Source: Pestalotiopsis fici W106-1 (Eukaryota; Ascomycota; Sordariomycetes; Amphisphaeriales; Sporocadaceae). Taken from it: a stretch of DNA of 64,000 nucleotides. Shown here piece by piece: positions 1 to 64,000 of this stretch (positions are counted from its first letter, which is position 1; each line of letters starts with the position of its first letter). Below the pieces are notes generated by a model, which had not been told where the DNA came from, ran no database searches, and worked only from the letters and a program-made list of their open reading frames with translations. The position numbers and the translations under genes were made by a program. The stretch covers positions 3,324,593 through 3,388,592 of the forward strand of contig NW_006917097.1 in the NCBI RefSeq assembly GCF_000516985.1, read 5' to 3'.

Positions 1-1032
1 TGGCTTACACAACACGCGGGTTTACACTCGTCTTTAGATTAATCCGTTCCATCAAATGCATAGATGCTCAAGAATGACTCACAGCTAGATTGGTACATTG
101 TTTCTTGACCCCCCTTTAACATGCATTATGATCTGATAACTTTGTAATTACATCGTGGTTCGAGCAATTCGTTATGCTTGATACCGCAATGCGTCCGTCC
201 CAGTGCGTTTGCTGGCAACGCCGCAATGTAGCCCCGCAGTGCACTGCCCACTGCACATCTTTTCCACATACCTATCGTGGATAACGGGCTGGAACAAAGC
301 TTGGCACATTGGGGGAACAAAGAAGGCGGAAAGCACAAAGGCAACTGGCTTTGAAGAACAATTGTTTTGAACTCCGTCGCCAATGGAATAAGTGCAAGAA
401 AAACAAGTTATTGCGAATTGGTCATCTGTTGCTGACTACCATGAAGACTTGCTCGAAAGGAGTCAATATCTGTCGTATATCATGTCGCACGTACATATCA
501 ATGCACGAGAAACGTTTTTCTGTTTTCTTTTTGCGAATGGTGTGCAAATATCTCTAAATGATCGCATACTTCGTCGTATTCATTCTCTGAAAGGAAAGTA
601 GCAAATCAATCTGTGGAGGAAGGGAAATGGCGTCGATTCAGACACGGGTGAGTGTGTACTCCTGCTGCTCAAAGCCGTATGTTAATTGATCGACCAGCAC
701 GTCACGGCACCATCGTAACACAGTCCCGTCTCTTGCAAGTCGTGCGAAATCCAAAGGTCTCAGGATACGCCGAAATGATCAAAGACGTATCAAAGCACCT
801 TTGTATAGGACAATGGACTTGTTTCTAGAAAACAAACACAGTGTAATTAGACTCGAGGACAAGAGAACAGCCCAAATGTAAACCCATATAACAGCAGCAT
901 CCTCAACGTGAAGAGATGGTTTGATACGATATTACACACAAGATATAGGTAAGAAGAGTCACTGAATTGTTTCTTTGCTACCACGAAAATCAGTTTTCGG
1001 TCATTGTTTCCCGGCAGGCACGAGGAGAAAAC
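1..1032. other. Intergenic, upstream of the amidoligase gene
   Basis: No convincing coding region: open frames are at most 85 codons before the gene's own antisense shadow begins near 847. Just before the start codon there is a plausible 5'-UTR intron, with a GTAAGA donor at 949 and a CAG acceptor ending at 1017 (69 nt). I see no repeat or RNA gene. Confidence 0.5.
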
Positions 1033-2454
1033 ATGGCCACCAAAGGCAGAGGTGTCAGCAAAGCATCTTCCAGCAAAGGTGCTGGCAAAACTTCTGGCAA
1101 AAAAGCCCCCAGCAAAGATTCCAAGAAACCTCCCAGGGTATTTCCCGTCCTCACCAAGGGCATCGAGTTTGAGTTTCTCGTGCCATGGCATTTCGACGTT
1201 GACGAAGACGGGAACGGAGGAACGGCCCTTGCGCCCGACCAGCGGTACCGGATCACGGACGGCTACGTGATTGTCGCGCGCCACACCGTCGCGACTGATA
1301 GTTCCGGCGCCGCGAGTATGAGCACCTGGAATGCGGCAATGACCATGGTGCGGGTGGCTATATACGACGTCCTCGTGGCCAATGGCGTCCAGGTCAACGT
1401 GCCTGGGGGCTTCACGATACCAGCCTTTGACCCTACGCATCCCCGCGCAGCCTTGACGAGAGGTGCGGGATTTCTCCGCTGGAATGTGAATAGCGACTCT
1501 AGTATCACGACGGATTTGGACGCAGGTGATTGGGTCGAGTGCGTTGATCCACCACAAACCGAGTTTGATCTCGCAGACATTGAACTCATTACACCAGTGT
1601 TGGAGGCTAACAACGCTGCAAGCGACGCTGAGATCACGAATGCCATTGGCATTCTCCGAGCTCATTTCTTGTGTTTTACTCCGACATCCAGTGGGCTTCA
1701 CGTCCACGTTGGCCAGGGGTCAGTCTTGTATGAAGAAGAGGACCTAAAGAGGATAGCAGGTGTGCTATTTGCCATTGATGTCTGGTTCCAACGGTTGCAC
1801 CCGAATCATCGGCAGAACTCTATGTATTGTGTAAGCACACGCCGAAAGTCATTCCTCGCACATGGCTACACGGCAAAGCAGGCCCACGATATGGAATACG
1901 GTCTTCTGGGGAATCCCTTCAATAACCCAAGCATTACGCCCGGCAACCCTGCGCCAGATGTCATTCAAGCCTGGAAAGAGATTGAGGCGGCTAGTGATAG
2001 CCGTGTAGTCCTCAAGCTGCTTCATACGTTTAGTATGTCCACGTACAACTTTAAAGGCGTCCTGTCACCGAATAAACCAACCATTGAGTTTCGGCAGGCT
2101 GCTGGCAGTCTCAACGCCGAGTGGGCCGTCCACTGGTCAAATCTCGCTGCCGGGGTCGTGGACTGGGCACGCCGATGCGACGGTAATGATTCCGCAGACG
2201 AACTCCGAGCGTTTCTTTCCCAGGCTTCCTTGAAGGAGAGCTCGCCCAACACGCAAGCTTTTTCTCTGATCAACATGATTCGGGATCGGTTCAGATTACC
2301 GGCTGTGGCTGACTATCTTGAGAGAGTCCCTGGCCCCGATCACCGTGCCACCCCCAGAGCAACAGGGCAGCAAGCGCGATGGCGAGAAAACTTCAGACGC
2401 AGATCCGGGAGACGACTTGGCGTCATGCGGCCCAGGACTGATTGGCCGCCTTAA
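1033..2454 (+). CDS. Amidoligase-family (Amidoligase_2-like) protein
   Basis: Single-exon frame of 473 aa from the ATG at 1033; the frame is open further upstream, but this is the first ATG after a Lys/Ser-rich leader begins and a 5'-UTR intron may precede it. Residues 1-37 are Lys/Ser/Gly-rich and low complexity. Next comes the hallmark GIEFEFLVP strand and, in the middle, LELITPVL-like and GLHVHVG segments; the HxH motif after a Ser/Gly turn is typical of the ATP-grasp/glutamine-synthetase-fold amidoligases (COOH-NH2 ligases). A later TIEFRQAAGSL strand matches the third core motif. Fungal members are widespread but their substrates are unknown, so I assign only a fold-level role: probable ATP-dependent amide or peptide bond formation. 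The last 45 residues are Arg-rich and look out of frame; from about 2320 the +1-shifted frame reads more naturally and stops at 2461, so a frameshift is possible. Confidence 0.8.
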   Translation: MATKGRGVSKASSSKGAGKTSGKKAPSKDSKKPPRVFPVLTKGIEFEFLVPWHFDVDEDGNGGTALAPDQRYRITDGYVIVARHTVATDSSGAASMSTWNAAMTMVRVAIYDVLVANGVQVNVPGGFTIPAFDPTHPRAALTRGAGFLRWNVNSDSSITTDLDAGDWVECVDPPQTEFDLADIELITPVLEANNAASDAEITNAIGILRAHFLCFTPTSSGLHVHVGQGSVLYEEEDLKRIAGVLFAIDVWFQRLHPNHRQNSMYCVSTRRKSFLAHGYTAKQAHDMEYGLLGNPFNNPSITPGNPAPDVIQAWKEIEAASDSRVVLKLLHTFSMSTYNFKGVLSPNKPTIEFRQAAGSLNAEWAVHWSNLAAGVVDWARRCDGNDSADELRAFLSQASLKESSPNTQAFSLINMIRDRFRLPAVADYLERVPGPDHRATPRATGQQARWRENFRRRSGRRLGVMRPRTDWPP

Positions 2455-2461
2455 TAGGTAG

Positions 2462-3076
2462 AATTTAACGGCGAGGAAACAACGTAAGGTCCCATCCACG
2501 CCTACATGATGCAGACAAGGTAAGTCATTGATGTATTTGGAACGGTAAGTATGTGGATATGGAGTAAAGTAGATGATTTCATGATTGTGAGCGATTCTAA
2601 GACCAAGCAGCACTCTATGTATATAATAAATCTCCACATCAAGGTAAGCAGAGCAATGACGATTCTTGGCATGATCCGTCCATGGACGCGTGGTGGAGAA
2701 CCTACTATGCTTGCATAAATTTGAAGACCGCGAAGAAATGTCCAATGTTCATCAAAATTCAGATCTGCGTGTATTACGGCAATCCTGGCGCAGAAGCTAA
2801 AGGTCGAGCTGAGGCTCAAAAACTATGACGGCAAGAAACAATAGAGTTAGCGGCGGTCGTCAATGACATGTGCAAAATGTCCGATGTGCGCATCATGACC
2901 TCACAAGTCAAGGTGGGGCTCATACACAAACGCCATCAGCACGACTGCATATAATTATCGCTTCATAGAATAGTATCACTGAAGGATTAATTTGACCACA
3001 ATTTAATCATTCAAATGAAAACAAATACAGACCAATTTTAAACTCTAATTCATAACATCTCCCAACAAAATTCAAC
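2462..3076. other. Intergenic
   Basis: Separates the amidoligase from the next small gene. Open frames on the minus strand here (about 105-149 codons) have shadow-like composition and no domain. The last 150 bases are AT-rich and are the likely promoter and 5' UTR of the small gene starting at 3077. Confidence 0.45.
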
Positions 3077-3428
3077 ATGTCTTCTCACGGCAGCTCCAAC
3101 ACTGGGTCCAAGACCTCTACCGGCATGGCATCCGCAACAAGGACTCCCGCCACGGCTGGAATCGGCGAGGACAAGCCCAAGGCCTTTGACGCTCAAGGAT
3201 CCATCGGAAAGCAATTCACTGGTAAGTATTTTTACTGATTGACGTCTACTATGCGAGCCATAGCATACTAAACAATACTTAGAGCACGGTGCACTAGGCG
3301 GAGCAGCTCAGAGCATTGGTGGTCCATTTGACAAGGAGGGTGCAATTGGCAAGCAGTTTACTTCAGAGGGAGGCATTGGCGGGACTGTCCAAGATGCATT
3401 GGGTGGTACCAAGAAGAAGAGCAACTAA
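3077..3428 (+). CDS. Small Gly-rich protein with GKQFT repeats
   Basis: Two exons, 3077-3221 and 3283-3428, with a 61-nt GTAAGT...TTAG intron carrying a TACTAAAC-type branch site; the product is 96 aa. Residues 1-36 are Ser/Thr/Ala-rich. Then come two near-copies of a unit: SIGKQFTEHGALGGAAQSIG and AIGKQFTSEGGIGGTVQDALG, joined by GPFDKEG, ending in a basic KKKSN tail. There is no signal peptide or membrane segment. Small proteins of this G-x-x-GKQFT repeat type occur across ascomycetes, usually annotated as hypothetical; I know no function and assign none. It runs convergently towards the RecQ gene, with 183 bp between the stops. The model rests on a perfect frame join and on the repeat crossing the intron. 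Confidence 0.85.
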
Positions 3429-3611
3429 TGGCCTCGAAAATGTTGGACTATTATGTTTGGATGTTGTCAAAGGGCGCATATAGCTCAATGTATTAAATAG
3501 TGATAATTATGTTACAGCGATTGGCTCGAGTTTATTGCTTGATGCACAAATTTAATCGTGAGAAGAATCCCTTCCTGACCTCTGCTTGCCAGATTTCCTC
3601 TGGAATTTGCC

Positions 3612-6210
3612 TTAGTACGACTTGCCATGTGAGCCTTGAGTGTTGCCGTATGAACCGCGGGACGTGTAACTTTTGCCTCTACTTCCTCTGGATGAAGAAT
3701 TTGAAGGAGCACTATATGATGACTTGGCCTTCTTCTGTGAACCCGATTTGGCGGGCTGTTGAGAGCTTTTTTGGAACGCGCCGTACTGCGCGGATTTGCA
3801 AGCATGCTCAAACTCTTTGAGCAGGGACTGCATATAAGTTAGTTCGTTAACTCTTGAAGCCGTAGAAATTCGATATGTGATACTTACGTCGAATGGTTGC
3901 TCAATAAGTGATCCGAAGACGGGGTTGTTGGCAAGTTTGAGCGATGTTACCCTTGGACTCTTGATTCCGAATGCCACTCGGGCCAAGAACCGAGGATCAT
4001 CACGTACATCACAAGCTGCAAGTACTTCCTTGATTCCCTCGAAATCAACAGGTGGTATCGTTTTGTTTGGAAGGATCACAGGCTGTTTTGTCATGCAAAA
4101 GGTGCAGTGGCCACAACTATTCTTCCCTGAAGGAAGGCCCATGCCAAAGTGCTCCGCCAAAGCAAATGCAAAGCACTGGCGTCCGGTAACTAGGTTGACA
4201 ACCTGTTGCATGCGATTGAGTGCGTCCTTCTCGCGATTTTGCATATCTGCGTAGAGCTCCTCGGTCAACGCATCGATTTCGACGTCATTGGACGGAAGCT
4301 GATCCAAGATACGATACCGATTGACGACACCGGAAGCATTTAATTCGATGGCTCCTCGATTATGCCACTCATTGATCTTGTTCATCAAATCTGAGCGGAG
4401 AATACCAGTGGCGGCCATGGCTTCTTTGGGATTAAAGTGGTAGAGAGTGAGAGCTTTCTTCGAGTAGCTGACGATCGCCTTGGCAGCGGGCGATCTGTCT
4501 TGCTGAGAAATTGGAACATAGGCACCCCTGTCTTTGAATTTCCACGACGTGTATTCCGGCGTAATAGCTCTTAGTAGACCGAAACGAAGCTCCAATGTAG
4601 CAAATAACACGGCAAGAGGACTCATTCTGATGTCGTGGGTTCTGGACAGCTCCGAGTGTCCTAACTTGAGAACATTGCCTTCAAACTCATGACTAACCTC
4701 AGATGTAAAAACATCTTCCAGCGCAGCTCGCACTGCTAGCTTTGATGGAAGATCGCCACGGGCAAAGTTCTCTCGAATATAGAAATCATCCGGGCAGACG
4801 TACATCAAGCACGTACTAGGCAGGCCATCACGACCAGCGCGACCAACTTGTTGACTGTATTCCTCAACCGTCGAGGGGAGATCCCAATTGACGATGTTGC
4901 GAATATTAGATTTGTCAACACCCATGCCAAACGCAATTGTGGCAACTACAATGCGAAGCTTGGAAGCCATGAAGCGCTCCTGTATTTTAGCTTTCTTCTT
5001 TGCATCCACTATAACATTGAATTTTAGTACTGTGAATAAGTTTTGTGGCAGCTTTTTGCAAATTACTTACTGCCAGCATGAAAGGCTTCGGCCTCAAAGC
5101 CTTGCTTAGTGAGGTCTCTGGCCATGTCTTCAGCCTGCTTCTGTAGCGTTACGTAGACCAGAGTCGGTCCAGGGTGGTCATTGAGAAATTGGAATAGCTT
5201 GGGGTATTTGTCCTAATCAAGTCGCGAAAATTAGCGATTTGCTCTGACGTCTCGGTACATCTCGCAATAGAAACATTTCACACAGACTTGCAAGAATTAC
5301 TGACCTGCTTGGTTAGGGTGCTTTCTGCAAGGAGCTGAAGATTAGACCGGTAGGGAGAGGTGCGGAAGACAAAAGGCTTGTCGATCGCAAAGGCCTGGCA
5401 AATGTCGTCCATAACCCGTGGCGTCGCAGTCGCAGTTAGACAAATAACTCTCTCGGCTTTGATTTCCTTTGTGAACCGGGCCACTTTCAAATACTCCGGC
5501 CGAAAAGACGCGCCCCACTCAGAGATACAGTGCGCTTCATCCACGGCAATAAGTCTAATGCCTCCGGGAACGTGCTTTATGCTGGCCACGAAGGCTTCGT
5601 TGTTGAGCTTCTCTGGCGAGCAGTACAGAAGACGCAGTCTACCTGAATGGATATCAGCGTGTATCTGCTGGTTTTCCTCGTAGGTTTTTGTCGAGTCAGA
5701 GCACTCGGCGGCGATGCCCTTGGCCTTGAGGGCATCGGTCTGATCCTTCATGAGGGCGATCAATGGCGACACAACAATGGTAATCCCAGATCCGAAGTCC
5801 CTCTCGACATTGCTTTGCTTGTCCATCTCTTCGAACGCTACCGCAGGAATCTTCGATCCTGGTCAGATTGCCGCCTTCCATGAGGGCCATTCTTTACTAA
5901 CCTGGTAGCAGAGCGACTTGCCGCCGCCAGTCGGAAATATAGTCAGCGCATTGTGGCCATTGAGAATAGCGTCGATAGCTTTCTCTTGCTCATGGCGAAA
6001 ACTGTCGTGTCCGAATTTTTCATGGAGAATTGAGCGGGCAAGGTCTATAAGTTCGCCGACTTCTGTACCCGAGCTGGTGATTTTGACGCGTTTCGCTTCC
6101 TGCAGCTCGTCATTGCTGTGTGCTTCGCGCGTTCTTTTTTGAGATGTCGCAAGTTGGTCGGGGTCAACCCCATCAAAGAGGTCATCACCCGAATCGTAAT
6201 CGTCATCCAT
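3612..6210 (-). CDS. RecQ-family ATP-dependent DNA helicase
   Basis: Five exons (minus): 6210-5902, 5850-5305, 5212-5071, 5008-3888, 3827-3612; 777 aa. Introns are 51, 92, 62 and 60 nt. RecQ helicases are 3'-5' DNA unwinding enzymes acting in recombination and fork repair in the nucleus. Visible motifs: Walker A FPTGGGKS (Lys98), motif II DEAH (207-210) within VDEAHCISEWG, HAG followed by Met at the exon 3/4 junction, ATIAFGMGVDK, and motif VI QQVGRAGRDG. A RecQ-Zn region follows with one Cys in GRQCFAFA and the cluster CGHCTFC. The C-terminus is Ser/Gly/Arg-rich with RGSRG and SYG repeats; no HRDC domain is evident. At 777 aa it matches the shorter fungal RecQ rather than the very long BLM/QDE-3 type. 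The last intron (3887-3828) is 60 nt, in frame and free of stops, so retention would add 20 residues. Confidence 0.93.
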
Positions 6211-7649
6211 GACTCAGCAGCAATTCTATACGAACGCTGGTCCCGAGCAGGTCTCTTTTGCCGAGCCAATTGAACAGGGTCGGCAAACAGTCTGGGAGTT
6301 GACGTGGAGGCGCGCCGATAATGGAAACGGAATACTATCGACGGCAACTAGCCTAATGTAAGCTACCTACCTATGTACGCTGAGACTACCAACAAGTCAC
6401 AACGTGGGGCAATCGAATCAGTCCCTTTTCATCGAAGGCGCGAACTTCCAGCTTCCCGCGTTCCTGCATTGCTTTTTAGGCCCTGAGGTTGTGCCTTCTT
6501 GGTTGACGGTACCCCTTGCGGCAGATGTGTTCGGTGCTCCACTGCACGTAAGGAATCAAGGTGGGTTCTACCCCGCGATCTCAAGCGCGCCACGGACTGG
6601 ACTTTGTAGCACTTGAGCCCCTCCTTAGGACACCTACAGTTTTCCTGCACAGAGTATTACACAGCAGGTCCAGTGTTGCCTGTACCTGCCTACCTCACTA
6701 GTGAAGCATCCGCAGTTGCTACATAGGTGTGTAGTAGATACCGATACCAAACAAGAACACATTTGATACATGTCTATAGGCAAGTACTTCGTACAAATCC
6801 AAAAAATACTGTACCCACCTGATGACCAGCACCAAGACCGGCCATTTCTGTTGGCTTTGCGAGATTCGGACTCATTATAGCTTCGGGCACGGGAGTTTGA
6901 GCATCGACACATGGGAGTTGCCTGTGCTCTTCCAGCCTAATGATGGTCGGATCTTTACCATCATCATGCGGTGGATTACCATAGCCCAGTTTCTGACTAT
7001 CCTGCCTCTCTACCTCTGTTGGATCGCCATATTTTCGCGTCACGTTCTGTCCTTGCTCTCTACAAACAATACGGAACTGGCTCGTTTGGACAGCAATGTC
7101 GTCTCATTACATCCATCATACAGATTTTTGTTTATATCGAAGGAGCTTAAGGCCAGACTAGGGCGAATGCTGCTTATAGGCTTTGGTATTTCATTGCTGC
7201 CTTTTCACTACTGGTCGCTGTAACATCGTTCTGGACATTATGAAATCTCGCGAATAGAGAAAGTTTGATCTTGCTCTGTAATCTATGTTTTTCCCATCGG
7301 TAAAATCCCAATCTGGTTCCCTTCATGTTTGTCTCAAAGATTGACGGAATCGAACCTTTGGGTCATTTACACGCTCACGTCGGAGCTTCTAGCTCAAATT
7401 TTCGACTCGAGCCATGCCGTCAAAGCTTTTCCCGTTATCCTTACATCAGTAGTGGTCAGCATGTAGATGTAGAAATCACATCTGACGATTTGAGGTTGTG
7501 TGAAAAGTCAATGTTTTGGCTTGAAAGGTGACCGGCACAGACGCACAGAGCCTCGAAAGTTAAGGCGCAGCTTGATGTGATGAACGTGGCTGGTGATTAC
7601 TTTTAAAATATCAACTAGAATTACAGATCCCTTCGATTGCACAGAACAC
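6211..7649. other. Intergenic, no gene called
   Basis: Contains the RecQ promoter side and 1.4 kb between two minus-strand genes. Two opposed frames overlap at 6774-7223. The plus frame (6822-7223) gives hydrophobic stretches; the minus frame (to 7043) is hydrophilic but starts at GTG and has no joining exon that I can close. Neither carries a known motif, so I call no gene. No tRNA-like cloverleaf or repeat was seen. Confidence 0.35.
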
Positions 7650-8297
7650 TCATTTACCCAGGAAAGGAAACCCATCGCCCAACAAGTCTGGTGCAGAACA
7701 TTCCGTGAAATTGTATGCTGTGGTGGATTCGTTTGTACATTTTGGTGCCAGCAGTACTGTGGCATTTGCGCCAATGCTGGATCTGAAGAACAAATTCAGC
7801 CAAGAGCTCCATGTGATAATGATATCAACTTACTCTTGCCCTTCGTCATCACCGCAAACCCACGTCTGGTTGACAGTGAGATGCCACGAATTCCAATCGA
7901 AACGTGCATTGGTTTTCAACACATGCTGGGCGCCATCTTCGTCGACGATGGTTCTCGAACCACACGAGTACCACCTCGTTCCGTTGTCGGACCACTGACC
8001 TCCATACTTTCCATTCGTAAAGCTGCAAGCCGTACTAATGTCGTTTGCATCATTCATGACACCAAACGCCAAGGTCATGGAGTCGAGACCCTCCTCAATG
8101 GTGCCAGGAAAGGGCGTATACTTTTGGTAGGCAATGTTGTTGACGGCAAATGTGCACGGCAGGCTCGTCGAGGCACAGACCGGAATGGTCGCCGGAGGCG
8201 TGGGCGCCGGGTCGGCCGGGGGGATCGGCGGCGTCTTACCCGCCGGGATGGCGAGCGCGGCGGAGACGCAGAGCCACAAGATTGGAAGCGACAACAT
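7650..8297 (-). CDS. Small secreted Cys-containing protein (198 aa)
   Basis: Two exons (minus): 8297-7834 and 7782-7650, joined across a 51-nt intron with a GTAAGT donor and TTCTTCAG acceptor; the product is 198 aa. Residues 1-16 (MLSLPILWLCVSAALA) form a classic signal peptide. A Pro-rich segment (about 18-40) follows, then a globular region with seven Cys, several N-glycosylation sequons (NGT, NQT, NAT, NES, NFT) and aromatic residues. I recognise no family. Secretion and Cys content suggest an extracellular, possibly effector-like role, which is inference. If the intron is retained, a TAA embedded in the donor stops the frame after 155 aa, so a gene finder may report the shorter form. A GATATAATA element near 8430, about 135 bp upstream of the ATG, could be the TATA box. 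Confidence 0.8.
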
Positions 8298-9089
8298 CTT
8301 TAGTTTCGGCCAAGAGATCCCTTCTCGTCAAAAAGAATAACTTATGAGATGAACTACTGCTCCGGAGAAAAAAAAAGACAAAATTAGTTTCAGTTTTATT
8401 CTACCCCAGAAGTCCTTCTCCAGTATTATATCCCATCCCTAGTATGCCCCACGGTCCACCACACCCGTCTTGGTAACCAATTGCCTGATTGGGAAGTTGT
8501 GATGAGCTGCCCTTAACGGTTCTGGGGGTTCCCCCCTTCTGATTTAAATTGGCACGTGTGAACGCATTTCATCCTGTAGCCGCAATGGATCTGATTGGTG
8601 TCTCCTGATTTAAGATGCGACGCAACTACAATGAATCTGTTTATGGTAGGTGAATACGATTGGCCCAGAGCACGGTTATTGAACTTGCTTCTTGGGAAAC
8701 AAATGTCATAAATATTAGGATCAATGGGTGGTCTATCAATCAAAAGATGTATATATATTCGAGTATTGGTGCTCGCCTTTTTCATTATAGCCGATGCATA
8801 TTCATATGATGGTGCATCTGCTGCCCCTAAATGTGTGTCTACGTCACTTACTCCAATAGTTGATCACACTGCTGTCCACTGTTGCCCAAAGCAGCTCATT
8901 TCTGTCTCCTTGACCATGTTGCAATGTACGAATAGAGAAATCTATTTATATTTCGTGTACTATTTTGACTAAGAACAGCAATGCATTTTTGACAATTGCA
9001 ACAATTGATCCAAGTGGTTTTCGACTGGCGCTCGTGCGATGGATCTTACCGAGAATATGAGAATCCCCACCATTGAATATAAAGCAAGA
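8298..9089. other. Intergenic, AT-rich promoter region
   Basis: Promoter region of the secreted protein to its left and 3' flank of the membrane protein to its right. AT-rich, with only short frames (up to 90 codons) lacking any motif. No repeat structure seen. Confidence 0.4.
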
Positions 9090-9584
9090 TTAAGGATACA
9101 CAAAGAACTGTGAAAAGGAGTACGTGTATGTGGTTGATGATACCACGGTGGATTCCACAGAAATTTGGAGGATCGCAAATCCCAGAATGACGGCCATGGC
9201 AACAGGAATGGTTAAACGGTATATCTTGCTGGCCAACATATGCGATCGATTGCACACATCTGTCGACTGCTTAGCCTGTATCTGAACAAAGATCTGATAG
9301 TTCACGAATTGGCGACATGAATGACACTGAATCTTAGCCCTTTGTGCATCTGCAGCAGCAATTCCATGGAAGCACTAAGAATTGTTAGCATTAATCTTTA
9401 TCCATTGGACACACCAAAGTCTCACCTCCTGGCAGCACCAATGATTGTCGTCTCCGAGGTCTATAGGGTATCTCGTGTGCTGCAGGCAATTGCTACATCT
9501 GGTTTCCTCGCCGGTAATCTTTACCATGTCCTGAGAGGAACTTTGTAGCGCATCTCGTAACGCAACGTGTGTGCAGGTTGACAT
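9090..9584 (-). CDS. Three-CxxC single-span membrane protein (147 aa)
   Basis: Two exons (minus): 9584-9426 and 9374-9090, with a 51-nt intron (GTGAGA donor, GCTAAC branch, TTCTTAG acceptor); 147 aa. No open frame in the region exceeds about 75 codons, so the gene only appears after splicing. Residues 30-73 hold three evenly spaced CxxC knuckles (C30/C33, C51/C54, C70/C73; C50 makes a CC pair), suggesting a small zinc-binding module. Residues about 108-126 (TIPVAMAVILGFAILQIS) form one hydrophobic helix, followed by a Ser/Thr/Tyr-rich tail. This gives a cytosolic zinc module on a tail-side anchor, or the reverse. I do not recognise the family. It could be a divergent zinc-ribbon membrane protein. 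The spliced Cys pattern crossing the exon junction supports the model. Confidence 0.65.
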
Positions 9585-12500
9585 TTCGAATCTTTTTACG
9601 CGTTGTTTATTCCGTATTAGTGTCTTGATTCCTTTTTGTTTATTAGTTGACTTTGATGTGAATCTTGTCTGTAGCCGTGAGACAACATTTTGCGCCGCTT
9701 GCCCCGGGCTATTTAAATATCTTAATGCAGCAATTGTTCGTTTCAGCCTCAGGAACTGCTGAGTCTGCCCGGGTAATCTTCCATTGTGGTAACCTCATTT
9801 TAGAAGGCTGTAGATGCACTTGGAACACGACTGGCGACAAATTGAGAGTATACAATTCCGGAATCTCTTTATGCCACTATGGTTGATCAGGGCGTCAAAG
9901 CAGCCAATGAGAGGGCCACGGCATGTCCGACACAGACCAGTCGCAGAAAGCAAAACGAAACTACAAGAGGTGTGTTGGAGTGCTCGTGTGGTAGCCATCA
10001 CTGTCACTGGTGGCGTGGACAATCAGTCCACCTACTGTTTTTGTTGCTCAAGCTGCCGCATGGCCGCCATCCATACCTACGACCTATGTATGCATGGAGA
10101 TTTGACTGTTCCTGCGACATGGGGCAGTGGCCTTTGGCAGAGGGATTGTTTCCTCTCGACCCGAGGATCAGCGACCTAAAGGGGGATCCAAAAGGTCTTG
10201 GAACTCGGCAAGACTTGGCGACAATGAAGACGATGGAACAATGAAAATGAGCGAACCGTTGTTAATGGCATAGGTGGCTAGCAAGGAAAGGCACTCCCAG
10301 TGGCTACAGATAGCGGCGCAATCGATTTGTTACACCAAACAGTCAACAGGGCCAAGTCGGACGGATAGAGAAGAAGAAGAAGAAAAACCCAATAGCGACG
10401 ATGTCCGCTGGCCTCGGGATACATTGCTATCACAGGGATGGGGCAAGAGCGTCCGTCTTGGCAGCGCGATGCCCAAGGTGGTTCGTTCGTTTGTTTGACC
10501 ACACACCACCTGGAGTGAACCCCGGCAAATCTGTGAAGCTGGGGTTCTACTCCACCTTGAATAGTGAAATGAAGACGGAGAAAAGGCGGTGATGTGATCA
10601 CAAGGCACGTTCACGCGGGAAACGTAGGGTGAGAAATCTCCATATCAGTCCTGATGGAGCACTAGAAGTCGAATCGCCATGTTAAAGTGCTGGAGATATC
10701 AATTTCAGGTAGAAAGAAAAAGAGAGACCAGAATCCAGATCAATAGCAGAGTGATTTATTAGTAAGGCGGGGAACGGAATACTCCTTCCTTTGCATCCTG
10801 TGGTGGGGGGATGTTAGCGCGTTGGCCCTTGGACCTTGGGTACCTAGTTCAACTTTTCCCAGGTGGGTCATTTCTGTCCAGACCGGGGACCTTTCAACTT
10901 CGAGTGGAAACACTTCCACTTTGATCTTCCACTACGAGATTGTTATTCTCACAGGTCAATACTATTCACATTTCAATCTTCATCACTACCAGACCTGGGA
11001 GGATGCATCATTTGCGTCAATTTCCAGTGTTGCCACCTTGACATCACACCCTCTTTTTCTTCTTCATAGCTGTGCGCGGCGCAATCCTTGTACAGTAGTA
11101 CTCTGTAGCCTGCGAGCGTGGGGGAAATGTCTTGAACGATAGCACAACGACAACGGGAAGACCACACACGGGCCCTTCCCGGGTGTGGCGACCAGGAATG
11201 TCGCGCAGGGTTCGACTGCTAATTCGACAACGCTTGGCGCGCCATCCATCAAGCCGTGAAGCCAATACACTTGGCTCTGGTCTTGTCGCCGCGCTGAACC
11301 GAGAGATGTGCGTCGAGGATGCCGGCGTTGCCACAAGCTTATCACCCACCACTGCGCAGCTCTGTTTCGACACAGCATGATGGAGGGAAAGCGCCCAAGA
11401 AACCGTTTACTCGGCGAAAGATCTTGTGTCAAATCTTGTCAGGCACTCAAAAGCTTGGTCTCGGGCACTTGATGCTTGGCTCAACTTGGACCAGATGAGA
11501 TGCTGCCGTTGACCATTGCTCTTGAATTAGCCTAATTGATTGTCGGTGGCCAAATGAATACCTTCAATTCTCCCCGACTACGCCCATGTCCCGCGTCTCT
11601 CAGCGGCTTGCTAGATTTGCGACACCTTCCCACCCCCATTGAGAACCAGTCCGCCTCTGCATATGCTGTAAAGAGGCATTTGGATCGCACATCATAAGGG
11701 AATCAAGCGACAATGAGCGCCACTTCGCAGCAATGTTACTCGAGGCCTGTTTGCGGCACTGCAAGCAATATTCTCCCAAGTTCAGCTTGCGACGTTGCAC
11801 GACTAACCATATGTCTCCCCCGGGCTCCACATGCGGCGCACAGCGCCTAAGGGTAAGGGTATTCACTCGGCAATGGCACATTGATCCTTTATTGCGTGCG
11901 TAGCTCGTACTTGGTGTGATGGTCTGTCAAGGACATGATAGCTATTGGCGAGTGGGGTCTCGTCACGGTCGCGGCCATTCAAGTGTTCGGGGTCAATAAG
12001 CTCATGGGAGAGACTCCGGATTGATACCCTTGGGGTTTGGGCTATGGGCTCTGCATCCTGTTTGTGGACGGACGACATGGGTAGGCGTCCATCATGTTGC
12101 ATAATTCTAGTCTTGCTTCTAGAAGCCATTGATGGTGGGTGGTTCAAGTCATCCTTTGCTGCTCATCCTTCCCTGGGCCCTCCACCATGTCGTTCTTGTT
12201 CTCTTGCGAGATAAAACAAAAAAAATTCTCGCGACCATGCCCGTTGGCGCCATGACCCAGCACAAGACGATTCTGGCCATCATTGGCAAATACATACGGA
12301 GTGCCCAGCCTTGTCCAGCAGCCTTGGCAAGCCTTCGTGGTGATCGAGCTACCTAAATAACATGGGATACCCAGCATACCTTATCTTACGCTAATGATGC
12401 CAAGAGCTTCCGTGGAGCTACCAAGAGAAAAACTGTGGAACTGGAATAGGACAGAACAGAAGATTCCAAGAAAGAGGAGGAGTGGGTGTATTGATGATAG

Positions 12501-13080
12501 GGAAAGAATATTTCCCTGTGGTGCTCTGAAAGCTCCAATTCGTACCCCTTGAGCTGCTAGAATCGCACCCGCTTCTGACACCAAGGTCTAGGCTAACGGT
12601 CGATACTACTCAATGCGGTATCCTTGCCTCTGGTGAGGGCCTATAAGCGAAACTCTGTATGGATGTCTTCCGTTCTTCCATGAAATGTCGGTCCGCCATT
12701 GGCTGCGAGTATTGATAGGTGTCTCGTGAGCTTGCGCACTCGAGGCTCGGCATCGCGCACTCCTTGCATGTCTCTCTCGACAGGATGGATCTTTCAATAG
12801 ACAGAATATTACCATTTCATTAGGTTGCTTTGTGCATTCCGACGCCATGGCTATGGAACCTAGAAAGGCGGCTACCTCGTTTGGGAAGCTCGAAAGCTGT
12901 ATTGCTAGGCCTAAGACTTGGGCACGCATGGGTAAGGAAGAGGCTGGCTCGTCCCATCAGTATAAGAACTATGTTGCCGCACCCTGACAACCGCGTAGCT
13001 TTGGGTTTCCCGCTCAGATCTGCACTGTTTTCCAAACTTGCGTCGATCTCGACTCCAACAGTCTGTCAAGGGTTTTCACA
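9585..13080. other. Gene-poor 3.5-kb region upstream of PTR2
   Basis: No gene can be supported. Frames of 90-122 codons occur on both strands but overlap each other and lack motifs. The best of them is a pair on the minus strand: 12147-11863 (hydrophilic, 88 aa from an internal ATG) and 11881-11600 (GEYCLQCRK segment), which might be exons of an unknown small protein, but I could not close a convincing splice. A GAA-type simple repeat lies near 10368-10386. A TAAGATAAGG GATA-type element (minus strand) lies near 12382. The stretch just upstream of 13081 is the peptide transporter promoter and 5' UTR. Confidence 0.4.
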
Positions 13081-15108
13081 ATGGGTAAGTCATAAAAGTT
13101 ACTGATTCCATCTCCGTTTTCCTTTGAGGCGTCCTCCACGCCCAGGGATTAGATGTTCGCACTGATACTTGTGTTCTAGCTGACACTGGTACCGCCATCG
13201 CCACCGTGCCGGCATCTATCGGTGCCATTGGGGACACGAACCGGGCATCGTACGATGCTACTGCACAAGCCGCCATCGAAGCTGAGGTGCAGAATATCAC
13301 CACTGTGGAGGACAAGACAGGACATGATACCTTCCATGGACTCGTCCTCCCCACCGAGGAGGAGAGGACTACTCTGCGACGCGTGGCCGGCAAGCTGCCC
13401 ATAACGTGTTACTATCTATGCGCTGTCGAGTTCGCTGAGCGTGCTTCATACTATGGCTGCAACCAAGTCTACAAGAACTTCATCCGCGCTCCCCTCCCGC
13501 CGGGCAGTACGACTGGAGCCAGTGGTGCTGGGTCTCAATATACTGCCGGTGCTCTGGGCAAGGGTTCAGTCACTGCTTCCGCCATGACAGAGGCCTTCAA
13601 GTTCATGGCATACGCCCTACCGATATACTTTGGTTGGCTTGCCGATACCAAGTATGGTCGATTCAAGATGATCTGCTGGGGTGTTGCCATTTGTGGTGTT
13701 GCCCACATCATCATGATCATCTCGGCGCTCCCACCCGTACTGACCTCTGGACATGCTATTGGCCCCTTTGCTTTCTCCCTCTACCTGCTCGCTATTGGTG
13801 CTGCCCAGTTCAAGCCCAATATCTCTCCCACCATTATGGACCAGTCCCCCCATCGTGTTGCTCACGTGGTGACCGACAAGAATGGAGAAAAGGTTATTAT
13901 TGATCCCGAGGAGTCCATCAACAGTGTCATGCTGTGGTTCTATCTGCTCATCAACATTGGTGCCTGCACTGGTATTGCTACAACTTACCTGGCCAAGCTC
14001 GTCGGCTACTGGGCTGCCTATCTGATTCCCACCATTCTATATCTCATGCTCCCTCCGCTACTGTGGTACCTGAACCCTCGTTTGATCAAGCAGCCCCCAG
14101 GTGGCTCTGATTTGGGTAATGTGTTCAAGGTTCTTGGAGATATTTTTGCACATGGTGGTATGAAGCGCATTGGTCGCTCCGGATTCTGGGACCTTGGCAA
14201 GCCCAGCGTCCGTCGCGCAGCTGGCTCCACTCACGACTACGCATACGATGATCAATTCGTTGATGACGTTCGCCGAACTTTCCAGGCCTGTGGAATCTTC
14301 ATTTTCCAGCCCATCTTCCAGATCAACGATGGTGGTCTTGGTGCTGCTGCCAATGCCCTGACGGCCGGCATGGACACCAACGGTGTGCCCAATGATTTGT
14401 TGGACAACCTGAACTCCGTCAGTATCGTTCTTAGTAAGTTCATGTCCTCCACTCGTCCTGATTTGCAATTCGCTGACAGAAATCTCAGTGGTGCCGGTCA
14501 TGAACCATATCATCTACCCGCTTCTACGCAAGCATGGAATCAAGTGGGGTGCCATCTCTCGTATGACTTTTGGATTCGCCGTCTGCACAATTGGATCCAT
14601 TGGTTTCTCAGTTCTTCAGTACTACGTGTACCAGACCTCGCCCTGTGGCTGGAACGCTACTACGTGCGCTGAGATTGTCGCCGTTGGCGAGAACTCGCTG
14701 TCGACTGTGTCATACTCGCTTTACGCTATTCCCATCATTATCACGGCCATTTCCGAAATCTTCATCAACGTCACGGCTTATGGTATTGCCTACTCACGAT
14801 CCCCAAAGAACATGAAGGGTCTTGTCGCTTCCATCAACCTGTTCATGGTTGGTATCTCTGCTGCCATTGGCCTGGCTACTGCTCCTGCGATCCAGGACCC
14901 TTACCTGATCTGGGCTTTCGCTGGTCCTACAATTTGCGGAGCGGTACTGACAGTCATCTTCTACTTTACATTCCATCACCTGGACAAGGAAGAGTTTGTC
15001 ATCAACACCGACATCAATGACATGAAGCGTGACTCGGATGAAGACAGCGATCTGGAGCGTCGCACTGATGGTGTGATTTCTGACGAGAAGGCTGCTATCA
15101 AAGCATGA
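13081..15108 (+). CDS. PTR2: POT-family di/tripeptide transporter (PTR2-like)
   Basis: Three exons: 13081-13084, 13180-14433, 14489-15108; introns of 95 and 55 nt; 625 aa. The first coding exon is only ATGG, giving Met plus one base of Ala2. Proton-coupled oligopeptide transporters import di- and tripeptides across the plasma membrane. The protein has a hydrophilic N-terminus of about 75 aa, then VEFAERASYYG, which matches the POT signature ExxERxxYYG in the first helix. A long series of hydrophobic helices follows, in two blocks split by a loop with DKNGEKVIIDPEESINS. The C-terminal tail is acidic (DEDSDLERR). Length and signatures fit fungal PTR2. Expression in fungi is usually nitrogen-regulated; GATA-type elements occur upstream, but I cannot show that they act. 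Confidence 0.95.
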
Positions 15109-16320
15109 GCCTGCGTTTATAATGCATTCGGTTTATGGGTGCTGAAGCTTGTGTGTGACTTAGGGGTGAAGACAATCATAGTCTTTCTCCATTGACCTGA
15201 ATTGAGGCATGGGAGATGGCTAGTTTAGTAATAAAACATGCATAACCACGTCATCAATAGCCTGAGAGGAGGCACGTGAGGCTGATGCTCTTAGCTTCAT
15301 AACGTACCCCAATCTGACCGGGCTGTCTTACATGCTTCTCGCCATAAAGTGACTGCAGGATTTCAATGGACTCATTCACGCATCTACAGAGCTTCCACGC
15401 TAGTTCTACACTCCTACCCCCATCATTCACCATTTGAACTCATGATGGTGCTTCAGTTTTGATTCGAGATCAAAGGTCAATGCTCGCTCATTCTTCTCCT
15501 CGTGGCCCGACATCAAATCTCGTGAAACATGCGACGGACAAGATTTGTCACATTGAACAATTCCAATGCCCATAGTCACTAATGACTATGTTTACAGTTT
15601 GAGACACAGCTTTCAGATATTCAAGTCTAGTCACACGTTGCAGGCTCACCCGCATTTTCTTTTGGGAACCTCACAGACAGCGGGCGCACTTTTCCCTTCG
15701 CGGACACGAGGTTAAAAGAAGCTCAAAGTCTCAGCTCTCTTTCTGGCCCGATAATGGTGTGCGCGCCACCTTTTTTTCAAACAAAGCCAACGGTCACCAA
15801 TTTGACAGCTCGTGGCGTCTTCAGCCCCTAATAAGCTTCTTTTCTTCGTTCCGCTGGGGTAGAGAAAGCTCAAAATCAAGCTAGTTCAAAACTCAGCTGA
15901 AAAGAGGCGTGGGAGAATACTAAAAACGGGTTCATGAAATAGCGTGCCAAGATTTCTGGTTTTCTCGTGTTCTGTCCACTTGGGCTTTTTTTTTTGGTTC
16001 GTCAAGTGTGTAGTATACCTGAGCAGCTCACACACACGGATCCGACGGCCTGTCGATCGTGAGATCATGAGGAAAGGGGAGGACCATGTGTGCCCGGTCA
16101 GCCGTGAGGATTGAGAGCTGGTGGTTCGCGCAACTCGTGAGTCGTTGCACCGGGCTATGGCGGTTTCTTCTGGGCAATCCGGTTAGTTCTAGCAAAGGAG
16201 GAATCGGACTATATAAAGTATGGTTGATCGTCATCGTTAGATAGTTGGATTATTCTTACAAGGACAACTCAAACTACCAGTTCTTTACAACTCCTCGAGA
16301 TCAAATATCCATATATCAAG
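15109..16320. other. Intergenic
   Basis: A 1.2-kb spacer between PTR2 and the secreted-protein gene, without a supportable gene. The distal 100 bases include a clear TATA box (separate entry). A T-run of about ten lies near 15990. Confidence 0.5.
16210..16217 (+). promoter_or_regulatory. TATA box of the 8-Cys secreted protein gene
   Basis: TATATAAA lies 104 bp upstream of the ATG at 16321, a normal distance for a strongly regulated fungal gene with a short 5' UTR. It is the cleanest TATA element seen in the window. Confidence 0.6.
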
Positions 16321-16833
16321 ATGAAGTTCACTCTTTCTCTCCTCGGCCTCGGCCTCCTTGCCTGCGCCAGTGCCGATGTTCAGACGGTCCACCTCACATT
16401 CCATGGGGGACCGGCGCAGTATTCCTTGACCATTCCAGCTGATGGCCAAGTCTATCAGACCAGTAAGTTTTGACCGTGTTTGCTCTCTCTCTCTCTGCTC
16501 TCGGTGAACATTCATTACTAATGCCACTGCCACCTTTTACTCACAATAGACAATGACATTTCCGTGAGCATCATCGATGCCCCCGACTACAATGCCATTT
16601 CGCAGTGCACCTTTTACACGGTCGGCGACAAGACCTTGGTGGGCGGCATCACCTCGGAGGGCCTCCAGCAGGTCCTCGTCGGTCCACCGCAGCCCATTAC
16701 CGGCGTCAGCTGCTATGGCTTTTGCGTGGGTATTTATGGGGACTGCTACGACATTAACGGCCAGTTTGTCGGGCCTTGCTGCAATGGGTACTGCGCTGCG
16801 GATAAATGTCGTCCTTGGGTCACACCATTCTAA
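16321..16833 (+). CDS. Small secreted Cys-rich protein (141 aa, 8 Cys)
   Basis: Two exons, 16321-16462 and 16550-16833, with an 87-nt intron (GTAAGT...AATAG); 141 aa. Residues 1-18 (MKFTLSLLGLGLLACASA) form a signal peptide. The mature part begins DVQTVHLTFHGGPAQYSL, a beta-rich segment. All eight mature Cys sit in the second exon, with CYGFC, a CC pair and CAADKC near the C-terminus, a density suggesting four disulfides. No membrane segment or GPI signal is present. Proteins of this type (small secreted cysteine-rich proteins) are common in plant-, insect- and fungus-associated Sordariomycetes and are often effector candidates; that role is inference here. The gene lies next to a PTH11-type receptor running convergently. 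Confidence 0.9.
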
Positions 16834-17291
16834 TAGTGAGGAGAGCTTGGTTTGGTGGCGGGGGTACAATGTGATAGTCTGTGGTCGAGTGTGACGAGGT
16901 ATTCGGGTTATTTCTTCTTCCTTTTGAGTGTTCTGTAGGGTTTCATCAGATTGGGGAAATTGGAATGTATCCATTGTTGGTATTTCATGATATGTCGAAA
17001 CTTTTTTTTTTTCGCACTCAGCGAGGCGACTTTGCCTCATTGGCCACTGGTACTCCTACTATAATAAATTCCTTTTGTATTACCGCATGAAAAAGGGACA
17101 AAGCGCACTTGAAGGAAAAAGGTGAAACAAAAGCCTTTTTTTTTGCCGTTTTTGCCTCGGCCGCACTCTCATCCGTTGGAGAGATCCTGAAACGCCATGA
17201 CGCAGGGGGGAATCATCCGTATTTTCCTCACCACGCTCATCAGAAGAACACAAATCATAGTACATTATCTTTTATTGCCTGTCCCATTGAC
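16834..17291. other. Intergenic between convergent genes
   Basis: A 458-bp 3'-to-3' spacer between the Cys-rich secreted protein (+) and the PTH11-like gene (-). T-runs at about 17000 and 17137; no gene or repeat seen. Confidence 0.5.
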
Positions 17292-18870
17292 TCAGACTGG
17301 AGTCCAACCACTCCGCCTCGGACTCCGCTGGACAACTGCCGCCTCGTCAAACTCTTGGATGCGGGAGAGATGTCCCACCTTGAGCTTGTCGGAAAAGGAC
17401 TTTTTTCTCGAAATAGGCCGCAGTTCAATATCCTCGATCCTGGGCGTGTTTGGGAGAGGTGGTGGACTATTTTGCGCCGTAGTGGTGGTCCCGTTGGTGG
17501 TGATTTGTTGCCGCGTCCAATGCTCCGTTTCCTAATAAGTCGATATGTGTTAGCTTCTTAGTCTTTTTGTTTTGAATCGTGCGGAAAGTTCTAGCAAGTG
17601 TTCGAGCTACAGGTAACGAAAATATTTCCCGAGCCAAAAAGACGCGACCGGGAAACAAATTTTTAGGAGCAGAATCATCAAGAGAAAATCACAAAAAGGA
17701 AAGACACCACCAGCGTTCACTACTTACATCAAGCGCCAAGAATGGACCGGCGCGTGGCACTTTGTCGCGGGCTAGCGCGCGCAGGATCGGGATCGAGGCT
17801 GCGATGATGGTTACGGCGATTTCTGCCGTAGCGAGGACTACGAGTTGCACGGTATCGGCTAGAAAATAGTCAGCAAAGTCCTTTTTTCTTCCTTCTGTTA
17901 TGTTTTGGTTTTCGCATCTCTTGATGGGGTTGTCGTTCAGAGCTTACCAATATCTGCATTGCCACTATCTTGGATAGCGTAAATCTTGACGAATGAAGTA
18001 ATGCCAGCACTGGAAAAGAGGTTAGTCCTGATGTTGCTACAGCTATGTTCAACTGTTTTCACGTACAAGATGCCCATACTCATTGCCCCAAGGGCGCTAA
18101 ACTTTTCTTTCCGGTCTATGCTAAGACCCCAGAGAATGTGCCACGGGATTATAGCCAAGGTAATGTCCATGAGACCAGAGTATCCTATGTATGTGCATTA
18201 GCAGATGCTCCTTTCTAATGCAACGTAACAGGAGACCAAGACGTACCAGCAGTGAAAATGTTGTAGCGGACATTGAACTTGTAAGACCAGCATTCGCCAG
18301 CCACGCTCATCATCCACAGCTTTTCGACGGGCCAACACCGAGCCCACGTCATGACGGCGCTGGCCCCGAGCACGGCATTGACCGATACAATGATGAACCA
18401 TATGAAGCTCTTTTGCCAGCCCGTGGAGATGCGCAAGAGGGTCACGGCAAAGGCCGTCTTGCTCCATGCGGCCCCAATGATCATAAAGGTGCCCGCAAAC
18501 GCCGACACAAAGAGCATCGAAGGGTAGTTCTTGAAGGGTATGTCCCAAGAGTGTTTGCCGAAGCCGTCTTGGATGGCGAGGGTAATGGATATATTACCAC
18601 CCAACAACATGAGCTAGTGACGAAGACATGTTAGCTAACTATGCTACTCGATGGACACTGCCGGGTGCTTTGATTACTTACCCATGATGCGACAAGAATA
18701 TAGTCGTCCCACCATAATCTTCTGTGTCGAATAAATTTGCAGTATATTCGAAGCACTAGCCATGCACCAGCCATGCCGCTGAGGGCCCAAATGCAGGCAT
18801 TAACCTGCGGTCCATAATCGTCGTGCGGTAGTGATGGATTAATCACTTGCACTGTCGAAGTACCAGACAT
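17292..18870 (-). CDS. PTH11-like fungal rhodopsin-domain membrane protein
   Basis: Six exons (minus): 18870-18682, 18613-18247, 18184-18067, 18009-17948, 17858-17728, 17531-17292; introns of 68, 62, 57, 89 and 196 nt; 368 aa. This is the fungal seven-helix integral membrane family (rhodopsin_dom_fungi, often called PTH11-like receptors), thought to sense surface or chemical cues at the plasma membrane. Helices are clear: ACIWALSGMAGAWLVLRIY, then RHRRLWWDDYILVASW, whose WWDDY motif is the family hallmark. Further blocks include FAVTLLRISTGWQKSFIWF, VLGASAVMTWARCWPVEK, a GLMDITLAIIPWHILWGL helix and ILATAEIAVTIIAASIPIL-like C-terminal segments. The last 80 residues are a Pro/Ser-rich cytosolic tail. 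No CFEM domain is present. The longest intron has several possible acceptors, so the start of the tail exon is the least certain point. Confidence 0.87.
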
Positions 18871-20435
18871 GGCGAGGAGAGACAAGTTGGAAGAAAATGT
18901 GTTTTAAACGATAGGAAGATCAAATAGAGACAACACGCAGTGCTGCAATCTGGGCATCATCCACCTTGAAGTGGAAAAGAGCAGCGGCAGCAGACGAAGA
19001 TCCGGGGGATGGTTGAACATTCGATAATCATCGTGTTCATGGAAAAGATCTTGAGCCTTAGCAGCAGGCTTTGAGGCCATTGATATATTCTGCTATAGAC
19101 CCAGTCTGGCGTGATGTGACCGAGTGTCAGTGGTAGGGGTCCTATATCGCATGAACCGGGTGAAGCCCCCGTCTGGCATGAGGGAGGGGGGAAAGACAGC
19201 AACGTGCTCTTCGAGGGGAGTGCACAACGGTGGGTTTAGCTGTTGCCGATCCGGGCATCCAATTCATCACAATCACACAATTCCATTTCACAATTCAACG
19301 AGGCATTCTCACAGGTTGGGTAAATTTCTTTCTTCTTCTCGCCAGCATCCGAAGAATCGTTGCTGTGTGCATTGATGGGGCAACGCGCCGATCAGGCGAA
19401 AGAGGTTGCCTCTGCACCCTTCTTTCTGTCTCTCGGGAGGGCCAGGGTAGTGATCCGGTTCCCGAAATCCGGGGTGCAGGCAGGTTTGGCCGGTCAAGGG
19501 CAATGATCTCAATCATTCATGCCCCCTCAATGAGCGTTTATATTCCCCAAAGAGATGAATTTGCCGAGAAGACAAAGGTCGAGATAAGATCATCATTCGA
19601 GGTTGTGTGTTCTGACCCCCCCTGGTCTGGTTCAGCTGTCAGAATACAGCCGGAGTCCAGCGCATTGAAATCGGCACGGCGATCAACCACCATCAATTTG
19701 GCCCCGGGTTTCACATGGATCCAGACTATGGCACTTCGTATCCCCACATCATTGGTGCAAATAAATCCCTTTCCCCCTTCTTTACAAATGTGACATGTTC
19801 AAGGCAGAGAAATATGCTTATTTATCCACTGTTTCTTGCTTGCTGAGAAATCACGACTGCCCTGCTCGTTACACTGCAGTTCTGCCCCGATCGGTGTTCT
19901 TGTTCATAGCGGACGTTTTGTGTGTCTGCCCTTTCCCCGCAAATTCGGAGCGATCAATCAAGCTGTGAACCAGGAATTCGTCAAGTCCGTCACGGATGTT
20001 CGCTCGCGGTCACTCTCCGTCGCGGGAGGCGATCCTTTCTTTTCTTTTGCTCTTCTTTGTCCCATTTGATCGGATGCAGTTGGAGATCTAGACCTGCCCA
20101 TGATTTTCTTTGTGGATTCTCACGAAAGGGCAGCTCTTGACATTATATGATAAGGTGCCAGAGCTGAACTGGTGAGTTGATATCATCTTAGCGGCTCATA
20201 GGTACATGATATCTCACAAATGGCATCTTTTATTACGTTTGGCACCTTTTAATTTGTATGGTTCTAGAATCAGTGATTGCTGCCATATATAAATCATCTT
20301 TCATGTTATGACAAGGTTGATGGTTCTAACTAGAGACCTGTCACACAAGATCTGGAACCTGGCATCAGGTTCGTGTCCTTGGAAAGGGTCTCCTCGTCAC
20401 ACACATACACTCACACACACACTCACAAAGACCCG
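18871..20435. other. Intergenic
   Basis: About 1.6 kb without a supportable gene. A plus frame at 19230-19793 reaches 187 codons but lacks a proper ATG context, motifs or splice logic and is rejected. A CA-type simple repeat is at its right end. Confidence 0.4.
20397..20427. repeat. (CA)n-type microsatellite
   Basis: Thirty-one bases made almost only of CA dinucleotides with TA and TC interruptions, ending just before the 3' end of the disordered-protein gene. Simple sequence repeat, probably in or near its 3' UTR. Confidence 0.8.
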
Positions 20436-21641
20436 CTACTGCGGAATGCACGACGAGTTATGCTCCTTTAATGGTGCATGGGTGCTCTTTCGCCTTGACG
20501 AAGATGACTTGTGACGACGGTTGCTCGGTTCATCCGATGTGTGATGACGGCTCGAACGCTCACGCTCTCGGGTGGAGCGTCTCGAGTCTCGCTCTCTTCG
20601 AGAACCACCTTCGCTCTCGTTTGCATAATGTCTACGACGTCGCTCGCGGGTAGAGCCGCTGCCTTTATCCTCGTCAACGACTATGGTGGTGGGTGTGCTG
20701 CTGCCGCCTGCTACTGTAGTAGTAGTGGTGGTCCCACGGGCTCGCGGTGGTGGTGATTGGTGGCTCTCTTGGTGGCCAGTATTGATGTAAATGCCCACCT
20801 TGGGATCTCGCGGCTGTCTCTCGGCATCAGCCACATTGGCAACATCTCTCAATCGTGTATTTGTTGATGTACGCTCCGGTGTCTCAATCTTGGGGCTCTG
20901 TAGTGCCTCTTCTTCTTCTTCGGACGAACAATACCATGTAGTCCTCGTTGGAGTTTGTCGTGCATCTCCGAGCCGATGGTCTGGAGTCTGAGAAGATCTG
21001 GCGGGGGCATCTCCGATTGGTCTGGAGAAATTTCTAGCGCCTGGATGAACTCGGACAGGTGAGACCGGGACATGTTCCTCAAAGGGGAGATCTTGACTTT
21101 CATGCCAGTCACGTGGTGGGTAGAAGCTGTCCCTGGTTGAGTGGCGTCGCGACGGCACCTCTCTTACGGCTGGTCGACGATAGACCCAAGGCTCGTCGAT
21201 TGTCTGTCCCCGTGGCCGCATGTGGCGGCGCTCATGGTGGTGTCCCTCTGCATCGACGTCTTCTCGTGCAAGAGCTTCTCGCATCCCCGAATACTCCCCC
21301 ACTGGTGGCGGCGCATACTGACTTCTCCTGGTCCCTGAACTGTAGACACGACTGGGTGTGGGACCAGCAACTGGCCGACCATATTCATCCTCGTAAGCCT
21401 GGCTGAATCGTCTTGTTTCTTGTGGGTATCTCTCATATGCTGGGGGCGGGCGAGAATGCCTGCGCCGCTCATCCCGCTCGTGAATTTCGCAACTATGCGC
21501 ATCGTTGAGGCGCATATCCTCGAAGCTCTGATATAAATCATCGAGCTGCTCTCTCTCGACGGGCACATGTCGCTCGTAGTAGATGTTTGGACGCGGCTGG
21601 TAGCTGCCTCTGCTCTGACTTGAAGCGCGGGGTCCATACAT
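20436..21641 (-). CDS. Disordered Arg/Ser-rich protein, likely frameshifted at its 5' end
   Basis: One open frame of 401 aa from an ATG at 21641. The sequence is almost wholly low complexity: Tyr/Arg/Pro-rich at the N-terminus (PRPNIYYERHVPVERE), acidic SSEEEEEAL in the middle, a Thr run and a strongly basic Arg/Ser C-terminus with RRERDSRRSTRERERSSRHH. No folded domain, signal peptide or membrane segment is seen; it resembles disordered scaffold or RNA-associated proteins but I assign no function. Upstream, 21784-21662 encodes 40 aa (MESLYMGGYSTFSSQFS..., with PPPTASVNVSQYKSK), and a single missing base near 21674-21679 would join it to ASTISLTSSLSSK and then this frame. The upstream ATG may therefore be the real start, broken here by an indel or a sequencing error. 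Confidence 0.65.
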   Translation of the reverse strand: MYGPRASSQSRGSYQPRPNIYYERHVPVEREQLDDLYQSFEDMRLNDAHSCEIHERDERRRHSRPPPAYERYPQETRRFSQAYEDEYGRPVAGPTPSRVYSSGTRRSQYAPPPVGEYSGMREALAREDVDAEGHHHERRHMRPRGQTIDEPWVYRRPAVREVPSRRHSTRDSFYPPRDWHESQDLPFEEHVPVSPVRVHPGARNFSRPIGDAPARSSQTPDHRLGDARQTPTRTTWYCSSEEEEEALQSPKIETPERTSTNTRLRDVANVADAERQPRDPKVGIYINTGHQESHQSPPPRARGTTTTTTVAGGSSTPTTIVVDEDKGSGSTRERRRRHYANESEGGSRRERDSRRSTRERERSSRHHTSDEPSNRRHKSSSSRRKSTHAPLKEHNSSCIPQ

Positions 21642-21784
21642 TTTGGAGGAAAGCGAGGATGTTAGAGATATCGTGGAAGCTTAGACTTGTACTGAGAAAC
21701 GTTTACCGATGCAGTTGGTGGCGGGTGAAGAAGAGAGAACTGGCTTGAGAATGTAGAATATCCGCCCATATATAGGCTTTCCAT

Positions 21785-22374
21785 GATGTTCACGATACAA
21801 AGGTGAGTACAAAGCATTGCAGTTGTATACCCTGAGGCTCAGCGACCGAAAATAAAACAAAAACAAATAGAAAGTTCTAAGGCAGTCCCGATGCATGTCT
21901 GAGATCTTAGACCTACCCTGCAGACCTTGCCATTGTGCCTTTTGATCCGCTCGGAACTGCCAAGGCGGGTTGTCCAATAGCTTTATTGTTTTTCGAAGTT
22001 CTTTGTTGCACTTGTCTCGTCGAATTCCATTATCTTCGTCACGAGCCAGGGAAACAATAATGCACAACTCCAAAGTTGTCATAGGACAAAGCTCTGAAGA
22101 CTTCCGTTGAGCTTCAAATCAAGGGGAAGATGTAGTCTTACGATCATATCAGAGATTTATCACCCTGATGCTGATTCAGGTAGCCTGAGGTATCACGTCA
22201 AATCGGCGAACCAATGGATCACAGGCACGAACAGGCGATTGTATGTTAAATGGTATTGTGTTTTGCACACCAAACTCGTTAAATCTGTTTTGTTTGCTTT
22301 TGGTATCACTGTAGAGAAGAAGCCGTCTAATCCATTTTCCTTTTTTTTACATCCTTGATCTCCCTTTGCAGATT
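21785..22374. other. Intergenic / possible unplaced 5' exon
   Basis: Minus-strand codons 22082-21920 encode a hydrophilic 55-aa stretch (contains LLDNPPWQFRADQKAQW) followed by a GTAGGT donor-like site. It could be a 5' exon of the disordered-protein gene, joined by an 85-nt intron ending at a CTCAG near 21834, but this is uncertain. Nothing else seen. Confidence 0.3.
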
Positions 22375-22912
22375 TTACAGGGCGGTCCATCCCATCCACA
22401 CCCATGGTTCAGGATCGTTGGTCCGGTAGCTGTGGAGGGTGAGGTTGTTTGTGTCGGCGTCGGCAAAGGTGGAAAAGCTAGACCAGGTGAAGGTCTCGCT
22501 ATAAACTAGAATATCCCTATTGGTGTATGCGGCGAAAATCTAAAGACAAGTATCAGAGTGCTGTTTTGAGGTCATTTCCCAGATAGATCAGTGAACTTCT
22601 TACCCAAAAGTCGAGAGCGTCTTGATCTTCAGCACAGTTGAAGTATAGCACGCTATCATCATCCTCGGCTCTACCACAGGATCCTCTCTCCGAGGTGAGG
22701 TAGACACCAGTAGCACCGTTTCGTACGCCGGCAAAGACACCACAGTCGTCCTCGATGGTTGTCCATTGGCCTGCATCTGTAAGGCAGCCCATGTCGGTGC
22801 CATTCGTGGTACCATGGGCAAGTGCGCGGATCTGTCCCGTACCGTTGAAGGAACTGTCGAGAATGGCCGTGGCGACTCCGGCCAGGGCAGCAAAGACGAT
22901 TCTGCGAAGCAT
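22375..22912 (-). CDS. Small secreted protein (157 aa)
   Basis: Two exons (minus): 22912-22604 and 22539-22375, with a 64-nt intron (GTAAGA...TTTAG) at phase 0; 157 aa. Residues 1-16 (MLRRIVFAALAGVATA) look like a signal peptide. The mature protein is acidic, with four Cys (GCLTDAG, DDCGVF, GSCGRA, FNCAED), an Asp-rich AEDDDS patch and a Trp-rich end (WVWMGWTAL). The beta-rich look, with short Gly/Thr/Asp turns, suggests a small extracellular domain, but I recognise no family. A TATATAAT-like element near 23045-23052, about 135 bp upstream, could be its TATA box. It may be another secreted accessory protein; function unknown. Confidence 0.82.
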
Positions 22913-25618
22913 GTTGAATAAGTATGAGAGGGCTACTCTAGGTAGATGGTAATAATCGGTGTTTTCAGTGTAGTTGAGTCTTGATCAAGGCAATTTGAAT
23001 TGTATTGCTTTGAATAGTCAAGTGATCGGCGGCCAAGGCATGACTATATAATTTTTTACCCTTTTCGACCTCCACCTAGGTAACGGAAGTTGTCCACGGC
23101 CATTTACATCGGTGTGGGACTCTTACCGATCATATGTCATGCCCTTGATCAAAAAAAGTTCATCGAGGTCTCCACAAGCATACGGCATGGTTACAAGGTG
23201 ACATGATGTAGGTAGGGTAGGTATCCATCTCCTTTCTTGGTGGCGGCGCCCAATCGACGCGTGGGTTTAAGGGTTCAACCTGAACCCTTGCTTGGCACCC
23301 GTCTGGCTGGAAACTGAAGGTCCACAAATCACCAAAGATCCAGCTTGATCATCCTAAGTCCCCGTTTACAACTTGCACACTAGAGACCTTTAGTCACCCG
23401 ATCCAGCTCCGAGCAACGAGACAGCAACACGCCCAAGTCTGCACGCCACCCGAAGCGGACTGCCGACCGGCAGTTGTGGAATGTAGCGTGCCTCATCGTG
23501 CGCTATGGTGTGGCAGGACGGGACTTTACGGTTCATCTTTTTATTCGCTGGCCCCTTTTGCAACGAGGAATAAAATACGTTGTTCCAAGACATGTCAATA
23601 TCAAGTTTAATAAGATGACACTCCTTCGAAGGGGGGGTAATCGGACAAGGTTGTCACCTGTCAGCTTTTGTCAAGCTTTCCTGGGCCAGACCTGTCAGGC
23701 CTAGGGAAATGCGGCATAGGCCGCGGCATCGCTGATTTGGTTGACGGGAACCCTTGGAACATGACCACATGCCGGAGCTTCTCAAGACGGTGTCGTTTGT
23801 CGTTCAGTCGCGCCCATTGGCTCTTGGACATGCACGACTAATTGAGTGTTCCGTCACATCGTGGGCAGCCCCGGAGGCGCCCATGGGCACTGCTGTGTAC
23901 GTATCATTGGTGTCGGTCGGGAGTCGTTGGACTTGGAGCCCATGTGCAGAGTCTAGACAGACTCCATGCTCTTACACCACACTAACTTGAAGGGAGAAAA
24001 AAAGCCACCGGACAAGAGACCATACCACCTACCTAGCTGGAAGATCCGGTTGCGACTTCGGAATCTCCCTGAATGCTCCGTTTGCACGGAATATTCGGCG
24101 CATTTTCTGATATACTCAACTCCAAAATGCAAACCCTGGACATCGGCGAGAAAAAGAAAGGCCGAACAGTAACATGACAAATCTCAATCATCCTACTGAC
24201 CGGTCTGCGCTGTTTACAGTCGCTTCCAAATATGATCAGTTCTGGTTCGATTTAATGGAAGTGCGCCCTTCCCAATTCTGAACAAATGGTCAATGCTGTG
24301 AGACTAGTAATATCGCAGTGGATATATTCTGAATGCTTCTTGGTCCCTGCTTCACGCCTCTTACGTACCTACCTCGAGCAGGGTCTTAAAATCTGATAAA
24401 TGAAGGATTTCTCGAATCTTGGCTCGCGTCTCATGATTGGCCTATTTTCATCATCTGGTTTTCCTCTCTTGGTACTCGGAGGACCCAATCAAATTATAAG
24501 ATCCCTAAAAATATTTCAGTCTGGGGATTTCCGGATCGTCACAAAGGTGCGGTCCACCTCATCTAGCCCTTCTCGGCCATCTGTTCTGAATTTTTCTTCA
24601 AGGACCGTTTTGACAAAGGCTTACCGTCTACCATCTACTACATACCCAAAGGCTCAGAATCCTAGGTTCCAGTGTCCACTAGTATTAGATTCTCCACTGC
24701 CCAAATCATCGACAGACGTACACAGTATTCCACTTTTGACCTTGATTTCACTCATTCGAGCCATGGTTTGTGCCTTGCCGCGATGAGGCCACGAACCTTT
24801 GATGCATGACGCCTTGGGGAAAAGCAATCATGATTCCGTAGACGTCAGGGTTCTTGCGAGAAGCTATTCAAGGCATCAAATTGGTTAAATGATCAGCTCA
24901 ATGGCTCATGACAAAAGCAATGTCGCAGGTATATGAGTAAGTGCGTATGCTGCACGTACCACACCTATATTTGGGGGGGCTTTTTCTTTCCTTTTTTTCT
25001 GCCCCTACCCTACTGCGCGGCCGTTCAACTGAACTAAATCCAGACCTAGACAAGGGTAATGTTATCGCTAGCAAATGGGGCCAGTGTCGCCGTCCCGACA
25101 CTAAAGAAGAGCGACCCAACTCCCACATCCCGAATGCCCTATGGGGTGGTCCCGCGCCCAAACTGTCACTAAATTATACCTCCCATATTCCCGATTGCCG
25201 GAGAGCTATCGGCATTGAACATGCTCATTTGTTGTCTCGTCGCTTCTTGTGTTTCAACGGACTTGTAGCTTCATCCCATATTCTACCGAATAACAAGCGA
25301 AGAATGATGATATAATAATACGAATAACAATAATTATCATTACAATAAATTGTATTTCCATACATGTCATGTTCAGCGAAGCCACGGCCAAGCAATTTAA
25401 TGGCGACATATCTAAAAGATGAGACATATTTAACTTCCGGCTTTCATGCTGAACTGACTATACGCGCGTCAGGAATGCCCCGCCACTGCCGAAAGACAGA
25501 ATTGCGCAAACATTTTCGCCAGCACAAGATAGCATACGTCAAATCTTTGATCAAAAAAGTCTCAAACTAGGTATAATCGAATCTCTATAGCCCTGGGAGC
25601 TCCAAGCAACACCATGAG
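22913..25618. other. Gene-poor region
   Basis: About 2.7 kb without a supportable gene. Frames up to 128 codons (such as 24400-24786) have no motif and unlikely composition. 25305-25360 is strongly AT-rich (TAATAATACGAATAAC-type sequence). Confidence 0.4.
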
Positions 25619-25863
25619 TCAAGCGTCCAAACAAGACATGGAAATATATCTATGCTTGCGTGTCGCGACGTCATGCCCACCGGTGTTCTTTTTTCTTCCG
25701 AGTTCTCCAGGTCTGTCTGGGAAGAGTTCAAAGCCGCTTTCAATGATTCCCTAGAGCCAAGAAGGCTCAAGGAAAGACCTCGGATTTGACCCTCGCTCCA
25801 AGCTAAGTTTTGGACTCACGCCAACTGGTATCAGCGCTTCACATATACCGTGCAATGTGTCTT
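25619..25863 (-). pseudogene. Possible decayed coding remnant A
   Basis: Reading on the minus strand from 25863, one frame gives a natural-looking peptide (CEALIPVGVSPKLSLE, then GFELFPDRPGELGRKKNTGG) interrupted by one TAG at 25753-25751 and ended by TGA at 25621-25619. A second frame is open over the same bases, so the reading is not unique. No family recognised. Low confidence; it could be chance. Confidence 0.22.
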
Positions 25864-25983
25864 GTCATCAGCACCATTAGAGCTACACAGGGAGGAATCC
25901 AGTCAGTAGTGAGAGACTCCATTTACGTATGGCCATTCCTAAAATCCTTCCTCGTCTTTTTTTCGTGACGCTCCTTGGTCGGC

Positions 25984-26340
25984 CTATAATCCAGTAGCGA
26001 CCCGCCTAATTATCTCCCCAATATATGCTAGCACGAAACCACTGATAGCGAATTCAACGTCGTCCCATGGCACCCTGACCGGCACGCCTCGGCGATTCTT
26101 GGCAACTGCCTTGAACTCCCTCTGCAAATGACCGTATCGTCCAGTTGGATATGAACAAAGTATAACGCCTCTGGTCCCCGTATAGCGGCGTGTTACCCGT
26201 CTGCTCAATCACCTCCTTCTTGCGACCTCAGTCGGCGTCGGCTTCCAGGCGTCTTAAACGGCAGGCAGCCGCTTGCGGACGTCAAAGACATGACCCCCCT
26301 CCTTTACCAACTTTTCCCATGTCTCACTGTTGATGAGTTT
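25984..26340 (-). pseudogene. Possible decayed coding remnant B
   Basis: One minus-strand frame runs from 26340 to a TAG at 25986 and reads plausibly (SETWEKLVKEGGHVFDVRKR, later VPWDDVEFAISGFVLAYIGE). It is interrupted by TAA at 26256-26254 and TGA at 26211-26209 and has no start codon. This looks like an old, inactivated gene fragment or unrecognised repeat. Remnants A and B are in different frames, so they may or may not be one gene. Confidence 0.3.
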
Positions 26341-26752
26341 GACGAGACTGCTACGCTACGCAATAGCACTGGGTTGCGGATATCATTAAATTGAATGGTG
26401 TTGACAAGAACCTGTTCGCGCACGACGTCCAATCCTGATCACTAAAGACAAGCATTTTGACACTCGCGTATGGCAAGCTGTCTCACTGTTTCATAAAGTT
26501 TCTGACAGGCCAATACAATAGCTAAGCACGGGCATAGGCAAATAATTTGCAGGCAAAATAATATAAATTCCATCAAAACTGTCTACCGTATCAACTCCAT
26601 AACCTCCCTTTCTAGTATTCGCTAACAATAAAGAAATCGCACCTGTGTACCCAGCCACATTCCGAATCCAAAACAAAGGAAACCTTTTACATTGCCCAAG
26701 CAATCTATCAGCAACAGATATCATGGAAGCAATTCAAAACTGCAACTCATTC

Positions 26753-27408
26753 TTAAATGGCCTCGCACCAGGCAATGCAATCGGCCTGGGCGGCGGGGTC
26801 CTCAAAGTCACAGACACCGGGGCGGTTGCACTAAAGGAATGTCAGTTCACTGTATACACCAATAGAGTGAGGAATCAAGGGTAGTATATCTTACAAACTC
26901 AGAGGAGAGCGGCTCGGGGCTGCGCTTGGGCTTCAACCAGCCAGGAATGGCCTCACACTGAGCGATGCACTGGGCCTGGGCAGTGGCGTCCTCAAAGTCG
27001 CAGACACCGGGGCGGTTGCACTAGGAACGATATCAGAACTGATGCTTCTCGGACACAAGACAGGAGAGCCATGGATATTCTTCTTACAAAGGAAGCAGTC
27101 AGAGGCTCTGGGGCTCTCTTGGCCTTGAACCAGCCAGGCATGGCCTCGCAGCGGGCAATGCACTGCGCCTGGGCAGCAGCATTGTTGGGGAAGTAGCAAA
27201 GACCGGGAGAGTTGCACTAGGGGAATCATGAGCACTGTTTCATTCTTGTCGTCAACCGAGTATTGACAAGTCTTGTTCTTACGAATTTGGAGGAGAGAGG
27301 CTCGGGCTCTCTCTTGGTCTTCAGCCAGCCGGGAATGGCCTCGCATTGGGCAATGCATTGAGCCTGGGCAGTGGCATCCTCAAAGTCACACAGACCGGGA
27401 CGGTTGCA
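26753..27408 (-). repeat. Tandem exon-intron repeat array
   Basis: Four tandem copies of an exon of about 126 nt plus its intron (period about 190 nt). Exon copies 2 and 4 are nearly identical and copy 3 is diverged, while the introns share only their ends. On the plus strand the array is visible as repeated GGCGGTTGCACTA and CCTGGGCAGTGGC-like blocks. It evidently arose by duplication of an exon-intron unit. Confidence 0.9.
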
Positions 27409-27544
27409 CTAGATGATTTGTCAGTGTGTACTTCTTTTATGCTGGCAGCTTCTTGTATAGCCTTACGAATTCCGAGCTCAGAGGAGAAGGGGCCGCAAGA
27501 GTGGCGGCAGCAAAGAGGACGGTGGACAAGGTAAAGGCACGCAT
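26753..27544 (-). CDS. Kex2-processed precursor of four tandem Cys-rich peptides
   Basis: Five exons (minus): 27544-27467, 27408-27283, 27216-27088, 27020-26895, 26830-26753; introns of 58, 66, 67 and 64 nt, all phase 0, all GTAAG...CTAG or TTTAG; 178 aa. Exon 1 is a signal peptide ending near TLAAPSPLSSEF. Exons 2-4 each encode one repeat of 42, 43 and 42 aa starting exactly at a Cys: CNRPGLCDFEDATAQAQC, then IAQCEAIPGWLK, then a basic TKR/AKR/PKR site, then EPEPL/APEPL/SPEPL and SSKF/TASF/SSEF. Exon 5 is a truncated 25-aa copy ending CEAI. Each copy has four Cys (C-x5-C-x10/11-C-x3-C). KR is a Kex2 site, and the X-Pro-X-Pro that follows fits Ste13-type trimming, as in yeast alpha-factor. 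Predicted products are about 30-aa secreted peptides with two disulfides. No known family recognised; TATATAAT near 27753-27760 may be the TATA box. Confidence 0.88.
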
Positions 27545-28607
27545 TTTGTCTGATTGATTGGGAGTTTGGATCGAAGGTAGAAAGATTCTAATATGCGTTG
27601 TAGCGAAATTTGTTGGAGCTTGTGTGGAAGGGTATTCCGGATATTGTGCTTAACTGTTGACAGAGAGAAGTCGAGAGCTGAGAAGAGTAGGCAAGGAGCT
27701 GATGTCGCAAGATGATGAGTGAATTGGATCATTTCGACGACGAAATGAAACCATTATATATTCTCTATTCGTCCTACTTTACAGAATGAACTATTCGTTT
27801 GACTTAGCATCGTGTTTCTTCTTGGACAGCTTCACGATGTCCCAGAGGATTTCGCAGTAAGCAAACAGTTCTGTCAGTATCACCACATGGTCTCTGCTTT
27901 CCAAAGTCGCCAAAGACGAATGTGCCTTCTACTCATGAGCCGAGAAACATCCATCATTGCATGTTTCTGCGCAAAGTTATTGTGCCCGCAGTAAGCATGC
28001 CATTTTCAAGGCGAATCACCTTGGGAGGCCAACAAAAAGGCAGAGATCTGCAATGAGGCTGTTGGACATTATGTTTGGAGAGTAAGGTGCAGGCAGTTGG
28101 GAGGCCAAGGAATCCCACAGCAGTAATAACAGTGCTATCCAACCTGGTTAGCGGGTCCAGGTAAGTGGGTTTTCGCTCAACATGGGCGCTGAATTTGCCT
28201 CGGTGTTCTCTGAATCCAAGGCTCTTCAGTGCCCTGGGACGCAACCACGCAGATACCTGTAAACCAACGCACCAAAAAGACAAGAAACATCTTACTACTA
28301 CACACCGAATCAATCCGAAAATGACTGACGATAACTCATACCTGAGACATAGAATTCAATACTCAGCTGGAATTCATTCTCCGCAGCGCCAAGCCTCCAA
28401 TCAGCAATCGGGGCAGGACGGTAAGGCGACCAAACTGAAACGATTCAGCTTGCGGCGACAACATCCACCCACCACTCACCGGGGCAAACAGGCAGCAGCA
28501 GCAGCAGTGGCCAGTAGACAACAACTCACTTTGGCGACTATACAACCACATGCCGCCTCGAAGAATGTCATCTATTCCATAGCTTTCAGGCTTCGAGTCT
28601 TGCCACC
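27545..28607. other. Intergenic (divergent promoters)
   Basis: About 1.06 kb between the divergently transcribed repeat-peptide gene (-) and the F-box-like gene (+). Holds a TATATAAT element (27753-27760, minus orientation) and a (GCA)5 simple repeat at 28492-28507. Long frames here (148 codons, plus) are Gln/Ala-rich by repeat content and are not called. Confidence 0.45.
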
Positions 28608-30384
28608 ATGACCATGAATCTACTCGATCTTCCCCCGGAACTAATTGGTCGCATCCTAGAGCTATCTACTGCTCCCGACTTTGAAAATCTCAGTAAGCAG
28701 CTCTTACGTGCCACTTTACACCTTGTATCATTTTCGGGCCGTCTTATGTATGTATATACGGTGACATGCACAGCAGCCTGAACAGAATTGCTCAAAAAAA
28801 AAGTGATTCGGAACTCGATAGTCTTGCTCGAAAAACCCAATTTGTTAATCTTTATTTCTTGCAGTGGTCACCTGCAAAGCTGTCTACGCCTGTGGAACGT
28901 CGATACTTGGCTCGCATAATAACAGAAGGAGACAATGGAGCAGATTTATTGTCCTCGACCAGGACCCTAGGGAATCATGGGCCTTGGTTTACAGAAACAT
29001 GGCTCATCCAAACGTTGCCGAGTATGCCAGATTTGCAGATTTCCGAGCTGCCACGCTGTCCGTGTTAAACAACAACATGGGAGCACGATCTTATGAACTG
29101 TCAGCAAGCGCCCTGCAGGACTTGGGTGCTCTCGTGAGCTGCATGCAATTTCTCCCAGAGGCCGTTCGTGAGCGAAACTATTTGCCTTACTGGCTTGACC
29201 GCGTCGCAGAGTACCCAAACACATATGCCTCGGACATATTGTGGGACTGGTCTTTAATACTCTTGATCATCCAGCTCAAATACGTCACAAGATTGACGCT
29301 ACCATCAGACTGGCTCGACACGAGGGGCTTTATGGCTGCCGCTGAGATGGGCCTCGAGGATCAACACAAACTTGACCTGTTGACAGCTTTGACCATCATT
29401 ATGCGTGGTACTCACAAACCAGAGGCAGACGCACCATTGGCATGTTGCAAGATTATAAGGTCGCTAGGGCTTGATGCGACACCAACATTTCTGTCATCAA
29501 TGTCACCTTTGTTGGCCATGAAAAGCGTGGCGGAATTCCACGCCACAGGATTATTTGGTCAAGTTGAAAACTCGCACCAACTTCCATCGTTGCCCTATAC
29601 CTGGCCTTATACCGACTTGAAGTCGCCACTGCAAAGGTTGGAACTATTGGACTGCAACATAGATGGGGAATCACTCGGAGCTTTACTGGCCCAAACCCCC
29701 TATCTGAGAATTTTCAGATATAGTCATGTGCCCGAAGTTATACCTGACCGACCTTCCTACTGGGATCTGGTCGAGGAGGCAATGGCAAACCCCGAGGATC
29801 TCGACTTGAAAGAGCTCGCAATTGAAGAGTACCGGAGAAGCACCTGGAATGTCGCGGCATTTGTTGATACCATCGCCAAATATTGTGGCAACCAATTGAT
29901 CGAACTCGCAATCACATTCGGAGATCGTTGCAAAAAGTTTGGAATAAAAAACCCCGTCACCAACATGAAGGATTTCACCCGTCTTGAGCACGCCGAGCTC
30001 GAGGTAGCCATATTTGGGGGCAGTGACGACCTGCCGACTTTTACACAACTTGAGTCAAGGGAAATCAATGTACCAAAGCTCGTGGAGATACTCCCTTCAT
30101 CGCTAAAGACTCTCCAGCTTTTTGACGGGTTTCAATGTGAACCAGAAGCTGTGGTTGCATTGATGAGAGATTTTGCTGCCGGTCGAGACTGGCTTCTAGC
30201 GGACCTCGAAGAGATTTCCTATCGATACAGAGATTACTATGAACGGTCCGATCCGCGCCCTTATTACTCTGCAATCGAACGCCAAGCGGACGCGCAAGGT
30301 ATCTCATACTCTTCTGGACCCTCGATCCAACCCCATTGGACGCGCGCGTTTGGCAAGGATAATGGTGTCTTTAATACAGCATAA
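28608..30384 (+). CDS. F-box-like protein
   Basis: Two exons, 28608-28692 and 28865-30384, with a 172-nt intron (GTAAGC...TTGCAG); 534 aa. The N-terminus LLDLPPELIGRILELSTAPD matches the start of an F-box (LPxEl...Il), continuing across the intron with ENLMVTCKAVYACGTSIL. F-box proteins are substrate receptors of SCF ubiquitin ligases. The rest is about 490 aa of Leu-rich, alpha-helical sequence with loosely repeated LELLDCNIDGESLGALL and SSLKTLQLFDGFQ segments, suggestive of irregular leucine-rich repeats. No membrane segment. Such F-box/LRR proteins are a large, fast-evolving family in filamentous ascomycetes and usually lack known substrates. A second ATG six bases downstream (MNLL) could also be the start. 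Confidence is high for the gene, moderate for the F-box label. Confidence 0.78.
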
Positions 30385-30850
30385 TTGGAAGGGAACATGA
30401 CATTAGTGTTTACTTGAGGTCACCGGGTTTTCATGATTCAATACTACAGGGCTACCAAGCCATCTGTACCTGCCCTACGAATCCAGTGATCTCAAAGTCT
30501 ACGAATGAATAAAATATGATGCAACACAGGAGACTGCAAATTGGCCCTAGAGTCTTTGTCTTTCGATATCTTATCGGCTCAATCTAGACCGCGAGACCTT
30601 TGTCCTCGAGATTGACGAGAAAAAAGGAATTCGCCGTTGTACACAAATCTATGCCAAGCCCTTTGTGATGAAAAACCATAGATGTCGCCATTCCCAGGTA
30701 TCGTAGGGTTGATCAGTGTTCTTCGCATTTCAGCCTCTCCTCGGGTGAGTTACTGCAGCATAAACGACCTGTTCCGTCACTTGCAGAAAGGACCCTCTAG
30801 AAGCTCCCATTAACTCCAACACCAGCGCTGTGGTACCCATTCAGCTCAAC
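30385..30850. other. Intergenic
   Basis: A 466-bp spacer between two plus-strand genes; nothing found beyond presumed terminator and promoter sequence. Confidence 0.5.
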
Positions 30851-31573
30851 ATGAATATGCGCTTCTCGACCATCCTGACCCTGTTATTGGCGGGGATATG
30901 TGGTACATTGGCTCAGACACCGGGCTTTGATCCCATGAGCAAGCCGACCAACTGGCAAGACGTAACCGCCGGAGAAAACTTTCAGATTGTCTGGGACCCA
31001 ACAAGCTACAAGGGAACAATCACCTTGGAGCTGCTCGGCGGTGGAAGCCCAGCTACATTATGGATCCTGGGTAACATTGCTCAGGGTGTTGATAATCAGC
31101 AAGGACAATACAACTGGGCTGTGCCGACTAATCTCGGCCAGTTGGAAACATATGGAATACGCATCTTGCTCGAGTCTAACCCTTCGATCCTGCAATATTC
31201 CTTTCCATTCCACGTTCGACAGCCAAAGGCTGGTGCAAGCACCCAGTCCCCAGCCCAGTCGACACCCCAAGCTGCTCCATCTGCACCGGCAGTCAATTCT
31301 GTCTCACAAGTTGCATCCCAGCCAACCTCGCAGACCTCTCCAATCGCGTCTCAAGCTTCACAGACGATAAGCCAGTCTGCTCCCAAAAGCACCTCTCAGG
31401 CTGCATCTCAAGCGGCGACTTCTACTATCCTTGCAAATACCGCAAAGACCACACCCCCCGCAACTACACAACCCGCACCCCAGCCAACGGTCCAGACCAT
31501 TACTCGGCTGCCCGAGAGATGCAAGGTTCGACGGCGTTGGGCCCCTTCTGACTTTGGGTATTCAAGCTATTGA
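30851..31573 (+). CDS. Secreted Kre9/KNH-domain protein
   Basis: Single exon of 240 aa from the ATG at 30851 (the frame extends upstream to a GTG, but ATG-AAT-ATG follows it). Residues 1-22 form a signal peptide (FSTILTLLLAGICGTLAQ). Residues about 28-125 match the Kre9/KNH immunoglobulin-like N-terminal domain: PTNWQDVTAGENFQIVWDP, TITLELLGGG, NWAVPTNL, YGIRILLES and YSFPFHVRQ. This is the common extracellular module of fungal Ser/Thr-rich wall proteins. The C-terminal 110 residues are a Ser/Gln/Ala/Thr/Pro-rich linker with repeated SQAASQ-like units, probably O-glycosylated. Unusually, no GPI omega site or hydrophobic tail follows; the protein ends RWAPSDFGYSSY, so it should be released or held in the wall non-covalently. 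A shifted frame near 31515-31550 could be an alternative end. Confidence 0.85.
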   Translation: MNMRFSTILTLLLAGICGTLAQTPGFDPMSKPTNWQDVTAGENFQIVWDPTSYKGTITLELLGGGSPATLWILGNIAQGVDNQQGQYNWAVPTNLGQLETYGIRILLESNPSILQYSFPFHVRQPKAGASTQSPAQSTPQAAPSAPAVNSVSQVASQPTSQTSPIASQASQTISQSAPKSTSQAASQAATSTILANTAKTTPPATTQPAPQPTVQTITRLPERCKVRRRWAPSDFGYSSY

Positions 31574-31871
31574 TTGTGATTTATTACAATCAGTTCTCGT
31601 TTGGTTTTGAAAACTCCAGCAGTTACTACTATCATGTTGACAGTTGATATCATTGTACTCCCAACTGGCCATGCACAATCAAAAAGAGACCAACATATGT
31701 TTCTATATAGGCATCGTTTCACAGTAATAGTAAATTTCCCAAGTCATCACGATTTGTGTATTAGATATTGCTAACTTGAGTGTTCTGTCAACAATACCAT
31801 TCATCGAAAAGTGCAAGAAGGGCATGCCGAGAGCTGAAACCCAAGCGCCAACCTTGAACATGTCAAAGTAT

Positions 31872-34166
31872 TTACTGCGCAACCCCACCACCCACGTAGC
31901 CCGTACCACTTCCCCGTCCACCACCAGTGCGATTCGTCGTGGCCTCGGGCCGGGGGACCACGGTATCGGCATAGCGAACCCAGCCGTCGGCGGAGTCGGG
32001 GACCGTGGCCTCGCAGGTAACGACGCTGACGAGCAAATGGTTCAGCTCGCCGCGCGACCGGCGCCGGCCGTCGGCCAGCGTGACGCGCCAGTGGAGATGC
32101 GTCTGCAGATACGGCACCACGTGCTCTGGACGTAGGCTGTCGAGCAGGCCCGCGAGGTAGCGCTCCGCCAGGGCAATGGTCAGGGGCACCTGGCCCGTGA
32201 TGCGCAGACCCTCGGCGCGTCCCTTCTGGCAGTTCTCGCAGGCCGTATCAGCGTCCTGGCCAAACGTCGCCACTACGCCCACGTGCCCGTGGTTGGTCGG
32301 GTAGAGCATGGGCGCCGCGTCGTCGGGGTCTCCCAGGAATACGTGCACGACATAGTTGCCGTCCAGCTCGGCCTTTTCGGCGCGAATGTTGACGAGCCAT
32401 TCTAGGTATTTGTGGTCGTTGCCGACGAGCTTCTTGATGTCCCGGTCTTCCTGGGGCTTTGATGGTGTCGAAGATGCTGCTGCTGGTGGTGGTGTTGCTG
32501 CAACGGGCACTTGTTCCGGTACCTGTTCAGTCTGGATGGTGATTTCAGGGCTGGCGCTGGGTTTTGCGATCGCCGGGGCCTTGACGGTAGCAGCGACATG
32601 GGCCTCGGCCCTGGTCTTGAGATTTTTGACCGAGGCGTCGAACGCGGCGCCGGTGCTCGCCAGAATATTGGCCAGCGAGGCGCTCTGGTAGAGGCGCCTC
32701 AGCTCCTGAGCGATATCCTCGCGCCTGGGGAACAGCCAGTCCTGCGTCTCGGGGTAGACGTAGCCAAACGTCTTGGTGGACCGGACGCCCTCGGAAGTCC
32801 AAAAGGTCCCGCCGCTCGTGGGGCTGCCGCCGGGGAACTCGACAAACGGCATCAGCGGCGTGGCCGCCGACTCGGTGCTGCCGGCGCGGGTGTAAAAGTT
32901 GCCCTCGGCGGCCGGCCGGGGCGTCACGTAGGTCGCCGTGTTGCCCGGGTCGTCGTGCAGCGCCTGCCAAATGGCAAAGAGGCGGTCGACGTTGGTGTGG
33001 TGCAGCCAGAAGATGGGATCAAACGCCGCGACGGGCGGCGACGCCATTTGCCCGCCGCCGCCGACGTAGTTGTGAATGGCATTGTGAATATCCTCGATGC
33101 TACCCCAGCCCTCGAACCCGGGCGTGATGGACTGGCTGTCGAAACGGTTGTTGGACGCCGCTCCAAAGTTGGTGTAGGACTGGAGAATGTACAGGACACG
33201 TTCCGTAAGATTTCGGCCTTTTGGTGAAGACTGTTGGCCTTGGAAGAATGCAGACAGCTGCTGCTTCATTGCTTGTTCGTCAGGGGTGTCAGATCCCTGA
33301 GAAGGGAAACGCACAGTCGCGTTGACATCCGGGAACTAAGGCTTGATTAGTTATATGATCTGTGACGGAAATACGGATCATATATCATACCCAATTGATG
33401 TTGTCATCACTGGCAGACTCCCTGAATGTATATGACGCCAGGGGGTTTGGCTTGATGGGGGCCTCTGCAGAGGTCTTGGGCCTGGCGACCTGGTTGTTGG
33501 CATCGATACCTGCCTCTGCTGGGAAGACGGGAAGATCTGGTCGGGCCCAATCCCAGTAGGGCATGCGGAACGTCTTTGCTGCCTTGACATAGTCGGCCTT
33601 TCGTTCAGCGTCACTGAAGCTGTTGGCTACAGCATTAACGTGTTTGTATAATTCAGCCTGGTTTGCCAAGTATTAGTCCCGGTCGCCCAAGGGATGTAGG
33701 TATCGAGTCCCTTACTTCAAACAAGGCAAGGTAAGGGCGGTGCCAAGGGAGAAACAAAATGGAACTGTGTGTACAGAAGCCACCGAACCCACGAGATCCG
33801 CTAACGGGCTTCATAGTATTCCAGTCTCTGTCTGGCCATTTCGTGTATGGGAAGCCATGAATTCCTGTAAACATTAGCACATTCACCTTCTCATCCATGA
33901 CATCTGTGTTGAGTTTTACCTGAGATCTGAAAGTATGAAAGCGGTGCATTCTCGGCCACGGAGTTTTGGAACCTCTCTAGACCCAAGAGATATAGGTTCC
34001 ACTGATCTGGCTGATTCTTTATCATGTCACGAACTTCCAAACGTGCCGGGGGCTTGGCTATATCGTGTCAATATATATCCTCGTATGTCAGATAGTCACT
34101 ATACTTACCAGAGTCATCAGGTTTGATGCCATTTATGATGACTGGACCATTTGTACCGTCCGACAT
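31872..34166 (-). CDS. Tyrosinase (type-3 copper, polyphenol oxidase)
   Basis: Five exons (minus): 34166-34109, 34057-33920, 33864-33716, 33657-33391, 33335-31872; introns of 51, 55, 58 and 55 nt; 691 aa. Tyrosinases oxidise monophenols and o-diphenols to quinones, feeding melanin or cross-linking. Copper ligands are visible: CuA His68 (SGIHGFPY), His98 in CTH and His107 in PWHRPY; CuB His288 and His292 (EDIHNAIHNY) and the HH of FWLHHTNVDRL (316/317). Cys96, two residues before His98, is the usual fungal Cys-His thioether position. No signal peptide, as usual for cytosolic fungal tyrosinases. After about residue 450 come a Pro/Ala/Gln linker and a C-terminal domain (EYLVNIRAEK-like, YVVHVFLGDP), corresponding to the lid that keeps the proenzyme latent. 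Length fits the long proenzyme form. Confidence 0.95.
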
Positions 34167-35722
34167 GATGGTATATAATTCAAGTTTGTTATTTCGTTGT
34201 ATGTGTGCTGCTAAAGATGAACTCGATCTTCGTAACAAGCACTTATGACTTGGGAGGTGGTCAAGAAGTCCGTGAGTATTTATATTACAGAATTAGGCAA
34301 ATATTGTTGATCGTCCTAGGTTCACATCACATTCCTGTGGCGTTACACACTGCTTTTCCAGGCAAACAGGATCATCACGGAAGATACCCCGGCTGCCTAC
34401 AGCTTCTCGTAGGCGAATAGTCTGTCGTGACCACAAAAAGCCATAAGCAGCCGCAGTCTCTGGGCGAACATGTAGATGTATTGCCCGTAGCGGTAAAGGA
34501 AACCAACTTTGGTAGGGCAGTGTCTAACCACGAGTTGCGCCACTGCTGACGTTTGCTTTTCGAGACAAATGCCTAGCTAGGTAGTCTTGAAGTCCTTGCG
34601 CCAAGTTGTGCCTTCTACGGGCTTTGCCAAGCATTGGCTGCTTGACCCGAAACATGAAGAGACAAGAAAAGTTCCGAGGTTGTCATACTTGAGGACTTGC
34701 AGTGTTCGCCTTTTTGGATTTATTGGATCACTCAGGGTACACAGCCAGGCACGGAAGTATTTCCGCGACGCATTGAGCTGCGTTCCTTAAATGTCATACT
34801 AGCACAAAATTACTGGCTTTGGTTTCTTGCCCGGCCGCTGTATGTTAATCTTTGAGGCAGAAAGCTTCCTAATCAGCCGTGGGAACTATCTTGATGTCGT
34901 CTGAACTCAACTTCTACTATCCAGGCCAAGAGAGCCTCCCATCAGGAGCGATGATGCGTTATGGACGCGGACGTCCAATGGTATGCAGCATCGTATATCA
35001 CAAAACACATGACCGTCAGACACTCCTGGGCTGACGTATTTGCCTGCGGCAGCAACGGTAATCTGATGATGGGATCGGGATAAGAGGTGAATGTGCGTGG
35101 CGTTCGCAAGCTGGCCAATCATGTCGACGTTGCAAAACGGGTGATGCGGCTGGGGGATAAGGGCGTTCGTTGTCTTTAGTCAGCTGAAAAGTCCAAATGC
35201 CGAGCAGGGCTGAATTCTCCATTGCCGAATCTAGGATAGGTACTTACTACATCATTAGATTTGATAAAACAAGGGTTCTCTTTGGGATTCATCGAGCAAA
35301 AGTTCAGGTGCATACATAGTCATTGATATGATAGTCGTATCATCTAGATGCGCACCTTGGACATTACACTCATATTACAGAGCCGTTTTCCAGATTGCCG
35401 TCGAAGGATGAAGCTCATGTGTTGCAGTCAATAAGACGAGCTTGCCGCTGGCCTTGCCGATCCACCTACGAAGTTTCTACATCTTGCCTTTCAATGGGTG
35501 CACAGGCTCTCTAAAGAACGCGATGAGCAGGCGTTGAGCACTGAGAGATGAATCTGTCTTTCATTTCTTCGTAGTGTCTCCAAGAGATCGCGGGTTGGAA
35601 TTCCATACGTTGAGGTTATAAGATTATGAGAAAGTCCACTTTAATTTTGGGGTCCAGAATATGTACAATGGTATCTTAAAAAGTCGTCAATCATATCAGT
35701 TTTCCTTTTGCTCTGTACACAA
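34167..35722. other. Intergenic
   Basis: About 1.55 kb between the tyrosinase 5' end and the kinase 3' end. Only frames under 90 codons; no motif, repeat or RNA gene recognised. Confidence 0.5.
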
Positions 35723-37935
35723 TCATTGCGCCTTCTTTTTCTTTCCAGCAACTGCCGCACCAAGCATTCCGGCAAGTCCTTGCTTGTCTCCAGCGATAGC
35801 AGCCCAACTCTTCGCCACGGGAAGCGAGGGCTTCCTAGCAGGTCTTGCAAATTCAGACTGTTCTTCGCTTGCCAAACTGATAGTGTCTTGAACTGATCCT
35901 CCATGTTGTGAGCCTATTTCGACGAGTAAATCGTCAGACAGGAAAGTCTTGCTTGCGACTTGGGGTGCCGGATTCATAGCCTGGGATATTCCCAAGCCAT
36001 ATTCCGCCCCCCGGGATTCGGTTGATTCATTGTTGTTGGTCTTGACCAGAATCTTGGACGCACTTGGGCTTGGGTTCGGAGATAACCCACTGCTAGTCGT
36101 ACGCCGGCTGAACAGCGATGAGGCCATACTATCAATGGTGCTGTCTGTCAAGTTTGCATCACGAGGGGTGCTTGGCGTCCCAGATCTTCTTGGTGTTGAA
36201 GGGTTGATTGGCTGTGGCAGTCTAGAGGCCGAGGGGTGAGAACGAAGCGAATAATTGGGCAGAGAGCCCGTCGATTTACGCATATCTGGCCCAGATGGTC
36301 GACGCGGCTTGGGTTCCTGGGCCGTATTGACAACTGGTTCAGGTGGGTTACTGTAATGTCGATTTGGTGATTTGAGCTTCGGGCGAGCTGCTCCAGGACG
36401 GGGAAGATGACCTTGCTGAGGTTTGGTCTCTAGTTCGCTATTACGCCGTTTGGCTTCATCAAGCTGCTTGGTCACATGTGCCAGGTCTCTTGCAAACTTT
36501 TGTTGCTGGTTTTGAATCCTCATATCATAAGTCATCACGGCAGCTTCAAGAGTGTTGAGTCGTTTGCCGATGCGTTCATTTTCTCTGGCCAGTGAGTTCC
36601 GTTCGTTGCATATTATGGCGTAATCTTCATCCAATAGTTGAGTGAGAGCCCGGGGCGATGCTTTGCAGCAAGGATTAAAGTAAACTTGCTCTAACCCGCC
36701 GAGTCGGTAAAGCTCCCTGCTTACACCAGTCGTGTCGGGCCGTTTCTCTGGGTCGACATCGGTCATTGACCTGATCAGTGTGATGATATGCTTTGGCCGG
36801 TATGTTGGAGCTCGGGCATCTGCAAAGTCTTGTGTTGCAAGAGCTTGCTTTTCGGACTTTTCGAGGAACAAATTGAGTTGGTCAAGCTTGAGCTTCCAGT
36901 CGACTTGTTTCAGGATGTTGGAGAAGTCGGACTGCTTCATTCCGTACATGATGGCTGCAATGTTCAAGAAAACGAGTCCAAGCGAGTAGATGTCGCCGCC
37001 CGTTTTCATAGACCAGCCCCCCGAACGAGAGAAACGTTCAGGGGCGAACCATTTCTTCGTCCCTATTTCTTGGCATGTCATGGTATGTTCCTGATCTGTG
37101 ACGTCTCTCGAGATGCCAAAGTCGGCCAGATGGACTTGGCCCGGGCTTACGAGTATGTTCTCGGGCTTCAGATCCAGGTGACGAATGTTGGAGTCGTGAC
37201 AGTACTTGAGCGCTTCGGTCAGGCAGCCCATGGAGCGGCGAAGATAATCCAAGGGACAGCCACTGCTAACAATATCAGGCTTCTGGATCGCATATGGGTG
37301 ATCGATCGCGCTTGTGTCACGGAGTTCTAGTTCTCCTAAACGTTCGAGGATATCGGCACGGTCGCCGCCATCGAATCGAAGGTCGTCCAGATCATTGAGC
37401 AGGCTTGCGAGATCGCGAGTGGCGGCGGGCCAGAGCAGCAGATAAAGCTCTTTGCGGTGGTTACTGTACGTGCCGATCAATCGCACAATATGATCGTGGC
37501 ATAATCTTTCGAGGTTGTCGGCTTCCGCTCGGAGTATATCGACGAATCCCTTCAAGCGTTTCCTGGCCAAAACAACCGAACGGTTCTTGTGTGTATAGTT
37601 GAGTTTCTCGACTTCACCTTGACCTCCTTGGCCCAGCTTCTGAACAATTGTCGACTTGAGCTTGCTGTGGAGTTTCTTTGCTTCCGCGACGTCTGTTGTG
37701 TGCTTGCCACTATTTCGAAGCACGTGTTAGCCAACGGCGAAGATCAACGTCCTCAAGCAGGGACACAGAGATGCGAGTTTCCAACATACCAGCCAGACCA
37801 ATCGCCCTCGGCCTGCGCCCACAAGTCAAGAGCCTGGCGCTCGTACGCAGCTAATTGCGCCCTGTCGAGCTGGCTGACCCGACTGTGAGCGTGCGGTAAT
37901 ACTACCGTCTGCCAACCATTGGCAGTGTCGGCCAT
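35723..37935 (-). CDS. Serine/threonine protein kinase
   Basis: Two exons (minus): 37935-37790 and 37709-35723, with an 80-nt intron (GTATGT...AATAG); 710 aa. A 65-aa N-terminal region precedes the kinase domain (about 70-365). Catalytic features: Gly loop LGQGGQGEV (from 75), Lys99 in LARKRL, HIVRLIGTY, catalytic HLDLKPEN (Asp228), DFG (Asp245) and APE (272) in GTKKWFAPERF. All key residues are present, so it should be active. The C-terminal 300 residues contain a short coiled coil (about 400-470, ERNSLARENERIGKRLNTLE) and a long Ser/Pro/Arg-rich disordered tail ending GKKKKAQ. I cannot assign a named subfamily. The tail could mediate localisation or regulation. The short N-terminal exon is supported by a clean splice; a GTG further upstream is not used. 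Confidence 0.9.
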
Positions 37936-40130
37936 GGCCACTGTTCCTTGAAGTGGGCAGATCAGATCTCCAATCAGTAGATCTCGGTTGGCGCAAACAT
38001 GGCCCTACTTTTCGCAAGACGATAAGAAAGTCGCAGAGCCATCTGGCGGTTGCGCGCAATGAGAGACAAGGAGAAGAATTGTTCTCTCTGTGAGCTGACA
38101 AGAAATCCCGGAGGTAAGGTAAGCGGGTAGAGAGTCGGCGCACCGAATAAGACCACCCCGCCATTACCTCCTACTGGTTGTGTTTAACCTACAGTGGATA
38201 GTCGCTCTGCACCGCCCATAAGCGAGAGGCGCAAACCGCCAAGCAGAGGGGCTGAGCCTGCAGCTCTTACATCTCCCGCGAGTGTGAGAGTAATGTAGTA
38301 GGAAGTCCTGCAACGGACATTGAGCAGAATATAGTCCACGAGCCGACTGGCTGAAAACATGAACCATCTTTGGCGAGTATAGGATCATATGGATCTCGGT
38401 CTACAAAGCTGTTTATAATGGAAAAAGCTAAATTACCCACACTCAAAGGGATATATGGGGGCATTACTATACAACATCTCAATTACTACTAGTGAACAGC
38501 GCAGGACCCTGGGGCCTGGAGCTCACTTGATGCGCAGTAGCCAGGTCAGCCGGCGTTCGCTCAAATCGTATTTTCATCCAATTCAGTGTACTGGAACTTT
38601 AGTGATATCGAAAATCCAAGCCAAGAACTGCGCATATGTGATCTTTTGAATTTCTCCTATTATTATATATTACTAGCTATTATTGTAGTATTGAAATAAA
38701 GGTTAACACCTACCTAGTAGGTATCATACTCATCGGGCATCTTCATGTAATTCATTCCCTGCCTCGGAAGAGGATCAAGGGGGCCGACTGTGAAAATAAA
38801 TCATCGCTCTTTTGCTTGTTGGATGCAGGAATAGCGACAGGCCAACGGGTGCTGGAAGTTCCCGATGCAAGGCCCGACATAAGATCCCACCAGTCAGTCC
38901 AACATGGACACTACTACTGTGTAGTAGGTCCTGATGCGGGGTCAAGATCTACCGCTCAACCGCTGGACTGGATTGGACCGTGGACTGGACCGTTGCATGA
39001 ATATTACACAGTTTTTCTGTTCGGTAGTGTATAACTCTCGTATGGCCACAAGTAGGTAATATGCAAAAGATACAACTCAAAAAGAAATATTTCTGGTGCA
39101 TCGTTGCTTATTCTGCCCACGGCCTGCCATGCAAGCCATGCTAGGGGAACTCGAGTGACCAGAAAAGTGATAGATCTTCTCCCCTCCCTCTAACGCGCCA
39201 ATACGAATCGTACACATGGTAAGCTGTTACCCGTGCGTGCACTGCTTCGTACATACTGCTGTACATGAACAGAAGATTTATTATTATTACCTGACAGGCT
39301 TCATGACAAGCGTAGCCGGAAATTGGTTACCAAGTAACATTACGCAGACTGGGGGGAAATGGCGGTCTATCCCCATCCTGGTCAAATCACTCTCCGCCAA
39401 GTAGAGCTACCAAGGAGCCCGCCCCGGCCCAGGCCCCGCGGAGAGGAGGACGAGGAGGGATTGGGGAGGTTTGGGAAGGGAGGGCAGGAGACAGAACCTA
39501 GAGGCAAGACAGGAGGAACCTTTCTGCATTTTTGGGGGGCACAAGCGCTACCTACTAGGTTAGCTAGGCTAGCTCTTGAAGCCGATCTAAAGTCCGTCTC
39601 TTCCCATCTCTTTTCGCTTTCACAGGGTCCAAGTTTGGTCTAAAAGTCGTCAGCACAAGAACCTCTCTCAGTGAAAGTGCTGACGGCCATTAATAAGCTT
39701 TTGACGGCCGTCAACCACGCCCTTTTCTCGACGTCGTTTTTGTGTGTTGCTGAGCAAGCAACCCGCTGACGTATCTCGTTTCCTTGGACGACGAGGATCC
39801 GAATCCCATGTCGATATCACTACTGACCATTGGACGCGATCCATTATCACCACCACTTATTGTGTTTGGCAGCCGTTGTCCACAGCGGAAGAAAAAAAGT
39901 GTGTGGACGAGTTGATGGTTTCCCCTTGACCATCCATTGTCTTGCCGCCACGCTTCTCAAACAGTCTCAAACCTACGCTCGGGGCCCGCGCCACGGGATA
40001 CACTGAATATACAGCTCCCGCGCCGTGGACTATAGTTTGGGGCAGTGAATACTCGGAGTCTACGTGAGGCTGTCACGTTAGTGCGAGCTGAGACCCAGGA
40101 ACCCGGTAGCTGGGGTCACAGTGTGTACCT
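37936..40130. other. Gene-poor region upstream of the bZIP gene
   Basis: About 2.2 kb without a supportable gene. The right half may be a long 5' UTR or promoter of the bZIP gene. TACCTACCTAGTAGG-type sequence near 38707-38720 and TAGGTTAGCTAGGCTAGC near 39557-39574 are small imperfect palindromes. No transposon features. Confidence 0.4.
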
Positions 40131-42363
40131 ATGCTCGGTCCAGCCACGGCCACCTACATACCTTACTCCAGAACTGCCCAAGCATCAATGCGTGTCATGC
40201 AGTCTGATCTGGCGATCCTGAATGCCGCCCAGTATGAAGATGGGCTCTCATCAAGCAGAGGAGGCCATGGTCCTGCTGTGCCGATGAAAGCAATCCCCTC
40301 TGTGCGCGAAGAAGCTCCTTCAAGGAAACGACCGAGGGCCGCCTCTACTGCTCAGGCATCGCAGGCGGACCATGAGGAGGACAAGAAGAGGGCAAGAGGT
40401 CGGCCCCGACTGGATCCCAAAGACCAAACTCCGCAGGATGTAAGTCGTTGATACTGAGTATCGCTCGCATTTCTGCTCCCTCCACAGAGTGTGATATATT
40501 TCTGTGAGACTTGCAATGTTATCCCATGTCTACGCAGAACCACACTCATCGTGTTTAATCTCATCTGACAATTTGACAGAGGCGACGTACTCAAATTCGC
40601 AATGCGCAAAGAGCCTATCGAGATCGCAAAGAGAGCGCCATCAGTACGCTTGAAAAGGAAGTTGATGGCCTAAAGGAAGCCAACGAGCAGATGAGCTCAG
40701 CTTATCGCAAACTTTTCGACCTCGCGACCAGGAAAGGGCTCCTCGATGGCGCACCAGAGCTCAGTCAACAACTGATGCAACTAGATGCACTTGCCAAGAC
40801 GGCTGGCATGAACTCCCCCAAGAGCGAGGAAGAAGCCGAATCGTCTGATAGTGCCCGTGGGCGAAAGTCTAGCAACCCGTCATCCGTGGCCGATGCTCAC
40901 ACAGAAAGCCATCAACAAATGCAGCCTCAGCAACATAATCCTATGCAGCAGCTTATGGGTGGTATCATGGTCACACATGAACCATCAACCTTGCCCAGCC
41001 AGATGCATAGTCACCCAATGCCAGGCGCCCCTTTCCACGGAATGAGCATGGGCTATGAGATCATTGCCCAACCCACGTCCCAAAACGCGAGTTTCCCACA
41101 GACCCTTTCTTACGATCAGTCAACGCTATTTAATACCAACTGGATGCAAGCTCCAGCCGCCTGGAATACCTTGTCAAGCCCGGCAAGCTATGCACCCCAG
41201 GAACCTCAGTTTAGCCGGCGGCTGCAACGGACTGCTCTGCAACGAGCGGCAAAGCTGATTTCCATGAAGGACCCCCCACCAGAGAGGCTCACTCGAGTGT
41301 TTGGCTTCTCTCGCCTCTTTGAGACCTACGAACAGATCCGCGATCGCCTCATGGCTTGTCTCGATCGGACTGAAACGGAGGACCTATCATATACAGGCTA
41401 TCCTCTCCAGACCGTAGGTGGTGCAGGTACGCATTTCCCAGAGATGCATGCTGGCGGTCCTGGAAACGGCCTGAACCCAAAGACATTTCCAGAGGCTCGA
41501 CCTGGTCGGCCGGCCAGTCGTGCACCATTTTCGGTAGGACCCTTCGAGAGGCATACCGAGATGATTCGCAGGTCTCTAACGAGCCTGGCCGACTCCATGC
41601 TTTTCCCAGGCTTCGATGGCGTCTTCTGGGATCCTGACGAAGTGGATTTTTACTTGAAGTCGAATGGTGTTCATATACCTGCCCGCGCTGATTACCACGT
41701 CGTTGAGATATTGGATGATGCCTTTGCTGGTCCACCGCCTTCCCTCATTTCCCAGACCGAAACATTATCACCAAGCGCAGTGCCATCGAGTAACTCTTCG
41801 TCGAATGCTAGTATTGGCCAGCAAATGCCATCGACACTACAAACACCTTCAACATCTGCAACAAGTCGCAGTCATTCTAGTACCGATGGATCCAATGACA
41901 ATGCAACGATTCCAATGAATGTGCCGCTTGATATGTGGCAATCGCACATTTCCTCACAGGTAGACGCAGACGAACAGTTCTCTAATGCCTACACACACGT
42001 TCCGCCTACGAACATGGCCAATTTCGCCTCCAACATGCCGTCGGCCTTTGGTGATCCATCATTGCTTGGGTCTGTACCTGGTCATCACCACCAGCATCTC
42101 CTCGGCATGCCAGTATCACACTTTGACGGTCTACCCACTTTCATCCAGCCTCCGGCGCCGAGGAAACAGAGGTGGAACATCAATGTCGAGAAATTCATTG
42201 ATGGTGAGTATAGCCTTGCCAATGACTGCCCATTAATGCAGCCGCTGACTGATTTGTAGAACTTATTGCAAGGACCATGTGTCTAGGCAGAACTCCTGGT
42301 TTCAGACCGCGAGATGTCGATGTAGCATTTTGGGCCAGTGTGGTGGTTCCTGGATCATCCTAG
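40131..42363 (+). CDS. bZIP transcription factor (Yap/AP-1-like basic region)
   Basis: Three exons: 40131-40439, 40580-42203, 42260-42363; introns of 140 and 56 nt; 678 aa. The first intron splits the basic region: ...ARGRPRLDPKDQTPQD joins RRRTQIRNAQRAYRDRKE. The NAQRAYRDR core resembles the Yap/AP-1-like fungal bZIP consensus, and a leucine-zipper-like helix (ISTLEKEVDGLKEANEQM) follows. It should bind DNA as a dimer in the nucleus. Downstream are Gln/His/Met-rich disordered stretches, a conserved-looking block (RVFGFSRLFETYEQIRDRLM; later VFWDPDEVDFYLKSNGVHIP) and a short C-terminal helix encoded mainly by exon 3 (KFIDELIARTMCLGRTPGF). No Cys-rich redox domains like those of Yap1 are seen, so a redox-sensor role is not implied. 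The ATG at 40131 is the first; Met20 or Met23 could also be the start. Confidence 0.88.
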
Positions 42364-43259
42364 AGCACAGCACGATACACAGCCTATAACAGCATCATGC
42401 ACAAAGAAAAAGGAAAATTGGTTTTTATGCCGCCAAAAGGAGCAAAAGTTGACGGAATAAAGGCGAACACGGCTGATTGATTCAAAACGGCGTTGCATAT
42501 AACATCTGGTAGCATACCTGCACACACAATCTGGTGTTGGGATAGCATGGGCATCGTTGACGCATTTCTGGAGTTTGCATATTGGATTAGGGAAACTGGT
42601 CGAAGTTGGAGAGCAGAGATTCTTTCTTGATTTTGAATAAGAAATACTTTTGGAATCAAGTATAGTTGCTGCCCAGGTCGTGTGATGTCTACTAGAAATG
42701 GAGTTCCCGACATGAATGTGAAGTAATGTCTGAAGCACTGCATTGTCAGTCCGATTGATGAAAGATGATAAAATGGTACTTGTATTACAAAAGAGACTGC
42801 TGCAAAAGCAGCAAGCTCCAGAGGTCCTCAATAGTAGGTATATATAGTACTAAGCCTCAACACATCTAAGTGCTCTTGATGTTCGAGGTTGAAGCAGAGA
42901 GAGCTTTCGGACGTGCATTGCTGCTGTAAGTGACTGCCCCGAGGCGCTAAAGATCGAAGCTGCGGAAGCTGCCAGCTCCAACTCTCAGCTCTTAGCTCCA
43001 CTGAAAAAAAGTCCCGAAGCTCAGCGAAGCTCCCATAGGCGGGCCAACCCCAAGCTGAGTAAACCCCGAAAACGAAACAAACGTCACCGGTCCGGTGCCT
43101 GTCAATCGACCGACCAACCACAAATCGCACGATCTATCCCAGTTGTATTCTTTTCCCTCTCTTCTCTCCGCCCCCTTGTGCTCTCTCGCCAGCGGCGTCT
43201 TTCAATACCACCCCTTCCAAAATATTCGCGGCAAAGACCGACGAACCGTCCAGGAAACG
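42364..43259. other. Intergenic
   Basis: About 0.9 kb between two plus-strand genes. A minus-strand frame of 158 codons (42355-42831) overlaps the bZIP 3' end and is Ser/Cys/Phe-rich with no motif; rejected. Nothing else seen. Confidence 0.45.
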
Positions 43260-44612
43260 ATGTCGCTGACACGCCAAGCCGAGAGGTCGCTCCTGGCGCC
43301 CGTCGTACGGCGTGCCACGTCCACAACGCCCATGGCCAACCGCACAATCGCCCTCCTCCGGACATTCCAGACCTCGACGCGCGCGCAGCTGCCGGTGCCG
43401 GGGCCGGGCGGATTCTCAACGGGCTCGGGCGTGGGGTCGGCGCCGCCGTCGTACTTTCAGCGACCTTCGCTGCCCGCCAACACAGTCATCCGGTTCGTCC
43501 CGCAGCAGACGGCGTGGATCGTCGAGCGCATGGGCAAGTTCAATAGGATTCTGCCGCCCGGCTTGACCGTCCTCGTCCCCTTTATCGACCGCATCGCCTA
43601 CGTCAAGAGCCTCAAGGAGCAGGCCTTTGAGATCCCGAGCCAGAGCGCCATTACCGCCGACAATGTTACCCTCGAGCTGGACGGTGTGTTGTACACGAGG
43701 GTGTTTGATGCGTATAAAGCTAGGTGAGTGCAGGAGGTGATGGGACGTGACTGTGCTCTCATATTACGAGGTGTTCTGTTGAACTTTCGTACAGATGGGC
43801 GTGGTGTCCCAAGAAGAGTTGACGAAACGCTAATCCGTAATGTTTTATTCCTACTTAGCTACGGAGTGGAAGATGCCGAATACGCCATTTCCCAGCTTGC
43901 ACAGACGACAATGCGTTCCGAGATTGGTCAATTAACGCTCGACCACGTCCTCAAGGAGCGGGCTGCCCTTAACACCAATATCACGGCGGCCATCAACGAG
44001 GCGGCGCAAGCCTGGGGCGTCACCTGCTTGCGTTACGAGATCCGCGACATCCACGCACCCGCCGCCGTTGTCGAGGCCATGCACCGCCAGGTGACGGCCG
44101 AGCGCAGCAAGCGTGCCGAGATTCTGGACTCCGAGGGTCAGCGCCAGAGCGCCATCAACATTGCCGAGGGAAAGAAGCAGAGCGTTATCCTGGCCTCCGA
44201 GGCCCTCAAGGCCGAGCAGATCAACCGCGCCAGTGGTGAGGCCGAGGCCATCCTCATGAAGGCCAAGGCCTCAGCCGCCGGCATCGATGCCATTGCTCGC
44301 TCGATAGAGACTGGTGGCGGTGCTGCCCAGGGCGCCGTCAGCTTGTCGGTGGCCGAGAAGTACGTCGACGCCTTTGGCAAGCTGGCCCGCGAGAGCACTG
44401 CCATCGTGGTGCCGGGCAACGTTGGCGATCTTGGTGGAATGATTGCCACTGGCCTGAGCGTGTATGGCAAGGTGGGCGAGGCCCAATCGAAAACAATGGC
44501 CGAGAAAATGGTCAAGAGGCTCGAGGATGGAAGCGATTCCACCGCTGCAAAGGACGACAGCATAGTGAGCGAAGTTGTCAAGGAGTTTGACAATACGACT
44601 GGAAAAAGCTAG
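43260..44612 (+). CDS. Mitochondrial stomatin-like protein 2 (SPFH/prohibitin family)
   Basis: Two exons, 43260-43723 and 43859-44612, with a 135-nt intron (GTGAGT...CTTAG); 405 aa. Residues 1-70 form a mitochondrial presequence, rich in Arg/Ser/Thr and poor in acids (SLTRQAERSLLAPVVRRATS). The SPFH core begins at NTVIRFVPQQTAWIVERMGK and runs through ILPPGLTVLVPFIDRIAYV, SAITADNVTLELDGVLYTRV and, across the intron, DAYKASYGVEDAEYAISQLA. Then come TTMRSEIGQLTLD and the heptad-rich AERSKRAEILDSEGQRQSAI oligomerisation region, typical of SLP-2. Family members assemble membrane-bound scaffolds on the mitochondrial inner membrane that organise respiratory complexes and proteases. Length and motif order match fungal SLP-2 proteins throughout. 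The exon 1 ATG is preferred because the presequence starts there; the frame upstream has no other suitable ATG context. Confidence 0.95.
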
Positions 44613-45084
44613 AGCCTTTCTCCTATCTAGGACGTGCCTGTGGGATTAAAAGCCCATTATACCGGCCACTACTAAGCGACGTTTCGGCTCATCACCACAT
44701 ATGCAAGGACGAGTGTACAAGAGAATGTGAGAGAAGAGGACCACTAAATACTATTGGAGAAGAGCCTGAACCATTAAAGGATGGACGGATGGAACAAAAC
44801 GAAAAAAGGCATGGCGTTTTTAATGGCATCACTTACAGTATCGCATCTCAATGCTTCAATGGGGTTTTCCCCCGTCATGTATTCATACTGTAAAACGAGA
44901 CAACCCATAGAAAGGAGCAGCTCAGCTCAGACACTAGTATCATTAATCATTTCCGTAGTTTGAGATGAGTGATCAAAGGCAAGAAGAAGAAGAAATCATT
45001 CTAATTTTCCATGTGTGCAATAAATTGCTCTACAAGCGATGGCCGATACGGAGACATCGCGTGAGGTGCCAGCCCCTCGATTCT
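44613..45084. other. Intergenic between convergent genes
   Basis: A 472-bp spacer between the stomatin-like gene (+) and MON2 (-). No gene or repeat recognised. Confidence 0.55.
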
Positions 45085-48000
45085 CTATGCGCCAAATTCG
45101 GAACCAACCACTTCCATGGCCTTTTGTAACTTGTTACCGAGTTCCTCATCACCACTTCGGCCTGCCACACCCATGGCCCTAACAATGAGAGGGTAGAGTC
45201 TCATGAGGTGCTTTCTATACTCGCTCTCCACATTGGCACAGTCGGGAATCGCCTCATTGTCGCTCCGGAGCTCGACCAACCGATCCAAAACATGGTATAG
45301 TTCCTTGCGCTGACTCAATGGCTGCGGCATCTGGCCACGAAGCGGCTGGTCTGCAATAAACGAACGCAGCGTAAGCGCAGAACGCAGTACCAGGTATGGA
45401 GCAACAGTCTTTGCTAGACGGACGTGCAGGGCCTGAGGAGCTTCGCCGGGTAAGGTTGATGAGCCCGGCGTGCCCGGCGGTGGTGCAAAGCGCGGAGTCG
45501 GCGGCTGGATACTAATGCTTGGGGCCCCAACCTCTTCGTGTGTGGATACAAGGGCAAAGATCTCGTCGAGGCAAATGTAGGCCACTTTCTGACGAAGATT
45601 GGGAGAAGGGTCAATAGTGCGACCCGACCGTACTTTGAACAATTCCGACAAGCCATGAGCGTCAGTGCTGCCATTCAATAGGGGCAAGTCGCCAGGAGCA
45701 GGGCTATGAATAATGGACATTTGAAATAGCGACTCGGCAAAGATTTTTCGAGTCGTATCTGGCACAACATCAGAGCCCAGGGACGGTATTATGAGCTCAC
45801 GGAGCTTGGTAAAGGAATTAATGTCGAATTCTTGGTCGTCGACAAGGTTGATGCGCTCGGGATGCTCATTGCAATCAGCATGGGTGATGCCATTGGCGAT
45901 CGCCACAACTGTTTGCCAAATGTCCTGAATAGCAGAACGCGAAACATTGAGCGATCGTAGGTGATGAAGAGTGGCCTCCAAGATTACAATCGCAGAAGTC
46001 GTTGCCTGCTTCCAAGGCTGCGTGCCCTTTGTGATTGTGGGGAACTGATATTTCAAGACGATGGGCCTTGACAAAGCTGTGAGCGCAGCTAGCAGGGCGC
46101 CATCGCTGTATATATCTGCGTCTGATGCATGGTCCACAATCAGTGTTTGCAGGATGAGCATGCTGGCCTTCGACATTGCAACATAGGTTCTCTTGTCGGA
46201 TGCATCCCTCTTGACCTTATCATCCGTAAAGGCAAGATTGACAAAGTTGGCCGCCTGGGAAATGAGGGCGGATGGAGCGCCTGGAATATCTGCCCTCAGT
46301 ACTTTCATGACATCCAAAATTTGTCCTTGTAGCTGGGTGGCATAGTCGACATCGAGCACGTAGGCACTAGGTGCCGCCTTTTGCATAGTCTCCCGCAGAA
46401 GTTCGAGGATTCGACGGAGGCGTTCAACTGTTAGGTCTGTTTGAATCAGGCGGTACACTTCCCGCAAGGCCGCAACATATGCCAACAAGCAGTTTTGGTT
46501 GTCAATGGGTTTATCGCCATCTTGTTGAGAGACTGGCACGCCACGAGACCACAGTTCCCAAGCAAGGTCGATGGTTGTTTTGTTAAAGTTTTGTTTCGCA
46601 CCATTTTGGCTGTGCGAAAGTATCTGGGTCAGGGCTTTGAATGTGGCAGTGTTGATGTCGAGCACTTGAAGATCAAGCAGAGACGCAAAGTGGTCAAGTA
46701 ATTGCTGCCAGTAAGAATTAAACGTTGAGTGTGCTGTAAGCACATCCAGATAATTGGCAAGCAGTCCAGCTATGCCATTCAGGACAACAACGGCGGTATC
46801 CTGCCACTCGTGCTTTATTTTTGCGTCGACCTCGGGTTCATTGACCGAAGCGAGGTGTTCATGAACCGATGACATTAGCTTGAAAATGACTGATTTGATG
46901 CAGACGGACCACGCTTCTGGACTCAAACGATCCCCATAAGCATCGAAAATGCGCAAGAGCGTATGAGTTGCACCTAGTTTCGTCGTTAGACCATCATGAG
47001 CAATGCCATAAATTGTTTGATCTTACTGTTTCGCAATTCCAGTCTATCGTCGGTAGTGACGTTAGTTAGCCGAAGCAACAAGAGCATCCATAACGCAGCA
47101 TCGGATGAAGGATTATCTGAATCGGCAGCCATTTTTGCGATAGTGTCGTCCGTGGCATCACCTAGAGAGCTATTCGTGATTATGAGCGACTTGTTCTTCC
47201 CGGACAAAAAGTCGGAAAGAACCCAGAAAAATGTGACGGTCTGCTATGATTTAGTCCAAGTCTCAATCAACCCAATAGCGGTACATACCGTGAGAGCAAT
47301 GTTCAAATCGTCATCTTGAGAACAGAATTTATACAGGGTATCAACGAGAATGAGAAAGCAACTGTTCGGCAATGAAGAAAGGAAGTCTGAGCTGATAAGC
47401 TGTAAGGAATTGAATGAGGCTCGAATCAGCTTGCTCGATCGTGTCAGAATTACGGTTGAAGGTTTCGAAGCATCTTGCACAGCCTCCTGAGCGAACTGCT
47501 TCTCCATGAAAATGCTTCCGATAATCTCAAAGGCGACATCCCAGCCACTAATCAACGTTTCGCCGCAATTATCCAGCAGGCTTTTAAGTCCTTCGAGAAT
47601 AATCTTATGAATATCCACGTCTGTAGCATAGTGGGCAACTGACGATGGTCGGTCCAATCTCTGAAGAGGCAACAGAGAGTCTCGATACGCCTCCAGAAGG
47701 CGGAGCTGTACTTGGCCTCGAATATCGTCGCTGAGGCTAACAGCGCTAGCAGCAGCTTCAAGTACAAGACGTACAATAATATCGGCTGCGCGCGTGCGAA
47801 CTTGGGCGGAAACGGCGGCGGAGCTTAATGTGTCAATCAGTTCCGAAGTAAGGCGCGTCCAGCCAGATACATCTGGCGGATACGATAACAATCTGTCAAT
47901 GTTAATCGCAGCGAGATCGCCAAGCTTTGCTAGGGCAAACTGGTCTTCCTGATTTGGGCCTCCTGTTGCAGCTGTTGAGACACTGAGAACCCGACGATGT

Positions 48001-50654
48001 TGAGCACTGGACATGCGCGTGGTATGCGGTGGGGGAGTCACAGCCTGAGAAGGAGGTGATTGTGGTCGGCTCTCCAGCTCGGATCTTGGTTCTGTGCTGT
48101 GCACCAGCAGAGCACAGATGGCCTCCACCACTTCTCCAAACGCTTCGTTGGGAAAATCGACCGTGCTCTCAAACAGTCGGGATGCGGCAGTTTCTACAGC
48201 TCTAATTTCAACAGAAAAATTGGCGAGAAGTGACGCAGCTTCACTATCTGCACGTTGATCCGCACTTTTCCCGGCAACTGGTGTTCTGCCCGCCGTTTTG
48301 CCAGTGGTAAAGAGCACATAATCTGCTTGTTGTAATGTTGCGAGAACTATTCGCCATGACGAGGTTAGAGTAGGCCCCAGCGCGATGCCCAAATTCAACA
48401 AGGCTCGAAGACACAGAAGATTGCGCGTGTTCAAGGTTTGGGGAGTGGTGTTGGCATCGATAGATGCTTGCCGTTGTCTTTCTCCAGCGGCACCGACGGG
48501 AGTCACGAGGCTCTCAACACTGAGGAGTCCCCGAGCATTGCCAAGGATAGTGTTTGACGTCTCGGTCGATGGTGTCGACATGCCTGACTTGGAGGAGCCA
48601 GCATTTAAACATGCAGTGAAGACATTCGGCGGGACAGCAGCTTTTCCGAGTGTAGTGAGAAAGGCATCTCTGGGGGTTGCCAGCTGAAGTAAGCCTGCGA
48701 CATGTGCGAACTTTTGAAAAGCTCGTACGAGTCCGTGGTAGTATTCCGAGTCCAAGGCCGCGTACAGAAAAGTGGAGCAGGTTGCGAGAATGGCCGGCCA
48801 GCATTCATCGACAATCTGAGCACAGACCTGGATTTCGGGATATAATGGATGGTCTTTCAAGGCCAAGGGATTTACCGGGACTGGGTTCTTCTTGAAGGAT
48901 GAGGACCTCTCGATTGAGGTTGTGGATGCAGACTTCTCCAAGCCTGTCTTGACGGCATCGTTCCCTTCTTCGGAAATAGTAGCAGAGTCTCGATCCATTT
49001 CCTGCTGCTTCGTACCTCTTCTCCGCGAGCGGCCATCAGCAGGGACTGTCAAGGGGAGAATGAACTTTGCAAGCCCTTCTGATAGCGAAGTTATGCAAGA
49101 CAATGTGAGTGCATACACGTAGGACTCTGGAATCGATGGCGGATCGGTCTTGTCGAGTTGATCTATGCATGGTACACGCATGGTGCTCCAATGAGAACTG
49201 ATGCCGGTATTCCCGGCTTCATTCGCAACTGATCCACTGATGATACCAGTCACGCCGCTAGCCTCCAGCATTGCCTGATCTGTTGAGCTTCCAGAGCTAG
49301 CATACGGGTTTGCCACAGGTATCGTCGACTGGTGGCCGAGGCCAATAACCACGGGCTTCTCCGTGCTCACTCTAACGAAAGTTGCAGTCAGGTTTCTCAA
49401 TACGTTTTTTTCACCCTCCTTTGCATCATAAAGCATGAATATCTTCCTCAGCAGTCCTGGCTCAGCAAAAATACCACGGAAGACTTCCATGCAGAGGGCC
49501 CGTCGCCAAAGCGCAGCATCTTGATCAAGTAGTTGTGTTAAGATCTCAAGTGCTTCTCCTCCTTCTGACAAGAGCACGTTGAGGTGCCTTCTCAACAATG
49601 TGTATAGAATCCGTACCAATCTGACGGATGTCGCAAAGTTGATCTTCCCTCCCAGCGCGCTAATCAAGAAGGGCATCACACTGCTGCGCAATATATGGGC
49701 CTGCTCTGGGTGCGACGAGAACACAGAAGCATGATTGGTTAGAACCGATTCTATCAGTTCAAGCCCAAATGTCTGCGGAAGACCAGTAAATCTGAGGTAC
49801 TCGGGGCGTTGGTTTTCTGTCATTAGACATATATCTCTGAACACTCGATAGGCATCGAGTGCGGCAGATCGCAAGTGGACTTGTCCATCTTGAGTAGGTG
49901 CGTCGCCTACATAGCCGGCATCTGATGTCGTTCGGTCTTCGGTCACAACCTTGTCGAAGACAGATACAACCAACTGCTGAAGCGTTGCAGCAGAGGTATT
50001 GCTCACGATTCCGTTCTTGCTTGTCTGAAGAATGAAACATATGTTCAGGGCGGTCACTAGGAGGTCACCCTTGATGTCTGTGGCATAATTTTGCAACAGA
50101 GTTGGCAAGGCTTGGAGAATCTTGAGCTGTACATCCAAACCGTTAGAGGTGGCTTCCCTCAGGGCTTCGAGTACTGGGCTTAGTTTCGTCCTGGGTAGAG
50201 CACTGCTCATAATAAGCCGCAATAGGCATACAATTGCAATTCCGGTGAATTTGGCATTTTTGGTTCCGCATGCAATGATGAAAGGATTCACAAAGTTGAC
50301 TCGTTGAGCAAGTTCTACACGGCGACAATCAGCACAAGTACCACGGCAAGCCTACTCTTGGGATTGGCAAAGAATTACCAGCTCCTATCTGGGCCTCATT
50401 AGCACCGCGGAGGCTCTTGAGCTCCTCGAGTGACTTTTCTGCAGCCTGGTCACGAATAAGTATTACTGTCTGTTTGCTTTATTCCAGATGTATTTGCTGC
50501 CCCCCTATCGGCGACGTTGTTGTTGTTGCAGCTTGGGTGGGTCGTTGAGTTGAGGCATGTTGTTGTAGGTACCTACCTGTCTAAGGTCATTGTGTTTGCG
50601 CTTGCTCTCCTGGATGAGATTTGTGAGCTCCGAGGCCAAGAGCTGGGTGGTCAT
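45085..50654 (-). CDS. MON2: MON2-like Golgi/endosome trafficking protein
   Basis: Five exons (minus): 50654-50577, 50445-50379, 50314-47289, 47240-47027, 46973-45085; introns of 131, 64, 48 and 53 nt; 1757 aa, the size of the family. Mon2 is a large HEAT-repeat scaffold related to the Sec7 Arf-GEFs but without the catalytic Sec7 domain; with Dop1 and the Neo1-type flippase it works in retrograde trafficking between endosomes and trans-Golgi. The N-terminus TTQLLASELTNLIQESKRKH and AEKSLEELKSLRG corresponds to the DCB domain, followed by a HUS-like region, a low-complexity Ser/Pro insert around the RPQSPPSQAVTPPP segment and a Mon2 C-terminal part including NSATHTLLRIFDAYGDRLSP (across the last intron). 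Introns 3 and 4 lie close together and flank a 71-codon exon. It shares its promoter region with MMS2 on the other strand. Confidence 0.92.
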
Positions 50655-51263
50655 TTTCAATTGATTGGTGTATCAGAATCCATCAGTAGGAAGCCCTCAG
50701 ATTTTTCCTGCGGCCTCAGACTCTCATCACCGTAAGAACCACAGGCCGACAAAAGAGATGTACGTGTTCGAGGTGAGCTAAGGTTGTTGCCAGATCCGAT
50801 GGATGGATCCCTGTGCCCCTGCCTACAGTTGGTAGCGCGAGTCTACCTAGGTAGTGTACAGAGTGGTCACTGGAAGGCGAGCAAGGGGTGATGACTAAGC
50901 TAGAGGCAGAACAATTGCTGACCGCCTGCGTTTTCAGATCGGGGCGTTTTACCCAGCACTGGAAGACACCCCGCCAGGACGCTACAGGCGGGACCCCGAA
51001 GCTGCTCTCTGCCCCTCCTTCTGCCGCGAGAGCCTTCTATCTGACTGGCCATCGACGTAACCGGGCACCAACCTGTGCGCCTCACGCCGACTTTCCATTG
51101 CGCAGACATTGGCCGGCAATCAACCTTGATCTTTTCTGTTGCAAAAGTTGCCCGACCTGTCAAGGCAGCCCTATTCACTCTCTAAACACGTCGGTGATAA
51201 CGTATATCACTTTATACCATCTTTGTCAAGGACATTGTCGACGCTTGACACCGCCATCGCAAC
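50655..51263. promoter_or_regulatory. Shared divergent promoter region, MON2 / MMS2
   Basis: A 609-bp stretch between the start codons of two head-to-head housekeeping genes; it must hold both promoters and 5' UTRs. A plus frame at 50888-51280 (130 codons) overlaps the MMS2 start and is not called. No TATA box is obvious on either side. Confidence 0.5.
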
Positions 51264-51829
51264 ATGGCCAAGGTTCCTAGAAACTTTCGACTCCTAGAGG
51301 AGCTCGAGAAGGGCGAGAAGGGCATGGGTGCTGGTAGGCTACGCTGACGTTTTCCATATTTCGGGCAGTAAGACTAATCATCATTTCGTGTTCTGCAGAG
51401 GCTTGCAGTTATGGTCTAGACAACCCTGAGGATCTGCTCATGTCTGACTGGAACGGCACGATCCTTGGTCCCCCTCATGTAAGTCTGGATACATCGCTTC
51501 TTTGTAGCAAGATAGGGTTGTATGTCAAGTTCGTTACTGATTTCTGCGGGCAGAGTGTGCACGAGAACCGAATCTATTCCGTCAAGATGCACTGCGGTGA
51601 TCAGTACCCCGATAAGCCGCCTACGATTCAGTTCGTCAGCATGGTGAACCTTCCCTGCGTCAATGCGCGCAATGGCCTCGTCGACCCGTCGCAGCTGCCC
51701 TGCCTTGCCAACTGGAAGCGCGAGAATACAATGGAGACCATCCTCATCGAGCTGCGAAGATACATGGGTAGTGGCCAGTGCAAGAAACTGCCTCAACCTC
51801 CGGAGGGCACTGTTTACCAGAACCAATAG
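51264..51829 (+). CDS. MMS2: Ubiquitin E2 variant Mms2
   Basis: Three exons: 51264-51333, 51399-51478, 51554-51829; introns of 65 and 75 nt; 141 aa, the usual length. Mms2 is the catalytically inactive E2 partner that, with Ubc13, builds Lys63-linked ubiquitin chains, as on PCNA in error-free post-replication repair. Signature segments: AKVPRNFRLLEELEKGEKG, GLDNPEDLLMSDWNGTILGP, ENRIYSVKMHCGDQYPDKPP and LPCLANWKRENTMETILIEL, ending KKLPQPPEGTVYQNQ. The position of the E2 active-site Cys is absent, as expected for a UEV. The second intron could be read through in frame, but the spliced PPHSVHENR matches the family and the read-through does not. Confidence 0.97.
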
Positions 51830-53406
51830 AGCGTCCTCGGGAATGCCAGGACCGAAGGCAGCGCATTGCGGGCACACGACAACGGACAATGACCGTGATG
51901 CCATGGTACACGCGAATCTTTGTATGCCTTGTTAAACCTCATAGCCGAGCGAAATCTTGGACAAGTGCTGGCAAATTGCGATGGAAAGCTTGCACGACGC
52001 TTGACCGAGGGACATCGATACTAAAGATCCTACACCTGAGAAAGGAAAGAGTATAAGAAGAGCCACGCTGAATTCATAACTAGACAGTGAGAGCCAAATT
52101 TCGTACGAAATAATGAATGAATGCAAGTTAAATTGACTGCTCAAATTGTCTACATCGCCTTGATGCCTTCACATCCTGTCGTTTCCATCGGGGCCCGTCA
52201 GTCTCAGCGCAATCTTTTAGAGTTTACTGGGCAAGTATACGGAGAGAGATATATACCACATTTCTTCCAATCATTTTGTAAACGTCACAAGATTCCAGAC
52301 TTTTCATGAAGAATGTAAATAACATTCATTTTGGGGTTTTCTCCCACCAAGCATTACGAACATCTTGCTTCGAGGATTAATTTTACATCCGTGCTGAGCC
52401 ACATCTAAGTTATAGTTGTTGCGCCTTTGCGCCTCAAAGACCTTCGCCTCTCTCCAAATCTGCGGCCTAAATGGGACGTCTTCAAGGTCTGAGTTCTTTG
52501 CAGTTGCAAGACTCTAATGTGCTAATCAAGACGTAGCATATCTGAGCAACAGCAGCAGGATAATTGTAGGCCAGCCACATGGCGGTAGCACCAGCAGCGA
52601 TCAATGTTGGCACATGATGATCAAAACTTGGAGCATATTATCTTTGTAGACACATCTGGCATGATAGTTTAGACCCAATTGGCACGACAATTTAGTCATA
52701 ATCATATATTTCGTCTGAATTTCATCCAAGTTGTTTTGAACTGTTTGATGCGCTCGCTAGTCTTCCGAACTGCGTTCATCTCTGGATCAGGGGCGTTTTT
52801 CCTATGGAAAATATCATTTAAGCAGGAAAAGAAGAATGATAATAAAGGAGAGAAAAGAATGTGCACTCTCCACACGCAACAATGCGATTGTGGCTCTTTT
52901 ATGCACAAAGATGGGATTCAAAACCGGATTGAAATGGATCAAAGAACAAGAGGAAAGAGGTACGTACGTACGCTCAAGTCTGGCTGGTCCATTACACATG
53001 CTATGCCTGGTTGGGCATTATTGTATACACTCTATATACGCCTGCGAGCAAAGCCAATCTGAGAGCAGCAATACCTGACAAGGTACATACATGCATGCTG
53101 CCATCTACCTTAACATTGCCATTATTCGCCAAGTAATCTATAATTGCATTGCTTCCACGCCCAAATTATGAATGCAGGGCAAAGTTGCAGTCATTAACAT
53201 TGCACGTGATACTTTTCATTGATTTGCCGTGGACGGCGGAAAGCTCCCGCGCTACTCCATGCCTATGTACACTACCACAGCTTGGAGCTTGACCTAGGTA
53301 AGCTGTGAATGCTGAAGTTTGCGAAACCTCCAAAAAAAAAAAAAATTTGGGTACCGGATTGAACCAGAAAACTACAACAACCTGCCTCCTCAATGCCGCC
53401 GCACAG
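51830..53406. other. Intergenic
   Basis: About 1.6 kb without a supportable gene; the longest frames (about 127 codons near 52679-53062) lack motifs. A poly-A run of about 14 lies at 53331-53344. No RNA gene recognised. Confidence 0.45.
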
Positions 53407-54676
53407 ATGGACATCAAGTAATAGCTTTTTCGTACCGGCGCGAAGCTCGCGTCACCGCACAGCATGTCAGTATTACCACCAGCCAGTGTCCCGCCCCAAA
53501 TGGTAGTTATCCAACGTTGCAAACAGCTCGGCTCATCCACGACCAGGTCTTGCGCTTTACCGCGCCCTACTTGAGGCGTCTCCCAAGGTGCCATTACCTG
53601 TCGATCTAAAGACAGCATGGGGAAACAAGCGACACCCAATCGCCAATGTGATACGGCGTGCCTTCATAAAAAATCGAAACGATACATCTCCCCGACTTGT
53701 CTACCCAGCACTTGAGGCTGGCTATCGGATGCTAGACACTCTGTCAAAGGCGGCCAATCCAGACACGCCCGAATATGACTCGATACTCACGTTTCTTCGC
53801 AAGCGACTCGCCGAACGCAATCATGTCCTCCAGCAGAAGGAGGCACACCCGCCGCACTCAAAGACTCCACGAAAGCCATCTTCTGCACCAAACCCCAGCA
53901 CGATCCCGCTGCTTGTAAAGACGACGCCAGCTCCCACACCCGAGAATCCGAAACCGAAACCTACGTATGCATCAGAGGTACGACCACGGCCCTCTTCCGA
54001 TCTTCCACCGGGCAAGAAGCGCAGGATTCCCGTTTTGGACATGGCAAGAGAGTACCCTTTCCTCCGACTTGGCCGCCCCCAGTCCCCAACTTTGGATCGC
54101 GTTCTCACGCAGAAAAATAAGGCACGGGTGCAAATGCTCGACAGGTTACGAGATTGGAACGACGACGACTCTACACTTATCGGAGTAGCTGATTGCAGGG
54201 AAGAAGATCACTGGGACCGCTTGGTACTCGATCTGCTTGACCGTGAGGGTCAGGGTCAGCAGAATGGGTTCACCCGGCGCGTCCAACATGGATCATCTGA
54301 ATTGTCATTCATGAACACACTTCATACGAATGGCATCACCCACGTCCTCCAGGCGCTCACGGCTGATCGAGAGGATGCAGTAGCTAGGGCCGATGCCATG
54401 CGACAAATCATCAAGGAAGAAAAGGCAATGGCTGCCCTGGAGAAGGCACAAGATCATGAAAATCGCCGCCGCCGCTGGGAAGCTCGCATGACGGCTGAGC
54501 ATGGAGCAGGCTGGGAAGATATCATTGCCGAACAAAAGAGACAACGCGACGAGGCCAGGGCGGCACTCATGCGACTGCCTGAGAAGGAAAGAATCGCAGT
54601 CGTTAGGAAGCGCCGCCTCGAGAGACGAGTTCGATTGGAACAAGAGGAGAAGGAACGGCTTGCCACTGTCGATTGA
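53407..54676 (+). CDS. LYR-motif (Complex1_LYR) protein
   Basis: The main exon is 53527-54676, with a proposed tiny 5' exon 53407-53417 (ATGGACATCAA) joined across a 109-nt intron with a GTAATA donor; 386 aa. The main frame has no upstream ATG, so some 5' exon is required; an alternative uses the same donor with the acceptor CCAG at 53552 and an upstream in-frame ATG near 53394. The N-terminus holds ALYRALLEASPKV, the LYR motif of the mitochondrial Fe-S and complex-assembly family, followed by NKRHPIANVIRRAFIKNRND, the matching second helix, and later LDTLSKAANPDTPEYDSIL. LYR proteins bind acyl carrier protein and act in mitochondrial complex assembly or Fe-S transfer. The C-terminal 250 residues are Pro/Lys-rich and then strongly charged, with a long Glu/Arg helix (about 270-386), an unusual extension; family members are often only about 100 aa. 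Confidence 0.75.
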
Positions 54677-54897
54677 TCTTGGGCAGCTCCTGGATTGATC
54701 CGAATGCAGGAAATAAAGAGACACATTGCGAATTCTACAGACTGCCGTCTCTAAATTTGGGCTTTGTTGTATCCGCCGCATGTCGAGCATCACATTGGTC
54801 ATTTGAACTACGAGGTTCTATCTAGCTATAAAGCATTCCAGTCCAGAAAAAAAGTTTTGAGAGCTTCCTCCGCGGTACTTGACTACCTCTGTGACAA

Positions 54898-56667
54898 TTA
54901 AGCGACAATCTCAATATTGTCATGGTTTTTTATTGGTTTGAAGGGAACGAACTTCACGAAAAGTTCGGGCCGTTTCCACAAAAAGGCCGACTGGCACGAC
55001 TCGTTCCAGTTCTCCAGGTGCTTCGACTCGAGCTCCAAATCATACGTAAAGGCAACCTTTGCCAATATAATCCTCAGTTCCAGATACGCGAGGTTAATTC
55101 CTAGACAAGCGCGGGGGCCCGTCGAGAATGGCTGACTTGCCCTCAGCTCATCTTGGAAGTTCTCATCGATCCATCTCTCGGGTCGGAATGCGGTCGGATC
55201 GTGCCAATATCTCGAGTCTCTCGTCATTGAATAGCCGCTGTTGGACACGATGACTCCAGCGGGCACGTAATGTCCATCAATGACGGCACCCGGCGAATAT
55301 CGTGGCAGGGCGGTTGACACAGCCGGGAACATACGCAATCCCTCTTCGATCACGCCGTGAAGATACTTGAGACTGGCTGTGCTATCGCCCGTGATCTCAT
55401 CAAAGGATGAAAATGTGCTACGTACCTCGTGTTGAAGCTTGGCCAAGCACTCGGGGTTGCGGAGCAGATACCAGGTCAAACCACTCAAGGTCGTAGCGGT
55501 GGTTTCTGATCCAGCGATAATGAGTGTCCTTGCCTGATCAGTCATCTCCTGTTCCGTAATAGTACCCTTGCGAATCATGTGGCCGAAAAAGTCCTCAACA
55601 TCCCGTCGTGAATCGCCACCCATTTGTATGCGCTTTCGTGCCTTGTCCTTTGACAATCTCACGTGCGTGGCCAATTTATCGGCGGATTTGGGCGCGACTA
55701 GCCACGGCTCAAGGTACTTGACCACGGCCAGACGTTTCCTGGCTGCAGAAATCATCATGGCTGCGACTCCGTCGAATATGATGGCGATCCAGGAATTTGT
55801 TTTGCCATCTGACACCGCATTGAATGACTCTCCAAACGCAAGGTCGCCTGTTATGAAAACCACCTCGATCAGCAATGCCTCAATAGTTTGGACCTTGGCT
55901 CTCCCTACCAATGATGTCAAAGGTTACCCAGTTATACGCCTCGGAGGCATCAATCGCTTTTTTGCCCGCATTGCCAAGCCTCGAGAGTTGCTCAACAAAA
56001 AGATCGACGTATTGGTGGACTATAGTCTCTTGGCCACGGAGAGCCTTGGCGCTGAATGCATGCGAGAGGGCTTTTCGCTGCCGGGCGTGAACTTCAGGAT
56101 CTCTTGCTGAGACGATACGTGGTGGGCCATTGTCGTAGAATTCGGTCTTCACTACACGACAAGACGGTCAGTCATGATTATCACCCATACTTTTGGGCAA
56201 TGACTTGGATCGCAAGAAACGTGCAACTGGGCCCTGAGGATGCTTACAGAAACGACCTCGTCCTTTCGAGACGTGCCCGTAGATATCTTGGTAGGATTGC
56301 GGACTGGCGAAGGACAGTTCATTCGGCGCAATGCGGACAATATCGCCGTGTTTACGATGAGCATCCAGAATGTGGAATGGTTGACGACCGCTCAGCAACG
56401 CCCATGCCCACCAAGCCTAGACTTCAAGTCAGTGGTATCCTTTGATGACTATTTGAACTGTTCTGACCTCTGAGACGGCGGCTATTTTCGGCCCTGGGAA
56501 CTTGGAAAGAGGATGAAAGAAGAGGCGGTAGATACTTTGCCCAACAATGTACAAAACGCCCTGTCTATTAGTCAGTCTTTTTGTTCCTCTCTATAGTTTC
56601 CGGCACTCACAACAGCAAGGCCAACGCCTATGACCTGTATAGGTGTCAAGTTTGATATCTCGGGCAT
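54898..56667 (-). CDS. Cytochrome P450 monooxygenase
   Basis: Five exons (minus): 56667-56611, 56560-56468, 56416-56248, 56151-55909, 55847-54898; introns of 50, 51, 96 and 61 nt; 503 aa, full length. The N-terminus is a membrane anchor ([19 protein letters not shown]) followed by the hinge [13 protein letters not shown]. Later come the I-helix [15 protein letters not shown] (oxygen-binding AGxxT), the K-helix EEGLRMFP (ExxR), FRPERW and the heme loop [10 protein letters not shown] with Cys435 as thiolate ligand. It is an ER-anchored class II enzyme needing P450 reductase. The proximal part ([40 protein letters not shown]) resembles fungal secondary-metabolism and detoxification P450s such as the CYP65-like group, but I do not assign a subfamily or substrate. 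No backbone biosynthetic gene lies in the window. The small first exons make it easy to truncate automatically. Confidence 0.95.
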
Positions 56668-58656
56668 TTTCCAAATTTGAGGAATTCTCTCTCAAGAGCT
56701 TCAGATTAGACAAACCTGTAGCCTCAAACAAACCCCCCCAAGTCTCGTAGAGTTTTGTCGTTTTATACATGACATCTCCCGTGCTTCGCGACGCGAGGAC
56801 ATGGCCTCCTACTCGGTAAATTATGATCTCAGTGATCTGATCCCCGCCCCCCTCGAACACGACCTAACCCCCTACCTACCGTAGCAGAACATGGAGTATC
56901 TAGCGTAAATGCCGGGGCCAAGGCCATCCTGACTGGCCAGATCCCGTTGAAGAAAGACGGTTTATCCCCCATACCCGTGCATGGCCGCCATTTGAAGCGG
57001 GTCCCCGTGCGTGCCCCGCGGGCGGTCTAGTATCAGAACATCGTGCAACGGTCTTGTGCATGGAAACGATCTGCCCACCCACCAATGGAAGTATTCGCTT
57101 TGGCAACCAACTGGTGATGTTTGCATAATGTTCTGCACAAGGGCCCTGCCGGATGGCCTCGGCATCCGGGGTGCTAGTATCCACAATTACTGTATTCAAA
57201 TGAACTTGTTTTTTTACTTCTCATGATGCGATTTCTCCAACAGATTCTGACCAAGGGGGTGGGTGGTTCACTTGGAGAGGATTGAACGGGATTGACGCAA
57301 TATAGCCGAAGCGCGATCTCCGTGTTGAACGCAAATCCCGTCTTATGTCCCCGTGCAATAATCCGGGCCCCTTCACCCCGAGAATTCGGGGCTATCTGGT
57401 GGAATTGTACCACATTGGGTATTCCCGTGCACATTTTGATCTGGTTAGATGCATCAATGACGTGGCGTAGTCATTTGTGACAGTATGGTTGGGGACATTG
57501 TTATATCCATAACAAACTGCATACCTAGATCCAGATCCATTTACATTTCGGCAGGAGCGTTTCAAGAATAATACGCTTCGTCGACCAACGTGATATGGGC
57601 TCTTCACTATCTTGATGAAGGGTGACCAGGTCGAGAGAAAATACGCGAATCTTGACTTTTATAATCTGACTAGGTATCGTACGAGAAATTCGGCTTGATA
57701 GGGAAACTATACTCACATGTGCTTATAGACTTGGCATGCCGGTGCGATATCTTTATTTCTGGCCAATTAGACAGCAAGTGGCAGCGCCACTTTGGTTTCT
57801 GCAGCCCTCAGCATTCACGGTATTGCTGCGCAACATTCACCCGATTATTTCACCAATTGGAAGGCATTGCCTATCTCAATACTAGAATTATTAATATTTT
57901 CTAAAAAAAAAAAAAAAAAAAAAAGAATATCACTTTCGCAAATACTTTCTTCACCAGAGCCTTCAAGTCATAGAGGGGGAGGGGGAAAAACAAGGTATTC
58001 TGCTGTGGAGGTCGCAGATTATTGCCGCATAAAGGGATGACCAGATGGCCAATTGATGTTGTCATTACCAAGCAGAGTCAGTTGAACATCCACAAGAGAA
58101 TACTGCTTTAAGCAGGATAAGATGCAGCGATTTCAAGTCCATTGGTGCTTCTCTCCGTGAAACAGCCTGCCGTCATATTGCACAGAAACGTATACAACCA
58201 AAACAACACGAATTTGAGTTGCTCTGGATATCGTCATATTTCGATACTAGAGAACAAATCAACACGTGAGTGATTGACCTTGGGAAGCATTGCCTATCAA
58301 ACAAGCCAGATAATGAATTAACTAGACTCCTTTACAACAACTGTTTCCCTCATAAAACTTGATGAAACTCGCAGCTGAACATGATGCTACAACAAAACTG
58401 GTAGAAGCATACATTCGATAAATCCAAGTATAGACAATGTTGCGAGTATGTACATGAAAGACATCAGAACTTTGATCGTCTAAACAATGAAAACTTTTTC
58501 TCTTGTCTCCCCATCCACTTCTCATATTTCCAAGCATAGCAACAAGCCCCAAAGGAGAAAACAAAATGATGTTGGAGGCAAGTAGCAAGATGTGACACCC
58601 TCCACCGTGATAAGTCCTCAGCTGATCTCGACTCTCACGACCTCCCTACTAGCAGC
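56668..58656. other. Intergenic
   Basis: About 2 kb between the P450 5' end and the Hce2 gene 3' end; no gene supportable. Contains the poly-A tract listed separately and short AT-rich segments. No flanking target-site duplication was recognised, so I do not call an insertion. Confidence 0.45.
57903..57924. repeat. Poly(A) tract, 22 nt
   Basis: A run of 22 A preceded by AATATTTTCT. It is the longest homopolymer in the window and is intergenic; an origin from a retrotransposed tail is possible but no coding remnant or target-site duplication is visible next to it. Confidence 0.85.
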
Positions 58657-59367
58657 TCACGAGTGATAAATGCCCCAGGCAGTCGAGTAGCTTCCCGAGG
58701 CGCTATTTTCTTCGGGACAGGTCATTTCGCCCGAGGCGCCGACCTTGCCGGAAGAAGGCGAGTTGCCGCACTGGCTGACGCTGTCGGTGATGAGATCGCC
58801 CACGTCCTGCCAGCCGACGCGGACGGCGAGGCTGGTGCCGGCGCTGACGGTGCTGACGCCAAACATGCAGCTCTGGTACGACACGACGGGGTAGTAGCAC
58901 GTGAACTGGCCCGTGGTCGAGTCCGGGTTGCACTCGGACCGCCCAAAGTAGGCATTGTTGTTGGCCGCGAGCTGGTACACTTGGGTCGCGATGACCTGGC
59001 AGTCGCTGATGAGCGGGGAGTTGTCCGAGCCTTCATTGTCGATGCTGCTCGCGCTGCACCAGCCCGCTGCACCTCTTGGATGCGACGCTGCTGATGCCGC
59101 ACGTCTGTCGCTCGGGGAGAAAGAAGAGGAACCAGCGTGGGAGGACCTCAAAGTCAGTGCGACAGCATCTGCCGTCTCTAGTGATGAAGGAGTGCCGTAT
59201 ATTCTGACTCCGCTGTCCAAGGTCGTGTAGTTGTCTGCGTACGGGCTGATGGGACCAGCTGTGCCCGGTGCGACTGCTCGGACGTCTACCGAGAAGGCCG
59301 TAGACACGGCCGTCTCGAGGGACAGGACGGCGAGCATCCATACTGATCGCACGTTTGTCTTCATCAT
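58657..59367 (-). CDS. Secreted Hce2/Ecp2-like effector-type protein
   Basis: Single exon of 236 aa from an ATG at 59367 (Met-Met; the second ATG at 59364 is equally possible; the frame runs on upstream to a GTG). The N-terminus is a signal peptide (VWMLAVLSLETAVSTAFS). Residues about 30-100 are a Ser/Ala/Thr-rich pro-region; then an Hce2 domain (homologues of Cladosporium fulvum Ecp2) with the features SPLISDCQVIATQ, VVSYQSCMFGV, VRVGWQDVGDLI and GKVGASGEMTC. Seven Cys are present; the usual set pairs in two or three disulfides. Ecp2-type proteins are secreted virulence or necrosis-associated proteins in plant pathogens and also occur widely in insect-associated and saprotrophic fungi, so the host role is open. 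I describe family membership only. A TATTTA element about 145 bp upstream may be the TATA box. Confidence 0.88.
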   Translation of the reverse strand: MMKTNVRSVWMLAVLSLETAVSTAFSVDVRAVAPGTAGPISPYADNYTTLDSGVRIYGTPSSLETADAVALTLRSSHAGSSSFSPSDRRAASAASHPRGAAGWCSASSIDNEGSDNSPLISDCQVIATQVYQLAANNNAYFGRSECNPDSTTGQFTCYYPVVSYQSCMFGVSTVSAGTSLAVRVGWQDVGDLITDSVSQCGNSPSSGKVGASGEMTCPEENSASGSYSTAWGIYHS

Positions 59368-61776
59368 TCTTTCTTCCTTTATTTCCTTTTCCCTTTTCCT
59401 TTTCCCCTTGAGCCTCAATCCCCTCACTCAAATTGACGTTTTCGTTTTCCCCAACTGGCCAATCGGTCTTGTGCGACGGCACTCAACGAACGACTACCCA
59501 CGCCGCCGGCTAAATAGGCAGGGTGGATGGAAAGAGCTGGCAACAGATTGATGTATGACTGAGTAGGAGTGACTCGATACAAAAAAAAGTAAATCACTTG
59601 AACCCGTGATATAGAAATCAGCCTCCTTGCGATGCAGCAAATCAAAAAGGAACGACAGGCGAGAGAGCTACCGAATTAACAAGATCGTGTGATTCGACAC
59701 AATGCACGGAAAGAAGGACAAAAAGGTAAATGATCTTCATGCCTTTTCTAGTTTTCTATAAATCCCCCCCAAACTCTTGGGTTCGTTCCAAGAAGGACAG
59801 CAGGGCCCTATCATCAACAAGGGGACCCTCGCCCCCCCTCCCCCCCTCCCTCACCGTCGTGCGGAGTGTTGAAAGGATTCCCTTTTTTTTTTTCAGCCCA
59901 CGTCCCCTTTTGCGTGTAAATGCAAGCCAAAAAAGTGACTAGACGTCGCAATCGCATGTGTTCCCCTTGCATCGAACATAGGAAATCAGGCGTACGGCCA
60001 CATGTTCTAGACTGTCCACATGCTTCAATTAACGCATCGTCTTATAACGCATCATCTTATAGAGGCCCCTCTCCATAACCGGAACCAGGGTGTTGGACCG
60101 ATGCCTATCTTGAACGCCAGCACCAAAGTTGCCAATATCGACCAAGACAGAAAAGCAATAAAAAAAAGCCTCGTCAGCCTTCGGAATATTGGCTTTTGCG
60201 TGTAAATGGCCCAATCATTGCCTTTCAATACTTTTTCTCCAAGAGGGGCTCCTCCTCTCTCCTATTAATAGTATACATGGTCAAGTTATTTTTCTTGGTG
60301 CCGAGAAGCTGACTATTACGTTTGTGGACGTTATGCAGTGGTATTGCACCGGGCGGCCGGATCGGATTAGGAAGGACTTTAATTGAGTGACCACCCCTCG
60401 GCCAGTAAATTTGCAAACGCCAATGCTGCAAAAGGAAGGGGGGGCAAATCAGGCAAAGAACCAAACAATCAAGCACATGAAAGAAACGAGGACACGTTCA
60501 TTTTGGTATTTGTTCTCTGTTTCTCGCCGAGGGGGGCCAAAGTCAAATGTGCAAGGGGGAAAATAAAAAACGTGGTCAATGTTCCCCGATACAGGTGCAC
60601 CATTGCAACCACGAGCTTTTTGTTTTCCCCCTTCTCATTCTCCCGAATATCCGGGTCACATTTGCAATTTCTATTATCGTAGCTGAGGCTGACTGATTGG
60701 GACGAATCATGAAATGGAGTCGCCCAGAGAAAGTGACATTGGAACGCAATGTATCTAAGCGACGTTGCCATCGTTCGGGTGATTCGGCCTAGATCGTATT
60801 GTCGCTTTTTTGCCCCATGGTCATGTCTAGAGAGTCTGGACTCTTGTTTTTCGCCTTGAGCATCGTCCGAAAGAATAAAACACAGCATTTTCAAGTCATT
60901 GATGTCATATCAATGGTGAAAAGTCCCATTTTTGGAAAATATAGGTTCTTGCATGCACAAGTATATTGCATATCCCTTGATTTTCTGTTGAACATGCACT
61001 TATAAAGCAACGAGCACCATTACGAAAGCGAGGGCGGACGTAGTACGCAAAGATTCTGGAATCAAACAATGTAATACGCATCGCCATTATGGACGTCGTG
61101 GTACACCTGATTGAGAGACATATTCAAAGATCACGTCCCTGGCTTATTAATTGAGCCTACAAGCCACTGCTATGCAATCTCTAGGCAGGTCGTTAGTCCA
61201 AAACCTGCACCAGCTATTGGACGCGTCGAAGGACAACGCTTCAAGACTCTCCGGGCAAGCCAACGACTATAGATATACCATGAGCCGGGTGGCTTTGTAT
61301 ATGCATGATTCGTAATCAAACCGCCGGCTCTGGGCCATGATATTATGGCGTTCTAGATCGGAATCGTCATTGATTATGGCGATCGCGACCAGGGTCGGGG
61401 AAGGGCAGATAACAGCCTGGCATTGACAGCCTCAACCATGATCCTACGCTAATGAGGACTATACTTGTGAGGGCTGAGTGTTGATATTATATAATGTACT
61501 CCAAGGCCCTTGAATTGTAGGTTTCTTGTCAAATATGTACGAGTGGCGTAGCACCAAAACCTTCAATTTACGAAGCAATGTACTTGTAATCACGCCTCAT
61601 CTTCACCTCATTCATTTTCGTCTTCTTGAAATCAAGAAAATAATGTATTGTCTAAATCAAAATGATGCTTTTGTCTCTTATGCTGGTATCTTTAATGCGT
61701 CGTTCCGCAGGGAAAATGCCCCCATAAACCCACGGCTATAAATAGGACTTTTGTTTGGAAAATATTTCGCTATAGT
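59368..61776. other. Intergenic
   Basis: About 2.4 kb between the Hce2 gene and the 3' end of sidA. Homopolymer C runs (59825-59848) and a T-run near 59883 occur. Frames under 145 codons lack motifs. No siderophore-related gene is found in this gap. Confidence 0.45.

Positions 61777-64000
<2,224 letters not shown>

Follow-up and report, generated by a model that had tools for sequence, protein, structure and literature searches.

The gene at this locus raises the question of whether a fungal secreted precursor can be built so that one exon equals one peptide, as an earlier note on this DNA had proposed. We analyzed the gene, its relatives, and its surroundings in the window, i.e., the whole stretch of 64,000 nucleotides from Pestalotiopsis fici W106-1.

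Predicted exon-intron structure

The coding sequence comprises 537 nt including the stop codon and encodes 178 residues. It lies on the minus strand, with the ATG starting at 27544 and the TAA ending at 26753, and its parts are as follows.

27467..27544, minus strand: exon 1, 78 nt; signal-peptide-like segment, then the dipeptides AP-SP and the tail LSSEF
27409..27466, minus strand: intron 1, 58 nt, phase 0; CTGAC branch-site motif
27283..27408, minus strand: exon 2, 126 nt; unit 1, type A, 42 aa (Cys core, KR, EPEP, tail LSSKF)
27217..27282, minus strand: intron 2, 66 nt, phase 0; without a CTRAY motif
27088..27216, minus strand: exon 3, 129 nt; unit 2, type B, 43 aa (Cys core, KR, APEP, tail LTASF)
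27021..27087, minus strand: intron 3, 67 nt, phase 0; CTGAT branch-site motif
26895..27020, minus strand: exon 4, 126 nt; unit 3, type A, 42 aa (Cys core, KR, SPEP, tail LSSEF)
26831..26894, minus strand: intron 4, 64 nt, phase 0; CTGAC branch-site motif
26753..26830, minus strand: exon 5, 78 nt; unit 4, 25 aa, stopping three residues past the fourth Cys, then TAA

The earlier note had placed the gene between these two ends, with full-copy exons of 126, 129, and 126 nt, phase 0 introns throughout, and exons that begin with the first Cys codon and end right before the next Cys. The coordinates were exact, and the rest agrees with our model: all four introns are in phase 0 and run from GTAAG to TAG, the first Cys codon opens exons 2 to 5, and a Phe codon right before the next Cys closes exons 1 to 4. 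The CTRAY motif was found in three of the four introns, starting 15 to 16 nt before the 3' end, and intron 2 has TTGAC at -39 instead. Retention of intron 1, 2, or 4 would bring an in-frame stop, and the lengths of introns 1, 3, and 4 shift the frame if these introns are retained; thus, the predicted splicing of the four introns is well supported by the sequence. A further acceptor-like site, YAG-TGC, is present in intron 2; it lies 18 nt upstream of the acceptor in our model, and its use would lead to an in-frame TGA.

Repeat unit and its apparent constraint

The Cys spacings of units 1 to 4 were 5-10-3, 5-11-3, 5-10-3, and 5-10-3, so that every unit follows the C-x5-C-x10/11-C-x3-C pattern described before. 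The one extra residue of the type B unit in exon 3 lies in CYFPNN. An alignment of the copies gave 15 invariant columns common to the four units, and nucleotide identity between units was 75 to 86% with gap columns excluded. Given these invariant columns and no other match in the genome among the best candidates scored, the array is not a product of chance. Each of the three full units occupies exactly one exon, and the truncated fourth is exon 5. The previously described composition, a signal peptide plus four copies, therefore stands for a signal-like N terminus and three full copies, whereas the fourth copy is truncated to 25 aa and has neither KR nor the PGWLK tail. The motif FCNRPG[LV]C occurs in exons 2, 4, and 5 (26753 to 27408), and exon 3 has CNSPGLC. 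It recalls the alpha-pheromone motif of Xylona, RFCHLPGQGCSK, given in excerpts of PMC6339444, and is one residue shorter between the Cys residues.

The dN/dS ratio was approximately 0.06 to 0.29 in all six repeat pairs (Nei-Gojobori method; the extra codon of exon 3 dropped), a rough estimate given that each pair has only 16 to 29 synonymous sites and that gene conversion between copies of the same gene could distort the values. These low ratios point to a constrained peptide. They also bear on the idea of a fast-evolving, plant-directed effector, the exon units of which would be shuffled for host evasion. A small secreted-looking Cys-rich protein would suit that role, an Hce2-domain gene lies within the window, and an amidoligase of this genome has its nearest relatives in Sporocadaceae, fungi that are often plant associated; however, the ratios indicate constraint and not diversification, and we regard an effector of this kind as very improbable.

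Predicted processing of the precursor

Three KR sites were found, one before each of copies 2 to 4, so that the copies are indeed separated by predicted Kex2 sites, and cleavage at these sites would give four fragments, all alike. In exons 2, 3, and 4, nine more residues are encoded after the KR, and exon and predicted peptide are therefore out of register. Consequently, "one exon, one repeat" holds, whereas the equation of one exon with one peptide does not: each predicted peptide would be encoded by two exons, with a tail from the preceding exon (LSSEF, LSSKF, LTASF, and LSSEF, respectively) and a Cys core from the next one.

The residues after the three KR sites are EP-EP, AP-EP, and SP-EP, and AP-SP follows the predicted signal cleavage; X-P-X-P thus opens all four predicted propeptides, after three of three KR sites and after the signal peptide. 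According to excerpts of PMC6339444, X-A or X-P dipeptides after KR are the STE13 signature of alpha pheromone precursors. These dipeptides were absent from the earlier note. Signal cleavage is predicted after Ala17, so that the first propeptide would begin with AP-SP. The signal peptide was assigned by hydropathy alone, in which the strongest hydrophobic 11-residue stretch was residues 8 to 18 (mean, 2.02) and the best value past residue 25 was 0.82. If trimming by KEX2, KEX1, and STE13 is assumed, the mature peptides would have 36, 37, 36, and 30 residues, most of them longer than the 30 aa or so expected at first. Their calculated average masses, for two disulfides each and complete trimming, were 3913.35, 3992.56, 3851.33, and 3257.56 Da, respectively. 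Their calculated charges, with Cys as free thiols, were +1.7 for peptide 2, which has the type B core, and -2.3 to -5.3 for the others. Processing enzymes of the right kinds seem to be encoded in the genome, judging from the candidate KEX2 and STE13: a kexin P-domain had one match, covering 58 of 86 profile positions, and DPPIV_N had one full match, this profile also matching in 5 of 14 control genomes.

A published pipeline for KEPs asks for at least four fragments after KR or RR cleavage, at least three of them similar, and for repeats that make up at least 15% of the protein (excerpts of PMC6339444). Here, three KR sites would give four fragments, all alike, and the units span residues 27 to 178 of 178. 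This accords with the classification as a KEP-type precursor in the earlier note, with the signal peptide taken from hydropathy. We consider it probable that the gene encodes a KEP with alpha-factor-like maturation (KEX2, KEX1, and STE13) into four two-disulfide peptides. The signal peptide would direct the precursor into the secretory pathway. Cleavage behind each of the three KR sites would be the task of KEX2, whereas KR would be trimmed from the fragment ends by KEX1, and the two X-Pro dipeptides at each front (AP-SP, EP-EP, AP-EP, and SP-EP) by STE13. Four peptides of the lengths given above, each combining a tail from one exon with a C-x5-C-x10/11-C-x3-C core from the next, would be released, and two disulfides would likely hold each core. 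We infer secretion, each of the cleavages, the disulfides, and the splicing from the sequence.

Relatives and genome searches

The full-length protein retrieved no relatives at an E value of ≤1 among 889 candidates, and the signal segment together with a single-unit profile, a query that lets short proteins through, retrieved two relatives among four candidates at an E value of ≤10. Both are unannotated ORFs of exon size: P0002 (57 aa; E value, 7.6e-17) contains a type A unit, and P0003 (59 aa; E value, 8.8e-17) contains a type B unit, in which the additional residue seen in exon 3 is present. They come from the source "lgn," presumably the Logan assemblies built from public reads; the longest contig given for them has 33,619 bases, and they are consistent with one contig. 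Their ends resemble those of exons that have not been spliced. In both, a Gln stands just before the first Cys, as would fit a CAG acceptor (YAG followed by TGC), and F-VR or F-VS past the tail would fit a GTRAG donor; these splice borders are read off the protein ends, not the DNA, of two relatives. Homologues lacking the correspondence of repeat and exon had been named beforehand as evidence against the proposal, and the ends of the relative's two units fit the same borders as far as protein ends can tell, which speaks against that objection. Type A and B units and their borders seem to be older than the split from this relative.

Pro occupies positions 2 and 4 after KR in both P0002 and P0003, and the linker of P0002 is two residues shorter with KR kept. 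These linkers bear on the possibility that the product is a secreted, uncut four-domain small Cys-rich protein, in which KR is just linker. The KR sites lie in homologous linkers, where their conservation may reflect duplication, and their cleavage is predicted from the sequence; the repeated KR-XPXP is likewise not independent evidence, since the units share ancestry. However, KR followed by X-P-X-P was kept in all five full linkers (three here and two in the relative), even in the shorter one, and the predicted signal cleavage is followed by X-P-X-P as well. An uncut protein is thus unlikely in our judgment, and processing of the KEP type is preferred.

No second copy was found in the 51.7-Mb assembly at an E value of ≤0.001 or ≤10 among the best candidates scored. 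No annotated homologue was found in the protein search, possibly because the gene is absent or because it has been modelled incorrectly. As a control of the database, the amidoligase of the window retrieved 16 proteins, including the window's own, among the best 7,991 candidates scored. Six of these relatives have fungal names, including Neopestalotiopsis clavispora (52%), Seiridium unicorne, and a Pestalotiopsis species; N. clavispora and S. unicorne belong to Sporocadaceae, Amphisphaeriales, and the database holds proteins of Sporocadaceae-like fungi. A nucleotide pattern for the architecture (KR-X-P-X-P, donor, acceptor, and Cys) with AAG-AGR had three matches in the genome, all in this gene, including two overlapping readings of a single unit (reversed-pattern controls, 0 and 1), and that with AAG-CGN had one match, again in this gene (reversed-pattern controls, 0 and 0). 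Between them, the two patterns, which covered the Lys codon AAG and acceptors leading into Cys, hit the three KR-bearing units of this gene and nothing else.

The Cys spacing had been said to match no known family, and accordingly none was found through Pfam, the PDB, or the protein search. Three weak Pfam families were obtained with the whole protein, none above the cut-off. The best, PF14861, matched residues 36 to 49 (E = 0.076) with 13.2 bits versus a cut-off of 27. This plant antimicrobial family, which we take to be alpha-hairpinin, is a weak match only, and the first Cys pair here is C-x5-C. One 42-residue unit gave no PDB match by sequence at E values up to 10. Structure prediction of a unit was weak, with a helix only at residues 12 to 23, over the C-x3-C half (pLDDT, 72.8), and lower confidence when an alignment of six was used (pLDDT, 64.9). 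Foldseek with the single-unit model found three PDB matches at an E value of ≤10, the best of which (7.2) was not usable.

Origin of the array and exon combinations

The four introns interrupt homologous units at the same codon, for which duplication of an exon-intron unit is the best explanation; independent insertion would require three coincidences among 126 positions, with a chance near 5e-7 by a simple calculation. The introns themselves gave no convincing homology: in the six pairs, 129, 148, 20, 15, 7, and 68 of 500 shuffles reached the observed score, the best value (7/500) being one out of six comparisons. Synonymous divergence between units was 0.4 to 1.2, and introns that no longer align may therefore be expected. 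We consider tandem duplication of the exon-intron unit the most likely way in which the array grew, a view that rests on intron position, the introns being too diverged to serve as proof. Of the duplication proposed earlier, the shared intron codon in all units stands, whereas clear homology between the introns was not obtained.

All eight combinations of exons 2 to 4 were in frame and encoded complete peptides, with nine distinct mature peptides among them. This bears out the prior claim that unit loss keeps the frame, and a unit could be gained, lost, or skipped with both the frame and the processing sites kept. By anatomy, alternative splicing and change in copy number are possible. A further step, which we offer tentatively and hold to be rather doubtful, is that the gene is a fungal exon-cassette gene in which skipping leads to new tail-core pairings, an independent counterpart of apidaecin, and a member of a class that surveys of protein catalogues miss through mis-annotated short exons. 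If this is true, skipped forms would still be complete, correctly processed peptides with tails and cores newly paired. A precursor with a 42- to 43-codon exon per repeat may easily be lost by gene finders; both relatives came only as unannotated ORFs. If splicing is shown, the gene would offer a clean test in fungi of whether a peptide set changes by exon loss, gain, or skipping.

Neighborhood and possible role

The following other features were identified in the window.

1033-2454, plus strand: amidoligase-like protein, PF12224, 473 aa; best relative 52%, from N. clavispora
22556-22984, minus strand: small secreted-looking ORF with an RNaseT2L_C domain (29.7 bits; cut-off, 27)
30764-31570, plus strand: Kre9/KNH-like domain protein; signal-like start, long tail rich in Ser, Gln, and Thr
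31872-33335, minus strand: tyrosinase with a Tyrosinase_C domain (Pfam), approximately 4.3 kb from the peptide gene
58657-59427, minus strand: Hce2-domain ORF, described in Pfam as "pathogen effector; putative necrosis-inducing factor"

The proximity of the tyrosinase would suit a precursor of a ustiloxin- or phomopsin-type RiPP (dikaritin), the cyclization of which needs tyrosinase according to excerpts of PMC7329392. However, UstYa (PF11807, DUF3328) had at least 48 matches in the genome, counted as exon pieces, none of these on the contig of the window (C7), which argues against a ustiloxin-type cluster at the peptide gene despite the tyrosinase. The cores are also long and Cys rich, and a dikaritin precursor is extremely improbable. 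Many of the UstYa exon pieces lie close together on contigs C1, C2, C6, C10, C11, and C12, and the genome possibly contains several ustiloxin-type clusters.

Alpha pheromones other than that of Xylona also have C-x6-C. FCNRPG-[LV]-C recalls such pheromones, which together with the STE13 signature may suggest that the gene encodes the precursor of a sexual pheromone or derives directly from such a gene. Excerpts of PMC6339444 describe this signature in Ascomycota as generally reserved for alpha pheromones, and a WCxxxGQxCW pattern had no match in the genome (controls, 0 and 0), so that no canonical precursor was found for the role; a second pattern, CxRPGQxC, had seven matches (controls, 1 with the reversed pattern and 0), none of which reads as a repeat precursor in the matched frame, and a canonical pheromone may differ from both patterns. 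On the other hand, the spacing here is x5 and not x6, two further Cys residues are present, and the predicted 30 to 37 residues exceed the 9 to 24 given for alpha pheromones in excerpts of PMC6339444. Nothing on pheromones of Xylariales was found in the open-licence PMC literature. We consider a pheromone precursor or an offshoot of this kind quite improbable.

For the KEP-type precursor preferred here, the likeliest role by analogy is that of an extracellular signal or an agent against other organisms. The constraint on the repeats, together with this analogy, makes us lean weakly toward a conserved peptide for signalling or defence rather than an effector that evolves rapidly.

Comparison with known systems

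KEPs are widely distributed and diverse in fungi, as the title of PMC7329392 states. Judging from excerpts of PMC6339444 and PMC7329392, they have in common with the predicted product of the present gene a precursor that is secreted, at least four KR fragments of which at least three are alike, and repeats that fill most of the protein, whereas the four-Cys cores in 30- to 37-residue peptides and the arrangement of one unit per exon set the present gene apart. By term counts, "exon" and "intron" are absent from the main texts of these two papers, and in the available text of the Agaricomycete KEP paper, "intron" appears once and "exon" never. The pipeline of PMC6339444, as excerpted, starts from protein catalogues, and a mis-spliced gene model would presumably be missed by it. 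The Agaricomycete study, in the text available, reports no phenotype of six kep knockouts in axenic culture and suggests a role in biotic interaction.

The precursors of ascomycete alpha factors likewise have KR with X-A or X-P dipeptides and tandem peptides, along with a signal peptide such as is predicted here, whereas alpha pheromones are short, with C-x6-C in the Xylona motif, and the peptides here are longer with four Cys residues (excerpts of PMC6339444). SP7-like effectors of Glomeromycotina combine a signal peptide, as predicted here, with imperfect repeats (excerpts of PMC11333574), and KEX2 sites have been noted in them (excerpts of PMC5293756); however, they have one conserved intron, located before the first repeat, and one intron per repeat is not described in the excerpts of PMC11333574.

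A fungal precursor with one exon per repeat was not found in the open-licence PMC papers searched, as far as their accessible text goes, which is weak evidence of absence. The closest gene layout that we found is that of honeybee apidaecin, so that exon-per-peptide precursors have already been reported. Excerpts of PMC3415428 describe a multipeptide precursor with several exons each encoding a distinct peptide, and assume for such precursors an alpha-factor-like maturation at dibasic sites and X-A or X-P dipeptides. The two genes, likened here by description only, differ in that apidaecins are insect antibacterial peptides and that in the fungal gene an intron falls inside each predicted peptide. 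Among the papers searched, the layout of one exon per repeat predicted in P. fici was otherwise met only in this account of an insect antimicrobial gene (excerpts of PMC3415428).
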